Program-made: the position numbers and the translations under genes
In this document: positions 1-64,000 of the stretch, one piece after another
How positions within the stretch are numbered: position 1 is the stretch's first letter
Layout: the number at the start of each line of letters is the position of its first letter
Notes under the pieces: model-generated
Database searches by the model: none
What the model was told of the DNA's origin: nothing
What the model saw: the letters and a program-made list of their open reading frames with translations, nothing else
Source: Chlorobaculum parvum NCIB 8327
GTDB lineage: Bacteria; Bacteroidota; Chlorobiia; Chlorobiales; Chlorobiaceae
DNA length: 64,000 nt
Assembly (NCBI RefSeq): GCF_000020505.1
Contig: NC_011027.1
Location: 1,596,001-1,660,000 of the forward strand
Direction of reading: 5' to 3'

Positions 1-1
1 T

Positions 2-481
2 ACCGGTTTCGGCTTGTATGACCGAAAGATCATAGAGATTCTGAAGAACATTCCAGACCCTTATCCGTTTTTCAGAGGCATTATTGCTGAAGTCGGGTTC
101 AGGGTTGAGCGGATTACCTATACCCAGCCGAGACGAGCGCGAGGTATTACCAAGAACAACTTTTTTACCCTGTACGATATCGGGATTCTGGGTATCATCA
201 GTAATTCCAAAGTCCCGTTACGACTTGCGACGTTTTCCGGCTTTGTGCTTTCGTTTTTGAGCTTTCTGGTCGGGATCGGCTATCTTGTTGGCAAGCTCAT
301 CTTCTGGGACAATTTTCAGGCAGGCATCGCGCCGCTACTTATCGGTAATTTCTTTTTCTTCGGCCTGATGCTGTTTTTTATCGGCATTCTTGGGGAATAC
401 GTGGGGGCAATTTACACTCAGGTTCTTGCGAGACCGCGGGTGTACGAATCCGAGCGGATCAATTTTGACCAGACAGAGTGA
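2..481 (+). CDS. GtrB/ArnC-like glycosyltransferase, C-terminal part
   Basis: Only the last 159 or so codons are inside the window; the frame is open from base 2, so the N-terminal catalytic domain lies upstream. The first visible residues (TGFGLYDRK) match the end of the GT2 domain of polyisoprenyl-phosphate hexose transferases such as DPM1, GtrB and ArnC. Two long hydrophobic segments follow, about 75-105 and 110-140 residues into the fragment, with the usual short basic-acidic tail. Family members transfer a sugar from a nucleotide donor to a lipid carrier at the inner membrane. The two membrane-protein glycosyltransferase-like genes beside it suggest a small envelope-glycan cluster. The sugar and the acceptor cannot be read from this fragment. 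Confidence 0.85.
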   Translation, partial: TGFGLYDRKIIEILKNIPDPYPFFRGIIAEVGFRVERITYTQPRRARGITKNNFFTLYDIGILGIISNSKVPLRLATFSGFVLSFLSFLVGIGYLVGKLIFWDNFQAGIAPLLIGNFFFFGLMLFFIGILGEYVGAIYTQVLARPRVYESERINFDQTE

Positions 482-682
482 GTTTATTTATGCGCGCCTC
501 TCCTCGGCTTCCGATAATACTGCCGACCTATAACAGCAGCGTATTTCATGAAAAAAACTTGCTGAACACGCTTTTCTGAAGAACATGGATAGTATCTCAT
601 TCATCGTATCAGGAAACGCGTCATCGAAGCCGCGAAATAAGATGCCATCTCGCCGGATTACAGAAAAGGAATTGAAACACAA

Positions 683-2181
683 ATGATTCAAAAAAAAACT
701 GTGCTGACAACCGTTTATAGCGCAATCGTTATCTGCTTTATCCTGATTTTTGGCATCGGCGTGTTCGCCATGACCGTGGAGCCCGATGAAAGCTGTATCC
801 TTATGAGCACCATGAAGGCCTTCGGCATTCGATTCCTGCCTGCGAGCGCTGTAGAGGTACCGGTACTCACTTCCGGTGGAGTGCATTTCGTGCTGCATGG
901 CTTGATTGCTCTTGTGTGGGGCGAAAATATCTTCGTCCACCGCCTTGCTTCGTTACTCGTTACGGGGCTCCTGTTAGGAATTGTATTCAAAATAATCGAA
1001 CTCCGAGTTAAGGACAGGGTTCTCGCTGCTGCCGGAACAGCCCTGTTCGTAACGGCCCCTGGCTTTCTGTTACAGGCCTCATTAGCGACAGCGGAGATCG
1101 TCGCGACGACCATTTTTTTGCTTGGAGCGCTGTATTGGGTCCACTTTGGTCATCGATCAATGGGTATGGCAATCCTGGGCGGTGTGTTATTCGGGCTTGC
1201 CTGTGCCACGCGCATGATCTGTCTTACGATGCTGCCGGCTATCCTGGTGTGGTCGGCGTTTGTTCACCGAGGTGCTCGACTTATTTATCCTATTATTGCC
1301 ATTTACGTCGCTATTTTTGTCTTCATCGGATTTGAAGCGGCCTATTTATATGCGTTCGGTGACTTCTCTAAGAGTCACCTGTTGGCAACCGCAGGGGCCG
1401 CCGGACTTGCCCCCCTATACGGGGGTATCATTATGCGGCTCAACTACCTGGTGGTGGCTAATGGAATTATTCCTGTAATGGCCATCGTCGCGCTGCTTGC
1501 CTGGTTCATATCTTTGCTGGATAATGAGAAGTATGATCGCAAGCTCTTAGATTTATGCAGTTTCCTTTTGCTGGCGGGTGGTGTGGGGTGGCTCGTCTGG
1601 GTGCTCAAATCCCCAATACCGCACATCCGTTATCTCTGGCCGGCTATTCCGCTTCTGTGGCTGGCAGCCATCCTGCTCGGTTTGACTATCCTTAGCCGTG
1701 TGAGACAGGATAGAACGATTATGATTGCTCACTCCGCGATTATCCTTATGTGTGCAATTCAGGTTTTACTCAACATACGCATACTTGCGGTAGGAGACTC
1801 GCTTGCACTGGTGTATGAAGATGTTCGCGGTTCGCGATTGGGAACCCCGGGAAATTATTCCAGGCTCGAACAAACCAGGATGGAATGGCTGCTCTTCTGG
1901 CAGCTTTGCCTGCGTCCGCAAGCATCTATGCCTTGATAGAGCAAGCAGCTTACCCGATGACTTATCTGTCCAAGCGGACAGTTAAATCGTTCACGCCGTC
2001 GTCCAAAGTGTCCGCGGATGATTATCTGCTCGTGCAGCCCTGTGATCGCTCCATCGTTTTGCCAAACTGGGAATGGATCGGCTGGTTACAAAACAACGCG
2101 ATGTTGGTGGAGCGGCGCGGCGAATACGAACTCTATCGTTTGAACGAGGGAGCCTGCTTTCCGACCGGCGATTGTCACTAA
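683..2181 (+). pseudogene. GT-C-like membrane glycosyltransferase, frameshifted
   Basis: A 417-codon frame (683-1936) encodes about ten hydrophobic segments. An acidic EPDES motif just after the first one is typical of GT39/PMT-like GT-C enzymes, which use lipid-linked sugars and have a DE/DD-type first loop. A second frame (1885-2181) continues with residues that look like the natural soluble C-terminus. The switch falls at a near-duplication, ATGGA followed by ATGG, at 1880-1888; removing five bases there restores one frame of about 497 codons. The last codons of the first frame before 1936 read unlike the rest. This could be a true inactivating change, a sequence error, or two overlapping genes. 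Sugar specificity is unknown. Confidence 0.6.
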
Positions 2182-2193
2182 TCCGTATTTAGT

Positions 2194-2210
2194 CGGCTCA
2201 GGCTGAGCCG
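2194..2210. terminator. Short inverted repeat between convergent genes
   Basis: Seven-base arms CGGCTCA/TGAGCCG separated by three bases sit between the ends of two convergent genes. There is no clear T-run on either strand, so termination is only a guess from position. Confidence 0.3.
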
Positions 2211-2332
2211 GTTGCAGAGGCCATTAAGTCAACGCTTGAGTGGAATAAGCGCAAAAAACCAAAATCGAGACAGCAGCTGACAATTAAAACAACTCTTGTT
2301 GTTTCGCTTTGGAAACGCTATGGCGAAACCGC

Positions 2333-3583
2333 TTACGGTACAGTCTCGAACTTATCTGTACTATCGCTTACCGGATCGCCCATCATCGATGCAGCTGTAG
2401 CCCGACGGGCGGCAATCCACAATAAAGCACAAAGCACGAACGGCCCTATTTGCACATTCAGAACTACAGCTATCGGAACCATAACCATCGGCAACAACCA
2501 GGCAACGACAAGCACTTCTCGTTCACCGCGCAACCAACCGTTACGGAGCCCATCCAAGGCTAACCATGCGATGGGAAAGGCCAACCATACAAGATCGTAA
2601 TCAAAAAGATATGGGCTGACCAGAAAGGTCGCCGTCATAAAAACAGCGCCACGCAAATTACGGTCGTGGCAACGACGCCACACCCGCCATACGATAATAA
2701 CAGCACCGACAGCACAGATAAAATGAATAAAGTAAGCCCATGCAACAGGCATCTCAAGCATACGCGCAAAGGCAAACACTGATGGGGTCTTCACCCAGGG
2801 CAAAGAGCCGTTTTCCAGGCATAGTCGCGCATAGCCAAGACTCTCCAAAGAGCTTTTTAGCACACCGTAGCCCAATACGGCTGTACCAATGGCAGTAAAA
2901 GTAATTGCCGTCACAGCGGCACTTATAAAGGTACGCCAGGCGCCAATAGCGATTAAAACTAAAGGAAAAAGAATTGCAAGATGAGGTTTGATAGCAAGCA
3001 AGCCGATAAATATACCTGCTAACACCGGCCTTCGTTCAACGTTGAGCAATGCCGCACCAGCGAGAGCCGCCGTCAGAAATGAATTCTGACCATGCATAAG
3101 GGTCACCCACAATCCCGAGAAAGCAGCCAGACACCACATCGCAATATCGCCCCGGATGATGCGACGTAATACCAGAAGATATGCCCCCAGCGTTGACAAC
3201 ATAAAGGCCCAGAATGCTGCCGTATAAGGCAATAAGGCCAGGGGAAGAATAACAAGATAGAACGAAGGCGGGTAAAACCATGCGTAAACACTTTTCGATG
3301 CAGGTATTGCAATTTGCTGAGCCTTGAATAGTAACGAGATATGGTAGGCGTCTTGAGCATGACCCGTCAGAGCAAGATGAGAGGCCGCCCAGAACATTAT
3401 AAAGTCTGCACCAAGAGGCTTCCCATTTAGGTCAAGCATATTTTTCGACGTCAAAACCCACGCAAGGCTATACAAAAGGAATAGTACCAGAATGATACGG
3501 GGGTACACTGAAAGACGCTCCCGATTAAGCCAATGCGTATCTGAGTTTGCGGGTTCTCCTTTATCTTCGTTTTGTCTCGGCAT
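2333..3583 (-). CDS. GT87-type (DUF2029) membrane mannosyltransferase-like protein
   Basis: A 416-residue protein with about ten membrane spans. The motif GADFIMFWAASHLALTG after the first span, then a YPPSFY stretch and a run of paired spans, matches the GT87/DUF2029 family, whose characterised members are polyprenol-phosphate mannosyltransferases acting on the outer face of the membrane. The length fits the family. The first ATG is used; no strong ribosome binding site is visible. The gene points towards the preceding GT-C-like gene and away from the Tad operon. The sugar substrate is not predictable from the sequence. Confidence 0.7.
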   Translation of the reverse strand: MPRQNEDKGEPANSDTHWLNRERLSVYPRIILVLFLLYSLAWVLTSKNMLDLNGKPLGADFIMFWAASHLALTGHAQDAYHISLLFKAQQIAIPASKSVYAWFYPPSFYLVILPLALLPYTAAFWAFMLSTLGAYLLVLRRIIRGDIAMWCLAAFSGLWVTLMHGQNSFLTAALAGAALLNVERRPVLAGIFIGLLAIKPHLAILFPLVLIAIGAWRTFISAAVTAITFTAIGTAVLGYGVLKSSLESLGYARLCLENGSLPWVKTPSVFAFARMLEMPVAWAYFIHFICAVGAVIIVWRVWRRCHDRNLRGAVFMTATFLVSPYLFDYDLVWLAFPIAWLALDGLRNGWLRGEREVLVVAWLLPMVMVPIAVVLNVQIGPFVLCALLWIAARRATAASMMGDPVSDSTDKFETVP

Positions 3584-4191
3584 GGAATGTAGAAACGAGC
3601 CTATTGAGTAAATTTATCGACTGTTGTCAAAATCTGAGGGTATTCGATCGGGGTCATCTTTTGCACGAATCAGCTCTGCCAGAAACCTTAACTATTCGAG
3701 CAGAGAGCACCTCACACGCAGCTCGATCACACAACGAGACAGCTACAGGTCATGCCCTCATCCAATTCAATGGCAACAATGCCCTCAAGTTACACATCCA
3801 ATGGCACAATCTAACCGGTAAAATTCCGGATTACCAGAGGATTTTCGGTAATCCGGGATCACCACTTAAACCTATATTTCATTTTTTCTTAGCTAAAAGT
3901 GGTATTTTTATAGCAATGCCTGCTCCCCTCCCGGATTCATGATACTAATTGCCAAGAATATCAATTTCACTAATGTCGGATTGTCAACAAGCGGGGGCTG
4001 TAAAGCTGAACAGAGGCGGGGTAGGTGAACCGAACCTTAGCGTAGAGTAGTGCTATGTGCGATAAACGTTTACAGTCAACAAAGCATAATCACACTCTCA
4101 CCTTGTGCAATAACAGACAAGATAGAACGGCATGGCTGAATGAAAATAAAATCGATTATCACCCGACGAAGCGTCAGGACAGGCGCGCTTA
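3584..4191. other. Intergenic stretch without a supported gene
   Basis: About 600 AT-rich bases between the GT87-like gene and the short Flp pilin. A 131-codon plus-strand frame crosses it but overlaps the GT87 start, has no ribosome binding site and shows no recognisable motif. The one clear structure is the inverted repeat at 3826-3856. Confidence 0.5.
3826..3856. repeat. Perfect 10-bp inverted repeat
   Basis: Arms CCGGATTACC and GGTAATCCGG are separated by 11 bases. No T-run follows on either strand, so it may be an operator or an RNA hairpin rather than an intrinsic terminator. It lies upstream of the GT87-like gene and downstream of the Tad operon. Confidence 0.5.
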
Positions 4192-4347
4192 CTAACCAGG
4201 AAAGGCGTTTACAACAGCATTAAAAAGAATTACCAACTGATCCCCAACATCCCCAATAGCCAAAATCGAAATAATAGCAACCAAAGAAGCTAACAATGCA
4301 TACTCAATTGTGGTTACACCTTTTTGCAAGCTCTCCCTCTTTAGCAT
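4192..4347 (-). CDS. flp: Short Flp/Fap-type pilin (51 aa)
   Basis: A 51-codon gene. After a short basic leader it has QKG followed by VTTIEYALLASLVAIISIL, which is the Flp prepilin cleavage site (G, then four residues, then EY) and the hydrophobic assembly helix. An AAGGAG ribosome binding site at 4356-4361 sits eight bases before the ATG. Flp pilins are cut by the A24 prepilin peptidase and polymerised by the TadA/B/C motor into thin adhesive pili. It is the last gene of the Tad operon, downstream of the peptidase, whereas the other flp copy is first. It has almost no residues after the helix, so it may be a minor pilin. Confidence 0.85.
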   Translation of the reverse strand: MLKRESLQKGVTTIEYALLASLVAIISILAIGDVGDQLVILFNAVVNAFPG

Positions 4348-4502
4348 AGCTTAAGCTCCTTATCAAATTAGTTAGTATTAACAAATCTGAAAATGATACA
4401 ATCCTTACTAAGGGAAGGGAAAAAAACAATCATATCATCATAAATAAAAGTAACAATAGACTTTAAAAAAATAAAGATAAAAAGCAAGTTACGGTTGTAA
4501 AA

Positions 4503-5231
4503 TCAACCTAGGAGAGGATATAAAGAGCCGACAAGCCATACCAGCGCGGCCAGTACCAGGGCAGGACCAAAAGGCCATTCGGCTTGGGGATCAAAGCCCT
4601 TGAAACGACGCCACACCAAATGCCAGATCACAGTAACGACACTGCCCAATAACACTACATAAAATACGCCGATAACGCCATACCAAGTCGCTAGTGCGGC
4701 TAAGAGTTTAAGATCGCCACCACCAACACCACTAACCCCTTTGATGCGCTGAAATGCCCAGGCAAGCCCCCCAAGCAGCCCAAACACCACAGCCGCAGAC
4801 ACTGTACTTACGAGAAGAGTGTGCGAGGTAAATCCGGCATAACTGCTGACCATGCCGACTATTCCTAACGGCAAAACAACCAAATCCGGCAGCAGAGTCG
4901 TATCCCAGTCAATGAGGGCAAGTAACACAAGAGTACTGGACAAACAGGCCCATAACAACACGGCCCAAAATGTAGCGGAGGTAAAGGCGGCTGCCGCATA
5001 GCCCCACAAACTGGCATTAACGACCGGCACCCAAAGGCGTCGACCAAACGAAACGGGCTGCTCCAGGCCTCCACCTGGTCCAAGCCATTCATGCAATTGA
5101 ACTTGTGCACCCCGCAACACTTTGCTCGGAATCATGCGACCAAAAGGAACCAGCCAAAACCCCACCAATGCACCGGCAATAAGCCAAGGCCATTGAGTCC
5201 AAAAGACATGCAAAATGTTGCCAAGACTCAT
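4503..5231 (-). CDS. Type IV prepilin peptidase (A24, TadV/CpaA-like)
   Basis: A 242-residue, multi-span membrane protein. The two aspartate sites of A24 peptidases are visible: LIDWDTTLLPD at about 106-116 and GVGGGDLK at about 168-175 (the GxGD-type second aspartate). It would cut the leaders of the two Flp pilins and of TadE/TadG-type pseudopilins at the inner membrane. It starts six bases after tadC and is followed, after about 155 AT-rich bases, by the short flp. It is longer than minimal TadV proteins, with an N-terminal hydrophobic extension, but lacks the four-cysteine domain of PilD-type enzymes. Confidence 0.85.
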   Translation of the reverse strand: MSLGNILHVFWTQWPWLIAGALVGFWLVPFGRMIPSKVLRGAQVQLHEWLGPGGGLEQPVSFGRRLWVPVVNASLWGYAAAAFTSATFWAVLLWACLSSTLVLLALIDWDTTLLPDLVVLPLGIVGMVSSYAGFTSHTLLVSTVSAAVVFGLLGGLAWAFQRIKGVSGVGGGDLKLLAALATWYGVIGVFYVVLLGSVVTVIWHLVWRRFKGFDPQAEWPFGPALVLAALVWLVGSLYPLLG

Positions 5232-5237
5232 AGGGCC

Positions 5238-6179
5238 TTATTGCTTGGATAAGACATCAAGAAGCTGAATGATTGCTGGTCCCAGCAGCACCATTAAAAG
5301 CGTAGGGAAAATAAAAAGGATAAGCGGCAGCAACATTTTGACAGGAACTTTGTTGGCAAGCTCTTCAGCACGTTGGGAGCGGCGCGTACGCATAACATCT
5401 GAGTGCACGCGCAATGAATCCGCCAAGCTTGTACCAAATTTGTCGGCCTGTATAAGCACGGAAACAAGATCCTCAAGTTCCTCAAGACCTACGCGTAATG
5501 CCATGTTGCGCAAGGCGTCGAGACGGGTAGCGCCTGCACGCATTTCAAGGGAAGACAGGTAAAATTCCTGAGACAGGTCGGGGTAAGAACGGGCCATTTC
5601 ACGCGAAATGCGGGTTGATGCAGCGTCGATGCTCATCCCCGCCTCAGTGCAGATGACCATGAGTTCAATCATGTCTGGCAGACCGTTACGCATGCGTTCA
5701 ATGCGTCTTTGAGTAATAAAACGAAGCAGTAACTCGGGCAGATAATAGCCAGCTGCTGCGGTGAGCAGCGCAAAGAGAATGATATGAATCAGCTGAAGCT
5801 TAGGCTGGTTTAATACCAAAAACAAAGCGAGCAAGACAGGAAAAACCAGGGTAAGTAAGGTTTTAATAGCAAAGTAGTATTGAGGGGCGTTTTGGTTTCG
5901 AATGCCAGCTTGCAAAAATTTGACACGAACAGCGGAACTTTGCCAACCTTCATCAGGAAGCGAAAGTTTCGAAAGAATGTTGACAACTGTGGCGACTCTC
6001 TGGCTTTTGACCGGCTTGGAAGAAGGCTTATCGGCCGGAGGCGCCCCACTACCACTAAAAATCTGGGTAAGACGTTTTTTAAAGGCGTTGTCAACTCCCA
6101 AACTGTAAAAAGCAAACACAACCGAAGCAACAGCGGCCCCTGAAAGCACAATAGTCAGAATTTGTAGGGTGGTTGGCAT
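5238..6179 (-). CDS. tadC: Tad pilus inner-membrane platform protein TadC
   Basis: A 313-residue protein of the type II secretion F (T2SSF) family. It has an N-terminal span, a central pair of spans at about 105-150, a cytoplasmic helical domain with the typical IELMVICTEAGMSID stretch, and a C-terminal span. With TadB it forms the inner-membrane platform on which the CpaF ATPase drives pilus assembly. It begins 17 bases after tadB and six bases before the peptidase gene, so it is translated in the same transcript. Confidence 0.92.
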   Translation of the reverse strand: MPTTLQILTIVLSGAAVASVVFAFYSLGVDNAFKKRLTQIFSGSGAPPADKPSSKPVKSQRVATVVNILSKLSLPDEGWQSSAVRVKFLQAGIRNQNAPQYYFAIKTLLTLVFPVLLALFLVLNQPKLQLIHIILFALLTAAAGYYLPELLLRFITQRRIERMRNGLPDMIELMVICTEAGMSIDAASTRISREMARSYPDLSQEFYLSSLEMRAGATRLDALRNMALRVGLEELEDLVSVLIQADKFGTSLADSLRVHSDVMRTRRSQRAEELANKVPVKMLLPLILFIFPTLLMVLLGPAIIQLLDVLSKQ

Positions 6180-6196
6180 GGTGAGTTTGGCTATGG

Positions 6197-7165
6197 TTAA
6201 ACCTTTATCTGGCTGATGCGATTGAGCGAAAAGAATCCAAGGGCCATAAGCACCGCCATGACCATGATCAGTGTGTGGCCTTGGGGAGTGCTCCAGAGCA
6301 CCGAAGTATATTCAGGGTTTATTACAGTGAGAATAGCTGTTAGAATAAATGGCATACTGCCCAGCACCAAGGCTGATATACGTCCTTCGGCTGAGAGCGT
6401 GCGAACTTTTCCGCGCAGTTTGAAGCGCTCACGAATAGTTTTGGCCAACCCCTCAAGCAGTTCAGTGAGGTTGCCACCAGTTTCGTGCTGGATCTCAAGA
6501 GAGATGACAAAAAAATTAAGATCTACGCTTTCGACACGGTCAGCTAACCGATCCATAGCTTCTTTGAATGGAATGCCAAAGCTGATTTCATCGAAAACAA
6601 TTTTGAATTCTTGCCCTATAGGGCCAGGGAACTCCTTACCCACGATGCCAATAGCCGAGGTAAGGCTGTGGCCAGCACGCAGAGAACGCGTAACATAATC
6701 GAGCGCTTCCGGAAGTTTTTCTGAGAAAGCCTGGCGACGTTTGTTAGCCTGTCGAGATAACCAGAGTAACGGACTGCTGGCAAAAGCAACAGCTAACACA
6801 AAAAGAACAATCGGGTTCGTATGGACCAAGAGCCCGAGCATCACAACCAAAATAAACACGGCACTCATGATCCCCAATAAACGCAAGGCGCTAAACGGAC
6901 TACGGGCACGGTGAAGCAGGTTTTCAAGCCGAACAAATACTCTGTAATGCGAACGTAACCATATTTCGAGGTCACTGTCATTCTGGTTGATTTGCGCAAT
7001 GCTGGGACTTTGCCCGCCCCATTGAACAGCGCTTTTGATCGACTTCAAACGCTTTCTTTTGGCTTTGTTGCTAGGATCAAAAAAATTGACCCATACCCCA
7101 TAGGCAAACAGCACGATCAGGATAACCGCCGCAAAAGCAAAAAAAGAGATCAAAAACGTCGTCAT
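6197..7165 (-). CDS. tadB: Tad pilus inner-membrane platform protein TadB
   Basis: A 322-residue T2SSF-family protein. It has one N-terminal span (about 5-25), two spans at about 95-135, then a cytoplasmic helical domain containing LPEALDYVTRSLRAGHSLTS and the ETGGNLTELLEGLAKTIRER stretch, and two C-terminal spans. It pairs with TadC as the motor platform. It lies 14 bases downstream of cpaF and 17 bases upstream of tadC. Confidence 0.92.
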   Translation of the reverse strand: MTTFLISFFAFAAVILIVLFAYGVWVNFFDPSNKAKRKRLKSIKSAVQWGGQSPSIAQINQNDSDLEIWLRSHYRVFVRLENLLHRARSPFSALRLLGIMSAVFILVVMLGLLVHTNPIVLFVLAVAFASSPLLWLSRQANKRRQAFSEKLPEALDYVTRSLRAGHSLTSAIGIVGKEFPGPIGQEFKIVFDEISFGIPFKEAMDRLADRVESVDLNFFVISLEIQHETGGNLTELLEGLAKTIRERFKLRGKVRTLSAEGRISALVLGSMPFILTAILTVINPEYTSVLWSTPQGHTLIMVMAVLMALGFFSLNRISQIKV

Positions 7166-7179
7166 GTTGCGCTAAAAAG

Positions 7180-8610
7180 TTAGAGGTTAACTTCAGCTGG
7201 GGTGAACATACCATCACTGAGCACAATGCCATAAGTATGGATTTTTTCTGCAACTTTTGGACGCACCCCTGTGGCACTGAAGAGTCCCTCGACTAATCCA
7301 TCCGGAGTAGTACCGGTACGCTTGAAGTTATAGATTTCCTGAGTAGTAATGACATCGCCTTCCATGCCGATAAGCTCCTGGATACTCGTGACCTTTCGGG
7401 TGCCATCAGAGAGTCGTGAAATCTGAATGATAAATTGAACCGACGAAGCAATAAGCTGGCGCAGGGCCTTGCTGGGCAGATTGATTCCCCCCAGTCCAAC
7501 AAGGTTTTCGAGACGGGCCATCGCATCTCGCGGAGTATTGGCGTGAATAGTGGTAAGCGAACCATCGTGACCGGTGTTCATGGCTTGTAGCATATCGATC
7601 ACTTCAGAGCTACGAACCTCACCAAGCACAATGCGATCAGGGCGCATACGCAAAGAGTTTTTTACTAGCGCACGCATGGTGATTTCGCCTTTACCTTCGA
7701 TATTGGGCGGCCGTGTTTCCAAGCGAACAACGTGATCCTGCTGCAGCTGGAGTTCGGCAGTATCTTCGATGGTAACAATTCGTTCGCTTTGGGGAATATA
7801 GCCAGATAAAATATTGAGCAACGTAGTTTTACCCGAACCAGTACCACCTGATATAATGATGTTACACTTGACTTTAACCAGAGCTGATAACAATTCAGCC
7901 ATGGCGGGTGTAAGAGTATTCTTTTCAAGAAGATCTGGCATTTGCAGAGGAACAACTGCAAAACGACGAATAGTGAGTGATGGGCCATCAAGAGCCAGCG
8001 GAGGAATGATAGCATTGACACGCGACCCATCTGGCAAGCGAGCATCTGCAAGGGGAACAGACTCATCGATTCGCCGGCCCACACGAGAAACGATCTTGTC
8101 GATGATCTTCATGAGGTGGGCGTCATCGCTGAAGCGAATATCAGTGAGCTCAATGCGCCCCCGTCTTTCGATATAGACGTTCTGGTGCCCGTTGACCATG
8201 ATTTCAGAAATAGTAGGATCTGCCAACAAGGGCTCCAAAGGCCCCAAACCCATGATTTCGTTTTTCAGGTCAGCCACAACTCTGGCACGCTCTTGATGAT
8301 TAAGAGGCATGGCCTCCTCATCAATGAGCGCAGTAAGCAATACTCCCAGCTCATTACGAAGCTGCTCAGGGGTAAGAGCCTCTATGGAGTCAAGATCTAT
8401 ACGGCTGAGTAACTTTTGATGCAACTTGGTTTTGGTTGCATAAAAGTCATCCACTCTTGTGGCATTATTTTTTTTAGCCGCTACTGGTTGAGTTGGAGCC
8501 TCAACAATATCAGTTTTTTCAGGGAAAGTGGACGACTCAGATTCAGGAGCACCTGAACCACGTTTTGTAGAGAGGTTCCAGCGAGCTATTTGATCTTTAA
8601 GCGTTCCCAT
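7180..8610 (-). CDS. cpaF: Tad pilus assembly ATPase CpaF/TadA
   Basis: A 476-residue hexameric secretion ATPase. Walker [10 protein letters not shown] is at about 255-263, a Walker B-like RIVLGEVRS at about 326-334, and the His-box region with [17 protein letters not shown] follows. An N-terminal domain of about 130 residues precedes the conserved core, with a low-complexity acidic linker in the first 50. It powers extrusion of Flp pilins through the TadB/TadC platform. Its start overlaps the end of cpaE by 25 bases, which indicates translational coupling. Length and motif spacing are normal for the CpaF branch. Confidence 0.95.
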
Positions 8611-9731
8611 AGCGAGCGTTTTGGTTGACTGTTACCTGTAAGGTCAGCGGCCCAATCGAAAATAGATTGAGAAAGTTTTGATTTGGGAGCCTCTTTCACG
8701 AAGGGCTGACCGATCAGGAGGGCAGCCTCCACCGCGTCAGTATCAGAGGGCAGGCTTTTATTAATTGGTCTGCCAATGACTTTTTCGATTTCGGCGCCGG
8801 AGATGCGCGCATTGTTGTCAAATCGGTTAAGAATATTCTCAATGCGAGCAATAGGTTTTTCAAACTCTTTACAAAGCTTGAGGACTTGTCCTGCCCCTCG
8901 CAGCGACGGTAACGAAGGGGTCGATACAATGCATAATTCGTCAAGGTACTCTGCAACCCAAATGCCTATGCGGTCAAGAGATATACCAAAATCAACCAGA
9001 ATGTAGTCGTAAAAATTTGAAGCAATGTGAATAAGCTCACTCACGCGCTCAGGTTCGATAGTAATAATTTTCTCGAACGTGGTTGGCATGGGAATGAGAT
9101 CAAGCGTGGGGCTGACATGCTGCACCATGCTGTCGAGTAGCGACTGGTCAAGCCTTTCAGATTGACTCGAGATGTCTGCCAAATCATCAGGATGGGTCTC
9201 TCCAGTGAGATACATGTCAAGATCACCAAAAGGTAAAGAGACATCAACTGCAAGTACGCGGGTATTGGGCACCTGAGAAAGTGCATAAGCCAAATTGGCA
9301 ACAATGCAAGAGCTGCCATCACCCCCTTTTGAAGAAACAAATCCAAAAACATGATTCTGGATAATATGCGAGCCCTTGGAACGAATGAGGGCGCGTCCGA
9401 TAACCTGTTGCAGGGTTTTTGGTGTGCTGTCATCAATAACTTCACGTACACCCGCACGCATAAGTGAGCGCAACTGTTCAGGCTGTGCTTGCGGATGCAG
9501 AGTTACAATAGCAGCATTCGATAGAGTCAGGCAAAGCTTCTCCAGCTCTCGCAGGTAATTGGCGTCGTTGCAGTCAAAACCGACCACCAAAACGAGATCG
9601 GGGTTTTTGCTCTTGATTTTTCGCACCATCTCCCCTGGCTCGCCAACCAAACGCACAACCTGGTGTTGATTCAATTCAATTTGTGTATCATCAACTTCCC
9701 AGGGCTGGGAAGAGTAAACAGCAATATTCAT
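8586..9731 (-). CDS. cpaE: Tad pilus localisation ATPase CpaE/TadZ
   Basis: A 381-residue protein with an N-terminal receiver-like domain (about 1-125) and a C-terminal ParA/MinD-type ATPase domain. A deviant Walker [19 protein letters not shown], begins near residue 131, where canonical ParA proteins have KGGxGKT; departures from the canonical P-loop are common in TadZ/Cpa[13 protein letters not shown] stretch follows. CpaE places the pilus machinery at its site in the cell. The gene overlaps cpaF and lies six bases after tadG. Confidence 0.9.
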
Positions 9732-9737
9732 GTGCGT

Positions 9738-10796
9738 TTATTGTACTAAATAGGGAGGAGTGAATGCGCCGTACGGAACACCGCTGCCATTGCCCGGAAT
9801 GAGACCTGGAATCGTAGTCGCATCAATAAAATGGCCAGTAATATAGCTGTGGGTTCCTTGAGAATGAGAGGAATCAATAACAAAGCCGGCAAAAGCGACA
9901 ATTGGTTGCCAGCTTCCAGGATCAACATTTTCAATAACAGGTATAACAATCGGTTCGCCGATAGGAAACTCATATTGTTTATTCTTGTACAGTATAGACA
10001 TGTCGCCGTCTGCGACCCAAATTTCCTGTCCAAGTTTCATCGGTATCGTTGTCCTGATGGGAGTATCATCCTTTTTGTCCCAAAAAATACCACCAATTGT
10101 TGTGACGTCACTTGATCCCCCACCGATCTCTTCTGTCAAAGAAGTCCATGTACCCATACCACCTTTCGGATAATATGTTTCAAGATTGACCATGAAAGGA
10201 TCCTCCGTTTTAGGAGTTTGCGTCTCGCTGTCCCAAAAATTGTTGAAGACATCCTTGCCGAGGGTAAAAGGAAACATGCCCACGCCGCCTGCAGGTGGGT
10301 ATATAGCGGCAATGGCACTGGCCGGAATATTACTTTCGTTGATACCAAGAAAAGGAGCGAAAAACAACTTTAAAGGCCCATTATTTTGGGTGCTGGTGAG
10401 AGCAACCGTAGCACGCACAGCGGGAACATCTCCGGTAACGGGAACACCTGATGTGCCATGGTGGCGAAAACCATCCGATGAGTTCCAGTATCCGGCTTCA
10501 ATCGTCGCTTGCTGAATCTGCTCGCCATTGACAATATTGTGTTGTGCAAGCACCAGTCCCTTTTGCTCTGCCGCGTCCCAATCGTAGGTTGAGAGCGACG
10601 AGTTAACAAGCGATCCCGCACCACCCAAAGCAGCAGCATCGGCTGCGCTTTGAAGCTGGACTTTGGTCAGGTTCATGCGGCCCAGGTCAAGAGCCAATGC
10701 GGCAAAGCCCAACAATACCACTAAAAAAATGGCAAACATAATGGTAACAGCACCACGCTGACCATTCGGCAGTTTATTTTGGCGTAAAAGTATCAT
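9738..10796 (-). CDS. tadG: TadG-like pilus assembly protein
   Basis: A 352-residue protein. The N-terminal segment GAVTIMFAIFLVVLLGFAA followed by LDLGRMNLTKVQLQSAADAA is the TadE/TadG prepilin-like helix and its conserved follow-on (Tad domain). The rest is a secreted domain rich in Gly, Pro, Thr and Asn with no von Willebrand factor motif that I could see. TadG-type proteins are anchored pseudopilins of the envelope-spanning apparatus. It lies 18 bases after tadE and six before cpaE. Confidence 0.8.
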   Translation of the reverse strand: MILLRQNKLPNGQRGAVTIMFAIFLVVLLGFAALALDLGRMNLTKVQLQSAADAAALGGAGSLVNSSLSTYDWDAAEQKGLVLAQHNIVNGEQIQQATIEAGYWNSSDGFRHHGTSGVPVTGDVPAVRATVALTSTQNNGPLKLFFAPFLGINESNIPASAIAAIYPPAGGVGMFPFTLGKDVFNNFWDSETQTPKTEDPFMVNLETYYPKGGMGTWTSLTEEIGGGSSDVTTIGGIFWDKKDDTPIRTTIPMKLGQEIWVADGDMSILYKNKQYEFPIGEPIVIPVIENVDPGSWQPIVAFAGFVIDSSHSQGTHSYITGHFIDATTIPGLIPGNGSGVPYGAFTPPYLVQ

Positions 10797-10814
10797 AGTG
10801 ATGGATATAAGGTG

Positions 10815-11297
10815 TCATGGTGATGCATATGATTGCAAAGCCTCAATCCTCATGCTTGATGTAGCCGAAATATCCTGGCCCCCTGTCAAAAAGAAAATGC
10901 CAGTATAATTGAGATGCGCAGTTACAGTAAGAATATCACCTGTAATGCTCGGGTTGTCCACGGTAGGGGTCTTACTCCCAAAAGAGATAAGCTTATTAGC
11001 TAAAACAGCCAAGGTGGCATTGCGTGCTTTGGTTTGTACGCTCGTCACATCAAGATCACCATCGCTGTCATAATTGCCTGCATCGTATACGGCTCCAGCA
11101 CGAGCGCCCTCTCGTGTAGCCATAGTAAGCACGGTTTTGTCATAAATGCCCAGAGAAAAAGTAACCATTCCAAAAAGGAGAACCAGAAAGACGGGCAGAA
11201 CGAACGCAAATTCAATTAACGCATTCCCCTTTTGCGATTGGACGCCAGCATTCACTGGCGTCCTGAATTTGGCAACATCTGCGTGAATGGCTTTCAT
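10815..11297 (-). CDS. tadE: TadE-like pseudopilin
   Basis: A 160-residue protein with KGNALIEFAFVLPVFLVLLF, the TadE prepilin-like cleavage and helix motif (G followed by five residues including a conserved E). TATREGARAG follows, which is typical of TadE. It is expected to be processed by the prepilin peptidase and to act as a minor pseudopilin. It overlaps the end of the secretin gene by four bases (11294-11297), which supports translational coupling. Confidence 0.88.
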   Translation of the reverse strand: MKAIHADVAKFRTPVNAGVQSQKGNALIEFAFVLPVFLVLLFGMVTFSLGIYDKTVLTMATREGARAGAVYDAGNYDSDGDLDVTSVQTKARNATLAVLANKLISFGSKTPTVDNPSITGDILTVTAHLNYTGIFFLTGGQDISATSSMRIEALQSYASP

Positions 11298-12712
11298 TGT
11301 CCACTCCTTGAACCTTGCAGCTTTCCGTCAAAGAAAAGCTCTTTTTGAGTAGGCGGAATAAACCTGTCAGTCGGAAGCTCTGGTGGAGTATCGCTGGCTT
11401 CAACCAGAGTAGGACGAACAACAACCAGAAGTTCGGTATTTTCAGATTCGATCTTGGTGTGCCGGAATAGAGCGCCAAGAAGAGGAATGTCTCCCAGCAA
11501 AGGCACGGCTTTTAAGGTTTCTGTGATTTTGTCTTTCAAAAGACCACCAATAACAAGGTTTTGCCCTTCATTCATCTGAACGGTGGTAGATGCATAGCTG
11601 GTTTTAAAGGCCAGCAATGTGCCAGTTCCATCAGCCGCAGACGTTGGCGGCTCAGAAACCTCCGGTGCAACCTTGAGCGAAATACGACCAGCATCCAAAA
11701 CGGTGGGCGTAAATCGCAAACCAACACCATACGTACGTTCTTGGTAGTCAACTGCCCCGTTAGCGGTTATAGTAGGAACATAGATTTTACCGCCGACAAG
11801 AAAATAGCCCTCCTGACCACTCATAGCTACAATAGTAGGCTCGGCCAAAATTTTAATCCAACCATTATCACACTCGTTTTCCGCTTTGATCCGCTGTGAA
11901 TGAGAAGTGTTGTCCTTTAGCAGAAGATTGATAGTCTCATTGCTGACAAATCCAGTCATAAGCCCCCCCGAAACATTACCTATACGGCCCGCCCATTCGA
12001 AGCCTAAGGCCTGCATGAAAGTTTTGGAAACTTCTGCAATGTGTACTTCAAGGCGAACTTGCTGTGCGTCACGAACTTTGAGAAGATTGACCACACCAGA
12101 CATTCCAGATCCCTCAGCACCAGTTGGCCCACCAGCAACAAGGCTAGCACTTTTAACAATACCGGATAAGCTTGCAGTTCCCGCATAGCTATCGGCGGGC
12201 TTGGTATTGGTTAGGGTCTTTTCAGGGTTATCCGCCGGCACATCTCCCCCTAAATACCCTTTTACCAAACGATAGGCGGTTTCAGCAGCCAGGGAATTCG
12301 ACACCGTGCCTGCCAGTACCAATGCAGGCCCTGAAGAATAGATATGAATGTCAGTCTCATTCGGCAAAACGGTTCTGATCAGATCCTTTATAGGTTCTAC
12401 ATTCCTGCTAACCTGCAGCGGCGTAGACGCAGAATTACCGTTTTGATCCCAGACAATAAGATTAGTGGCCCCCGTTTTTTTGCCCAACAAATAAAGCTCT
12501 GTAGGGTTAAGAATGATATAGTCGGCAATCTCAGGATTCCCCACAGCAACGCGCTTGATGGGGCTACCCATCCGGTATACCCTGGATTCACCTTCAGACA
12601 CACGATAGGTTGATGGAGCGGCGATCACAGCCATGGGAAAGGCTCCAACAAGCACCGCAAGAGCAGCCGTCTTGCAGGCGAAACGCTTTAAACATGTTAA
12701 TTTCATTTGCAT
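11294..12712 (-). CDS. cpaC: Tad outer-membrane secretin CpaC/RcpA
   Basis: A 472-residue protein with an N-terminal signal peptide (about 1-32, ending in AIAA). A short pilus-specific N domain follows (VGNPEIADYIILNPTELYLLGKK), then BON-like and secretin domains. The conserved ILAEPTIVAMSGQEGYFLVG stretch and the C-terminal PLLGDIPLLGALFR motif are secretin signatures. The protein forms the outer-membrane pore for the Flp pilus. It lies 12 bases after cpaB and overlaps tadE by four. No tadD or other pilotin-like lipoprotein gene is present in this operon. Confidence 0.93.
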   Translation of the reverse strand: MQMKLTCLKRFACKTAALAVLVGAFPMAVIAAPSTYRVSEGESRVYRMGSPIKRVAVGNPEIADYIILNPTELYLLGKKTGATNLIVWDQNGNSASTPLQVSRNVEPIKDLIRTVLPNETDIHIYSSGPALVLAGTVSNSLAAETAYRLVKGYLGGDVPADNPEKTLTNTKPADSYAGTASLSGIVKSASLVAGGPTGAEGSGMSGVVNLLKVRDAQQVRLEVHIAEVSKTFMQALGFEWAGRIGNVSGGLMTGFVSNETINLLLKDNTSHSQRIKAENECDNGWIKILAEPTIVAMSGQEGYFLVGGKIYVPTITANGAVDYQERTYGVGLRFTPTVLDAGRISLKVAPEVSEPPTSAADGTGTLLAFKTSYASTTVQMNEGQNLVIGGLLKDKITETLKAVPLLGDIPLLGALFRHTKIESENTELLVVVRPTLVEASDTPPELPTDRFIPPTQKELFFDGKLQGSRSGQ

Positions 12713-12724
12713 GTCGGCTATGGG

Positions 12725-13516
12725 CTATGGGGTGGCAACAGACTCGCGGCTCGTGCCACGAATTTCTTCAGGTCCACGGTTTTGACGTGGAGACACAACC
12801 TGCACATCAGGCGAAGAGGTGATGTCACCAGTGGCCTGCGGGTGCACAATATCGGGAAGGCGCACGCCTTCAGAGTTTACTTCAGCGGTATCAAGTTCAT
12901 TACGCAAAACCAAAGAAAGATTTCCAATGTTGCGAGCGAGATCAAGCTTTTCGGCTTCTCGCGGAGAAAGCTCAACGGTTACAGCATTAACCAATTTTGG
13001 TTTATCAGGGTCTCCAGTAGTCACCTGATCAACCGCCAACACCTTAACACGCGACAACACCGTTCGCGAAAAAGACCTGCGATTATCATCTTTACCATTT
13101 ACCAGAATATCCACGTAGCTACCAGGCAAAGCAAACCCGGCAACAGCAATAACCTCATTTACCTTGACCGTAATGGCGCGTTTTCCCTCAGGAAGCGTTG
13201 AGGCCAAGCCCCCTTTTGCTCCCTTGAGAGCCAACTTATCTGGCAAAACAGGCTCACCAGCAATCATAGAGACACGCGCAACCCGACCGACAACATCAGC
13301 AGTCCGAGCAAACGCATTCAATGGAACAGCCGAGCTTGGCCACTGAACAGCTTTAATCTGGTCAGGCGCAATAACCTTACCAGCGTCAATCGGCATAGCG
13401 ACAATAACAACCTTAGCCTCTGAACCATCAGTCTGAACAGTACTCATGCGAGCAGCTATGTAAGCGGCCATCGCACCCAGAACGAGTGCGATGGCAATGA
13501 TAACTGGTTTTTTCAC
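12725..13516 (-). CDS. cpaB: Tad pilus assembly protein CpaB/RcpC
   Basis: A 263-residue protein with one N-terminal span (about 4-24), then an SAF domain (VIVAMPIDAGKVIAPDQIK) and the RcpC/CpaB domain, followed by a disordered tail. RcpC/CpaB is a periplasmic partner of the secretin. It begins 51 bases after the main flp pilin gene and is followed directly by cpaC, the usual order for tad loci. Confidence 0.9.
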   Translation of the reverse strand: MKKPVIIAIALVLGAMAAYIAARMSTVQTDGSEAKVVIVAMPIDAGKVIAPDQIKAVQWPSSAVPLNAFARTADVVGRVARVSMIAGEPVLPDKLALKGAKGGLASTLPEGKRAITVKVNEVIAVAGFALPGSYVDILVNGKDDNRRSFSRTVLSRVKVLAVDQVTTGDPDKPKLVNAVTVELSPREAEKLDLARNIGNLSLVLRNELDTAEVNSEGVRLPDIVHPQATGDITSSPDVQVVSPRQNRGPEEIRGTSRESVATP

Positions 13517-13567
13517 AGCTATGACTTTAAATTTGCAAAGCTTTAACCATAAAAAGCTCTCGCTTAT

Positions 13568-13771
13568 TTAGTTAAGAGCAGTACCAACCCTATTGAAAAC
13601 GGAATTGAGATTGGTACCAACAGTGGTAATCGTCGCAATAGCAATGACAGCAATCAAAGCAGCAATCAAGGCGTACTCAATCATAGTAACACCTTTTTGC
13701 GACTTCACACCGAAATACTTGCTGAGCAAAGCTTCAACAAACAATTTGATGGCATAGAAATTAGTTGACAT
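13568..13771 (-). CDS. flp: Main Flp pilin
   Basis: A 67-residue prepilin. A basic leader ends in KSQKG and is followed by VTMIEYALIAALIAVIAIA, the canonical Flp cleavage site and helix, then a short hydrophilic tail ending in RVGTALN. A GGGAGA ribosome binding site lies about eight bases before the ATG. As first gene of the operon it is probably the major pilin. Mature length would be about 43 residues, normal for Flp. Confidence 0.93.
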   Translation of the reverse strand: MSTNFYAIKLFVEALLSKYFGVKSQKGVTMIEYALIAALIAVIAIATITTVGTNLNSVFNRVGTALN

Positions 13772-15248
13772 GATTTTGTCTCCCGATGATGTTAGTTAAA
13801 AGGATACAACAAAAGTTAATTAAAACAGACCAATACCTCAATGAAAAAGTTTAACCTAATGACAGCCTATTTTTCAATAATTCTCAAGTCACGGTAAACC
13901 AATTAAAATCATTACATCACGCACGTTTAATCATTTAGCACTCTATAACTCTTAACAAATTTAACAAGTATACAGGGAACATCAAAACGCACTTAATGAG
14001 AAGAACGCACGGAATTCATAAAAAAAATATACACGTCTCATCAGGAATAAATATAATACATATACAATCAATTTCAAAGAGCTATTTTTTACGAGCAAAA
14101 CTTTTGCGGGCACTGACAATCGGGCTGATGATCTACCCAAAACCGGAGTTGACCCGCTCGTCCACTTGCCTTGCGCCATTCCATGCAACGCCGTCTGTTT
14201 AGAATTAAAGCGCCATTACTTCTTTTGAAATAAATACTCAAGGTATCCATGACTGAAAGGAAAATGCACCCTTTAAACAAAACAGAGAGATCACCCGACT
14301 GAACAAGAATAAACGAAAGGGGACAAACGCATCTCTCTCCCTTTTCCGCCTTTATAGATATTAAGTGATCTTGCCAGCGGAAAAAACTGCTTTAAGTTCC
14401 CCATAAATTCTTGACTGGAAAAAATCCGGAAGGAAATTACGATTGGGAGCAAACCTGACAAAATCAAGCTCATCAAAATAAGACCGCCTCTCCACAAAAA
14501 CCTCCTCGATACACATGCCATCAAAAAACAACTCCCACAATACTCTCTCCAACTGAACTCCGCTTTCAGGCAAAGAATAAACCTGTCCCCCTCCCCTTTT
14601 TCCAGAAAAGCCGTTAAAGAAAAGACTCTCTCAGCCTCCGCGACACGATCAACCACGATAGGGCATGATAGGAGACGTTTTGTATAAGTACTTATAAAAC
14701 AGGCAACTACAATACAGCCATGCGGAGTAGGCTAAAACCAGGTGAACGTTAATCTCCCAAGGCCTTGAGAGCCTTTACTGGCTTATAACATCTAACGAGC
14801 AAACGCATTGATAATTACACAATGGAACCGTATGCGTGCGTTTCCTTGAACAGCAGCGCGATTGATCAGAATTTATGAGTGACAAACATGGCCACAGGGC
14901 TGTTCAGCTTCTTTTTTCAGCAAACATAGCCCATTCCACAAAGCACTCTCAATTGCGAGTCAAAGCACCGGGTGGTGAGCCACTTGCCTGTCATGAACAA
15001 GCGCTCTGCTCTTCGCCTAATGCCCCTCACTAACTGTATTCTATGACTTATACAAATAGAAAAATGATGTAAAGCTACAGAATTCTCTTGCAAGCTTTTG
15101 CGCTTATTACTATATTTCAACAGTACAAAAAATCATTTGATACACATTTCGAATAAATAAACGGCCGTACTTACGAAACACAGCACATATACAAAATCTA
15201 CTGAGAATAGGAAATTGATATCGAAACACGACCAATAAGGAGAAAATC
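13772..15248. other. AT-rich, gene-poor stretch
   Basis: Nearly 1.5 kb between the Tad operon and the small membrane-protein gene. It should carry the tad promoter near 13.8 kb and the promoter of the small gene near 15.2 kb, but I cannot fix either. Apart from the frame-broken ORF at 14361-14656, the frames here are short, overlap each other and lack ribosome binding sites. Confidence 0.5.
14361..14656 (-). pseudogene. Frame-broken ORF of unknown family
   Basis: Two overlapping frames join into one protein-like sequence of about 98 codons if a single base is added near 14573, where FIL runs into PESGVQLERVLWELFF. The joined product has an acidic, amphipathic character (IEEVFVERRSYFDELDF) and ends cleanly at a stop at 14361. 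The start would be GTG at 14656, without a clear ribosome binding site. I do not recognise the family. The span of 296 bases is one short of a multiple of three, as a one-base deletion would give. Confidence 0.35.
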
Positions 15249-15407
15249 ATGGGATACTTATTAAATATGGGAGAGTTGATCACGTCGCTCATCAATACAG
15301 TAACAGACTTGTCCCCAACAACGCAGGCCATTGGAGTTTCAGTTATGGGGGTTATCGGCGTATGGCTGACAGTAAAAAATCTCGAAAGAAAATCTGGAGC
15401 GTATTGA
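15249..15407 (+). CDS. Small single-span membrane protein (52 aa)
   Basis: A 52-codon gene with a strong AAGGAG ribosome binding site at 15237-15242, six bases before the ATG, and a strong hairpin terminator about 70 bases after the stop. The product has a short polar N-terminus, one hydrophobic span at about residues 27-43 (IGVSVMGVIGVWLTV) and a basic tail KNLERKSGAY, which suggests the tail stays in the cytoplasm. I do not recognise the family. Its size and shape would fit a small membrane regulator, a toxin or an accessory subunit, but the sequence does not choose among them. It stands alone, flanked by the gene-poor stretch and the corrin operon's end. Confidence 0.65.
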   Translation: MGYLLNMGELITSLINTVTDLSPTTQAIGVSVMGVIGVWLTVKNLERKSGAY

Positions 15408-15479
15408 TTCTCTGGAGAACGGCGTATTCCGTTTAAACTTCTGAGAAAAAGCTTTTTTCTTTAGAAGCCATAAATACTC

Positions 15480-15526
15480 AAAGAAAAGCCCTGCATGTTC
15501 GTATTGTAACATGCAGGCTTTTCTTT
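15480..15526. terminator. Strong bidirectional hairpin terminator
   Basis: Arms of 19-20 bases (AAAGAAAAGCC.TGCATGTT and its complement, with one bulged C) enclose eight bases. The outer ends are A-rich on one side and T-rich on the other, so it can work on both strands. It ends the small membrane-protein transcript on the plus strand and the 13-kb corrin operon on the minus strand. Confidence 0.88.
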
Positions 15527-15582
15527 GTAACTCTTAAGCTCTTACTAAACAGGAACATTGAAAGAGAAGGGGTAATCGCTGT

Positions 15583-17436
15583 TCAGTCTGAAATCACCGA
15601 CCTTCCCTCCATATCGAACAGCACGAAGCTCAGCGGCGTATCGGAGAGCCATTGGCGGCAAGCGCGATGACAGGCGCTGGCGATGGCCAGATAAAGCGGT
15701 TCGTCGCTGGTGAAGGAGATGAGATCGGTCACGTTTCGGACGAGATGAAGATCAGCGAGCTGGTTGGCGAGCTCATCGCTGTAGCCGAGGTCTACGGCAA
15801 GAGTGGCGAGCCATCGGGGATCGAGCGGGACGACGCGGCTGGAGAGGTCGGCCTGGCCCTGGGCGAGCTTGGTGGCCTTGGCGAGCATGACGCCGACGAT
15901 GACGCGCTTGAAGCCACCGTGCTGGCCCGCGAGTTCGAGCGAGCGACCGATGAAGTTACCGTAGTGGATGCTGGCCAGCTCCGGCAGGTCGGGGTAGAGC
16001 GCGCGGAGGTGACGCTCGCTGCGAAGGCCGGAGGTGAGGGCGAGGGTCGTGCAGCCGTTGGCGGCGGCGACGGCGATGGACTGGCGGATGCTGGCGAGCC
16101 ACGCCTCAATCGAGTAGGGCACGACCTCCCCGCTGGTGCCGAGAATCGAAATGCCGCCGGTGATGCCGAGCCGGGCATTCATGGTTTTGCGGGCGACCGC
16201 TTCGCCTCCCGGCGCTGAAATCGTGACGTCAACGGCGTAGCGCAACCCACGCTGCCGCAGCTCAGCGGCGACGCACTCGCGGATCATCCGGCGCGGCACG
16301 GGGTTGATCGCCGGTTCGCCGGGCGGAATCTCCAGCCCTGGCAGCGTCACCCTGCCAACCCCCTCACCTTGCAGAAATCGCACCTCGCCCGGCTCGCCGT
16401 CCGGCACAAGCGAGACTTCGCTGACGATCAACAACCCGTGCGTCACGTCGGGATCGTCGCCCGCAAACTTTCGCACACCGCACCGCACCCTCCCATTTCC
16501 CGCCCGGTACGAGATGATTCCGAAGCTGGCGACTTTGCCGGACGGCAGCGTGAGCGTAACCGAGTCGGGGGCAGCGCCGTCAAGCAGCGCGATCATAGCG
16601 GCTTTTGTGGCGGCGGCGGCGCAGGCTCCGGTGGTGTAGCCCGTCCGGAGCGGCTTGAGGGCAGCGTGCTCCGTCAGGCATTTTTGAAGCTCATCGACGG
16701 AGAAGACGACGGTATCGAACGCCGGAGCGGGCGGACGGCGGATGACGATAACAGGAATCCCGCACCGCTCGGCGACCCGAAGTTTCGATGAGAAAAAGCC
16801 TGATTCGCCGCTTTCCTTGGTGAGCAGGCAATCGACACTATGCTCCCGAACGAGCGCTTCGAGCGCCTCATCCGAACCGTCGGGGTTCATCGGCAGCAGC
16901 TTCGCTTCGGGAAAACCTTCGCGCTGCACCAGCTCCATCGAAGCCGGTGACGGCAGAATGCGCAATAGCATCTCGTGCCGCTCCCACCACGGACGCAACG
17001 GGTCGACAGACTGCACGCCGGTCAGAGCGAGCAGTTTAGCGGGATCGAGCCGCTTCAGCAGGCCGAGGGCTTCCGGAAAATCGGCGACGGAATGCAGTCC
17101 GTCAAAATCAGGAAAAGTCACTGACGCTCTGTCGAAGCGGATCAGGCGGACGGCGAGACGCTCACAAACCTCGAACACCGAGCGGTGAAGTCGGGCGGCG
17201 AAGGGATGGGCGGCGTCGATGACAAGCCGCACGTCGCGCGATGAGACGAGCTCGGACAGCGACGCCTCGTCGAGCGAGCCGTGGCGGAACTCGCCGTGCG
17301 TGGTCGTGAACGTCTCGACGCGGGTTTTGGTCGAGTAGATGAAGGGCATCGCAAGCCGGTCGAGCAACGCCGCTGCCTTCCGTCCCTCGGTGGTACCGCC
17401 GAAGAGCAGAATCACGCCGCCCACCTCATGCGCCAT
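15583..17436 (-). CDS. CbiJ-CbiD fusion (precorrin-6A reductase / C1-methyltransferase)
   Basis: A 617-residue two-domain protein. Residues 1 to about 250 are CbiJ, with an N-terminal [17 protein letters not shown] nucleotide-binding motif and a VIDAAHPFA stretch; it reduces the C18-C19 bond of cobalt-precorrin-6A with a nicotinamide cofactor. Residues from about 262 are CbiD, opening with [16 protein letters not shown], the family signature; CbiD methylates C1 of cobalt-precorrin-5B using S-adenosylmethionine. The two steps are consecutive, so the fusion may channel the intermediate. It overlaps cbiG-F by 11 bases and is the last gene of the operon. Confidence 0.93.
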
Positions 17437-19300
17437 GACCTTCGCGGAAGCCGTGCGTGAACGACGGATCGTAGAGCTTCGAGCGCCCGCCGCGCGCGCC
17501 GATCACCTCGCCGACCACGAGCAGCACCGTGCGGGTTTTGCCGCTCTGCCGGACGAGCGCCGACAGCCCGTCGAGCCGCCCGCGCCACACCTGCTGGTCG
17601 TCCCAGGTGAGCCGGTAGCAGACCGCCACGGGAGTGTCGGGCGGGTAGTGTTCGAGCAATTCGAACTGCACCTCGTCGCTCCACTCGGCGCTGAGGTAGA
17701 TGCACATGGTTGCACGCGCGCGCGCCAGCTCCGAGAGCCGCTCCTTGTCCGGCACCGGCGTCCGGCCACTGCCGCGAGTCAGGATGATAGTCTGCACCTT
17801 CTCCGGCACGGTGAACTGCGACTGCAACACCGCTGCTGCCGCCTGGAACGACGACACGCCCGGCACGATTTCGTACTCCATGCCCCCGGCGTCGAAAAAG
17901 GCCATCTGCTCCATAATCGCCCCGTAGATCGAGGGATCGCCGGTGTGCAGCCGCACGACGAACTTGCCCTGACGGTAGAATTGCTCCATCAACGCAAACT
18001 GCTCTTCGAGCGAGAGCGAAGCCGAACTCCGCACCAGCGCGCCCGGCCTGGCGTAGTGGGTCAGCTTCTCCGGCACGAGGCTGCCCGCATAGAGGATCAG
18101 GTCGGCCTGTTCGAGGTAGCGCCTGCCCTTGACCGTCACCAGCTCCGGATCGCCCGGCCCCGCCCCGACAATGGCGATGCGCCCGCGCCGCTCGGCTCCG
18201 CGCAAAAGGCTGACGGCGAAGGTGTAGTGACGCGGCTGACCTTCGGGAATGCCAGCCAGCGCGACCTTCTGCTTCTCCACCAGCCACCAGTTCTCGCCGG
18301 AGAGCAGCGCCGCCGAAGCCTCGGAGACGCTGTGCACGCCGGTTTTGCGGAAGACGACATCCGACGGATTCGGCACCAGCCCGACGCTTTCGAGCTGCTC
18401 TGGAGCGAAGCCCGTCAGCGTCGTGCCACACGCTTCGGCAAAGGCGATGAACGCCTGCTCATCCATCTTGAAATCGACCGACCCCACGCTGCGGATCGAG
18501 CGCGGCGAAAGCCGGACAGCGGCAAGCTCCGCCATGATTGAGCGGACGAAGCGTTCTGAATCGATGCCCCTTTCCGACCCGACCCCAACGCAGAGTACCT
18601 TCGGGCGATAGAAAATCGTCTGCACCGGTACTTCGATGAGACGCGGCGTGACGGCGATCAGAAGACGGCAGGCGCTGAAATCGACATCCTCGAAGCGATA
18701 CGCAATCGTCACGAACGGCGGCGCGGTGCGTTCGAGCTGGTCGGTGAGTGAGTCGCGAACGTCAAGCAGCAGCGTCGTCGGCTCGTGATTCACGAACACC
18801 GCCATCACCGTGGTCATCGACTCTCCCGCGACCGGCGAAGCAAACTCCACGCTCCACCCCTCTTCGCGCCCCAGAATATCGAGCGGCCACAACCCCTGCA
18901 CATCGCTCGACGTGCTCAGCACCGCCTGCGCCCCGAGCAGACGCGCGAGCCGCCCCGCCAGCGCGTTCGCCCCGCCCGTATGGCCCGACAGCACGCTCTG
19001 CACGAACCGCCCCGATTCGTCGCAGTTGATGACCGCCGGATCGGTGTGCTTGCTCTGCAACACCGGCGCAATCGAACGCACACAGATGCCGAGCGAGCCT
19101 ATAAAGATAAAGGCGTCGAAGCTGCCGAACGATTGCCGGACAAAGGCGGGCACGCTCTCGATGGTTTCGACACCTTCGAAGGCGCGGGACGAGAACAGCC
19201 CGCACCCGGCAAACCCATCGGCCACGAGCAGGCTTTTCAGGGAGTGGCCGAGAGCAATTCCGGTTTCGGTGATGGCGATAATGGCGATTCGTTCGTGCAT
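17426..19300 (-). CDS. CbiG-CbiF fusion (cobalt-precorrin-5A hydrolase / C11-methyltransferase)
   Basis: A 624-residue fusion. Residues 1 to about 365 are CbiG; the central motif [11 protein letters not shown] at 105-115 and the C-terminal CbiG domain ([11 protein letters not shown]) are present. From residue 378 a tetrapyrrole methylase domain follows ([15 protein letters not shown], then [11 protein letters not shown] at 451-461, the CbiF/CobM form of the motif). CbiF methylates C11 of cobalt-precorrin-4 and CbiG then opens the ring A delta-lactone to release acetaldehyde, so the domains act one after the other. It begins 95 bases after cbiE-T, the only sizeable gap after cbiM, and that gap holds a palindrome. 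Confidence 0.94.
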
Positions 19301-19344
19301 GGGTTTTGTGAAACAACTGGTTGAAAATTTTCCCGCAACGCTTT

Positions 19345-19375
19345 GATCAGACAGATCAGTCCTATCCGTCTGATC
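19345..19375. repeat. GATCAGAC palindromic element, copy 1
   Basis: Twelve-base arms GATCAGACAGAT and ATCCGTCTGATC, with one G-T-type mismatch, enclose seven bases. It lies in the 95-base gap between cbiE-T and cbiG-F. A related palindrome occurs at 23727-23748. No T-run follows, so it could adjust mRNA stability rather than stop transcription. Confidence 0.65.
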
Positions 19376-19395
19376 TTACGGATCGGGTCGAGCGC

Positions 19396-20598
19396 TCACC
19401 CCGGCTTCACAGCTTTCATCACGCTCACGGGATTGTGCTCGCCAACGGTTAGCTTGAGCGGCTCGGCGAGTTCCATGCCGTGGCGGACGGCGCTGGCGGC
19501 GAAAGCTTCGGCGCTAGACTCGCGTACTGCGTTCATGACCACCCGGCCTCCGGGGGGGAGGTGACGCTCTACCACATCGAACACCTCGTCGAGCCGGTCG
19601 CCGTGGCCGCCGATGAAAACCGCATCGACACCGTCGCTGCCGCAGAGCGCAGGGTGCTCCTGCTCAAGAAAGTCGCCCATCACCTTCGCAATACCGAGCG
19701 CTCCGAAGCGACGGGCGTTGCTCTCCAGCAGGGCGTCGCACTCCGGGCGCTTCTCGAAAGCGGTCACCGCAAGACCCGGAAACCGGAGCCGCGCTTCGAT
19801 GGCCACCGATCCCGTGCAGAAGCCCACGTCCCAGAAGGTTCGCGCCCGGCCAAGCTCCAGCGCGGCGAGGGCGGCCATGCGGAAGGGCATTTTGGTAATC
19901 ATGTTGGGCCGTCCCGGCAGGCCGTCGAACAGGTTTTCGGGAATGCCGAACCAGCGTTTCGGCGGTTCGGTGGCTTCGAGCAAGAGGCAGTTGAGTCGGC
20001 CAAATTCCATCCCGGCGGCCTCGTCGAGCGTGCAGCGCGTTACCCGCTCATCGCTGCCGCCGAGCGATTCGCCGACTACCATGCGGTAGCCCGAATAGCC
20101 GAAATCGAGCATTCGCCGCGCCACCTCAGGCGGAGTTTTACGGGTGTCGGTCAGGACGCCGATGAGCCGCTCGCCCGCGATCAGAGCGCAGTCCAGCTCC
20201 TCCCAGCTCCGCCCGGTGAGCGAGGCGTGGCGCATCGACTGGTAAGGTATCATGCAGCGCTGCGCGAGCATCTGGAGCGAGTGGAACTCTGGAAAACTTT
20301 GGATCGACGCGCCGGGAAAGCGCTTCCGCAAGGTCGCACCGAAGCCGTAAAAAAAGGGGTCGCCAGAGGCGAACACCACCACCGGCTCGTCCGCCCCGGC
20401 AAGTTGCGACAGCACCTCGTCAATCGGCGGAGCGATGGTGATCCAGCGAGAGCTGGACGGCAGCAACGCGCTGACGATTTCGCGATGGCGGGTTCCGCCC
20501 GCGAAGATGCGAGCCGCACCAATCGCCTCGATAGCGGCGGGATCGAGACGCGGCTCCGCGCTGTCGCTGAGGCCGATGAGCGTGAACTGCTCAGACAT
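19396..20598 (-). CDS. CbiE-CbiT fusion (CobL-like C5,C15-methyltransferase, decarboxylating)
   Basis: A 400-residue protein. The N-terminal half (about 1-210) is the CbiE tetrapyrrole methylase with ASGDPFFYGFG at 77-87. The C-terminal half is the CbiT class I methyltransferase with DVGFCTGSVAIEA at 256-268, slightly unlike the usual DVGAGTGS but with the same layout. Together they methylate C5 and C15 and remove the C12 acetate carboxyl, giving cobalt-precorrin-8. The arrangement equals aerobic CobL. The gene overlaps cbiH-C by eight bases. Confidence 0.94.
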   Translation of the reverse strand: MSEQFTLIGLSDSAEPRLDPAAIEAIGAARIFAGGTRHREIVSALLPSSSRWITIAPPIDEVLSQLAGADEPVVVFASGDPFFYGFGATLRKRFPGASIQSFPEFHSLQMLAQRCMIPYQSMRHASLTGRSWEELDCALIAGERLIGVLTDTRKTPPEVARRMLDFGYSGYRMVVGESLGGSDERVTRCTLDEAAGMEFGRLNCLLLEATEPPKRWFGIPENLFDGLPGRPNMITKMPFRMAALAALELGRARTFWDVGFCTGSVAIEARLRFPGLAVTAFEKRPECDALLESNARRFGALGIAKVMGDFLEQEHPALCGSDGVDAVFIGGHGDRLDEVFDVVERHLPPGGRVVMNAVRESSAEAFAASAVRHGMELAEPLKLTVGEHNPVSVMKAVKPG

Positions 20599-21997
20599 AG
20601 CACCCCGGATTCATCGCCTCCGCCTCGTCGAGGCTGAAGGCGGCGTTGACGATGGTGGCCGCGATGGCGCTGCCCCCCTTGCGCCCCTCGATGACGGCAA
20701 TCGGCGTCGCGCCCGCCGCCGCCTTGAGCCGGTGCTTCGACTCGACCACGTTCACAAAGCCGACCGGCGCGCCGATCACCCCCATCGGCGCGAAGCCCCC
20801 GCGATGCAACAGCGAGGCCAGCTCCAGCAGCGCCGTCGGCGCGTTGCCGATCACGAAAAGGGCGTCGGGATGCTCCTCGGCGGCAAGCCGCATCCCTGCC
20901 TGGCTGCGCGTGATACCCGCGCTTCTGGCCAGCCCGGCCACGCGCTCGTCGTGCAGGTAGCAGCGCACCGTCACGCCGTGGCGCTCCAGCGCCGCCTTGC
21001 GCAGACCGGACTGCACCATCGTGACGTCGGTGATGATCGTCGCGCCACCGGCGGTCAGCGCCTCGTGCCACCGCCGGATCGCGCCGGGCGAGGCGTGGAA
21101 CAGATCCTGCATCTCGAAATCGGCGGTGGTGTGAATCGTGTGCATGACCGCCCAGCGCTCGTCTGTCGGGCGAGCATCCGGCTTCATCAGTCCGGCGATG
21201 GTGCGGAAACTGCCGCTCATGATCGACTGGCCGACTGGTGTCAAAGCCGGCTCTTTCTGGCGGAAGTAGCCCCTCGGCGTAATCATCTGTTCATCTGAAA
21301 AGAAGGTGGTCGAATTGCCCACCAGCATCACGGTGAACATGTCGAGCGAGTCGGGATCGAATTCGCCGAGCGTCGTCAGCACGACCGACTCGTCGCTACG
21401 CGAGACGTTGCGGATGATCCCCACCGGCGTCGAGGGTGAACGGTGGCGCAGGAACAGCTCCCTGAAGCGATGAATCTGCCAGTAGCGGTCGCTGCTGCGG
21501 GGGTTATAGACCGCCGTCACGAAATCCGCTGAGGCCGCCGCCTCGATCCGCTTTTCGATCACCTCCCACGGTGTCATCAGGTCGGAGAGCGAAATGGCGC
21601 AGAAGTCGTGGCTCACCGGAGCGCCGAGCCGCGCAGCGGCGGCTTGGAACGCGCTGATGCCTGGCAGCACCTCGACCGCGACCTCGGGCCAGCGACCGCT
21701 CGCGTACAGTTCGAGGATGAGCGGCGCCATGCCGTAGATGCCCGCGTCCCCCGAACTGACCACGACGACCCTCCGCCCTTCGGAGGCCAGCACGAACGCC
21801 TGTTCAGCCCGCTGCACCTCACCGGTCATGCCGGTCGCCACGGTCTGGACGGAGTCCGGAATCAGGTGCTCGATGCTTTTGAGATAGCCGGTGTAGCCGA
21901 CCACCGCGTCCGCTGAGTGGATCGCATCGAGCACCTCCGGGGTCATCATCGAATCGCTGCCGGGGCCGAGGCCCGCGACGGTAATTTTGCCTTTCAT
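20591..21997 (-). CDS. CbiH-CbiC fusion (C17-methyltransferase / precorrin-8 methylmutase)
   Basis: A 468-residue fusion if it starts at 21997, where ATG overlaps the cbiL stop as ATGA; an upstream in-frame start at 22030 lies inside cbiL and is less likely. Residues 1 to about 245 are CbiH (VAGLGPGSDSMMTPEVL, then SSGDAGIYGMA). From about 255 the CbiC domain follows, with IHTTADFE near 288-295 carrying the histidine expected for the 1,5-methyl shift. CbiH contracts the ring at C17, while CbiC makes cobyrinate at the end of the pathway, so the two fused steps are not consecutive. Confidence 0.94.
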   Translation of the reverse strand: MKGKITVAGLGPGSDSMMTPEVLDAIHSADAVVGYTGYLKSIEHLIPDSVQTVATGMTGEVQRAEQAFVLASEGRRVVVVSSGDAGIYGMAPLILELYASGRWPEVAVEVLPGISAFQAAAARLGAPVSHDFCAISLSDLMTPWEVIEKRIEAAASADFVTAVYNPRSSDRYWQIHRFRELFLRHRSPSTPVGIIRNVSRSDESVVLTTLGEFDPDSLDMFTVMLVGNSTTFFSDEQMITPRGYFRQKEPALTPVGQSIMSGSFRTIAGLMKPDARPTDERWAVMHTIHTTADFEMQDLFHASPGAIRRWHEALTAGGATIITDVTMVQSGLRKAALERHGVTVRCYLHDERVAGLARSAGITRSQAGMRLAAEEHPDALFVIGNAPTALLELASLLHRGGFAPMGVIGAPVGFVNVVESKHRLKAAAGATPIAVIEGRKGGSAIAATIVNAAFSLDEAEAMNPGCYV

Positions 21998-22734
21998 GAC
22001 ATAAATGGCGAAAAGGTTGACTGCCGGCAATGCGGTGAGCAGACCAGCAGCGAAAAGTAAGGGATGGCGCGGTCGCGCAAGTCGTCAATCTCCATCGAGA
22101 TGAACTCGCCCGCCATGCCCACCTTTTCGGCGTAGAGAAAGGGCTTGCTATACCGTTCGAGGAAACCGACCAGTTCATCTCTGACCGTCGAAAGCTTCAT
22201 CACCACCACGGTGCTGCGGCTTGCGAGGGCGCGGTCGAGCTCACCGATCTCATCGATCTGCGCCAGCACCAGCACGCTGTCGTTTTGCAACGCAAGCGGC
22301 ATTCCGGCAGCCGACCCGGCAGCGATAAAGGCCGGAATGCCCGGCGTCATCGAGCACTCCAGACCGTCCCGCCGCGCCCGCTCGATGATCGCCGACGCAG
22401 TGCTGTAAAAGCCCCCGTCGCCCACGCTCACCACCGCCACGCGGCGACCCGCTCGCACCTCCTCCGCCATCGCGGCGTAGTTTGCGGCATAACTCGCCTC
22501 AGCGGCTTTTCGCGAGCGCGACATCGGCACAAGCATCCCGCGAAGCTTCGACGGATCAAGATTGTACGCTTCGAGAATATCGAGCGCCACGCTCGTCACC
22601 GCGCCCGAAGCGCTGACCGTGCCGGGATAGTAGATGAGGTCAGCCTCGCGAAGTTGGGCCAGCGCCTTGACGGTGATGAGACCGGGATCACCCGGCCCAA
22701 GCGAAACGCTGATGAGAGAGCCTTGTTTGTTCAT
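21994..22734 (-). CDS. cbiL: Cobalt-precorrin-2 C20-methyltransferase CbiL
   Basis: A 246-residue tetrapyrrole methylase. VSLGPGDPGLITVKA near the N-terminus and VVSVGDGGFYST in the middle are the SAM-binding signatures, and the P-G-I-P-A stretch follows. CbiL adds the C20 methyl group, the first ring methylation after cobalt insertion. It begins 26 bases after cbiK and shares four bases (ATGA) with cbiH-C. Length is close to the family norm. Confidence 0.93.
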   Translation of the reverse strand: MNKQGSLISVSLGPGDPGLITVKALAQLREADLIYYPGTVSASGAVTSVALDILEAYNLDPSKLRGMLVPMSRSRKAAEASYAANYAAMAEEVRAGRRVAVVSVGDGGFYSTASAIIERARRDGLECSMTPGIPAFIAAGSAAGMPLALQNDSVLVLAQIDEIGELDRALASRSTVVVMKLSTVRDELVGFLERYSKPFLYAEKVGMAGEFISMEIDDLRDRAIPYFSLLVCSPHCRQSTFSPFMS

Positions 22735-22760
22735 TGGGTTGCAAACGGTTGTTCAAAGCG

Positions 22761-23705
22761 CTAATCGATTTTGTCGGATGCTGAAAACAGCTCGATGCCA
22801 TGATCCTCGGCGGTTTCGAGAATCCGGCGGGCGAAGATCGAGGCAAAGCGGTCGTCTGAACCGAGTCCCTCCATGCGGGTCTCGACCCGGCATCCCGCCG
22901 CCTCGAACGCGCCTTTCCACGAACCGGGATCGTCATCGGCAATGTCGTTGTGCGCGTGGTCGCCTGCCGTTATCATGAAGGGCCGCAGCAGCACCGTCGT
23001 GCGCCCTTTGCCCGTCACTTCAGCGACGATCTCTTCCACGCCGGGCTGCCCCTCCACCATGCCGATGTGAATCTCCGCGCCCGGATAGCGGCTGCGCATC
23101 ACGTCACAGGTTTCGTGGAACACGCCCGACGAGAAGAAGTCGTTGCCGTGCGCCACATAAACCAGCGCCGCGTCAAGCTGGCGGGCGCGTTCCACGTCAT
23201 CCTCGAACAACGCGGCCACCTCCTCGATGTCCTCGGTGTAGTCGTGCTCCACGCCGCAGGTGCCGAGCGCCGGGCGCGACAGCACAACCTTTTCGAAGGG
23301 CGACCAGACCCGCTTGATGGTGCGGATCGACTGAAGCGCCGACACGTACGATTTCAGATCCTCGAACTGCTCGCCGTGGTACATGTGCGTCGGCTGCACG
23401 ATGATCGTCCGGTAGTTGCCGTCCTGTAAATTGCCGATCGCTCCGAGGAAACCCTGCACGTTCAGGAACTCGTCGGCCACCCCCTCGTCGAGCCACTTTC
23501 GGGGATCGCAACGCCGCGCCGACCAGATGTTGCGCACCATGTTCGAGGTGAAGCAGTGACGAACCTCGATGCCGGGAATCCGTGCCTGTATCTGCCGCCG
23601 GATATTCTCCAGCGACGGCAGTGCCGAGGGATAGGTCGTGCCGAAATGGGCAAGCAGAATCGCCTTCTTGTTGATCTGCTTCCGTTTTTTACGATGCTTG
23701 GTCAT
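22761..23705 (-). CDS. cbiK: Anaerobic sirohydrochlorin cobaltochelatase CbiK
   Basis: A protein of 314 residues from the ATG at 23705. An in-frame start at 23783 lies inside cobA and would add 26 residues unlike the family, so the shorter start is preferred. The N-terminal AILLAHFGTTYPSA, the QPTHMYHGEQFEDL stretch and the ITAGDHAHNDIADDDPGSWK stretch hold the histidines that bind metal in CbiK of Salmonella. It inserts Co2+ into sirohydrochlorin (factor II), the step that defines the early-cobalt anaerobic route. It overlaps the end of cobA by 17 bases. A related nickel or iron chelatase role is unlikely given its neighbours. Confidence 0.94.
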   Translation of the reverse strand: MTKHRKKRKQINKKAILLAHFGTTYPSALPSLENIRRQIQARIPGIEVRHCFTSNMVRNIWSARRCDPRKWLDEGVADEFLNVQGFLGAIGNLQDGNYRTIIVQPTHMYHGEQFEDLKSYVSALQSIRTIKRVWSPFEKVVLSRPALGTCGVEHDYTEDIEEVAALFEDDVERARQLDAALVYVAHGNDFFSSGVFHETCDVMRSRYPGAEIHIGMVEGQPGVEEIVAEVTGKGRTTVLLRPFMITAGDHAHNDIADDDPGSWKGAFEAAGCRVETRMEGLGSDDRFASIFARRILETAEDHGIELFSASDKID

Positions 23706-24507
23706 GTTGGTTGAAACTGTGATTTTGATCAGATGGATCGGTCTGATCTCGATTGTGCGCCCCTTCCGGCACAGCATACTCACCGATGATGAAGACCACC
23801 GGCAGGGGAAGCTCGCTCTCCCGGAGCTGCTGGGTGATGGTACCGAGCGTGCCGCTGACCAGCGCCTGATCGTTTCGCGACACTCGCGACACCGCGCACG
23901 CCGGGAGGTCTGGAGAAAGGCCTGATTCGATGAAGCGCTCGACGATCCTGTCGAGCTGCTCGAAGCCCATGTACATCACCAGCGGCGTACCCGCCTTCAT
24001 CAGCTCGATCACCGCCGAGAAATGTGACAGCGAGTAGTCCGCCGTCTGGCCAGTGCAGAAGAGCGCCGAGGTGTTCCGGTAGCGCTCGGTCAAGGGTATC
24101 CTGCAAAGCTCAGCGGCGGCGATGCCAGCCGTGATGCCCGGCACCACCTCGCAAGGAGCACCGACAGCGGCCAGCGCGCGCACCTCCTCGATGCCACGCC
24201 CGAACATGAAGGGGTCACCGGCTTTGAGCCGAACGACGCATCGACCCGCGCGGGCGTGCCGGGCCAGCAACTCGTTGATCCGCAACTGGCGATCGGTCTG
24301 ATCGACCTTGTCACCGATGCGCTTGCCGACGGCGATCCTCTCCGCGCCAAGCGGCAGCAGCGCGAGAACCTCCGGGCTGACAAGCGCGTCGTGTAGCACC
24401 ACGTCAGCCGATTGCAGCAGCTTGTGCGCCCGAACGGTCAACAACTCCGGATCGCCCGGCCCGGCCCCGACCAGAAACACCTTACCCTTGCACTGATTTG
24501 TTTTCAT
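23689..24507 (-). CDS. cobA: Uroporphyrinogen-III C-methyltransferase CobA (SUMT)
   Basis: A 272-residue protein. [15 protein letters not shown] at about 13-27, [16 protein letters not shown] at about 93-108 and [13 protein letters not shown] are SUMT signatures. It methylates C2 and C7 of uroporphyrinogen III to give precorrin-2, the branch point to corrins and siroheme. No CysG-type dehydrogenase/chelatase domain is attached. The last 20 or so residues ([16 protein letters not shown]) are unlike the family and are encoded by a palindromic repeat at 23727-23748. It overlaps cbiO by 26 bases and cbiK by 17. Confidence 0.93.
23727..23748. repeat. GATCAGA palindromic element, copy 2, inside cobA
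   Basis: Arms GATCAGA and TCTGATC enclose eight bases. It resembles the element at 19345-19375 but is shorter. Here it is translated as part of the cobA C-terminal tail and lies just before the cbiK start, where a hairpin could affect translation of cbiK. Confidence 0.6.
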
Positions 24508-25357
24508 CCGATTTCACATTCAGCTGTTTCAAAATCTTTCGCGCCTGCCCAATCGTCATCGCATTGCCGGGCAGCGTGAAACCATCTTTCGAGACGAGAA
24601 TCTCAATCAAATGCGCGATGCGTGGCAGCCGCAACCCGGCCTGCCGGATGAGGTCGCGATGTTCGAACATCGAGGTAACTTCACCCTCGAAGAGCACCCT
24701 TCCCCGCTCCATCACGCAGGCCCGGTCGCAGAAGAGCGGCACCATTTCAATGTCGTGCGTAGCGACGACCACCGTCATGCCTGAGGTGCTTTGCAGATCA
24801 CGAATGAACCGCATGATTGCGTCCGCGCCCTGCGGATCGAGTCCGGCGGTCGGCTCGTCGAGCAAGAGTACTGACGGCTCCATCGCCAGCACCCCGGCCA
24901 GCGCCACCCGCTTTTTCTGCCCGAAGCTGAGGTGGTGCACCGGCTTGCGCGCCAGCTCCGCGACGCCGACCAGCTCCATCGCCGCGTCGATCCGCCGCCG
25001 CGCCTCCGGCTCCGGCAGGCCGAGATTGCAGAGTCCGAAGGAGATGTCCTCGTAAACGCTCGACGCGAACAGTTGCGCGTCGGGGTTCTGGAAGACGATG
25101 CCGACCTCCTGCCGCAGCGCTTTCAGCCCCTTCGCCGAGTAGTCGAGCGGCTCATCGCCGAAGAGCACCCGGCCCAAACTCGGCTTCAGAATGCCGTTGA
25201 AGCCGAGCAAAAGCGACGACTTACCCGCACCGTTGCCGCCGAGCAACGCTGTAACCTCACCCGTCCGAATCGAAAGATCGACGCCATCGAGCGCCACCGT
25301 GCCGTCCGGCCAGACACACCGGAGCGCCTCGGTTCGGAGAATATCCGGTGACGCCAT
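24482..25357 (-). CDS. cbiO: Cobalt ECF transporter ATPase CbiO
   Basis: A 291-residue ABC ATPase. Walker [10 protein letters not shown] is at about 40-48, a Q-loop lies in [10 protein letters not shown], the signature [14 protein letters not shown] at about 142-155 and Walker [12 protein letters not shown] at about 164-174. The LSFGQ form of the signature is typical of ECF ATPases. It drives the CbiM-CbiN-CbiQ cobalt importer. Its ATG shares one base with the cbiQ stop (TGATG). A C-terminal extension of about 60 residues follows the ATPase domain. Confidence 0.94.
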
Positions 25358-26142
25358 CAGAAAAACCTCCCGAAATGCGTGGCGACGGCGAGGCCAAGCA
25401 GCACCAGCTCAAGTAACACGAGACCGGCGAACGATGGCTGCCGCTCTCCGCTCGACGGAGCCAGTACGCGGATCGAGCCGTCATAGCCCCGGCACTCCAT
25501 CGCCACATACACCTCCTCGGCGCGACGGGCCGAAAAGAAGAACAGGTTCGAGGCGAGCAACGCAAGGGAGCGGAACGAAACCGCCGTGCCCGCGTAGCCG
25601 AGCCGCGAGCGCTGCGCGGTCGCCATCTCCGAGGCGGTCTCGAAGAGCAGAAACACAAAACGATAGATGAGCAACGTCATCTCGATGAAAAGCCCCGGAA
25701 CGCCCAGCGCCGACATCGAGCGTCCGAGGTCGGCCACCGGCGTCGTGAAGGCGATGAAGTAGAGGCACGAAACCGACGCCATCGCTTTGAACGCCAGATG
25801 AATCGCCATCGCAAGGCCGGCTGAGGTCACGCCGATGAAAGCACTGCCAACCGGAATCGAGAAAAGAAATGACTCTTGATGCACGGAAATATCGAACGCG
25901 ACAGCTGCCGTTCCGGTCATGAGAAAGGCTGCCGGAAGCAGCAGCCAGCGGAGATAGTCACCAGGCCGGACACCTCCCTTCATGACGACCGAGGCGCTCA
26001 TCAGGCCAAACACCAGCAGCGAAAACGGCACGGAGTCCACCCAAAGCACCATTGCGATGGGTGGAAGCGCATAGAGCAGCTTGTAGCCCGGCGCGACATC
26101 GCGCAGCCGGGAGCTTGCGGCATAGTGGTCGAGCGTTCTCAA
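25357..26142 (-). CDS. cbiQ: Cobalt ECF transporter transmembrane protein CbiQ
   Basis: A 261-residue membrane protein if it starts at TTG 26142, which overlaps the cbiN stop as TTGA; a GGAGAGG ribosome binding site lies upstream. Upstream in-frame codons to 26286 would add a Gly/Arg-rich stretch that merely reads through cbiN, so that start is rejected. It begins with [20 protein letters not shown], typical of CbiQ, and has about five spans. The cytoplasmic ATPase-coupling region contains [12 protein letters not shown] and [14 protein letters not shown]. It couples CbiO to the substrate-binding CbiM. Confidence 0.92.
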
Positions 26143-26441
26143 ACCTGTGCCTCTCCGGACGGTTCGCGCGAAGCCCGGAGAAACCCGAGGCCATAGCCCA
26201 GCACACCAGCCCCCAGCGCCGCCTGCAACGCAAACAGCAGGCTCTCGACCTCCCCACCCGGCGGCTCCCAGAACGGCGCAAACCACGGCTCGTAGCTGGG
26301 TTGCAACTCCGTAATCGCCTCCTCGGCCTGGCCGTCAGCGCCGCCGAACTCGGCATGTTTGAGGGTCATCAGCGGCACGACAGCGAGCGCTATCACCAGT
26401 GCCGCAAGCAGCAGATTTTTCAGGATCGACTTTTTCATCAT
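26139..26441 (-). CDS. cbiN: Cobalt transport accessory protein CbiN
   Basis: A 100-residue protein with one span near each end (about 8-27 and 66-88) and a periplasmic loop of acidic and aromatic residues containing [12 protein letters not shown], the CbiN layout. CbiN interacts with CbiM and is needed for Co2+ loading. It overlaps cbiM and cbiQ by four bases each. Confidence 0.92.
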
Positions 26442-27196
26442 TTCACCTCCCCGGAAAGCGTTGCAGAACTGAACATAGTCTCGCCGGCATACGAGCGGAT
26501 GGTGTTATAGACCATCACCGTCAGAATGCCCTCGCTCACGGCAAGCGGCACCTGCGTCACGGCGAAAATGCCGAGGAACTTGAACATGGCTGCGGCAAAC
26601 CCGCCGGTCGTCGACGGAAAAGCGGCGGCAAGCTGGAGCGAGGTGACGACGTAGGTCACCAGATCGCCCAGTGCCGCGCCGAGAAAAACCGCCATCGAGC
26701 GCGGAGCCTTCATCCCGTCGGCGAGCTTGTAGATGCCGTACGACACAAACGGCCCGGCGATGCCCATCGAAAAGAGGTTCGCACCAAGCGTCGTCAACCC
26801 GCCGTGTGCGAGCAGCAACGCCTGGAAGAGCAGCACGATCGCGCCGAGCACGCTCATTACCGACGGCCCGAACATGATCGCTCCGAGCCCCACGCCAGTC
26901 GGGTGCGAACAGCTTCCCGTAACTGACGGAATCTTGAGCGACGAGAGCACGAACGCGAACGCCCCGACCATAGCCAGCAGCAACTTCATGCGCGGATTGT
27001 CGGCAACGATTTTGCGCATCGAACGGAAGCCGAGCACAAAAAAAGGCAACGACACTGCCGTCCAGAACAGGCTCCACGAAGGGGGCAAAAACCCCTCCAT
27101 GATGTGCATCGCCCAAGCCTCGCCACCGCCAAAAAGTATCATGCCCGCAACCATCGAGGGCACAGCGACAAAACGAAATTTCAGATTGTTCATCAT
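26438..27196 (-). CDS. cbiM: Cobalt ECF transporter substrate-binding protein CbiM
   Basis: A 252-residue membrane protein. The first 29 residues form a signal peptide ending GEAWA, followed directly by [10 protein letters not shown], so cleavage would expose the N-terminal Met-His that CbiM uses to bind Co2+. The [12 protein letters not shown] loop carries a further family motif, and about seven spans follow. The gene sits eight bases after the outer-membrane protein gene, and all following transporter genes overlap, so the importer is translated as a unit. Confidence 0.95.
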
Positions 27197-27204
27197 CTCC
27201 TCCT

Positions 27205-27996
27205 TTAATTGAATCGTGCGGCCACGCCCAGCAGCACAGCCGTATCAGGTTCGGCATCGTTCAAACCACTCTTGATGCCAAGATCGAAATCGAAATCCTC
27301 GGTGACGCTGTAAATCAGCCCTCCAACCAGAAATGCAGGATGTGTGCGTGAACCCTTTTCTTCGGCCGTTTCGAGACCGATATCGGCAACCGCCCTGAGC
27401 TTTTCCGAAAGCGCATATTCGCCCGCAAGGGATGCGTTCCAGATGTGCTTGTTGCACGCCGCCGCATCCTCGTCGAGTTCGTAAGCGTTGCGATGGTAGC
27501 CAGCGTTGGCGTGCAGCGTCAGCGCCCCGAACTCTTTTGTGGCGATCAGCACCGCACCGCCAGTCACCCGACCAGCGCCGAGCCCCTTGTCGGCGTCACC
27601 GGTCGGCAGAGAGATACCGGGCTTCAGGGCAAGGCTGAATCCGTTCTTTTCGTTTTCACAGAACCGCCACTTGAGCTCAAGCGTCATATCGCCGATGCCA
27701 CTTTCATCAGCAGTAACCAGTTGATTTTCCTTCACCTGATACCACAGGTACGGCAATCCGGCAACGATGTCGATGTCCTCCGACAGACCGTAGGAGACCG
27801 CCACCGCTGCTTCGTTTTCCCGCTCTTTGATTCTGATGCCTTCGTCACTCTCACTGTTGGAGGAAAATCCAGTCGTGCACTCGATCTGCCAGCCGCCGGT
27901 GCCCTGGGTTCCGGTATCGTCGGTAACAAGAGGATGGGCCGCATACGCCGGGGCAGCGCAGCACAGCAGCGTTACCGCCATAAGATTTTTTTTCAT
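27205..27996 (-). CDS. Outer-membrane beta-barrel protein of the B12 operon (PF13557-like)
   Basis: A 263-residue protein with a signal peptide (about 1-19, ending in AYA). The mature start, [20 protein letters not shown], and the alternating strand pattern (for example [21 protein letters not shown] and a C-terminal strand ending in AARFN) resemble the phenol-degradation meta-pathway / transporter family PF13557, which are outer-membrane channels. Eight bases separate it from cbiM, and it is under the cobalamin riboswitch. A role in letting cobalt or corrinoids through the outer membrane is inferred from position only. It has no TonB box or plug domain that I can see. Two cysteines (about residues 39 and 109) are unusual for a barrel. 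Confidence 0.75.
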
Positions 27997-28015
27997 GGTC
28001 GCGTGTTTTGTTCTA

Positions 28016-28375
28016 TCAGTTAAAAAGCCAGAAAGGAACGGAATTCAGCGGATGAGCGGCAGCGGCAAAGCCATCATAACCCGCACAACGTTGACAGCGA
28101 GAAACTGGAAATGCATTGAAATGTTGAGCGTTCCGTTGAGCCTCATGAATCGACAACAACAGAAAATGCTCGTGAAGGTGGGAATGGCCCATCAAACGAG
28201 GGTCGGCAGTAAAAATCACCGGATGCCATGGCAGGCCGAACGACCAGCGAAGCGGATCGTAACAGGCAGCAGGGATGAATCGAGAGAGAAGAGATCGGAA
28301 CAGCCGGTTGCGCATCGCCGTTAACGATGCACGAAACCAGCCTGTTCCAGAGAATGGAACGAGGGTGTGTTTCAT
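28016..28375 (-). CDS. Hypothetical protein directly after the cobalamin riboswitch
   Basis: A 119-codon frame beginning about 30 bases after the riboswitch core and ending 19 bases before the outer-membrane protein gene, the position of a first operon gene. The product is rich in His, Cys and aromatic residues (GHSHLHEHFLLLSIHEAQ, then SRCQRCAGYDG), which would suit metal binding. There is no signal peptide, no strong ribosome binding site and no family I recognise. It may equally be a leader region without a product. Confidence is low. Confidence 0.35.
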   Translation of the reverse strand: MKHTLVPFSGTGWFRASLTAMRNRLFRSLLSRFIPAACYDPLRWSFGLPWHPVIFTADPRLMGHSHLHEHFLLLSIHEAQRNAQHFNAFPVSRCQRCAGYDGFAAAAHPLNSVPFWLFN

Positions 28376-28409
28376 GGTGTATGTTGCTTTATTCCCGAAG
28401 CGTTAAAAA

Positions 28410-28598
28410 AATGAGGCAGGTCTTCTGACTTTCCCGGGTTTCACCAGCCTTCCCATCCCAAAACTGGGACAGTGGCATTGTTGGCGAACCTTTTCACCAG
28501 CCTTGCAGCCGGTGCGGGATTACAGCAGCGGGTACTGTTCCGGACTTTCACCGGATTCCCTTTTAAGCCCGTCATCTCGCGATGACAGACACCACATG
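28410..28598 (-). promoter_or_regulatory. Cobalamin riboswitch
   Basis: On the minus strand the transcript reads AAAAGGGAATCCGGTGAAAG, then TCCGGAACAGTACCCGC and TGCTGTAATCCCGC, the conserved core of the AdoCbl aptamer. It closes with AGTCAGAAGACCTGCC, the 3-prime B12-box consensus, at about 28413-28428. A T7 run follows, so attenuation is possible; sequestration of a start codon is the alternative. It should repress the operon when cobalamin is plentiful. The edges are approximate. Confidence 0.93.
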
Positions 28599-28607
28599 TT
28601 CGGATGA

Positions 28608-28635
28608 AGTATAAGAAAAAGAAGGGTTTGAGCAA
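28608..28635 (-). promoter_or_regulatory. Probable promoter of the B12 operon
   Basis: Read on the minus strand: TTGCTC at 28635-28630, a 16-base spacer, then TATACT at 28613-28608. A start about seven bases further would place the RNA 5-prime end at about 28600, just ahead of the aptamer. Prediction from sequence only. Confidence 0.5.
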
Positions 28636-28665
28636 ATGGTGCTGGAAGTTTTTTCCTCCGATGAA

Positions 28666-28892
28666 ACGCGCGGCAGCCAGTGCAGCCGATTCGAAGTGCA
28701 GTGCTGGGTCGATGATCACAAGCGCTGGGCTGCTCCTTTCTGTTTGGCTGTCTTAAGGATTTCCGGAAGGCGTGCAGCCTGGGCTGAAACCACGCCCGGC
28801 TCCTGATCCTGCCGGAGATCATGCCAGCACTTGGCGCTTGCCTTGAAATCGATGTCGAGCACCGCGTATTGGTGGCTAACGTAACGCGGCAA
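28666..28892 (-). pseudogene. ParA-family ATPase relic
   Basis: A 58-codon frame from 28892 contains YAVLDIDFKASAKCW and VVSAQAARLPEIL. The next frame continues with IIDPALHFESAALAAAR. In order and spacing these match ParA-type partition ATPases (DLDPQ.S...W, then a VVSAQAARLP-like stretch, then IIDTAPH.ESAALAAAR). The P-loop region and the C-terminus are missing, and a frameshift lies near 28718. A further fragment upstream (LTVAA, about 28895-28910, other frame) could be the helix after the P-loop. The remnant suggests a former plasmid- or island-type insertion. The B12 promoter lies right after it. Confidence 0.65.
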
Positions 28893-28986
28893 CAGTTAGG
28901 AAGCAGGACCGGAACTTCCGGATTGTTTCGGGGAGTTCATGTAAGAAAGCCATTCAATCGCATCCTTAATCTTATTTGAAAGCGTA

Positions 28987-29424
28987 ATGGACAAGCCTCG
29001 AGCCTCTCTGCCGGAAAACATCGTGATTTTCGACGGTGTCTGCAATCTGTGTGAGTTTTCGGTGAATTTCATCTTTGAGCGTGACGGCGCCGGGCTGTTT
29101 TATTTCACACCAGCCCAGTCTCCTCTCGGAGCATCTCTCCTAACACGTTTCGGAATCAACACTTCCCGGCTTGACACCGTAGTGCTTGTCAGCAGTGACC
29201 GCGCTTTCACCCGAAGTGCTGCCGCCATTGAAATCGCCTCCCGACTCGACATGCCGTGGAATCTGCTCGCCGCATTCCAGGCTATTCCTAAGCCCTTGCG
29301 CGATATGCTCTATGATCTGATAGCGCAGAACCGGTACCAGCTTTTCGGGAAAAAAGAGGAGTGCATGCTGCCGTCCGAAGAGCTGCGCAAGCGTTTTCTT
29401 GAACAGATACCAAGGGCTTCCTGA
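28987..29424 (+). CDS. DCC-family thiol-disulfide oxidoreductase-like protein (DUF393)
   Basis: A 145-residue protein with [18 protein letters not shown] near the N-terminus, the DxxCxxC motif that names the DCC family, and a C-terminal [17 protein letters not shown] stretch with the conserved Cys. The fold is thioredoxin-like by family, and a redox role is assumed but substrates are not known. The gene is followed about 95 bases later by a methyltransferase on the same strand. No signal peptide is present, so the protein is cytoplasmic. Confidence 0.9.
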
Positions 29425-29519
29425 TGACCTGTAACCTCTAAGCGCATTGAGAAGTTACTATGCTTATCGACGGACACTCAGCATGATTCCGTCCTCTTCA
29501 CTGCAAAAAAGTAATCACC

Positions 29520-30398
29520 ATGTCAGACAACGCAACCGATCGATTTTTCAGGTATCTGAACTGGCTTTTCAATCCGTTCCACGGGTTGAAGACCACGGAA
29601 GTCTATGATCTGATCGGCACTTCATCTCTGACCGAGCACGCCCTCTATCTGAATCTCGGCTATTGGCGTGAGGCAGATACCATCGATGAAGCCAGTGAAG
29701 CGCTTGCGCTGCTGGTGGCGAAAAAAGGTGGCATGGGGCCAGGCGATACCGTCCTGGATTGCGGGTACGGTTTTGGCGATCAGGACATCCTCTGGGCAAG
29801 AAAACTGAAGCCCGAAAAAATCATCGGGCTGAACATTACGAAATCCCAGGTTGAACGCGCCCGGCGGAACGTTGCCGATGCGGGACTCGAAAAATCAGTC
29901 GATTTAAAAGAAGGCTCGGCAACGGAGATGCCGATTGAAAATGAATCCGTCGATCTGGTTGTTTCCGTGGAAAGCGCTTTCCACTACAGAACCCGAGAGG
30001 ATTTTTTCAGGGAAGCATTTCGCGTTTTGCGGCCGGGCGGCAGGCTTGTGACAGCGGACATTGTGCCGACAGAAAACTCCGACAACCCCTTCAGGCGAAT
30101 AGAGCAATGGTTTTCATGGAACCTTGTGGCAGGAAAATTCAATATTCCACAAGACAACTACTACCTGATCCCATCCTACCAGAACAAGCTCTCCAAAGCC
30201 GGATTTGTCCATATTGATATCAAATCAATCCGTGATGATGTCTATGAACCTCTTCATGAGTATCTGGCAAAAAACCGGACATTTGTCGGCAAGATGCATC
30301 CCCTTGCAAAGATTATGGCACAATTAACCCTGAATCGTTCAGCCGACAGTGTGTACGCCGGTCTGGACTACATCCTGTCTTATGCTGAAAAGCCGTAG
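29520..30398 (+). CDS. SAM-dependent methyltransferase (class I)
   Basis: A 292-residue protein. LYLNLGYW precedes motif I VLDCGYGFGDQDI at about 78-90; GLNITKSQVERA, then SVDLVVSVESAFHYRTR and RVLRPGGRLVTADIVP give the later motifs. The layout is close to tocopherol/sarcosine-type and UbiE-like small-molecule methyltransferases. The acceptor is unknown; in a green sulfur bacterium quinone, carotenoid or chlorophyll substrates are all possible. The start is an ATG with weak ribosome binding sequence. Confidence 0.85.
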   Translation: MSDNATDRFFRYLNWLFNPFHGLKTTEVYDLIGTSSLTEHALYLNLGYWREADTIDEASEALALLVAKKGGMGPGDTVLDCGYGFGDQDILWARKLKPEKIIGLNITKSQVERARRNVADAGLEKSVDLKEGSATEMPIENESVDLVVSVESAFHYRTREDFFREAFRVLRPGGRLVTADIVPTENSDNPFRRIEQWFSWNLVAGKFNIPQDNYYLIPSYQNKLSKAGFVHIDIKSIRDDVYEPLHEYLAKNRTFVGKMHPLAKIMAQLTLNRSADSVYAGLDYILSYAEKP

Positions 30399-30442
30399 CT
30401 TGAAGCAAGCGCCCATTGAGGTATCCAAAACTGAATACGGAT

Positions 30443-30713
30443 TCAGATTGCAAGCTCCGGTTTTCGAGAGGTAGTAGAAAATGGTTGCAAAGCGAATCCC
30501 TGATCTCGGTCGATGCTTCGAACAGAAAACCCGTTGTATTCGAGCCGCCGAAACACCTCGACCAGACGGTTCTGGTTGTCCTTGTCTGCCGGATCGGCGA
30601 CCATGTCGAGCAACTCATACTTCCGCTCGCCCCGATCAAAAATTTCGATAAAAAAGAGTGTCACCATTTTCTTGCCTTGGGGGCAGAACCCGATGTTTAA
30701 GCGTGAATCTCAT
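30443..30713 (-). pseudogene. Small conserved-looking gene with a one-base frameshift
   Basis: A perfect ribosome binding site, AAGGAGGT at 30718-30725, lies four bases before ATG 30713. The frame opens with MRFTLKHRVLP and then fails after 25 codons. Removing one base from the C5 run at 30679-30683 joins it to a frame that runs to 30443, giving about 89 residues with a charged, gene-like middle (IEIFDRGERKYELLDMVAD, then RLVEVFRRLEYNGFSVRSID). The span is one base over a multiple of three, as expected. I do not recognise the family. It may be a sequencing error, a recent mutation or phase variation. Confidence 0.6.
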
Positions 30714-30838
30714 TGCAACCTCCTTGTCAAGTGATCAGAGAAGGAAAATCCTCGTCGCATATGCGTCGCAGATTTAATATAAAAAACGCTCAAAAACGAC
30801 GAAAATCACGTAAAACCGAGTATTTTGGAAGGAATAAA

Positions 30839-30871
30839 AAAGCCCTGCAAGTCTTTATCTTGCAGGGCTTT
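30839..30871 (-). terminator. Terminator after tRNA-Val
   Basis: Thirteen-base arms (AAAGCCCTGCAAG and its complement) enclose seven bases. On the minus strand a T-run follows. It lies eight bases beyond the tRNA 3-prime end and would end the clpX-tRNA transcript. Confidence 0.85.
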
Positions 30872-30878
30872 GTGGGGG

Positions 30879-30952
30879 TGGGCGATAGAAGATTCGAACT
30901 TCTGACCTCTACCGTGTCAAGGTAGCGCTCTAACCAACTGAGCTAACCGCCC
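30879..30952 (-). tRNA. tRNA-Val (GAC)
   Basis: A 74-base cloverleaf on the minus strand: acceptor GGGCGGT, D-arm GCTC..GAGC, anticodon stem CTACC/GGTAG with loop TTGACAC (anticodon GAC) and T-arm with GTTCGAATC. The discriminator is A, and the CCA end is not encoded. It lies about 75 bases downstream of clpX. Confidence 0.95.
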
Positions 30953-31026
30953 TTATGAGAAGGCCTTAATATAGAACTTTCAGAATTGAATACAAACTGT
31001 TTTTCAGATTCTTTTCAAGCCTCTCT

Positions 31027-32346
31027 TCAAGCAGTCAAACGCTCTTTTCCGTCCTTTTTCTCATACACCGGCCCGCTTATTTTATCGATGGTTTCGGAAG
31101 TAATGATGCACTTCTGAACATCTTTGAGGGTGGGCAACTCGAACATGATGTCGATCATGACGTTTTCGAGCACGGAGCGCAAGGCGCGAGCACCTGTACC
31201 GCGTTCTATAGCGATTTCAACCACCTTGTCGAGCGCTTCGTCGGTGAATTCAAGTTCAACGCCGTCCATTTCGAAGAGGCGTTTGTACTGCTTGACAAGC
31301 GCATTCTTCGGCTCGACAAGAATATTACGCAGAGCTGATGCGTCGAGCGGATCAAGTGCGGACATCACCGGCAGGCGACCGATAAATTCGGGAATGAGGC
31401 CGTATTCGTGCAGGTCGTCCTGGGTAACGAGTTTGAGAATCTCGGGATCGTAGCCGGTCTGCTTGTCCTTGACTTTGGAGCCGAAGCCCATCGAGGATTT
31501 GGAGACGCGGCGAGCAATGATCTTGTCGAGCCCCTCGAACGCTCCTCCGCAGATGAAGAGGATGTTCTTGGTGTTGATGTTGATCAACTGCTGCTCGGGG
31601 TGTTTGCGACCGCCTTTCGGGGGCACACCAACCACCGAGCCTTCGAGAATTTTGAGCAGCGCCTGCTGAACACCTTCGCCTGAAACGTCACGGGTGATGG
31701 AGACGTTGGCCGATTTGCGGGCAATCTTGTCGATTTCATCAACGTAGATAATGCCGCGTTCGGCGCGTTCGAGGTTGAAGTCGGAGGCGTGCAGAAGACG
31801 GGCGAGAATGGTCTCGACGTCGTCGCCTACGTAGCCTGCTTCAGTAAGCGAAGTTGCATCGGCGATGGTGAACGGGACTTCCAGCAGGTTGGCCAGCGTC
31901 TGGGCGAGCAGGGTCTTACCGGTACCGGTAGGGCCAATCAGCAGAATGTTGCTCTTTTCGATTTCAACCTCGTCTTCTGCTGTCCATTCGTGAGCGTCGA
32001 TACGCTTATAGTGATTATAGACCGCCACGGAGAGCGACTTCTTGGCGCGTTCCTGACCAATGACGTACTGGTCGAGCGACTCCTTGATGTTTACAGGGCT
32101 CTTCAGGCGTGGCTGGAAAGCCGGCTCACTCGTTTTCTCCGGATGGCGAATGGCGCTGATCTCTTTACGCAGAATCTCGACCGAGCTGAGAATGCAGCGA
32201 TCACAGATAAAAGCATTGGGCCCGGCCACCATGCTATTGACCTCATGGCTGGTTCTGCCGCAGAAAGAGCAAACCACAGGAGGCTCGCCTCCAAAGTTTT
32301 TTCTTCCGCTGGTATGGTCTTTGCGTGGCTCTTTGTCTTTGGTCAT
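31027..32346 (-). CDS. clpX: ATP-dependent Clp protease ATP-binding subunit ClpX
   Basis: A 439-residue AAA+ unfoldase. The N-terminal zinc domain has [17 protein letters not shown] and CDRC, giving the four-cysteine site. Walker A GPTGTGKT lies near residue 139, Walker [12 protein letters not shown] near 199, and the pore loop GYVGDD is present. ClpX feeds tagged proteins to ClpP in the cytoplasm; clpP is not in the window. The gene is complete, with no strong ribosome binding site before the ATG. tRNA-Val follows. Confidence 0.97.
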
Positions 32347-32364
32347 TTGATACCGGTTGATACG

Positions 32365-32395
32365 TCAACCACAGGAGGCTAAGTCCCGTGGTTGA
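32365..32395. repeat. Inverted repeat upstream of clpX
   Basis: Eight-base arms TCAACCAC/GTGGTTGA enclose 15 bases, and GGGCTGAAGCCC (another small palindrome) follows within ten bases. The pattern recalls dispersed REP-like elements. It lies between clpX and the DUF4404 gene. Confidence 0.4.
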
Positions 32396-32497
32396 ACGGA
32401 TTGGGCTGAAGCCCTGATTTCTTGTAAAACGTTGCCCGTCAGATCGGAGCTAAAAAAAATCATGAATGATCAAGGAGGGGGCTCGACAGCCTCACGC

Positions 32498-32767
32498 TCA
32501 CAGTCCCATGCGGGCAAGGCTGTCGAGGACATGCTGGATCAACATGCTGAGGCGAGGATGATCTTCCTCGAAGTGGCCGACGGCATCGCTCATGCGGTCA
32601 GTCATGCTCTCCTCCTCCTCACACGCTTTCGTGCCATCCTTGACGAGCTTGGAGATGTCTTCCCTAAGCGAGGAAAGCACCTCTTCGGTCTTTTCATCGA
32701 CCGTGCCGACCTGACCGAGCTCCTGATGAAGGGTTTCGAGCAGTTCCCTCAGTTTCTGTTGTTCCAT
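32498..32767 (-). CDS. DUF4404-like small protein
   Basis: An 89-residue acidic, mostly helical protein. The start MEQQKLRELLETLHQELGQ and the FEEDHPRLSMLIQHVLDSLA end match the DUF4404 family. Function is unknown. It is predicted cytoplasmic and possibly coiled-coil. It lies about 60 bases after gltD on the same strand and may be the last gene of the gltB-gltD unit. Confidence 0.75.
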   Translation of the reverse strand: MEQQKLRELLETLHQELGQVGTVDEKTEEVLSSLREDISKLVKDGTKACEEEESMTDRMSDAVGHFEEDHPRLSMLIQHVLDSLARMGL

Positions 32768-32830
32768 ATCGGTTATTCTGTTCGTTCAGCCTCTTTTGTT
32801 TTCTTGCAACACTTCTGCCTGTTGATTCGT

Positions 32831-34303
32831 TCACGGCAGGCTGGTGCTGCCCATCAGGAAGCGATCGCACTCCCTTGCGGCTGCACGGCCTTCATTGATG
32901 GCCCAAACGACGAGGCTCTGGCCACGGCGGGCATCGCCGGCAGCGAAGACGTTGTCAACGCTGGTGCGGTAGCTGCTGGTGTCTGCCTTGATGTTGCTGC
33001 GTCCATCCGTCTCGATAGCAAGCGATTCAAGAAGCTGCGATTCGGGGCCAAGAAAACCCATTGCAAGCAGTACGAGGTCAGCAGGAATGATCTCTTCGCT
33101 GCCGGCTACCGGAACGGGAATGGTGCGTCCTTCCTGACTGATCCATTCAACCTTCGAGACCTCGACAGCACTCAGCTTGCCGTTCTCGCCGATGAACTTC
33201 TTGGTCATCATGAGATATTTACGGGGATCTTCACCCTGCACGGCGTGGGCCTCTTCCTGACCGTAATCGACCTTGAAGACCTTCGGCCATTCGGGCCACG
33301 GGTTGTCATCCTGGCGGAAGTCGGCAGGTTTGGGCATGATTTCAAGCTGCATGACGCTCTTGCACCCCTGGCGCAGCGAGGTGGCCACACAGTCAGTGCC
33401 GGTATCGCCGCCACCGATCACGACCACATGCTTGCCCTTGGCGGACAGCTCAGGCTCGGTGCCGTCGAGCACCGCTTTGGTACCTGCGCGGAGGAACTCC
33501 ATCGCGAAGTGAATGCCATCAAGCTCGCGCCCTTCGGCGTTAAGGTCACGCGGATTGGTCGCACCGGTGCAGAGCACCACGGCATCGTATTCCGAGAGCA
33601 GCTTGTCAGCCGGGTAGTTGACGCCGACTTCAGTACCGGTCACGAACGCGACGCCCTCCTCTTTCATGAGGTCGACGCGACGCTGCACAACCTGCTGCTT
33701 GTCGAGCTTCATGTTCGGGATGCCGTACATCAGCAAGCCACCGATGCGGTCGTCACGCTCGAACACGGTGACCGAGTGGCCAGCCTTGTTGAGCTGGTCA
33801 GCGCAAGCCAAACCTGCCGGGCCGGAACCCACAACAGCGACTTTCTTGCCGGTGCGAACGGCGATCTCTTTCGGTTCAACCCACCCTTCAGCGAAAGCGT
33901 GTTCGATGATGGAGCACTCGATATTCTTGATGGTCACCGGTGGCTGGATGATGCCGAGCACGCAGGAGCCTTCGCACGGCGCGGGACAGACCCTTCCGGT
34001 GAACTCCGGGAAGTTGTTGGTCTTCATGAGCCGCTCATACGCTTCGCGCCAGAAGCCGCGATAAACATGATCGTTCCACTCGGGAATAAGGTTGTGAATC
34101 GGACAACCTGAGGTCATGCCGCTGAGCATGATGCCCGAGTGGCAGAACGGCGTGCCGCAATCCATGCAGCGAGCACCCTGGTCGGCAAGCTGTTCAACCG
34201 ACATCTCCTCATGGAACTCGTTCCAGTCCTTTATTCTCTCCAGAGGCTCCCTGTCAGCGGGAAGGGCTCTCCGGTACTCCATAAATCCTTTCAGTTTACC
34301 CAT
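32831..34303 (-). CDS. gltD: Glutamate synthase (NADPH) small subunit GltD
   Basis: A 490-residue flavoprotein. Cysteine clusters CMDCGTPFC (about 41-49) and [15 protein letters not shown] (about 104-118) bind the 4Fe-4S centres. [18 protein letters not shown] is the FAD dinucleotide motif, and [15 protein letters not shown] the NADPH one. It passes electrons from NADPH to GltB for ammonium assimilation. It starts 36 bases after gltB. Length and motif order are standard. Confidence 0.96.
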
Positions 34304-34339
34304 AAATCGTAATGCGTTGTTCGGGTTACCCCTGATAGT

Positions 34340-37300
34340 TTAGTTCCCCGACACACGGGAAGGATCATGCACATTTTTCTGAAAAGCTGCCATGACGGCT
34401 TCGTCGCCGGTCAGGCCCTGCGCTTCGACCTCTTTCATTGCATCGATGGCGCGCTGGTAGTCGTTGGGCAGCACCTTGACGAAACGCAGTGATGCGTTCG
34501 GCCACTCTGCGAGCAGGCTCTTGCCAAGTTCACTGCCGGTTTCGGCCACATGCCGCTCGACTTTCGACCTGAGCCACGCAAGCTCTTCCGACTCTTCGAC
34601 CGGCGAGAGGCTCACCATCTGCTGGTTGCAGCGTCCGGCAAAAGCGCCGTCAACATCATAGACATAGGCCACACCGCCGGACATGCCCGCCGCGAAGTTG
34701 CGGCCGGTCTTGCCGAGAATGATCACCTTGCCGCCGGTCATGTACTCGCAGCCGTGGTCGCCGACCGATTCGACAACCGCTTCCATGCCGCTGTTGCGCA
34801 CGCAGAAACGCTCGCCCGCCATGCCGCGAATGTAGGCCTCACCGGAGGTCGCGCCGTAGAAGGCCACGTTGCCGACGATAATATTTTCCTCGGGCACAAA
34901 AGTCGATGCCTTCGGCGGATAGACCACCATCCGGCCACCCGACAGGCCCTTGCCGATGTAGTCGTTCGCATCGCCAACCAGCTCGATGGTCATGCCTTTC
35001 GGAATGAACGCGCCGAGACTCTGGCCAGCCGAACCCATGAACTTCAGGTGGATGGTGTCATCCGGAAGTCCTTTGCTACCCCAAGCTTTAGTGACCTCGT
35101 TACCGACGATGGTGCCGACGACGCGGTTGATGTTCTTGATCGGCAGCGTGGTCGAAACCTTCTCACCGCGCTTGATGGCCGGTTCACAGATCGCCAGGAG
35201 GGTCTTGATGTCGAGGCTCTCCTCGATGCCGTGCTCCTGCTTGATGGTGCAGTACGGCGTATCGTTGTCGCCCGTATCGACCTGGTGCAGCATCTTGGAC
35301 AGATCCACACCGTTGGCTTTCCAGTGCTTGATGGTGCGTGAGGTGGCAAGCAGGTCAGCGCGACCGACAAGCTCGTTCAGCGTACGGATACCAAGCTGTG
35401 CCATGTACTCGCGCACGCCCTGGGCAATGAAGCGCATGAAGTTCTCAACATCCTCTGGCTTGCCCTTGAAATTCTTGCGAAGCTCGGGGTTCTGCGTGGC
35501 GATGCCTACCGGGCAGGAGTCATCCTGGCAGCAGCGCATCATGATGCAGCCCATCACCACCAACGTCGTGGTAGCGAAACCGAACTCCTCGGCACCGAGC
35601 ATGGCTGCGATGACAATGTCACGCGCAGTCTTGAGCTGACCGTCAACCTCGACGACAATTCTGCTGCGCAGGTTGTTGAGCATGAGGGTCTGGTGCGTTT
35701 CAGCAAGGCCGAGTTCCCACGGCATACCAGCGTGCATGATGCTGGAGATCGGTGAAGCACCGGTACCGCCATCGTGGCCGCTGATAAGCACCACGTCGGC
35801 ATGAGCTTTGGCAACGCCTGCAGCGATAGTGCCGACACCAACCGTCGAAACCAGCTTGACGTTGATACGAGCTGCGCGGTTTGCGTTCTTGAGATCGAAA
35901 ATGAGCTGAGCCAAATCTTCGATCGAGTAAATATCGTGATGCGGCGGCGGCGAAATCAGCCCCACGCCGGGGGTAGAGTGGCGGGTCTTGGCAACCCACG
36001 GATAGACCTTGGTGCCGGGCAACTGGCCGCCCTCTCCGGGCTTGGCGCCCTGCGCCATCTTGATCTGGATCTCCTGCGCATTGGTCAGGTACTCGCTGGT
36101 CACACCGAAGCGGCCAGATGCAACCTGCTTGATGGCCGACATACGGCTGTCGCCGTTGGCGTCCGGCGTGAAACGATCCGGATCCTCACCACCCTCGCCG
36201 GTATTGCTCTTGCCGCCGAGGCGGTTCATCGCAATGGCCAGCGCCTCGTGCGATTCCTTGCTGATGGAACCGTACGACATGGCTCCCGTTTTGAAGCGCT
36301 TGACGATCTCCTCAACCGGCTCGACCTCATCGATTGAAATCGGTTTGCCGGGGAAACGGATATCCATCAGACCACGAATCGTGCAGTAGTGCTCACTCTG
36401 CTCGTCGATGAGCTTTTCATACTTCTTGAACAGCTCGTAATCGCCCGTGCGGCAGGAGTGCTGCAGGTAGTGAATCGTCTCAGGATTGAACAGGTGGTAC
36501 TCGCCGTCGTGACGCCACTTGCGGTCGCCGCCAGCCTCCAGGCCGCGATTGACCTTGTTACCGCCAGGCGGGAAAGCTGCTTCATGGCGTTTGCGCACCT
36601 CTTCGGCCAGCGTGTCGAGCCCGATACCTTCGATGCGGGAAGGGGTCTTGGTGAAGTAGGCATCGACCACTTCGGCGTTCAGGCCGACCGCTTCGAAGAT
36701 CTGCGCACCGCGATAGCTCTGCACGGTCGAGATGCCCATCTTGGCCATCGTCTTGACTACGCCCTTGACAATCGCCTTTACGTAGTTCTTGATCGCCTTC
36801 TTCTCATCGATCGTGATGCGTCCTTCGGCCACCTGCTGGCTGATGGTTTCGAACGCCAGGTAGGGGTTGATCGCCCCTGCGCCATAGCCGATCAGCATCG
36901 AGAAGTGGTGCACCGTACGCGGCTCGCCCGACTCGACAATGAGACCGACTTTCGTCCTGAGACCAGCGCTGATCAGGAACTGGTGGAATCCGGCAAGCGC
37001 CATCAGCGCAGGAATCGGAGCGCGCGAATGCTCAAGTTCGCCCTTGTCGGAAAGAATAATAATGTTGACGCCGTCATGATTGATCGCCTTTTCGGCCTGA
37101 CGGTACAAGTCCTGCATGGTCTCCTGGATCCCCCGACCACCCTCTGCGACGTTGTAGAAAATCGGCAGGGTGATCGCTTTGAAACCGGGCTTGTCAATGC
37201 CACGAATTTTTTCGAGATCCTCGTTGGTGAGAATCGGATGCGGCACCCTCAGGCGACGGCAGTTGATCTCCTCGGCTTCGAGCAGGTTGCCCTCGGTGCC

Positions 37301-38956
37301 GAGCATGACCGTCGTGGAGGTCACGATCTCCTCGCGGATCGAGTCGATCGGAGGATTGGTCACCTGTGCGAAGAGCTGTTTGAAATAATCGTACAGCAAC
37401 CTCGGGCGATTGGAAAGCACGGCCAGCGGCGTATCATTGCCCATCGAACCAATGCGCTCGATGGCATTCTGGGCCATCGGCCTGACCTGGAGGGTGATGT
37501 CCTCATTGGTGTAGCCGAACGCCTTCTGACGGGCGGTGATGCTGTAGTTGTCCTGATCCGGATTCTTCATCAGCTCCCGCTCCGGCAGCGCATCGAGTTC
37601 GATGACGTTGCGGTCGATCCACTCCTTGTAGGGCTTCTCGGAAGCGATGCTCTGCTTGATCTCCTCGTCGGAAATGATGCGTCCCTCTTTGGTATCGACC
37701 AGGAACATTCGGCCCGGCTGGAGGCGATCCTTCTTGATAATCTTTTCAGGTTCGATGTCGAGCACGCCGACCTCGGAGGCCATCACCACCAGGTCGTCAC
37801 TGGTGATGTAGTAGCGCGACGGGCGCAGACCGTTACGGTCGAGCACGGCACCAATCTGGACGCCATCGGTGAAGACCACCGATGCAGGGCCATCCCACGG
37901 CTCCATGAGGCAGCTGTGATATTCGTAAAATGCGCGCTTGTCCGGATCCATCGATTCGTTGCCCGACCACGGTTCCGGAATGACCATCATGGCTGCCTGG
38001 GCCATCGAACGGCCACACATGACCAGCAGCTCGAAGGCGTTGTCGAGCGTAGCCGAGTCGCTGCCCTCTTCGAGCAGAATCGGCTTGATCTCTTCGAGTG
38101 CACCCTTGAAGATGGAGGACTGCATGTTCTTTTCGCGAGCCTTCATCCAGTTCACGTTGCCGCGGAGTGTGTTGATTTCACCATTGTGGCTCAGGAAACG
38201 ATACGGATGGGCGCGATCCCAGCTCGGGAAGGTGTTGGTGCTGAAGCGGGAGTGCACCATCGCGATGGCGCTCTCCATGTCCGGATCTTTCAGCTCGGGA
38301 TAGAACTCCTCGACCTGCTCCGGATTGAGCATGCCTTTATAAACAATCGTGCGAGACGAAAAGCTCGATGCGTAGAAATAACCGCTGCCGAGCAGGCCGG
38401 AGGTAAAACGGACACGCTTGAAAATACGGCGACGGATGACGTAGAGTTTACGCTCGAACTCGAGCTCCGTCATGTTATCGTTGCCACGGCCCACGAAAAT
38501 CTGCTTCACGACCGGCTCTTGTGAACGAGCCATCTGGCCGAGCGTAGAGTTGTCGGTCGGCACCTTGCGGAGGCCGAGATATTTCTGGCCTTCGGCCTGC
38601 ACCATCTGGCGACAGATATCCTCGATAGCACGACGCTGCGTGAGGTCCGGCGGAAGAAAGACCATACCAACGCCGTACTCGCCCGGAGCGGGAAGTTCGA
38701 TATTCCTCTCGGCGCAGACTTTGCGCATGAACTTGTCGGGAATCTGCAGCATAATGCCGGCGCCGTCACCGGTATTCTTTTCATAGCCGGTAGCGCCACG
38801 ATGCTTCATGTTCACCAGAACCTGCAAGCCCTGCCGGATAATCTGATGAGACTTGGCACCCTTGATGTTGGCGACAAATCCTACACCACAGGCGTCATGC
38901 TCGAACTGTGGATCGTACAGTCCCCCTTCATGCTTTGCTTTCATATTTTCAGGCAC
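34340..38956 (-). CDS. gltB: Glutamate synthase large subunit GltB
   Basis: A 1538-residue protein. It opens with a short propeptide-like stretch and then [11 protein letters not shown], where the Cys is the amidotransferase nucleophile. The FMN-binding synthase domain follows at about 800-1200, with the 3Fe-4S cluster motif [19 protein letters not shown] near 1140. The C-terminal GXGXG beta-helix domain includes [13 protein letters not shown]. It transfers the glutamine amide to 2-oxoglutarate. GTG 38956 is taken as the start; ATG 38941 is an alternative that would drop five residues. The gene pairs with gltD downstream. Confidence 0.96.
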
Positions 38957-39113
38957 ATCAATTCAGAAAAATTCAAAAAAACGGGACGTTCCTCGCTCAG
39001 AGGCCAGAATATAAGGTATTGGATAAAAAAATCCTGACCATTTAAGACTGCTCTGAAGTCCTCTTCAATGCAGTCGGAAAAACAGCGAAACCGGAGCGTT
39101 CACCTTACCGGCC

Positions 39114-39857
39114 TCAGGCCTTGCCCTGCTTTGCCACGGCTTCCTGGGCTTTCTTCAGCTCCTCCTGGTCGCCCAAGTAATAACTCCGGATTGGCTTCAG
39201 ATCGTCGTCAAGCTCGTACACGAGCGGAATGCCAGTCGGAATGTTCAGGCCGACGATATCCTCATCGGAAATATTGTCGAGATATTTGACCAGCGCACGG
39301 AGCGAGTTGCCGTGGGCCGTAATGATGACACGCTTGCCGTCCATGATCTGCGGCGCGATGGTTTCGTGCCAGTAAGGCAGGAAGCGCGCGACAGTGTCTT
39401 TCAGGCACTCGGTAGCCGGAAGCTCCTCGGGAGTGAGCGCAGCATAACGGCGATCCTTGCTCGGATGACGTTCGTCGTCAGCATCGAGGGCCGGGGGCGG
39501 AGTGTCGTAGCTGCGGCGCCAGATCAGCACCTGCTCGTCGCCGTGGCGCTGAGCGGTCTCAGTCTTGTTGAGCCCCTGAAGCGCACCGTAGTGACGTTCG
39601 TTTAACCTCCAGGACTTGGTGACGGGAATCCACATCAGATCCATCTGGTCGAGCACCGTCCAGAGCGTCCTGATGGCGCGTTTGAGTACCGAAGCGTAGG
39701 CCATATCGAACACGAATCCCTCGTCCTTCAGGAGCTGACCGGCGGCTTTGGCCTCTTCCCTTCCTTTTTCCGAAAGATCAATATCAACCCAGCCGGTAAA
39801 ACGGTTCTCCCTGTTCCACTGGCTTTCGCCGTGCCTCAGCAGGACAAGTTTTTTCAT
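39114..39857 (-). CDS. gpmA: 2,3-bisphosphoglycerate-dependent phosphoglycerate mutase
   Basis: A 247-residue enzyme with [20 protein letters not shown] at the N-terminus, holding the phosphohistidine, and [14 protein letters not shown] and [16 protein letters not shown] later, the second catalytic histidine region. It interconverts 2- and 3-phosphoglycerate in glycolysis and gluconeogenesis. AGGAG lies seven bases before the ATG. A TTGACA hexamer at 39925-39920 could be a -35 element, but no good -10 is visible. It is unlinked to gltB. Confidence 0.96.
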
Positions 39858-40205
39858 GTAACGCTCCTAACTCTATTAGTGTATTTTGAAAAAAGGAAAG
39901 AGTGCGCCCTTTACGGGCTTGTCAATTTAATATTCTGAAACCCCATTCTCAAACATTCTCTCAGTAGCTCCCACAGTTGCTGCTAACCTCTTTTTCCCGT
40001 CATGCGTGTGCAGTTTTTTTCTCCTCTGTTAGGTGGCGTGTATGGCATTATCGATCAAAATGTTCTATCTTATATGATTTTTGACGCTTGATGAGCAAAC
40101 CTGACTCCATGGCACCGGCAAAGGCTGCCCATCGAATGACGGAACCAATCAGCGGTGCCCTCCGGGCAGTACCTCAGTAATCAGCACGTATCGTATCTGA
40201 ACACC
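39858..40205. other. Divergent intergenic region
   Basis: About 350 bases between the divergent gpmA and flavoprotein genes. It must carry both promoters. Apart from a TTGACA at 39925-39920 facing gpmA I see no clear signals, no hairpin and no small gene. Confidence 0.5.
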
Positions 40206-41468
40206 ATGAACGTCAACAATTTCAGATTTACGCTCGGCGGAAAAGAGTTTGTCCCTATCGTGATCGGCGGCATGGGAGTCAACATCTCGACTTCGGAGCT
40301 TGCACTCTCGGCAGAACGGCTGGGCGGTATCGGCCATATTTCCGATGCCGAGGTCATGCAGGTTTGTGATCAGATTTTCGGAACCACCTACACCAGCGAC
40401 AAACGCCAGAGGTACGCCTCGAACTTCAATAATCCGGACAAATCGAGCGTGCAGTTCGATCTGGAGCAGCTCGCCGAAGCGCAGAAGCGCTTCGTTGACT
40501 ACACCATGAGCCGGAAAACGGGCAATGGGGCGATCTTCATGAACTGCATGGAGAAGCTCACGATGAACAACTCCGCTGCGACGCTCAAGGTGCGCCTGGA
40601 GGCTGCCCTGAACGCAGGCATCGACGGCATCACGCTCGCCGCCGGCCTGAACCTCAGAACCCTCGATCTTATCAGCGATCACGAACGGTTCCGTGACGTC
40701 AAGCTCGGAATCATCATCTCTTCGGTGCGGGCACTCTCGATTTTCCTGAAACGAGCCATCCGGCTTGAGCGGCTGCCGGACTATATTGTGGTCGAAGGGC
40801 CTCTTGCGGGTGGCCATCTCGGCTTCAGCCTGGACGACTGGCAGTCACAGAGTCTGCAAACCATCGTTGCTGAAACGATCGCCTTCCTGAAAAAAGAGAA
40901 TCTCGATATTCCGGTCATTCCGGCAGGCGGCATCTTCACCGGTACCGACGCGGTGGAGTACCTGCAGATGGGCGCTTCGGCTGTTCAGGTGGCCACACGG
41001 TTCACCATCGCGCAGGAATCGGGACTTCCGGACAAGGTCAAACAGCACTATATCAATGCCCAGCCGGAAGATGTCGAGGTCAACACCGCTTCCACGACCG
41101 GCTACCCGATGCGCATGCTCAAGCAGTCACCCACGCTTCAGTACGGCATAAAGCCCAACTGCGAGGGACTCGGCTACCTGCTCGACAACTCGGGTAAATG
41201 CCCCTACATCGACGACTACTACCAGGCGCTCGAATCTAGAGACCCTGCCGAGGGCCGTTTCGTCGTCAAAAACCACACATGCCTCTGCACCGGTATGGCG
41301 CGCTATGACTGCTGGACCTGCGGGCAAACGGTCTCGCGCCTGAAAGAGACCACCAACCGCCTGCCCGATGGCACCTGGCAACTGCCCACAGCCGAGGAGA
41401 TTTTCAACGATTACCTCCTGAGCGAAAACCACTCCATCAGCAAACCGGCTATCGAAAAGGAGCAGTGA
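40206..41468 (+). CDS. Nitronate monooxygenase / FabK-like flavoprotein with Cys-rich tail
   Basis: A 420-residue protein from ATG 40206; an upstream in-frame start at 40155 adds 17 residues unlike the family. VPIVIGGMGVNIS at the N-terminus, VVEGPLAGGHLGF in the middle and VIPAGGIFTGTDAVEYLQMGA later give the FMN-binding TIM-barrel of the 2-nitropropane dioxygenase family, whose members include nitronate monooxygenases and the enoyl-ACP reductase FabK. The C-terminal stretch CLCTGMARYDCWTCG, about residues 359-373, holds four cysteines spaced like a metal or disulfide site, which is not part of the usual domain. Substrate is unknown. Confidence 0.85.
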   Translation: MNVNNFRFTLGGKEFVPIVIGGMGVNISTSELALSAERLGGIGHISDAEVMQVCDQIFGTTYTSDKRQRYASNFNNPDKSSVQFDLEQLAEAQKRFVDYTMSRKTGNGAIFMNCMEKLTMNNSAATLKVRLEAALNAGIDGITLAAGLNLRTLDLISDHERFRDVKLGIIISSVRALSIFLKRAIRLERLPDYIVVEGPLAGGHLGFSLDDWQSQSLQTIVAETIAFLKKENLDIPVIPAGGIFTGTDAVEYLQMGASAVQVATRFTIAQESGLPDKVKQHYINAQPEDVEVNTASTTGYPMRMLKQSPTLQYGIKPNCEGLGYLLDNSGKCPYIDDYYQALESRDPAEGRFVVKNHTCLCTGMARYDCWTCGQTVSRLKETTNRLPDGTWQLPTAEEIFNDYLLSENHSISKPAIEKEQ

Positions 41469-41589
41469 AAGCAGGAAGTATTTTTGCCTCGGAAGATCGG
41501 ATAGCTTACTTTGTATGAAAGATGTAACAGGGTGAACAATTTGCCCGTTACGAAATAGCATTTCGGTCAGAAACCACCTTCCTGCCGAC

Positions 41590-42597
41590 ATGAAGCGCCA
41601 TCTGATTTCCTGGTTGAGGCTTTCGGCCTCATTCATCTTCCTGCTTCTGGCAGCCATAGCTGTCAACCAGCTTTACAGCCTGTCGATGCTGCTCGAAAAG
41701 CTTCTCCCCTTTTCGGGCTACGCTTTCCTTGCGCTCTGGGCTATTTTTTTCATCATCACAGCCGTCACCGGCTACCGACTCTGGAAAGCGCCGAAGATTC
41801 CGCCGCTGGCAGACAGGGAGGGCGGCAAGCATTTTGACGACTATATCGCCTACCTCTCCAGGGCACTCAGGGTGCATACCACAATGCCGGAAGACAGCAG
41901 AAAAAGTGGCGATCTGCGTTGGGTTAAAACCAACCTCAAATTGCATGAGGTCGATGCGCTGAACCACACCAAGACCGTCGCCACCAAGAATTTCTTCATC
42001 GGCGCCTTTGCCCAGAACACCTCGTACGGCACCACAACATCGCTGATGAACAACATCAAGCTGATCTGGCATATTTATTCCAGCTACTACCACCATCAAT
42101 CGGCCAGAGAGTTCGTGCAGCTACTCAAATCGGTTTACGAATGCCTGCCGCTGTCGGACTTCAACAAGGATGAACTTCCGGCCCACATCAAGCCGATCAT
42201 CCAGTGCTCGTTCAGCAACACGCTCTCTTCGCTCTTACCGGGAGGAAACCTGCTGACCCCGTTTTTCCTCAACCTGTTTCTGGCGGGCGCAACCAACACC
42301 TATCTGACCTGCCTGGCCGGTATCATCACCTCGAAGCACTGCCAGATGCTGTCGCTTGAAGACAAGCAGGAAATCATTCAGCAGAGCATGTTCGAGGCAT
42401 CCTTCATGGTCAAGGAGATTGTCAAGGAGTGCAACCCGATTCTGTCGGTTACGATCAGCAATGCCGTCAAGAAGGCCGGGATCGAAAGCCTTGACACCGT
42501 CACAGCCCCATCAACAGGCAGCAGCGTGGCCCAGGACATCGTCTCCCACCTGGCCAGCTCGTTGAAACATATTATCAGAGAAACCGGGAATGAGTAA
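41590..42597 (+). CDS. Membrane protein with DUF697-like C-terminal region
   Basis: A 335-residue protein with two N-terminal spans (about 12-34 and 42-62), a soluble middle and a hydrophobic segment near 215-240 in a region resembling DUF697 (YcjF-type). A serine-rich tail follows. DUF697 proteins are often linked with GTPase partners, but none is encoded next door. The gene is convergent with tadA, and the start is an ATG with weak ribosome binding sequence. Assignment to DUF697 is by layout, not by a firm motif. Confidence 0.6.
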   Translation: MKRHLISWLRLSASFIFLLLAAIAVNQLYSLSMLLEKLLPFSGYAFLALWAIFFIITAVTGYRLWKAPKIPPLADREGGKHFDDYIAYLSRALRVHTTMPEDSRKSGDLRWVKTNLKLHEVDALNHTKTVATKNFFIGAFAQNTSYGTTTSLMNNIKLIWHIYSSYYHHQSAREFVQLLKSVYECLPLSDFNKDELPAHIKPIIQCSFSNTLSSLLPGGNLLTPFFLNLFLAGATNTYLTCLAGIITSKHCQMLSLEDKQEIIQQSMFEASFMVKEIVKECNPILSVTISNAVKKAGIESLDTVTAPSTGSSVAQDIVSHLASSLKHIIRETGNE

Positions 42598-42707
42598 ATA
42601 CTAGCGGTCGCGATCAATATCAATGAAAGAGAGCACACAAAAGCACAGAGCTCTTGAATGAAACTGAATTAACGCCCCGTATTCCCCTCCTCTTCGCACA
42701 CGCTCGT

Positions 42708-43166
42708 TTATCGCCCTCTTAACCCCCGGAAAAAATCCTGCAACAGGCTTTCGGCTTTGTGTTCCATGATACCGCCGTACACCTCGGGCTGGTGGTTAAG
42801 GGCGCTGCAGCCGGTGACGTTGAGCACGGTGCCGGATGCGCCCATCTTCGGGTCCCAGGCACCGAACACCACGCGACTGATTTTGGAAAGCACGATCGCA
42901 CCGGCGCACATCGGGCAGGGCTCCAGCGTGACGGCAAGCGTACACCCTTCGAGGTATTTATTATCGAGCGTGGCCATCGCCGAGGTCAACGCGATCATCT
43001 CGGCATGAGCGGTGGCATCCGAAAGAGTCTCCACCTGATTGTAGCCACGGCCGATGACCAAACCGTTCGGGTCGAGCACCACCGCACCGACCGGCACCTC
43101 TTTGCTTTCATAAGCCTTGATGGCTTCCCGAAAAGCCAGTTCCATGCAGCGATTCAGATCAGACAT
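42708..43166 (-). CDS. tadA: tRNA-specific adenosine-34 deaminase TadA
   Basis: A 152-residue deaminase from ATG 43166; an upstream TTG at 43193 would add nine residues and is less likely. ATAHAEMIAL provides the zinc histidine and catalytic glutamate, and EPCPMCAGAI the two zinc cysteines. It converts A34 to inosine in tRNA-Arg(ACG). Not related to the Tad pilus genes despite the name. Convergent with the DUF697-like gene. Confidence 0.95.
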   Translation of the reverse strand: MSDLNRCMELAFREAIKAYESKEVPVGAVVLDPNGLVIGRGYNQVETLSDATAHAEMIALTSAMATLDNKYLEGCTLAVTLEPCPMCAGAIVLSKISRVVFGAWDPKMGASGTVLNVTGCSALNHQPEVYGGIMEHKAESLLQDFFRGLRGR

Positions 43167-43309
43167 AGGCAAGCGAAGAAATCTGCGCCACAAGCCGCAG
43201 CGGTTTCAGTAAAAGCAGAAATTTTGTTATCATAAAGTTTAAACTTTTTCCGCATTGAAGCCCGGTTTTCAACCGGCGCGTATTCTTCGATAACCATAGA
43301 ACCTCTGCG

Positions 43310-44488
43310 ATGAATATTCATGAGTATCAGGGCAAAGGCATCCTGAAACAGTTCGGTGTGGCCGTTCCCAAGGGCATAGTAGCATTTTCGGCTGAAGAAG
43401 CAAAACAGGCTGCGGCCGAGCTTTTCGAAGAGCAGTCAAGCCCCGTAGTGGTCGTCAAAGCGCAGATCCACGCAGGTGGGCGCGGCAAGGCCGGCGGCGT
43501 CAAGCTGGCCAAATCCCCCGAAGAGGTGTATGAAATTGCCCAGAAAATGCTCGGCACCACACTGGTAACCCACCAGACCGGCCCCGAAGGCAAGGAGGTC
43601 AGGAGACTGCTGATTGAAGAGGGCATGAACATCGACAAAGAGTTCTACCTCGGCATCACCCTCGATCGCGCTACGTCGTGCAACGTGCTGATGGTCTCGA
43701 CCGAAGGTGGCATGGAGATCGAAAAGGTGGCCGAAGAGACCCCCGAAAAGCTCCTCAAAATTCAGGTCAATCCGAAGTACGGCCTGCAGGGCTTCCAGGC
43801 TCGTGAAGCGGCGCTCTTCCTCGGCATGCAGGGTGAGCAGTTCCGCAATGGCGTCAAGTTCATCGATGCGCTGTACAAAGCATACACTACCATCGACGCC
43901 TCGCTGGCAGAAATCAACCCGCTCGTGGTTACCAAAGAGGGACGCGTGCTGGCTCTCGACGCCAAGATCAACTTCGATGACAATGCCATGTACCGTCATC
44001 CGGATTTCCACGAACTGCGTGACATCACCGAAGAAGATCCGCTTGAGTACGAAGCATCGAAGTCGAACCTCAACTACGTGCGCCTCGACGGCAACGTCGG
44101 CTGCATGGTCAACGGTGCCGGCCTTGCCATGGGCACTATGGACCTCATCCAGCTTGCCGGCGGCAAACCGGCCAACTTCCTCGACGTAGGCGGTGGCGCC
44201 AGCCCCAAAACGGTTGAAGAGGGCTTCAAGATTATCCTCGGCGACAAAAACGTCAAGGCCATCCTTGTCAATGTCTTCGGTGGCATCGTGCGCTGCGACC
44301 GCGTTGCCGGAGGCGTCATCGAAGCTGCCAAGAATATTGGCCTGACAGTACCGGTCATCGTGCGCCTCGAAGGCACCAATGCCAAAGAGGCACAGAAAAT
44401 GCTCGATGAATCTGGCCTCAGCCTCATCGCCGCCAACGGCCTGAGGGATGCCGCTGAAAAGGTGCAGAAAGCACTCGCCTCGGCCTGA
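43310..44488 (+). CDS. sucC: Succinyl-CoA synthetase beta subunit
   Basis: A 392-residue protein opening [17 protein letters not shown], the SucC start. It has [19 protein letters not shown] in the ATP-grasp domain, [11 protein letters not shown], and the C-terminal [11 protein letters not shown] ligase motif. It takes part in the reductive TCA cycle or TCA cycle, interconverting succinate and succinyl-CoA. The alpha subunit gene is not adjacent. A strong terminator follows. Confidence 0.97.
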
Positions 44489-44509
44489 GCCCTGTCCATA
44501 CAAAGCATT

Positions 44510-44560
44510 AAAGCAGAAAAGCCCGCTTCCACTACCGATGTGAAAGCGGGCTTTTGCTTT
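44510..44560 (+). terminator. Terminator after sucC
   Basis: Arms of about 21 bases (AAAGCAGAAAAGCCCGCTT paired with AAGCGGGCTTTTGCTTT) with a small loop. T-rich 3-prime arm on the plus strand, 21 bases after the sucC stop. Confidence 0.82.
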
Positions 44561-44604
44561 GCCTCGAAACCTGAAAATTCATCCCCCAAAACGATATAAA
44601 AAAA

Positions 44605-44637
44605 CAGGGCGAAAGGATCAACCAACCTTTCGCCCTG
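44605..44637 (-). terminator. Terminator for the efflux operon
   Basis: Twelve-base arms CAGGGCGAAAGG/CCTTTCGCCCTG with a nine-base loop. On the minus strand a T-run follows, so it faces the macB transcript, about 310 bases after its stop. Confidence 0.75.
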
Positions 44638-44946
44638 TCATTTCAGCAATCGTCCGTCCTTCTCCGCATCTCATCAATCATCTGCCATAACCACAATCAC
44701 ACATCGGCACACAACCTAACAGCATAGCGAAGAAGATCCGGAATATTGCTGTCACTCACAACACAAAGAACAACACATCAACCCCATACTAACAATAACA
44801 TCACAATCACATAATCATCATATCATTCAATCGTACCTTTCAATCAATAGGACGACGCCCCCCACGATTCCTTGCGCGCTTTTTTATTTTTTTCAAAAAA
44901 ATATTTCTGGTCTGCAAAAACGGGATTTTACCAGCAGCCATAGAAC
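44638..44946. other. A/C-rich stretch downstream of macB
   Basis: About 310 bases rich in CA and CAAT runs without hairpins, ribosome binding sites or open frames of note. It would be the long 3-prime untranslated part of the efflux operon transcript. Confidence 0.5.
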
Positions 44947-46902
44947 TCACTCATAGCGTAGCGCCTCGACCGGCTTGAGTCCGGCGGCTTTTTTGGCTGG
45001 CCACAATCCGAAAAACAGACCGATCAGCACCGAAAATCCGGTCGCCAGTACGACAGAAAAAATCGAGGTCTGCACCGCCCACCCGGCAAAGGTCGAAAGC
45101 ATCACCGACACGCCCACGCCGACCGCGATGCCGATGAGGCCGCCGGTGAGCGTCATGCCGACCGACTCGATCAGGAACTGGAGCATGATGTCCCCCCGCC
45201 GCGCGCCGATGGCCTTGCGCAGGCCGATCTCGCGGGTGCGTTCCGTCACCGAAACCAGCATGATGTTCATGATGCCGATGCCACCCACCACCAGCGAGAT
45301 GGCCGCAATCGAGCCGAGCAGCATGCTCATCGTCTCGGTCGTGGCGCTGAGCATCTGCTGGAACTCGGTCATGTCGCGGATGTAGAATGAATCCTCGTCA
45401 TTCGGCTGAAGTTTGTGTCGCTTGCGAACAAGGGCGTCGATCGCCTCTTTGGCCGCGTCGAGCCTGTCAGCGCTGGTCACTTCGACATAGATGCTGTTCA
45501 GATAGTCCCGGCCAAGCAGCCGGTGCATGGCGGTAGTTACAGGAACGAGCACAGCATCGTCCTGGTCCCGATGACCGGCAAATCCTTTGGGGGGAAGAAT
45601 ACCGATCACCCTGAAGTTGATGCGGTTGATCTTGATGGTTTGGCCCACGGGGTCGTCATTGCCGAACAGCTCGGAAGCGACCGTGGTGCCGATAATGGCA
45701 ACCTTCCTGCGCGACCGGATTTCATCACTGGTAAACCATCGGCCGATGGTGGGTATCGTGGAACGCATCTTGCCGTATTCAATTCCCACGCCCTCGACCG
45801 TACTGCTCCAGTTTCGGTTCAGATAGACCATCTGCGCCGTCCCGGTCACATAGCCCGAAGCATACCTGACCAGTGGCGAAAACTCTGCAATGGCCTCGAC
45901 ATCCTGCCTGGTAAAGCGGGTAAAGGTGCCGGAGCCCTGGGCGGAACCGCGAATCTTGGCTGACCCGCCCCTGACGGAGAGCAGATTCGAGCCCATCGAT
46001 TTAAGTCGTTCCTCCATCGAAGCGCGAGCCCCCGATCCCAAGGCCATCATGGCGATCACCGACGCCACGCCAACCAGAATGCCAAGCACCGAAAGCAGCG
46101 TCCTGATCTTGTTTGCCGCAATCGAACGAAACGCCTGCTTCACAAATCCGAGCATCCGCGACGGCTTGAACAGCGGCTGGTGATCGAGTTTCATCGGTTC
46201 GCCGGAAACTTCGCTTCGTCGGCCCGCATCCTCTTTTTTTCGATCATCGATAATCTTTCCGTCCTGCATGGTGATGACGCGATCGGCATAGGCGGCAATG
46301 TCATGCTCATGGGTCACCATGATGATGGTTTTGCCCTGCTGATGCAGCTCGGTGAGAATCCGCATGATCTCGTGCGAGTTCTTCGTATCGAGATTGCCGG
46401 TCGGCTCGTCGGCAAAGATGAGCATCGGATCGCGAATCAGCGCCCTGGCAATGGCCACCCGCTGCTGCTCGCCGCCGGACATCTGGTTCGGGCGATGATC
46501 CGCCCGGTGCCCCAGGCCGACCATTTCGAGCCGGGCAAGGGCATCGCTTCGGAAATCCCTTCGTTCGTCACTGTAGATGCAGGGCAGCATCACGTTGTCG
46601 ATCGTGCTCATCCGGCCAAGCAGGTGGAACTGCTGGAACACGAACCCCGCCACATTGTTGCGGAGTGTGGCCAGTTCATCACCGTTCAGCTTGCCGACAT
46701 CCTTGCCCATCAGGCGGTACTGGCCGCTGTCGGGCACATCGAGCATGCCGAGGATGTGCATCAGCGTGGACTTGCCTGATCCGGACGCTCCCATGATCGC
46801 CACGAACTCGCCCTGCGCGATGGTGAGACTTACCCCCTGCAGCGCATGAACCGAGCTTTCGCCGATCGTGTAGCTTTTGGTGATGTCAACGACCTCGATC
46901 AT
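44947..46902 (-). CDS. macB: MacB-like ABC transporter, fused ATPase and permease
   Basis: A 651-residue protein. The N-terminal ATPase (about 1-225) has GASGSGKST at 38-46, the [15 protein letters not shown] signature and [12 protein letters not shown] linker, a first span (about 270-290), a large periplasmic MacB domain and three C-terminal spans with the FtsX-type GAAISLV and [15 protein letters not shown] stretch follow. It is a mechanotransmission exporter working with MacA and TolC. It overlaps macA by four bases. Substrate could be a macrolide, peptide or lipid-linked molecule; it is not predictable. Confidence 0.92.
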
Positions 46903-47879
46903 TCGCCCTTCTTCTGATTGTCACGCTTGCGTTGCGGCATAAATGGATTACTGCCACCATTATCTTTCGGCAGCTCAAACGACTTGTTTTCAACCAGCAC
47001 GACATCCGAAGCCGAAAGTCCGCTGACAATCTCCACACTGCTGTCGTCCTGCAGGCCGACCTGTACCGGCACCGTTTTCAGCGAGTCCTTACCCGCGACT
47101 TTCTTCAGCACGAACGACTGACCATTCTGCATTTTGACAGCAGCATGCGGAAGCGTGAGCACCCGGTCTTCCTCCTTGACGATGATATCGACATTGGCGC
47201 TCATGCCGGATCTGAACACATCGGGCACCCTGGCAGGCAGGATATCGACATAGTAGATATTCACGTTGTTCACCAGCGTGGACTCGTAATAGATATGATC
47301 GACGACGCCCTCGACGCTGATTTCGGGATAGGCATCAAGGCTGATCTCGGTTCTCTGCCCGACCTGTACGTTGCCGATGTCGGTCTCGTCAACGTCAGCC
47401 TGCACAATCAGCCGGTCTGAAAGCACCAGCACGGCATCGCTGGTGGTGATGGTCTGGCCCGGATTGAGATCGCTCACGATCACCTGCCCGTCGATGGGCG
47501 AAATGAGAGCCGTCTGATTGTAAACTTTGTTCCAGTAATCGATCTCGCTCTGCCCTTTCTGCGTGGCTGCATCGAGCAGCGCAGCCCGTTCGGTGGAGCT
47601 GATGAGCGCAAGCACCTGCCCCTTCTTGACGAAATCGCCCTCCTTGACGAGAATCTGGTCGATGCGCCCGCTGACCGGCGACTTGATCTCAAGCCGGTTC
47701 TGCGGCTTGACCGTTGCCGTGGTCGATACCATCTGACGGATATCACCGATTGCAGGCCGGTACTCCCGGTACGACACCTTCGCCTTGCTGTCGAAAGCGG
47801 TCGTGAAATAAAAAAATCCTGCGATGGCCGCTATGGCAAGCACGCCACCCCAGATCATGAGCTGTTTACCTCGTTTCAA
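46899..47879 (-). CDS. macA: MacA-like periplasmic adaptor (HlyD family)
   Basis: A 326-residue protein with an N-terminal span (about 8-28), the biotinyl-lipoyl motif [20 protein letters not shown], a very short alpha-hairpin and the [15 protein letters not shown] half-motif, then a beta-barrel domain and a Lys-rich disordered tail. It links MacB in the inner membrane to TolC in the outer membrane. It overlaps tolC by 14 bases and macB by four, so the three genes form one operon. Confidence 0.9.
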
Positions 47880-49152
47880 GAGTCCCTCCTTTTGCCTGCA
47901 CCCAGGCTGCTTCGGCGGTCAGCAGATTTGAGCGGGCGTTGAGAAATGATTTTTTCGCACTGACGAAATTGTCTTCGATGATAGTCCAGTCGTTGAAGGA
48001 GACCAAGCCGGCAGAGTACTGCGCATCGGCGATTCTTGCCCGCTCGGCAGCGGCATCGAGAAATTTTTTCTGGACATCCACCTTTTCGGAAGCGTCGCGG
48101 AAGTTCTTCCACGCCTCTTCCAGACTCCGCATGAGTGAAAAGTAGAGGCTCTCTTCATCGGCGCTAAGCTGGTTGACCACAGCTCTCGCTTTGGCCACTC
48201 CGGCTCGTCCTGCACCACCGGCATAAATGGGCACCGACACGTCGATCCCGGCCTGCCAGTCAGTGCGGTCAGGCGGAAGCTGCCTGAACGAGCTGTTGCC
48301 AAAACCAGTGGAAACAGAGACTGAAGGCATGAACGCGCTCTTCGAGGCCTGAAGGTTGTATCCGGCAGCATCTTTCTGCGCGGTGAGTTCGAGGTAGGCC
48401 GGATTGTTCCGCGCGATGCTGTCGAAATCGGGCGGTGTGCGGGTCTGTTCGCTTGCCGTGAACTGCCCGGTCACGCGGATCGGCGTGAAGCTGCGGCGAC
48501 CAAGCTGGGTGCTGAGCACCATCTGGGCAAGATCGAGCGCACGCCTTGCCTGGGCCACCTCGAACTCCGACTCCGCCAGATCAGCCTGTGCCTTGCTGAG
48601 CGAGCCGATGTTCTCCGTTCCTGACTTGTAAAGCAGCGAAATCAAACGGAGGTTCTGCTTTCGTTTCGTCATGATCTCCTCGGCGAGGGAGACCTGTTGC
48701 TGCGCGGTGAGCAACTGCACGAACGCTGCCCGAAGGGCGTAGCGAGTATCGACCGAAACCGCCTCTTCGCTGTACCTCGACGCCTTGAGTTTTTCGGTGG
48801 CGGACTTCACCTCGCTTGAGGTTTTGGCGCCATCGTAGAGCAACTGGCTGGCGTTGACCCCGTACGACCACGCCCCGCTTGCCACAGCGTCAGTTGAGGC
48901 GGAGCGCGTTCCGCCAGCGCTGGCACTGACGGCCGGCAACGTGCCACCCTTGACGATCTTGCGCTGCGCCTCGGCCTGCCGGACGGACTCTGCCGCCGAA
49001 CGCAGATCGGGATGATGCGAGGCGGCTTCATCGAGGCACTGCGACCAGCTCAGCGTTTCAAGCGCCGATGCGGCTGCCCCCGGCAGGCAGGCAAAACAGA
49101 GTACCGCGACAAAAATGCGAGTTGCGCGAAATCGTCTCATGAGGCGGATCAA
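47866..49152 (-). CDS. tolC: TolC-family outer-membrane efflux protein
   Basis: A 428-residue protein with a signal peptide (about 1-29, with CLPGAAASA). It carries two OEP repeats; the first begins LSWSQCLDEAASHHPDLRSA and the second DFDSIARNNPAYLELTAQKD, each a long helix-strand-helix unit. It forms the outer-membrane exit duct. First gene of the tolC-macA-macB operon. A divergent promoter region of about 150 bases separates it from the ABC-F gene. Confidence 0.92.
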   Translation of the reverse strand: MIRLMRRFRATRIFVAVLCFACLPGAAASALETLSWSQCLDEAASHHPDLRSAAESVRQAEAQRKIVKGGTLPAVSASAGGTRSASTDAVASGAWSYGVNASQLLYDGAKTSSEVKSATEKLKASRYSEEAVSVDTRYALRAAFVQLLTAQQQVSLAEEIMTKRKQNLRLISLLYKSGTENIGSLSKAQADLAESEFEVAQARRALDLAQMVLSTQLGRRSFTPIRVTGQFTASEQTRTPPDFDSIARNNPAYLELTAQKDAAGYNLQASKSAFMPSVSVSTGFGNSSFRQLPPDRTDWQAGIDVSVPIYAGGAGRAGVAKARAVVNQLSADEESLYFSLMRSLEEAWKNFRDASEKVDVQKKFLDAAAERARIADAQYSAGLVSFNDWTIIEDNFVSAKKSFLNARSNLLTAEAAWVQAKGGTLETR

Positions 49153-49301
49153 TAATCTGTGATTTGAAAAACACTCACCGGTTGGACGACATGGTATTTC
49201 ATTTCAAGCGCCATGCAAGGCGATTCCGGACGGAAACGGACGGTAGCATGGAGCTTTAACGAAATATCGTATCTTCACCACAAACCTGAAACCGCGACTC
49301 C

Positions 49302-51258
49302 ATGCTCGAAGCACGAAATCTCTCTCTTTCGGCAGGCACCAAAGTGCTCCTGCGCGACACCTCATTCCGGATCGGCGACAAGGATCGCGCCTCGCTGGTC
49401 GGCCTGAACGGCACCGGCAAGTCAACGCTCCTGCGCCTGTTGAGCGGCCAGCTCAAGGAGGACGGGCCCATCAGCGAAGGGCAGATCATGAAGTCTTCGA
49501 CGACCACCATCGGCTATCTGCCGCAGGAGATTTCGTTCGAAGGCGACCTCGACAAAACCGCGCTCCAGTACGCTCTCGAAGCTAACAAAACGCTGCATGA
49601 ACTTTCTGAAAAGATTTCGCGCATGGAGCACGAGCTCGCGCTGCCCGATCAGGATCACGCAAGCGAGGAGTACCACAAGCTGATCGAGCGTTTCAGCGAC
49701 GCCTCGCACGACTTCGAGCGGCTCGGCGGCTACCGGATGCAGTCCGACGCTGAGAAAATTCTTTCCGGCCTCGGCTTCAGCGGGGCGGATTTCTATAAAA
49801 AGGTCAAGGAGTTCTCCGGCGGCTGGCAGATGCGCCTGCTCATCGCCCGGCTGCTGCTGCAAAACCCGACGCTCCTCCTGCTAGACGAGCCGACCAACCA
49901 CCTCGACATCGACTCGCTGCGTTGGCTTGAACAGTACCTGCTCAACTACGAGCACAGCTACCTGATCGTCTCGCACGACCGCTTCTTCCTCGACAAGCTC
50001 ACCACCAAGACACTCGAAATCGCCTTCAACGAAATCACCGAGTACAAGGGCAACTACAGCTTTTATGAGAAAGAAAAGGCCGAGCGATACACACTCATGA
50101 TGTCGCGCTACGAGAACGATCTGAAAAAGATGGCTGACCTGAAGTCCTTCGTCGATCGCTTCCGCTACAAGGCCACCAAGGCGCGTCAGGCGCAAAGCCG
50201 GTTGCGCCAGATGCAGAAGCTCGAAGAGGAGCTGCAGGCCCCGGAGGAGGATCTGTCGCAGATTTCTTTCTCGTTCCCAAAGGCGAGACCGTCAGGCCGC
50301 GAAGTGCTCCGGCTGGAGGGCGTTTCCAAGTCATTCACCCTGCCGGACGGCACGACCAAAGAGGTGCTGAAAGATATTGACCTCGAAATCATGCGCGGCG
50401 ACCGCATCGCCATCGTCGGTTCGAACGGCGCGGGCAAGACCACCTTTTGTCGGATTTTGGCTGACGAGATCGAGTTCAAAGGCACGCGCCAGCTTGGCCA
50501 CCACGTCAGCATGAACTACTTCGCCCAGCACCAGACCGACAACCTCTCGCCGGAAAAGAGCATTTTGGACGAGATGATGGACGCTGCACCGACAGCCGAA
50601 GCACAGCGCCGTGTGCGCGACATCCTCGGCTGCTTCCTCTTCAGCGGCGACGCGGTGGAGAAGAAAACCGCCGTGCTCTCCGGCGGCGAAAAATCGAGGG
50701 TTGCGCTGGCAAAAATCCTGCTTCAGGCCTCCAACCTGCTCATCATGGACGAGCCGACCAACCACCTCGACATGCGCTCCAAGGAGATGCTCATCGACTC
50801 GCTCGAAAACTACGACGGCACGCTCCTCATCGTCTCGCACGACCGCTACTTCCTCGACAGCCTGGTAAACAAGGTGTTCGAGATCAAAAACGGTGGAGTG
50901 CAGGTCTATCTCGGCACCTACGCCGAATACCTCGAAAAAGCTGAAAAAGCGTGGGAAGAGGAGAAAAAGCAGCAGTCGGAAGCTGAAGCGAAAAAAGCTG
51001 CTGAACAAAAAGCCGCGGCAAGCAAACCGGCAGCAAAAAAAACCTGCCGCGCCCAAAGCCAACAGCAAAAAGATCGCGGCAATCGAAAAGGAGATTCAAC
51101 GGCTTGAAGAGTCCAAACAGCAGCACGAAGAGATGATGGCCCAGCCCTCATTCTACGAGCAACCCACCGACGAAACCCGCAAGGCTACCGAGGAGTACGA
51201 CGAAATCTGCCGGGAACTGGATGCGCTCTATCAGTGCTGGGAAGAGGAGGCTGGGTAA
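49302..51258 (+). pseudogene. ABC-F ATPase with a frame break in an A8 run
   Basis: A 601-codon frame holds two complete ABC domains: Walker [10 protein letters not shown] near 34-42 and GSNGAGKTT in the second, [16 protein letters not shown] and [16 protein letters not shown] signatures, and DEPTNHLD twice. A linker between them carries the charged arm typical of ABC-F ribosome-associated proteins (Uup/EttA type). The frame ends early at 51107. If one A is removed from the A8 run at 51035-51042, it continues to 51258 with a Lys/Glu-rich coiled coil ([20 protein letters not shown]), the usual ABC-F C-terminal domain, giving about 651 residues. This may be a true mutation, an error, or ribosomal slippage on the A-run. 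The core ATPase would still be made. Confidence 0.8.
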
Positions 51259-51293
51259 TTGGTAATTGAAGAGAGCGATTCGCTAACGGCGGC

Positions 51294-51614
51294 TCACTTC
51301 CCAGCCAGCACTCGCAACCCTGCAACTCCGGCGATAATCAGAAAAATACAGAACAGCCGCGCAAGATCGCGTGGCTCGTTGAAGAGCAGCATACCAGCTA
51401 CGGCCACACCTGCCGCGCCGATGCCCGTCCAGACCGCGTAGGCCGTTCCGACCGGGACGGTTTTCATCGCCATGGAGAGCAGCCAGAAGCTGACAAGCAT
51501 CGCTGCAATGGTCAGCACAGAAGGCACGGGGCGCGAGAATCCTTCGGAGTATTTCAACCCCACCGCCCAGGCACACTCGAACAGGCCGGCTATGAACAGC
51601 ATTACCCACGCCAC
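51294..51614 (-). CDS. sugE: SMR exporter of the SugE/Gdx type
   Basis: A 106-residue, four-span protein. It starts [20 protein letters not shown], with the essential Glu at position 13. [17 protein letters not shown] in the third helix is the Gdx/SugE form rather than the EmrE form. Gdx exports guanidinium in exchange for protons. No guanidine riboswitch could be recognised upstream. It is convergent with the ABC-F gene. Confidence 0.92.
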
Positions 51615-51717
51615 GATTCAGTTTCTCCAGTTTCTAACATTGTTTATTGGACAGATCAGACGAAGGAAGCAACCGGACTGGCGCAAGGCCTGCCCCTACA
51701 TAATTATCCATTCTCAA

Positions 51718-52860
51718 CTACACCTTCATCCAACGCTTCTCGCGGTCGGAATCCATGCCAGCCTGCATGATTTTCTGGATGGCGAGGCCGTCGCGGAAGC
51801 TGGCGGCGTCTTCGATGGAGCGCTCGCCGTTTTTAAGCGCTTTGACGATACGGTGCGCAAGGAAGGCAAAGCCGACAGCGAAGATACCGTGCACGGCGAG
51901 TGAGGACTGTTTGATCTTCTCCTGAAGAACCAGCTCGTCCCACGGGAGGATCGGCTCGACCTGCTTCCAGCGCGGCGCGTCGATCAGGCTGCGTCCGCCC
52001 TTGACCTCGCTGTTGACGATCTCCCAAAGCCGTCCAGCCCCATCGAGCCGGATGGTTTTGAGGCTGCCGACCACTTCGAGCGAGAACCAGGTGTAGGAGC
52101 CCACTGTGCTCACATGCATGAGCGACGAAGCGCCAAGCGCCACCGACGAGGGGCCGAACTTCATGAACATGGCAAAGCTGTCATCCGAAGTAACCGGCAG
52201 GGTATTGCCCGGCTTTGAAGCGTCGGGACGCTGCGGGATCGAAGTCGAGAGGTTGCAGCACACTTCGGAAATTTTGCCGACAAGGAACCGGTTCAGATCG
52301 ATCAGGTGCGAACCGATCGCCCGGAGCGCTCCGCCCCCTTTCGAGGCGTCGCTCCACCACGACCACGGCAAGTCGATTCGGTTGCGCGAGGCGAGATTCA
52401 CCACCGCACGAACCTCGTAAAGCTTACCGATTTCGCCGCTGTCGATCATCTGCTTCATGGTTCTGACCGAAGGGTGAAAGCGAAGCTGGTGATCGATCAA
52501 GGCCAGCCCCGGCGATTTTTCGGCAAGCTCCGTCATGCGCTCGGCCTCCTCGACGGTCAGCGCGAACGGCTTCTCACAGAGCACACCGATGCCCTTGTCA
52601 AGCACGCCCGCAACCATCGGCTCGTGCAGAAACGTCGGCGTGGTGACGCAAACCAGGTCGAGCAAACACTCATCGAGCATCTCACGCCAGTCGGCATAGC
52701 CCTTCGAAATACCGAATCGATCGAGAAACTTCTGGCGGCGCCGTTCTGTCGGGCTCGCCACGGCGACGAGCTCTACATCGTCCATCAGCGAAAAAGCCGG
52801 TGCCTGCGCCACCTGCGCCCAGCCGCTGCCGATAAATCCTGTCTTGATCCGTTTGGTCAT
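51718..52860 (-). CDS. Gfo/Idh/MocA-family oxidoreductase
   Basis: A 380-residue protein. [20 protein letters not shown] is the N-terminal NAD(P) motif, and [20 protein letters not shown] holds the conserved EKP. The C-terminal half follows the family's mixed-sheet domain. The substrate (a sugar, cyclitol or bilin-like compound) is not predictable. It stands alone downstream of the hemN terminator. Confidence 0.88.
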
Positions 52861-52923
52861 CGTTGGTTGATCTTCTTTGTCTTCATGTTTTCATCGTGCT
52901 GCGCATACGGTCAGCGCCAAAAA

Positions 52924-52949
52924 AAAGGGTGACCAACTGATCACCCTTT
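52924..52949 (-). terminator. Terminator after hemN
   Basis: Nine-base arms AAAGGGTGA/TCACCCTTT with an eight-base loop; a T-run follows on the minus strand, 22 bases after the hemN stop. Confidence 0.85.
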
Positions 52950-52970
52950 AAAAAACTAACCGGTACTATT

Positions 52971-54401
52971 TCAGCTTGTCTGCTGAAGCTTGGCCTGGCG
53001 GGCCCGTTCGATGTACTCCTTCTGGATGTCTCGCGACACGTTGTAGGCCTTGGAAAGGCTGTCGGAGCGCCAGAGATGCGCGTCAAAGGCCATACAGACA
53101 TTGCGAAGGAACGGCACACCGATTTCGGTGACCTTCACGCTCTTCTCGCCGAGTTCGACGATTCCGTCGTTCTCCATGTCTTCGAGGCGGAAACGGGCAA
53201 TGTCGAGCTCATCGGTGTAAAGTTTCGGATCTTCCCAGGAGGTCTCAAGCCGGCACATCAGGTTCAGGATGTGGCGGCGCAGTACCAGATCCTCGTCCGA
53301 GAGCAGGTGACCGCGCATGATCGGGAAGCGGCCCTTGTTGACCTCTTCGACGTAGCGGGCGTCGGTGCGCTCGTTCTGCGCGAAGGCGTACCAGGTATCG
53401 CTGATCGACGAAGCGCCGAGCGCTATCATCATCTGAGTGGTGTTCTCGGTGTAACCCATGAAGTTCCTGTGCAGGGTACTGTTCTTCATCGCCTCGTAAA
53501 GCGCATCGCCCTCGATGGCAAAGTGGTCCATGCCGATTTCGTGGTAGCCGATCGATTCGAGCATTGCGCGGCCCTTGTCATACAGCTCCTGCTTGACGTC
53601 GCCCACCGGGAGATCCTCCTCCTTGAAACGGCGCTGCCCTTCGTAGAGGTGCGGGTTGTGACCGTAACCGTAGAATGCGAGGCGGTCGGGACGCAGCTCC
53701 ATCACTTTCTGGATGGTGTCGGTGACCGTGGCGAGCGTCTGCTTGGGCAGGCCGTAGACGAGGTCGAAGTTGATCGAGTTGAAGCCGATCTCGCGGGCCA
53801 TGTCGATCTTTTCCTTGACCAGCTCGAAGGACTGCGGACGGTTGATCTCCTCCTGCACGGTGGCGTCGAAGTCCTGGATGCCGAAGCTCATGCGGCGGAA
53901 ACCAACGCTGTAGAGCGCTTCGAGGTGCTCGCGGGTGGTCGAACGGGGATTGGTCTCGAAACTAAAAATATAGTCGTCCATCTTGTTGACATCCTTGAAC
54001 AGGGTCTCGACCAGACGGATGATATTTTCGGGGCTGAGGAAGGTCGGCGTACCACCGCCGATGTGCAGCTCCTTGACGTTGAGCTTGCCGGGGAAGACGT
54101 CGAGGTACATCTGCCACTCTTTGATGAGCGCATCGACGTAAGGCTTCTCGAACGAGTGGTCGGTGGTGCGATGAGCGTTGCAGCCGCAGAAGTAGCAATA
54201 GTTTTCGCAGAACGGGATGTGGATATACATACTGATACCCGAGGTCTCGTTGCTTTCGTTGAAGCCTTTGACCATAGCCTCTTTCCACTGTTCCTGAGTC
54301 ACTCCATCCTCACTCCAGGACGGAATGGTGGGATAACTGGTGTAACGCGGACCGGGATTGCTGTACTTCAAGGCCAGCTTTGCGACGACATCTGTTGTCA
54401 T
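52971..54401 (-). CDS. hemN: Oxygen-independent coproporphyrinogen III oxidase
   Basis: A 476-residue radical SAM enzyme from ATG 54401, preceded by AAGGAA eight bases upstream; TTG 54419 would add six residues. [17 protein letters not shown] holds the CxxxCxxC cluster site plus the HemN-specific extra Cys. It decarboxylates coproporphyrinogen III to protoporphyrinogen IX without oxygen, feeding heme and chlorophyll synthesis. A terminator follows, so it is a single-gene unit. It is divergent from purE. Confidence 0.95.
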
Positions 54402-54527
54402 TGTATTCTTCCTTGGCAAGTGTTATTTTTTGGATGCACTGGTGAAAATACAAAAACTCCGCAAATTTATAGCCCTCAAACTGCAACGGCCTTAATCATT
54501 AGTAAGGCCGCATAATTTCTTTTTTCC

Positions 54528-55055
54528 ATGACACCATCATCCACAGACGCACAGGCGCCAATGGTCGGCATCCTGATGGGATCCGATTCCGATTTCGACA
54601 TCATGAAAGAGGCGGCCAGCGTCCTCGACGAGTTCGGCATTCCGTTTGAAATGTCGGTCATCTCGGCACACCGCACGCCGGGCGACCTCGAGGCCTACGC
54701 GTCTTCGGCGCAGGAGCGCGGCCTGAAGGCGATCATCGCCGGTGCGGGTGGCGCGGCGCACCTGCCGGGCGTCACGGCGGCTATGACTCCCCTGCCGGTC
54801 ATCGGCGTACCGATCTTCAACAAGAAACTCAGCGGCCAGGACTCGCTCTACGCCATCGTGCAGATGCCCGCCGGCATTCCGATAGCCACAGTCGGTATCG
54901 ACAACGCCCGCAACGCGGCGCTGCTCGCCGTGCAGATGCTCGCACTGTGCGACGAAGCGCTGATGCAGAAGCTCAAGGAGTTCCGCCAAAAGCTTGCCGA
55001 CGCCTCGCGCCAGAAAACCGCCAAAGTCAGGGAAAAGCTCCGTGCGAACGGCTGA
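54528..55055 (+). CDS. purE: N5-carboxyaminoimidazole ribonucleotide mutase PurE
   Basis: A 175-residue class I Pur[35 protein letters not shown] and [17 protein letters not shown] carry the active-site motif set, including the SAHR histidine. It moves carboxyl from N5 to C4 in purine synthesis. A Lys/Arg-rich tail ends the protein. The last 14 bases overlap the next gene, so they are probably co-transcribed. Confidence 0.95.
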
Positions 55056-55545
55056 GTTCTGGATCGACCGGCTCCGGCTCGAACGCCACCCCGAAGGGGG
55101 CTGGTACCGCGAAACCTACCGCAGCGAGGGCGAGTACGACTTCAGCGGAGCCGCGACCTTCGGCTCCGCGCGAAGCTACGCGACCTCGATCTACTACCTG
55201 CTGGAGCAAGGCGACCACTCGCGGCTGCACCGCATCCACTCCGACGAGCAGTGGTACTTCCACGCCGGCTCACCACTCGACGTGCATTGCTTCCCTGAAA
55301 CCGGTAAACCGTCGCGGTTTACGCTTGGCGACAACCCGGACGCCGGAGAGGTGCTGCACTCCTGGGTTCCTGCTGGGGACTATTTCGGCGCATCCCTTGC
55401 CGAGTCGGACGATCCAGACGCATACGCCCTCGTGAGCTGTGTGGTCGCACCCGGCTTCGACTTCCGCGACTTCTCCTTCGCCGATCGGGAAGCGCTGACC
55501 GCGAAGTTTCCCGACCATGCCCGAATCATCGAAAAGCTGAGCTGA
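55042..55545 (+). CDS. DUF985 cupin-like protein
   Basis: A 167-residue protein from GTG 55042, which overlaps the purE end; an upstream start at 54994 reads through purE and is rejected. [40 protein letters not shown] and [14 protein letters not shown] are the DUF985/YML079-like cupin motifs, with His and Glu where the metal or ligand site would be. Function is unknown; ligands of related proteins are small metabolites. Confidence 0.88.
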
Positions 55546-55724
55546 AGCGAGCTGTTTTCAGCAACGCTTCGGCAACGGCAATAGTAATTTCCGTCGCTTT
55601 TTTATTACTTTTCAGAGTTTGCGCACGATGAGGGCATTGTTGCCGTAACCAGCCTGCTCCCCGTTATTATCATCAACGTCAATGCCCGCGCCAAATCCAT
55701 GTGAATAGGAGATTTCCGGAGAAG

Positions 55725-57017
55725 ATGAAAAAAAAGGTCGTGATCGTCGGCGGAGGTTTTACAGGACTCAACGCCGCAAGAATGCTCAGTAACAGCAAAG
55801 ATGTCGAAGTCACCCTGATCGACAGGAAAAACTACCATCTCTTTCAGCCGTTACTGTACCAGGTCGCCATGGCCGCGCTCGGCGAAGGCGATATTGCCAC
55901 GCCGCTCAGGAACATGCTGGCTGGCCACGACAACATTACCGTCTTCAAGGGCATGGTCACCAACGTCGATCTCGAACAGCGGAAGGTGATTACCGATTTC
56001 GGTGATCTTGAGTACGACTACCTCGTCCTTGCCTGCGGAGCGCAGCACCACTACTTCGGCAAAAACGACTGGGAAGAGCACGCACCGGGCCTGAAAAATC
56101 TTGCCCAGGCCTCTGAAATTCGCCGCAGGGTGATGGAGGCTTACGAAGCTGCCGAACGCACCAAAGATCCGAAAGAGCGCAAAAAGCAACTCACTTTCGT
56201 GATCGTTGGCGGCGGACCAACGGGCGTAGAGCTTGCCGGTTCGATCGGGGAAATGAGTCGTTACACCTTGTCGAAATTCTACAGGAACATCGACCCGAAG
56301 CTCACCCGCATCTTCATCGTCGAAGCTGCCGAGCGTATTCTCGGCACCTTTTCGCACGAACTGTCGAGCAAGGCCACCCGCGAACTTGAAAAGCTCGGCG
56401 TGCAGGTCTGGACATCGAGCATGGTCAGCGACGTGGATGCCGATGGCGTACAGATCGGACGAGAACGCATCGAAGCTGCCACGGTGCTCTGGGCGGCAGG
56501 CGTCAAAGCTTCCGAAATCGGCCCCAACATGGGCGTCGAAACCGACCGGAGCGGACGGATCAAAATCGAAAACGACCTGAGCCTGCCCGGTCATCCCGAA
56601 GTGTTCGTCGGCGGCGATCAGGCCTGTTTCACGCTCGAAGACGGCTCAACCCTGCCGGGCATGGCTCCGGTGGCAATGCAGCAGGGCAATGCCATCGGGC
56701 GAATGATTCGCGATGACCTGAAAGGCAAGCCTCGCAAGCCGTTCAAGTACCGCGACAAGGGGCAGATGGCAACCATCGGGCGCAACAAGGCGATCGTGGA
56801 GATCGGCAACCTGAAGTTCGACGGCGCCCTGGCGTGGTTCACCTGGCTCCTGGTGCACATTTACTACCTGTCAACCTTCCGTCACCGCGTCTTCGTGCTG
56901 ATGCAGTGGGCCTGGTCCTACTTCACGTTCGGCTACGGCGCGCGGCTGATCGTCAACAAGGATTGGCGCTTCTACCGGGAAAAGAAAGCGTGCAAAGACG
57001 ATGCCCCCTCATCCTGA
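55725..57017 (+). CDS. ndh: Type II NADH dehydrogenase (NDH-2)
   Basis: A 430-residue flavoprotein from ATG 55725; GTG 55701 upstream is less likely. KVVIVGGGFTGLNAARML binds FAD and LTFVIVGGGPTGVELAGSI NADH. Residues VFVGGDQACF and MAPVAMQQGNAIGRMIRDDL follow, and a C-terminal hydrophobic region (LVHIYYLSTFRHRVFVLM) matches the membrane-anchoring helices. It passes electrons from NADH to quinone without pumping protons. The following small membrane gene overlaps by 17 bases. Confidence 0.92.
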   Translation: MKKKVVIVGGGFTGLNAARMLSNSKDVEVTLIDRKNYHLFQPLLYQVAMAALGEGDIATPLRNMLAGHDNITVFKGMVTNVDLEQRKVITDFGDLEYDYLVLACGAQHHYFGKNDWEEHAPGLKNLAQASEIRRRVMEAYEAAERTKDPKERKKQLTFVIVGGGPTGVELAGSIGEMSRYTLSKFYRNIDPKLTRIFIVEAAERILGTFSHELSSKATRELEKLGVQVWTSSMVSDVDADGVQIGRERIEAATVLWAAGVKASEIGPNMGVETDRSGRIKIENDLSLPGHPEVFVGGDQACFTLEDGSTLPGMAPVAMQQGNAIGRMIRDDLKGKPRKPFKYRDKGQMATIGRNKAIVEIGNLKFDGALAWFTWLLVHIYYLSTFRHRVFVLMQWAWSYFTFGYGARLIVNKDWRFYREKKACKDDAPSS

Positions 57018-57252
57018 ACTGGAATCGCCCGAAAAAAAACGCCTGTCGCTGGTCATTCCAACACTTGATGCCCTGCTCTCGCTGACGTTTCTGGTGCTCG
57101 CAGCGTATATTGCTTGGTATGCTTCGACCATGACTGGCAAGGATGGCCGCGACCTGCTCTGGTATTCGGCGCTTCTGGGAGCATACGGCGTCTGGCGCGC
57201 GATCCGGAGCGTGATTCGTCATCGCCAAAACCAGCAGAACGAGAACAACTGA
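57001..57252 (+). CDS. Small two-span membrane protein, unknown
   Basis: An 83-residue protein with two spans (about 19-41 and 53-68) and a charged, Gln/Asn-rich tail. Its start overlaps the NDH-2 stop by 17 bases, which suggests coupled translation and a possible accessory role beside NDH-2. No family is recognised. Confidence 0.6.
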
Positions 57253-57289
57253 AGCACCGTTTTACAGATTTGTCATCTTTCAAGAATTA

Positions 57290-58507
57290 ATGATAACCAT
57301 GCACACTCCTGCAATAAATCTCGAAACCGAACAGCAGCTTTTCTTCCACAACTATGCAAGGCTGCCTCTCGATATCGCTTACGCCAAAGGCTCATTTCTC
57401 TACACGAGTGGAGGCGACCGTTACCTCGACATGATCGCGGGCATCGGCGTCAACGCTATCGGCTACGGCGACCAGCGCCTTGAACACGCCATCACGGAAC
57501 AGGCCGCCAAATACATTCACGTCTCGAACCTCTTCATGCAGAAGCCGCAGTTCGACCTGGCCGCGACGTTGCTGGAGATTTCCGGGATGTCGAAGGTCTT
57601 CTTCTGCAACAGCGGGACCGAAGCGATCGAGGCAGCCATCAAGCTGGCGAGAAGATTCGCCGCCCGCAATGGCGACACATCGAAAACGCAGGTGCTCTCA
57701 CTAACCAACTGCTTCCACGGCAGAACCTACGGCGCGCTCTCGCTGACCGCCAAACCGAAATATGTCGGCGGCTTCGAACCGCTCGTGCCCGAAACCGGCA
57801 TGATCGATTTCAACAACATTGAGGATCTGGAACGCAAGGTCTCCAGCCGCACGGCTGCGGTGTTTGTCGAGTTCGTGCAGGGCGAGGGCGGCATCCACAA
57901 GGTAAGCGAAGCCTTCATCGCGCGGCTGAAAGAGCTGGCAGCGGAGCACGACTTCCTCATCGTTGCTGATGAAATCCAGGCCGGTTGCGGACGTACGGGC
58001 AGCTTCTTCAGCTACATGCCGTTTGACATCCAGCCCGATCTGGTCTGCGTAGCCAAACCGCTCGGCGGCGGCCTGCCGCTCGGCGCGATCATCGGCACTG
58101 AAAAAGTTGCGGAGGTCTTCACGCCCGGCAGCCACGGCACCACTTTCGGCGGCAACCCGGTCGCCTGCGCGGCAGGCTTGGCCATGATCGAGGCAATCAA
58201 AGCAGACAAGCTCATGGAAAACGCCATCGAAACCGGCGCGATGATGAGAGCCGCGTTTGAAAAGATGGCTGAAAAGCATGCGCAGATTCTCGAAATCCGC
58301 CAGTACGGCCTGATGATCGGCATCACGGTCAACCGCGAGGCCAAATATTATGTCGATGAGGCGCTGAAAAGAAACGTGCTGGTGAATGCTACCAGCCAGA
58401 ACGTCATCCGCCTGCTTCCGCCGCTGTCGATCAGCAAGGAGGAGGCGCAACTCTGTCTCGATACGCTCGATGCCATCTTCAGCGAAGAAAAACAGGCGCA
58501 AGGCTAA
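57290..58507 (+). CDS. argD: ArgD-like class III aminotransferase
   Basis: A 405-residue PLP enzyme. [39 protein letters not shown] and [16 protein letters not shown] are class III motifs, and [15 protein letters not shown] carries the PLP lysine. The layout is that of N-acetylornithine aminotransferase in arginine synthesis; ornithine- or lysine-type substrates cannot be excluded. An ATG nine bases downstream (57299) is a possible alternative start. It overlaps the DUF3098 gene at its end. Confidence 0.85.
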
Positions 58508-58754
58508 AGCCGAAACGGCAAAGCCGCCAGCGGCTGCGAAGCCGACACCTGCCGTCATGCCGCTCGGTGCAGTGAACTACCTGTTCATCGCACTGGGCGC
58601 GGCAGTGCTCGCCCTGAGCTACGCCGTCATGTATATCGAGAAGGAGGTTGACGGTTTCTTCGCCCTCGGCATCGCTCCCTTCACACTGGTGGGCGCGTAT
58701 CTGTGGATTCTGTTCGCGATTTTCTGGCGGGGGAAGAAAAAGCAGAACGTATAA
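58470..58754 (+). CDS. DUF3098-like membrane protein
   Basis: A 94-residue protein from ATG 58470 inside the end of argD; an upstream in-frame start at 58386 only reads through argD. A Lys/Ala-rich start is followed by [19 protein letters not shown] and a second span, a layout that matches DUF3098, a small two-span protein found in Bacteroidota and Chlorobiota. In those genomes it is often near cell-division or uracil-phosphoribosyl genes, but no partner is visible here. Function unknown. Confidence 0.7.
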
Positions 58755-58774
58755 GACAAGAGGAGATAATGCAA

Positions 58775-58794
58775 AAGGGCGACCGGTCGCCCTT
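58775..58794. terminator. Perfect palindrome between convergent genes
   Basis: AAGGGCGACC followed immediately by GGTCGCCCTT, with T-rich sequence after it on the minus strand. It is placed to end both the argD-DUF3098 and the exb-tonB transcripts. Confidence 0.6.
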
Positions 58795-58818
58795 ACCATT
58801 TCCATTGCCAGTTACCGC

Positions 58819-59607
58819 CTATGACTCCCGTAGCGTAAACCTCACCGGGATGGTCATCCAGACTCTCACCTTGCGGCCGTTCTGGATTCCCGGCGTGTAC
58901 TTGGTCTCCATCGCGATGCGGATCGCCTCCTGATCGAACATCGTGCCGTCCGACGGAATACGTTTGACGACATTGGCCTTCATGGCGCGTCCATCCTCGC
59001 TGATAAGCACGCGCACAAAGACACGGCCTTCGATTCCGGCAATTCTGGCCATCTCCGGGTATCTCAGGCTGGGAATACTGACCACGGTCGGCGGCGTCTG
59101 ACAGTTGACGAACTCCACAACGGTATCGCCACCAGTTCCACCACCGGCATTCTGATCGGCAGGGCCTTGCTGAATAGCCTGCTTGATCTCTTTCTGCGTG
59201 GCAAAGGTCTGCTCCGGAGGTGCTTCGGCAACCTTTTTGATTTTACCGACCTTCGGCGCAGCTTCGACCGGTGCAGCAACCCGTTTGACCGACGGTGGTT
59301 CGGGCGGGGCGATCGGCGGCGGTGGAGGAAGCTGCGTCACATTGGTGACGATTTCATAGCACTGAACCGTCTCCGGCTCAGACGATCCAAACATGCCGGT
59401 AAAGCCCAGCAGGCGGCTCCAGTTGGCACTGACAATCCAGAAAAGCATCAGCGCAAGCACCGAAACCACAACCCCATGAGTCAGAAAAAGGTGTGCCTCG
59501 CGACGTAGCGTCAGATTCCCGTAATTGATATGGCGCAGCCTGTCGGTATCGAGAAACTGCTCGCGGAAGGTCCACCGCTGCGCCTTCCTGGCCGCATCCT
59601 CATGCAT
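58819..59607 (-). CDS. tonB: TonB family energy-transducing protein
   Basis: A 262-residue protein with one N-terminal span at about 42-62, a proline-rich periplasmic linker (PPPPPIAPPEPPSVKR) and a C-terminal TonB domain at about 175-262 (YPEMARIAGIEGRVFVRVLI, ending in WMTIPVRF). It delivers the energy of the ExbB-ExbD proton channel to outer-membrane receptors. No receptor gene is adjacent. It begins 51 bases after the second exbD. Confidence 0.92.
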   Translation of the reverse strand: MHEDAARKAQRWTFREQFLDTDRLRHINYGNLTLRREAHLFLTHGVVVSVLALMLFWIVSANWSRLLGFTGMFGSSEPETVQCYEIVTNVTQLPPPPPIAPPEPPSVKRVAAPVEAAPKVGKIKKVAEAPPEQTFATQKEIKQAIQQGPADQNAGGGTGGDTVVEFVNCQTPPTVVSIPSLRYPEMARIAGIEGRVFVRVLISEDGRAMKANVVKRIPSDGTMFDQEAIRIAMETKYTPGIQNGRKVRVWMTIPVRFTLRES

Positions 59608-59658
59608 TTATTTCAATTTCGACGACACGATCCGTACTCCTGTCTTGCTTGTTGCAGG

Positions 59659-60219
59659 TCACGCACCCTTGGCGACGGAGGGCTCCGACGCTGCATGGTG
59701 AGACGCTACCTTGTTGATTTCAGCCTGATCCTGATCGGTAAAATCATCGAGGCTGAAGCGGTCGATCTTCATCAGGTTGAACTCGTCGATAATATCGACC
59801 AGCGACTTGTATTTGGCCTTGTCGCTGATGCGAACGACGATTACCAGCTTGCTGTTTCGCGCGAACTCCTGCCGCAGCGCCTGCCGCAGCTCACGACTGA
59901 GCGAAAAGTGCGCGTCGCCCTTGTCATACAACGGAACCTGACGAGGTGATGCCTCACCGAGAGACCAGTAGGCAAAACCGTCGCCGGGCACCCGGAGCGT
60001 CATCACGTTCAGCTCGGCCACCGCCACCTCGCCCTTCTCCGGCGGAATGTTGATCTCCATCGTATTCGACTTGGCGAAGGTAGTGGTCAACATGAAAAAA
60101 GTGAGCAGCAGGAATGCGACATCGACCATCGGCGTCATGTCGAGCCGGAAACCAAGCCTTTTGCGCTGGCGTTTGCCCCGCTTCGAGCCGCGCCGTTCGG
60201 GTGAATCGACCATGCCCAT
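59659..60219 (-). CDS. exbD: ExbD-like biopolymer transport protein, copy 2
   Basis: A 186-residue protein with a basic N-terminus, one span preceded by [20 protein letters not shown] (the Asp in the span conducts protons) and a periplasmic domain. It lies one base after the first exbD and differs from it in the periplasmic part, so the two may form a mixed dimer under ExbB. Confidence 0.9.
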
Positions 60220-60220
60220 A

Positions 60221-60754
60221 TCAGCGAACCTCCTTTTCGAGCACGGTCACCAGGTTGAAGTTGAGCAGGTTCATCTTCTTGAACACCTTGATGACATAGT
60301 TGACCGACTCGTAATCGGCGTTGTTGTCCGCCTTGATGACCGGCCTCATCCGCTGGTCGGCAAAGCGCGACATCATGATGTAACGGGCAAGCTCCTCCTT
60401 CTCGATTTTGAAACTGTCGGTAAGCTTGAACCTGTTGAGCGAATCGGCCACAGCTGCCGGAGACATACCACCGTTCAGGAGCTTCTGCCGGATGACCGAA
60501 TCGAACAGCCGCTCTCTTGTCGGCTGCGACGAAACCCCCATGTAGAATGAGTTGTCGCCGGCAACGGTCACAGTGAGCACCTCCGACTCGGGCAGCTTCA
60601 TGTTGGAGTGGGATGAGGGCAGATCGATCTGCACCACTTCCGGCGGCCGGAACTTGGTGGTCAGCATGAAGAAGGTGAGCAGCAGAAACGCCACGTCCAC
60701 CATCGGCGTCATGTCGATCCGGAACCCGACCCTTTTTCGTTTGATCCTGGACAT
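60221..60754 (-). CDS. exbD: ExbD-like biopolymer transport protein, copy 1
   Basis: A 177-residue protein that opens with a Lys/Arg-rich stretch and [20 protein letters not shown], the ExbD span with its proton-carrying Asp. The periplasmic domain differs from copy 2. It starts eight bases after exbB and lies in the same transcript as exbB and tonB. Confidence 0.91.
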
Positions 60755-60762
60755 GACTTACT

Positions 60763-61521
60763 TCACGCTTGGGATTTGCCCGTGCCGAGGGTCTGGATGA
60801 TGTAGAAGGCAGCCTCGTCGATCTGGTAGCTGAACTTGTCAACCCGGTTGGTAAACACATTGTAGGCCACGATGCCCATAATACCGCCGAGAATGCCGAG
60901 CGCCGTGTTGAAGAGCGCCTCGGAGATGCCGAGCGAAAGCTGCACGGCGTCGGGCGCGCCGCTGGTGGCCATCGCTGCGAAGGCGCGGATCATGCCGAGT
61001 GTGGTGCCGAGCAGGCCGACCATGGTCGAAATCGAGGCGATGGTCGAGATGGCCACGAGGTTCTTTTCGAGCAGCGGCATCTCCATGACGGTCGCCTCCT
61101 CGACAGCTTTCTCCATCTCGCTGATGCGCTTTTCACGGTCGGTCACATTGTGCACCGCCAGCATCTTGTAGCGGTCGAGCACCGCCCGCATCACAGCCGC
61201 AAGCGAACTCTGATGATCGTCGCAGCGGGAAATGGCCTGATCAACCGCGCCCGCATCGATATCCTGCTTGAGGCTCTGCACAAACTCGGTGATGTTGCCC
61301 TTGCCCGAAGCCTTGTTCAGCGCCACGATACGCTCGACCACGTAGGCAATCACCATCAGGATAAGCGCCATGAGCACCGACACAATCGGCCCACCCTTCC
61401 AGAGCGCGTGGAACATCGAATCCGGTGGCGTCGTGCCCATCCAGACATAGAATCCGAGAGAAACCGAGTAGGTCACCACAATCAGAATCGCCGTAAAAAA
61501 ACCCTGCTTCATAGCGTACAA
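60763..61521 (-). CDS. exbB: ExbB/TolQ/MotA-family proton channel protein
   Basis: A 252-residue protein with three spans: one near the N-terminus (about 10-30), one at about 40-58 and a C-terminal pair around 150-225 with LVAISTIASISTMVGLLGTT. It forms the pentameric channel around ExbD. First gene of exbB-exbD-exbD-tonB. The long cytoplasmic loop between spans is a normal feature. Confidence 0.92.
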   Translation of the reverse strand: MYAMKQGFFTAILIVVTYSVSLGFYVWMGTTPPDSMFHALWKGGPIVSVLMALILMVIAYVVERIVALNKASGKGNITEFVQSLKQDIDAGAVDQAISRCDDHQSSLAAVMRAVLDRYKMLAVHNVTDREKRISEMEKAVEEATVMEMPLLEKNLVAISTIASISTMVGLLGTTLGMIRAFAAMATSGAPDAVQLSLGISEALFNTALGILGGIMGIVAYNVFTNRVDKFSYQIDEAAFYIIQTLGTGKSQA

Positions 61522-61840
61522 ATTGAAAGGTTGGAGTTATCGGAATTCATGGGAAATTCCCCCCTTTGTTCAAAAACAGTACCAGGCAACTCATCGGCAG
61601 GCAGGTCAGCCCCCGCGGATCAAGCCATCTTCAATACAAACGAGTTACCACTGTGATAATGTAGTAACAAAGCACTTTCCCGACAACGACTAAAGTGAAG
61701 AAGAAGGTGGGAATATGGCGTTCAGGCAAAAAAAAATTCAGAAAACGTCCTGTTTAAAACCGGGAAGAACGGATTGTGATTTATGTATTTTAGGACTATC
61801 ATAACACCGCAAACCAAGTCACCCGGAAGAAAAGTCGCCC
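61522..61840. other. Divergent intergenic region before dnaG
   Basis: About 320 bases between the divergent exbB and dnaG genes. It should contain both promoters. I see an A-tract at about 61730 and no clear hairpin or small gene. Confidence 0.5.
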
Positions 61841-63739
61841 ATGATCCCCCAACGCATGATTGATGAAGTCCGACAGAGTTCGGACATTGTTGACATAGTG
61901 TCGGATTATGTCAGGCTCAATCCGTCAGGCCGCCACTTCAAGGCCCTCTCCCCCTTCACGCAGGAGAAAACCCCCTCCTTCATCGTTTCGCCCGACAAGC
62001 AGATCTACAAATGCTTTTCGAGCGGCAAGGGAGGCAACGTCTTCACCTTCATCATGGAGATGGAGAAGGTGACTTTCCCCGAAGCGGTCGAGATGCTGGC
62101 CAAGCGCGCCGGAGTGGACACCAGCAAATACCAGCTGCAGAAAGCGCAACAGGAAGACAAACAGGAAAGCAACCAGCATGAAACGCTCCGCTGGGCAGCC
62201 CGGTTGTTTCACCAAACTCTGGAGAGCGATGCAGGCAGGGCGGCGTATGCCTATCTCGTCGGCAAGCGTGGACTGGAAGCGAGCACGATCCGCAAATTCG
62301 GCCTCGGCTTTGCACCCGAAGCGTGGGAGTTCCTGCTCGACGCTGCCCGGCGTGACAACATTCCGGTCGAGCAGCTCACCGCCCTCGGCCTCGTGACGCG
62401 CCACCGGGAGCGCAACAGTCTATACGACACCTTCCGCAACCGGATCATCTTTCCGATTCTGACTGTCGGCGGACAGGTGGCCGGCTTCGGCGGCCGGACG
62501 CTCTCGAACGATCCGCAGACACCGAAGTACATCAACTCGCCGGAGAGCGCCATTTTCGAAAAGTCGAAACTGCTCTACGGAATGCACGCCGCCAAAAACG
62601 ACATCCGCAAGCAGGAGACGGCAATTCTCGTGGAAGGCTACATGGACGTGATCGCCATGCACCAGGCCGGAGTCACCAACACGGTGGCCTCCTCGGGCAC
62701 GGCACTCACCCGCTACCAGGCAAAAATTCTCAAGCGCTACACCTCGCGCGTTCTTTTTCTGTACGACGGCGACAACGCGGGCAAAAAGTCGATGCTTGCC
62801 GGCATCGACATCCTGCTCTCCGAGGGGCTTACCCCGTGGGTAGTCCTCCTGCCCGGTGGCGACGACCCCGACAGCTTCATCAGAAACTATGGCAAGGAGG
62901 CGTTTCTCGAAGAGCTCGAAAGTGAGAAAAGCTCATTCCAGGATTTCCAGCTCCGCTGTTATCGCGACGCCGGGCTCATGGAAAACCCTGATACCGCCTC
63001 CAAAGCGATCTCGGCCATGACCAAAAGCATCGCCTTGATCGCCGACCCCGTCCAAAAGGAGTTATACCTCGAAGAGCTGTCGAAAAAGCTTGACCTCAGC
63101 CGCCAGACGCTCCGCAAGGTGATGGCCTCCAGCAACGATGATCGTGCGCCTCGCTACGAATCACGGGGGCCAAGCCAGCAGAAAAGCTCGCCCGAAGTGA
63201 AGGCCGATAATCGCCCGATCTCTGTGGCCGAGCGCACCTTTCTCGAAGCGCTGCTCGAAAGCACCTTCTACGGCAACGAAGTGCTCGATTTCGCCGCTTC
63301 GCACGAATCGATGTTCACGCTTGAACACCCTGCTGCACGAGCAATCTTTACGCATCTGGTCGAACGCTTCCGCGAGATGGACGACAAAGAAGGCCACATC
63401 GACATCACCTCGGAAATCAGCTCCCTCGGCCTGGAAGAAGCACGCAACATCGCGCTCGACATCCTCTTCCGACTTCCGGTCAGCGAAACCAACCTCCCCT
63501 CCCCGCAGGAAGCCGCCCAGCACGCCCGCCGCTGCCTTTCTCACTTCCTCGTCGCAGTCAAAACCATCGTACTCGAACCGCTGCAACGCCAGAAGCAGGA
63601 CATTCTCAACCGCCTCAACAGCACATCTGAAAAGCCGGAAGAGAAAAAGCTTTTCGCGCAACTCCACGACATCAACAACCAGCTCCGCGAAATGGAGCAG
63701 GAGGTTGACGAGTCGATCAGAGGGATTCTGGGAGAATAA
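61841..63739 (+). CDS. dnaG: DNA primase DnaG with an altered zinc-ribbon
   Basis: A 632-residue primase. The TOPRIM core has VEGYMDVIAMHQAGVTNTVA (metal Glu) and LFLYDGDNAGKKS (DGD). An RNA-polymerase-like domain and a C-terminal helicase-binding region follow. The N-terminal CHC2 zinc-ribbon keeps its fold motifs (EKTPSFIVSPDKQIYKCF), but at the four canonical ligand positions it has Ser37, Thr40, Cys58 and Ser61 instead of Cys, His, Cys and Cys. Spacing matches Escherichia coli C40/H43/C61/C64. So zinc binding is probably lost and template recognition may work another way. The gene otherwise has normal length. Confidence 0.95.
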   Translation: MIPQRMIDEVRQSSDIVDIVSDYVRLNPSGRHFKALSPFTQEKTPSFIVSPDKQIYKCFSSGKGGNVFTFIMEMEKVTFPEAVEMLAKRAGVDTSKYQLQKAQQEDKQESNQHETLRWAARLFHQTLESDAGRAAYAYLVGKRGLEASTIRKFGLGFAPEAWEFLLDAARRDNIPVEQLTALGLVTRHRERNSLYDTFRNRIIFPILTVGGQVAGFGGRTLSNDPQTPKYINSPESAIFEKSKLLYGMHAAKNDIRKQETAILVEGYMDVIAMHQAGVTNTVASSGTALTRYQAKILKRYTSRVLFLYDGDNAGKKSMLAGIDILLSEGLTPWVVLLPGGDDPDSFIRNYGKEAFLEELESEKSSFQDFQLRCYRDAGLMENPDTASKAISAMTKSIALIADPVQKELYLEELSKKLDLSRQTLRKVMASSNDDRAPRYESRGPSQQKSSPEVKADNRPISVAERTFLEALLESTFYGNEVLDFAASHESMFTLEHPAARAIFTHLVERFREMDDKEGHIDITSEISSLGLEEARNIALDILFRLPVSETNLPSPQEAAQHARRCLSHFLVAVKTIVLEPLQRQKQDILNRLNSTSEKPEEKKLFAQLHDINNQLREMEQEVDESIRGILGE

Positions 63740-63853
63740 AACTTTATCTATTCGATTCGAGAGCTTCTAATAAATATTTCTTATCCAACATCTATTAACG
63801 AAAGCAACAGAGCAATATGAGGCATTCCATAAAGCCAGCAATCGGGTACTCAA

Positions 63854-64000
63854 TCATCTAACAGGAATACCAGAAACCCTTACTTTCGACTCTGCTTCCA
63901 AAACACCAATATTTGTTAATTCCCGACAAAAAGCCTCATACATACTATCAGGGCATTCCGAAGGACCAATGATTAAGCTGTCAAACATTTTACAAAAATC
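63854..64000 (-). CDS. C-terminal end of an unknown protein (partial)
   Basis: A minus-strand frame is open from the window edge for 48 codons and stops with TGA at 63854. The visible residues include SLIIGPSECPDSMYEAFC and end in VRVSGIPVR, which read like protein, although the DNA is AT-rich compared with dnaG. I do not recognise it. It is convergent with dnaG; the rest lies beyond the window. Confidence 0.5.
   Translation of the reverse strand, partial: DFCKMFDSLIIGPSECPDSMYEAFCRELTNIGVLEAESKVRVSGIPVR

Follow-up and report, generated by a model that had tools for sequence, protein, structure and literature searches.

A zinc-binding site is commonly regarded as a hallmark of bacterial primases. 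Four ligands in the order Cys-His-Cys-Cys (CHCC) are the general state of bacterial DnaG, and the zinc is treated as essential for recognizing the starts of Okazaki fragments. For plant and phage primases (PMC10557236), and also for Bacillus DnaG (PMC5429622), there is support for template reading by the ribbon domain that holds this site. The structural versus recognition role of the zinc has been called unresolved (PMC6163395). Structural zinc has been lost with function kept in ribosomal proteins and DksA, in each case as backup paralogs (PMC2770081). In animal Twinkle primase activity has been lost (PMC10557236), and the homologous site of fly Twinkle binds an Fe-S cluster, 2Fe-2S (PMC9653094). 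Our literature search, which covered few subscription papers, returned no description of a zinc-less bacterial DnaG; one may exist elsewhere.

The dnaG locus of Chlorobaculum parvum

The window, by which we mean the whole stretch of 64,000 nucleotides that was analysed (NC_011027.1, positions 1,596,001 to 1,660,000), contains a complete dnaG open reading frame of 632 aa, from an ATG at 61841 to a stop codon at 63737-63739. Its features, in window coordinates and protein residue numbers, are as follows.

61841..63739, + strand: dnaG, DNA primase, 632 aa (TIGR01391, 446 bits; Pfam domain order; full-length model pLDDT 90.8)
61841..62128, + strand: N-terminal primase ribbon domain, residues 1-96 (PF01807, 112 bits); zinc-ribbon fold predicted (pLDDT 91.2; TM 0.90, rmsd 1.0 to 1D0Q), zinc ligands gone
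61949..61951, + strand: Ser37 (TCC), position of zinc ligand 1 (Cys), by alignment to 1D0Q and 2AU3
61958..61960, + strand: Thr40 (ACG), position of zinc ligand 2 (His), by the same alignment; variable among zinc-less relatives
62009..62011, + strand: Lys57, adjoining ligand 3; Lys in 58/58 zinc-less Bacteroidota/Chlorobia; its counterpart in the Clostridioides difficile primase determines trinucleotide preference (PMC5204125)
62012..62014, + strand: Cys58 (TGC), the sole surviving zinc ligand; many zinc-less relatives have Asp here
62018..62020, + strand: Ser60, a fifth signature position; mostly Gly in zinc forms (75/83), Ser in all aligned zinc-less sequences
62021..62023, + strand: Ser61 (AGC), position of zinc ligand 4 (Cys); zinc-less relatives nearly all have Ser/Thr here, and two have Ala
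62621..62881, + strand: TOPRIM domain (PF13155, residues 262-347) with E265, D309 and D311 intact in invariant columns
63221..63736, + strand: C-terminal helicase-binding domain, helical by secondary structure of the full-length model, containing Cys565

The protein covers the DnaG equivalog profile TIGR01391 completely (positions 1-414 of 414) and scores well above its cut-off of 283.6 bits; PF01807, DNAG_N (PF08275), Toprim (PF13155) and DnaB_bind (PF10410) follow one another in that order, each above its own cut-off. The full-length profile match, the succession of ribbon, RNA polymerase/TOPRIM and helicase-binding domains, and the TOPRIM acids all identify it as DnaG. A sequence-only reading of this DNA had described the TOPRIM site as kept, which was borne out, as E265, D309 and D311 are invariant in an alignment of 48 sequences. 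Across the complete genome (2,289,249 bases, ~2.29 Mb) the PF01807 and TIGR01391 profiles have one match, dnaG itself, with no second DnaG copy, zinc-binding paralogs included, and Prim-Pol (PF09250) has no match. Since this is the sole primase found and its TOPRIM site is intact, the enzyme should be active, presumably as a maker of template-directed RNA primers. Divergent from dnaG, on the minus strand at 58819-61521, the sequence suggests a row of genes for TonB-like, two ExbD-like and ExbB/TolQ-like proteins.

In a gap-free alignment to the solved primases 1D0Q and 2AU3, the four ligands Cys, His, Cys and Cys correspond to Ser37, Thr40, Cys58 and Ser61, and the original observation that three of four ligands are missing at canonical spacing therefore stands. 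Judged by sequence, the protein is a DnaG orthologue without the Cys-His-Cys-Cys set at conserved spacing that defines the CHC2 zinc ribbon.

Fixation in Chlorobia and conservation of the ribbon

A profile search with PF01807 found a match in 93 of the 98 genomes of class Chlorobia, and the CHCC form is present in none of the 93. The motif P-F-T-x-E-(K/R)-T ... K-C-F-S-(S/T)-G, searched as a DNA pattern and spanning ligand positions 40, 58 and 61 and not 37, was found exactly in 87 of these genomes, each of which has Ser or Thr at position 61; the remaining six ribbons, inspected directly, read S-(S/N/K)-C-(S/T). Ser37 occurs in all 49 Chlorobia whose whole ribbon was read. Five drafts gave no match to PF01807 or TIGR01391, most likely because of assembly gaps; the two of them rated 99% complete, both Chlorobiaceae (G149, G056), probably have contig gaps. 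That the zinc-less site is a sequencing or assembly error in the C. parvum genome has a negligible probability: we found nothing in its support, every Chlorobia genome that was read has the same residues together with synonymous differences of its own, and the absence of CHCC from all 93 genomes with a match rejects chance as well as error. A lineage trait, which had been raised as a possibility, proved a correct but too modest description, for the state is fixed in Chlorobia and recurs in Bacteroidota, Verrucomicrobiota and Patescibacteria.

Mean pairwise identity within Chlorobia is 84.6% over ribbon residues 26-70, compared with 71.4% for TOPRIM, 60.9% for the RNA polymerase domain (RPD) and 50.8% for the helicase-binding domain; as the best-conserved part of the protein, the ribbon is not a decaying domain. 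The AlphaFold model of the ribbon domain reaches pLDDT values of 95-97 across residues 31-70, and Foldseek superposes it on 1D0Q (TM 0.90, rmsd 1.0 Å) and 2AU3 (TM 0.81), with Twinkle as the next structural match. The full-length model (mean pLDDT 90.8) has one disordered linker, at 436-454. The zinc-less ribbon is thus predicted, by modelling alone, to keep the zinc-ribbon fold. AlphaFold tends toward the family fold regardless of metal-site integrity, so that the model supports, rather than proves, stability of the fold without zinc. A zinc-free ribbon had been suggested to entail an altered mechanism. With the fold predicted to be kept to 1.0 Å and the ribbon more conserved than the catalytic core, the economical reading is that the way in which the domain is held together has changed and the priming mechanism has not; a changed template specificity is possible.

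Signature of the replacement

Ser37 is present in all 58 aligned zinc-less sequences (43/43 Chlorobia, 15/15 other Bacteroidota), as are Lys57, Ser60, Ser/Thr61 and Gly62, and position 58 is Cys or Asp. Ser60 also occurs in all zinc-less sequences aligned from other phyla. In the wider set, position 61 is Ala in two zinc-less relatives and otherwise Ser/Thr. Position 40 varies freely (T, N, S, K, H, A, G, V or Q). Position 34 is Lys in 43/43 Chlorobia and 11/15 other zinc-less sequences; zinc forms usually have V, I or L there. Asp58 is found in most Flavobacteriaceae-like and Patescibacteria zinc-less forms, and Cys58 in all Chlorobia. His57 is common among Patescibacteria, which places Lys57 outside the core signature. 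Lys57, Lys63 and aromatic residues are kept in the aligned zinc-less ribbons.

Both serine codon families, TCN and AGY, are used for Ser37 and for Ser60, and the changes from His to Thr at position 40 and from Cys to Asp at position 58 each take two or more base changes. To judge by the sequences, the replacements resemble the product of selection for one particular alternative core, not of drift.

Distribution outside Chlorobia

Interleaved with CHCC relatives, S-x-(C/D)-(S/T) in constant combination with Ser60 turns up in at least three phyla, namely in Flavobacteriales and several other families of Bacteroidota, in one order of Verrucomicrobiota and in Patescibacteria. In our Bacteroidota sample, where the ribbon was read in 56 of 57 families, most families are CHCC, and the zinc-less form is found in f11, f15, f23 and f25, in part of f6 and f26, and in one member of f31. 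A scan of named genomes, which indicates presence and not frequency, placed the Cys58 form, among the matches listed, in Crocinitomicaceae, Cryomorphaceae, Schleiferiaceae, Roseivirga, Mangrovivirga, Marinigracilibium and others, and in at least two Verrucomicrobiota (Puniceicoccaceae). Its search pattern fixed Lys57, Cys58, Ser/Thr61, Gly62 and Lys63, and these positions are therefore no evidence of convergence in this set. One Verrucomicrobiota order gave 45 zinc-less loci, S-(T/N/S/Q/K/G)-(C/D)-(S/T), against 6 CHCC, and Patescibacteria 18, mostly S-x-D-S, against 33; the best matches to the zinc-less profile were read first in both groups, so these counts are biased and are not frequencies. 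No viral relative of C. parvum DnaG was confirmed.

A Candidatus Yonathbacteria locus (L388, genome G415) encodes, in frame +1 from about base 1424, a 145-aa ORF with a stand-alone zinc-less ribbon (GCSPFNREQKPSF...KCFSTGKGG) that ends in ...DEDDDLPF, resembling the C-terminal tip of SSB; it could be a ribbon-plus-SSB-tail factor, and the same genome also has a full DnaG with CHCC (L282). In a Mucilaginibacter genome (G417; L284, L276) a 322-aa zinc-less primase-like ORF (SNCS) accompanies a full-length zinc-less DnaG (SADT), and a Schleiferiaceae MAG (G424; L271, L283), either a single genome or a mixed bin, has two full DnaG genes, S-N-C-S and S-N-D-S. The dnaG frame is broken just after or inside the ribbon in L142 (G264), where 99 aa are followed by 555 aa in a different frame, and in L136 (G179), where 82 aa are followed by 617 aa. 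Since L150, a close relative of L142, is intact, these are probably assembly errors, although the ribbon is the site of the break in both. A Crocinitomicaceae-like DnaG ribbon lies on a contig labelled Sphingomonadales (L237), likely a mislabelled MAG.

Number of origins

Trees of the catalytic domain indicate repeated changes of zinc state: 7 in the Bacteroidota sample, at least 4 of them forced by supported branches; 11 in a quick tree of three phyla (109 rows), at least 6 forced; and 10 in a careful tree of the same phyla (50 rows), all 10 forced by supported branches. The zinc-less ribbon might instead go back to one event and have been passed on by transfer of the gene or of the domain, which would suit replacements that are closely alike everywhere, and a single origin is not significantly disfavoured by the ribbon within Bacteroidota alone (p-AU 0.141, 89 columns). 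Across the three phyla, a single zinc-less clade is rejected both by the catalytic domain (p-AU 1e-49) and by the ribbon after removal of the eight signature columns (p-AU 0.003), and the ribbon tree requires 4 changes of phylum as against 11 of zinc state. We consider one origin followed by transfer decidedly unlikely. As a single clade is rejected for both parts of the protein and the ribbon tree follows phylum, the sequences indicate that the zinc-less state is convergent between phyla, and it is probably convergent within Bacteroidota as well.

The direction of change is taken to be zinc loss because CHCC is the general bacterial state. In Verrucomicrobiota a CHCC clade (L344, L346-L348, L351, L356) sits among zinc-less sequences on an unrooted tree, which makes a regain of the zinc ligands in this order conceivable, and such a regain is possible.

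Proposed metal-free core and alternative readings

The loss of the ligands, its fixation in Chlorobia, its recurrence and independent origin in three phyla and strong conservation are established by the alignments and trees. To account for them, we think it likely that the sole replicative DnaG of C. parvum carries a ribbon in which zinc was convergently replaced by a metal-free polar core, with the fold, the template-reading face and priming kept. If the zinc of DnaG is taken as structural, Ser37, Ser60 and Ser/Thr61 could form, together with Cys58 (Asp58 in other lineages), a hydrogen-bonded knot that pins the two knuckles of the ribbon, and position 40 would lie free outside this core. The ribbon would then contain no metal, would still present a basic template-reading face (Lys57, Lys63) and would still work with the RNA polymerase domain in starting primers, the basic priming mechanism being unchanged; the same replacement of zinc would have evolved many times. 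In C. difficile the preferred trinucleotide is influenced by the residue that adjoins ligand 3 (K70, PMC5204125), and Lys57 may accordingly hint at a leaning to 5'-CCC as start trinucleotide.

A site that still binds metal, through Ser, Asp or Thr oxygens (Mg2+ or Ca2+), through Cys58 and water, or through ligands elsewhere or on a partner, is an unlikely reading, although several observations lend it some weight. Asp58 occurs in most of the Flavobacteriaceae-like and Patescibacteria forms, and the 2Fe-2S cluster of fly Twinkle (PMC9653094) shows that the metal at this site can change. Cys58 and Cys565 are the only invariant cysteines among the 43 aligned Chlorobia. Retention of Cys58 throughout the class could reflect a metal-related role, and Cys565, which is not conserved elsewhere in the phylum sample, may, to go by the alignment, belong to a metal site in the C-terminal half along with the partly conserved H488, H496 and H505; we count both against the metal-free explanation. 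A conserved site of any one kind is difficult to reconcile, however, with a position 40 that is often Ala, Val, Gly or Lys and a position 58 that alternates between Cys and Asp inside one phylum, and the alignment contains no conserved set of three or four replacement ligands elsewhere in DnaG, which together make a different metal less likely. It is very improbable that the ribbon is functionless like that of metazoan Twinkle, a structural remnant beside which priming runs with relaxed or no template recognition. T7 primase without its zinc domain makes dinucleotides without template direction (PMC6163395), and both the lost activity of animal Twinkle (PMC10557236) and its place as next structural match would fit such a remnant, but no part of Chlorobia DnaG is as conserved as the ribbon, Lys57, Lys63, the aromatic residues and the TOPRIM site are kept, and the genome search gave no further primase.

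Beyond the metal-free core proposed for C. parvum, we lean slightly toward the view that bacterial DnaG has two stable states, zinc-held and zinc-free, with at least 10 switches by way of a convergent Ser-x-(Cys/Asp)-x-Ser-(Ser/Thr), possibly with reversals, and that the zinc-free state alters the zinc demand of replication and perhaps the initiation trinucleotide. The zinc site of primase seems replaceable by a metal-free version, and whole classes and families whose sole primase lacks the zinc ligands are natural experiments in which the structural contribution of zinc can be told apart from any part in recognition. This bears on zinc-directed primase inhibitors and on annotation that uses CHC2 as a hallmark, and a switch made repeatedly and convergently lends itself well to the study of how a buried metal site evolves away.

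Comparison with known systems

Among described systems, C. parvum DnaG shares with the canonical enzymes of Geobacillus stearothermophilus (1D0Q) and Aquifex aeolicus (2AU3) the domain order, the ribbon fold as predicted (pLDDT 91; TM 0.90 and 0.81, respectively), the TOPRIM site and the spacing of the four positions, and with the latter also a Lys adjoining ligand 3; it differs in having Ser/Thr/Ser for three of the four ligands and Ser60 for Gly. The C. difficile primase has Lys70 at the place equivalent to Lys57, beside a ribbon ligand, but retains its zinc ligands (PMC5204125). The Zur-controlled, zinc-independent paralogs of DksA and ribosomal proteins (PMC2770081) are alike in having lost the cysteines of a structural zinc site with the fold presumably kept, yet they are backups for zinc shortage, whereas this DnaG is fixed in its lineage and is a single copy, with one PF01807/TIGR01391 match where a zinc-sparing backup would have a second, zinc-binding copy beside it. 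Metazoan Twinkle is likewise a primase-helicase relative with an altered ancestral zinc site; unlike animal Twinkle, which lost primase activity, C. parvum DnaG has an intact catalytic site and is the sole primase found.
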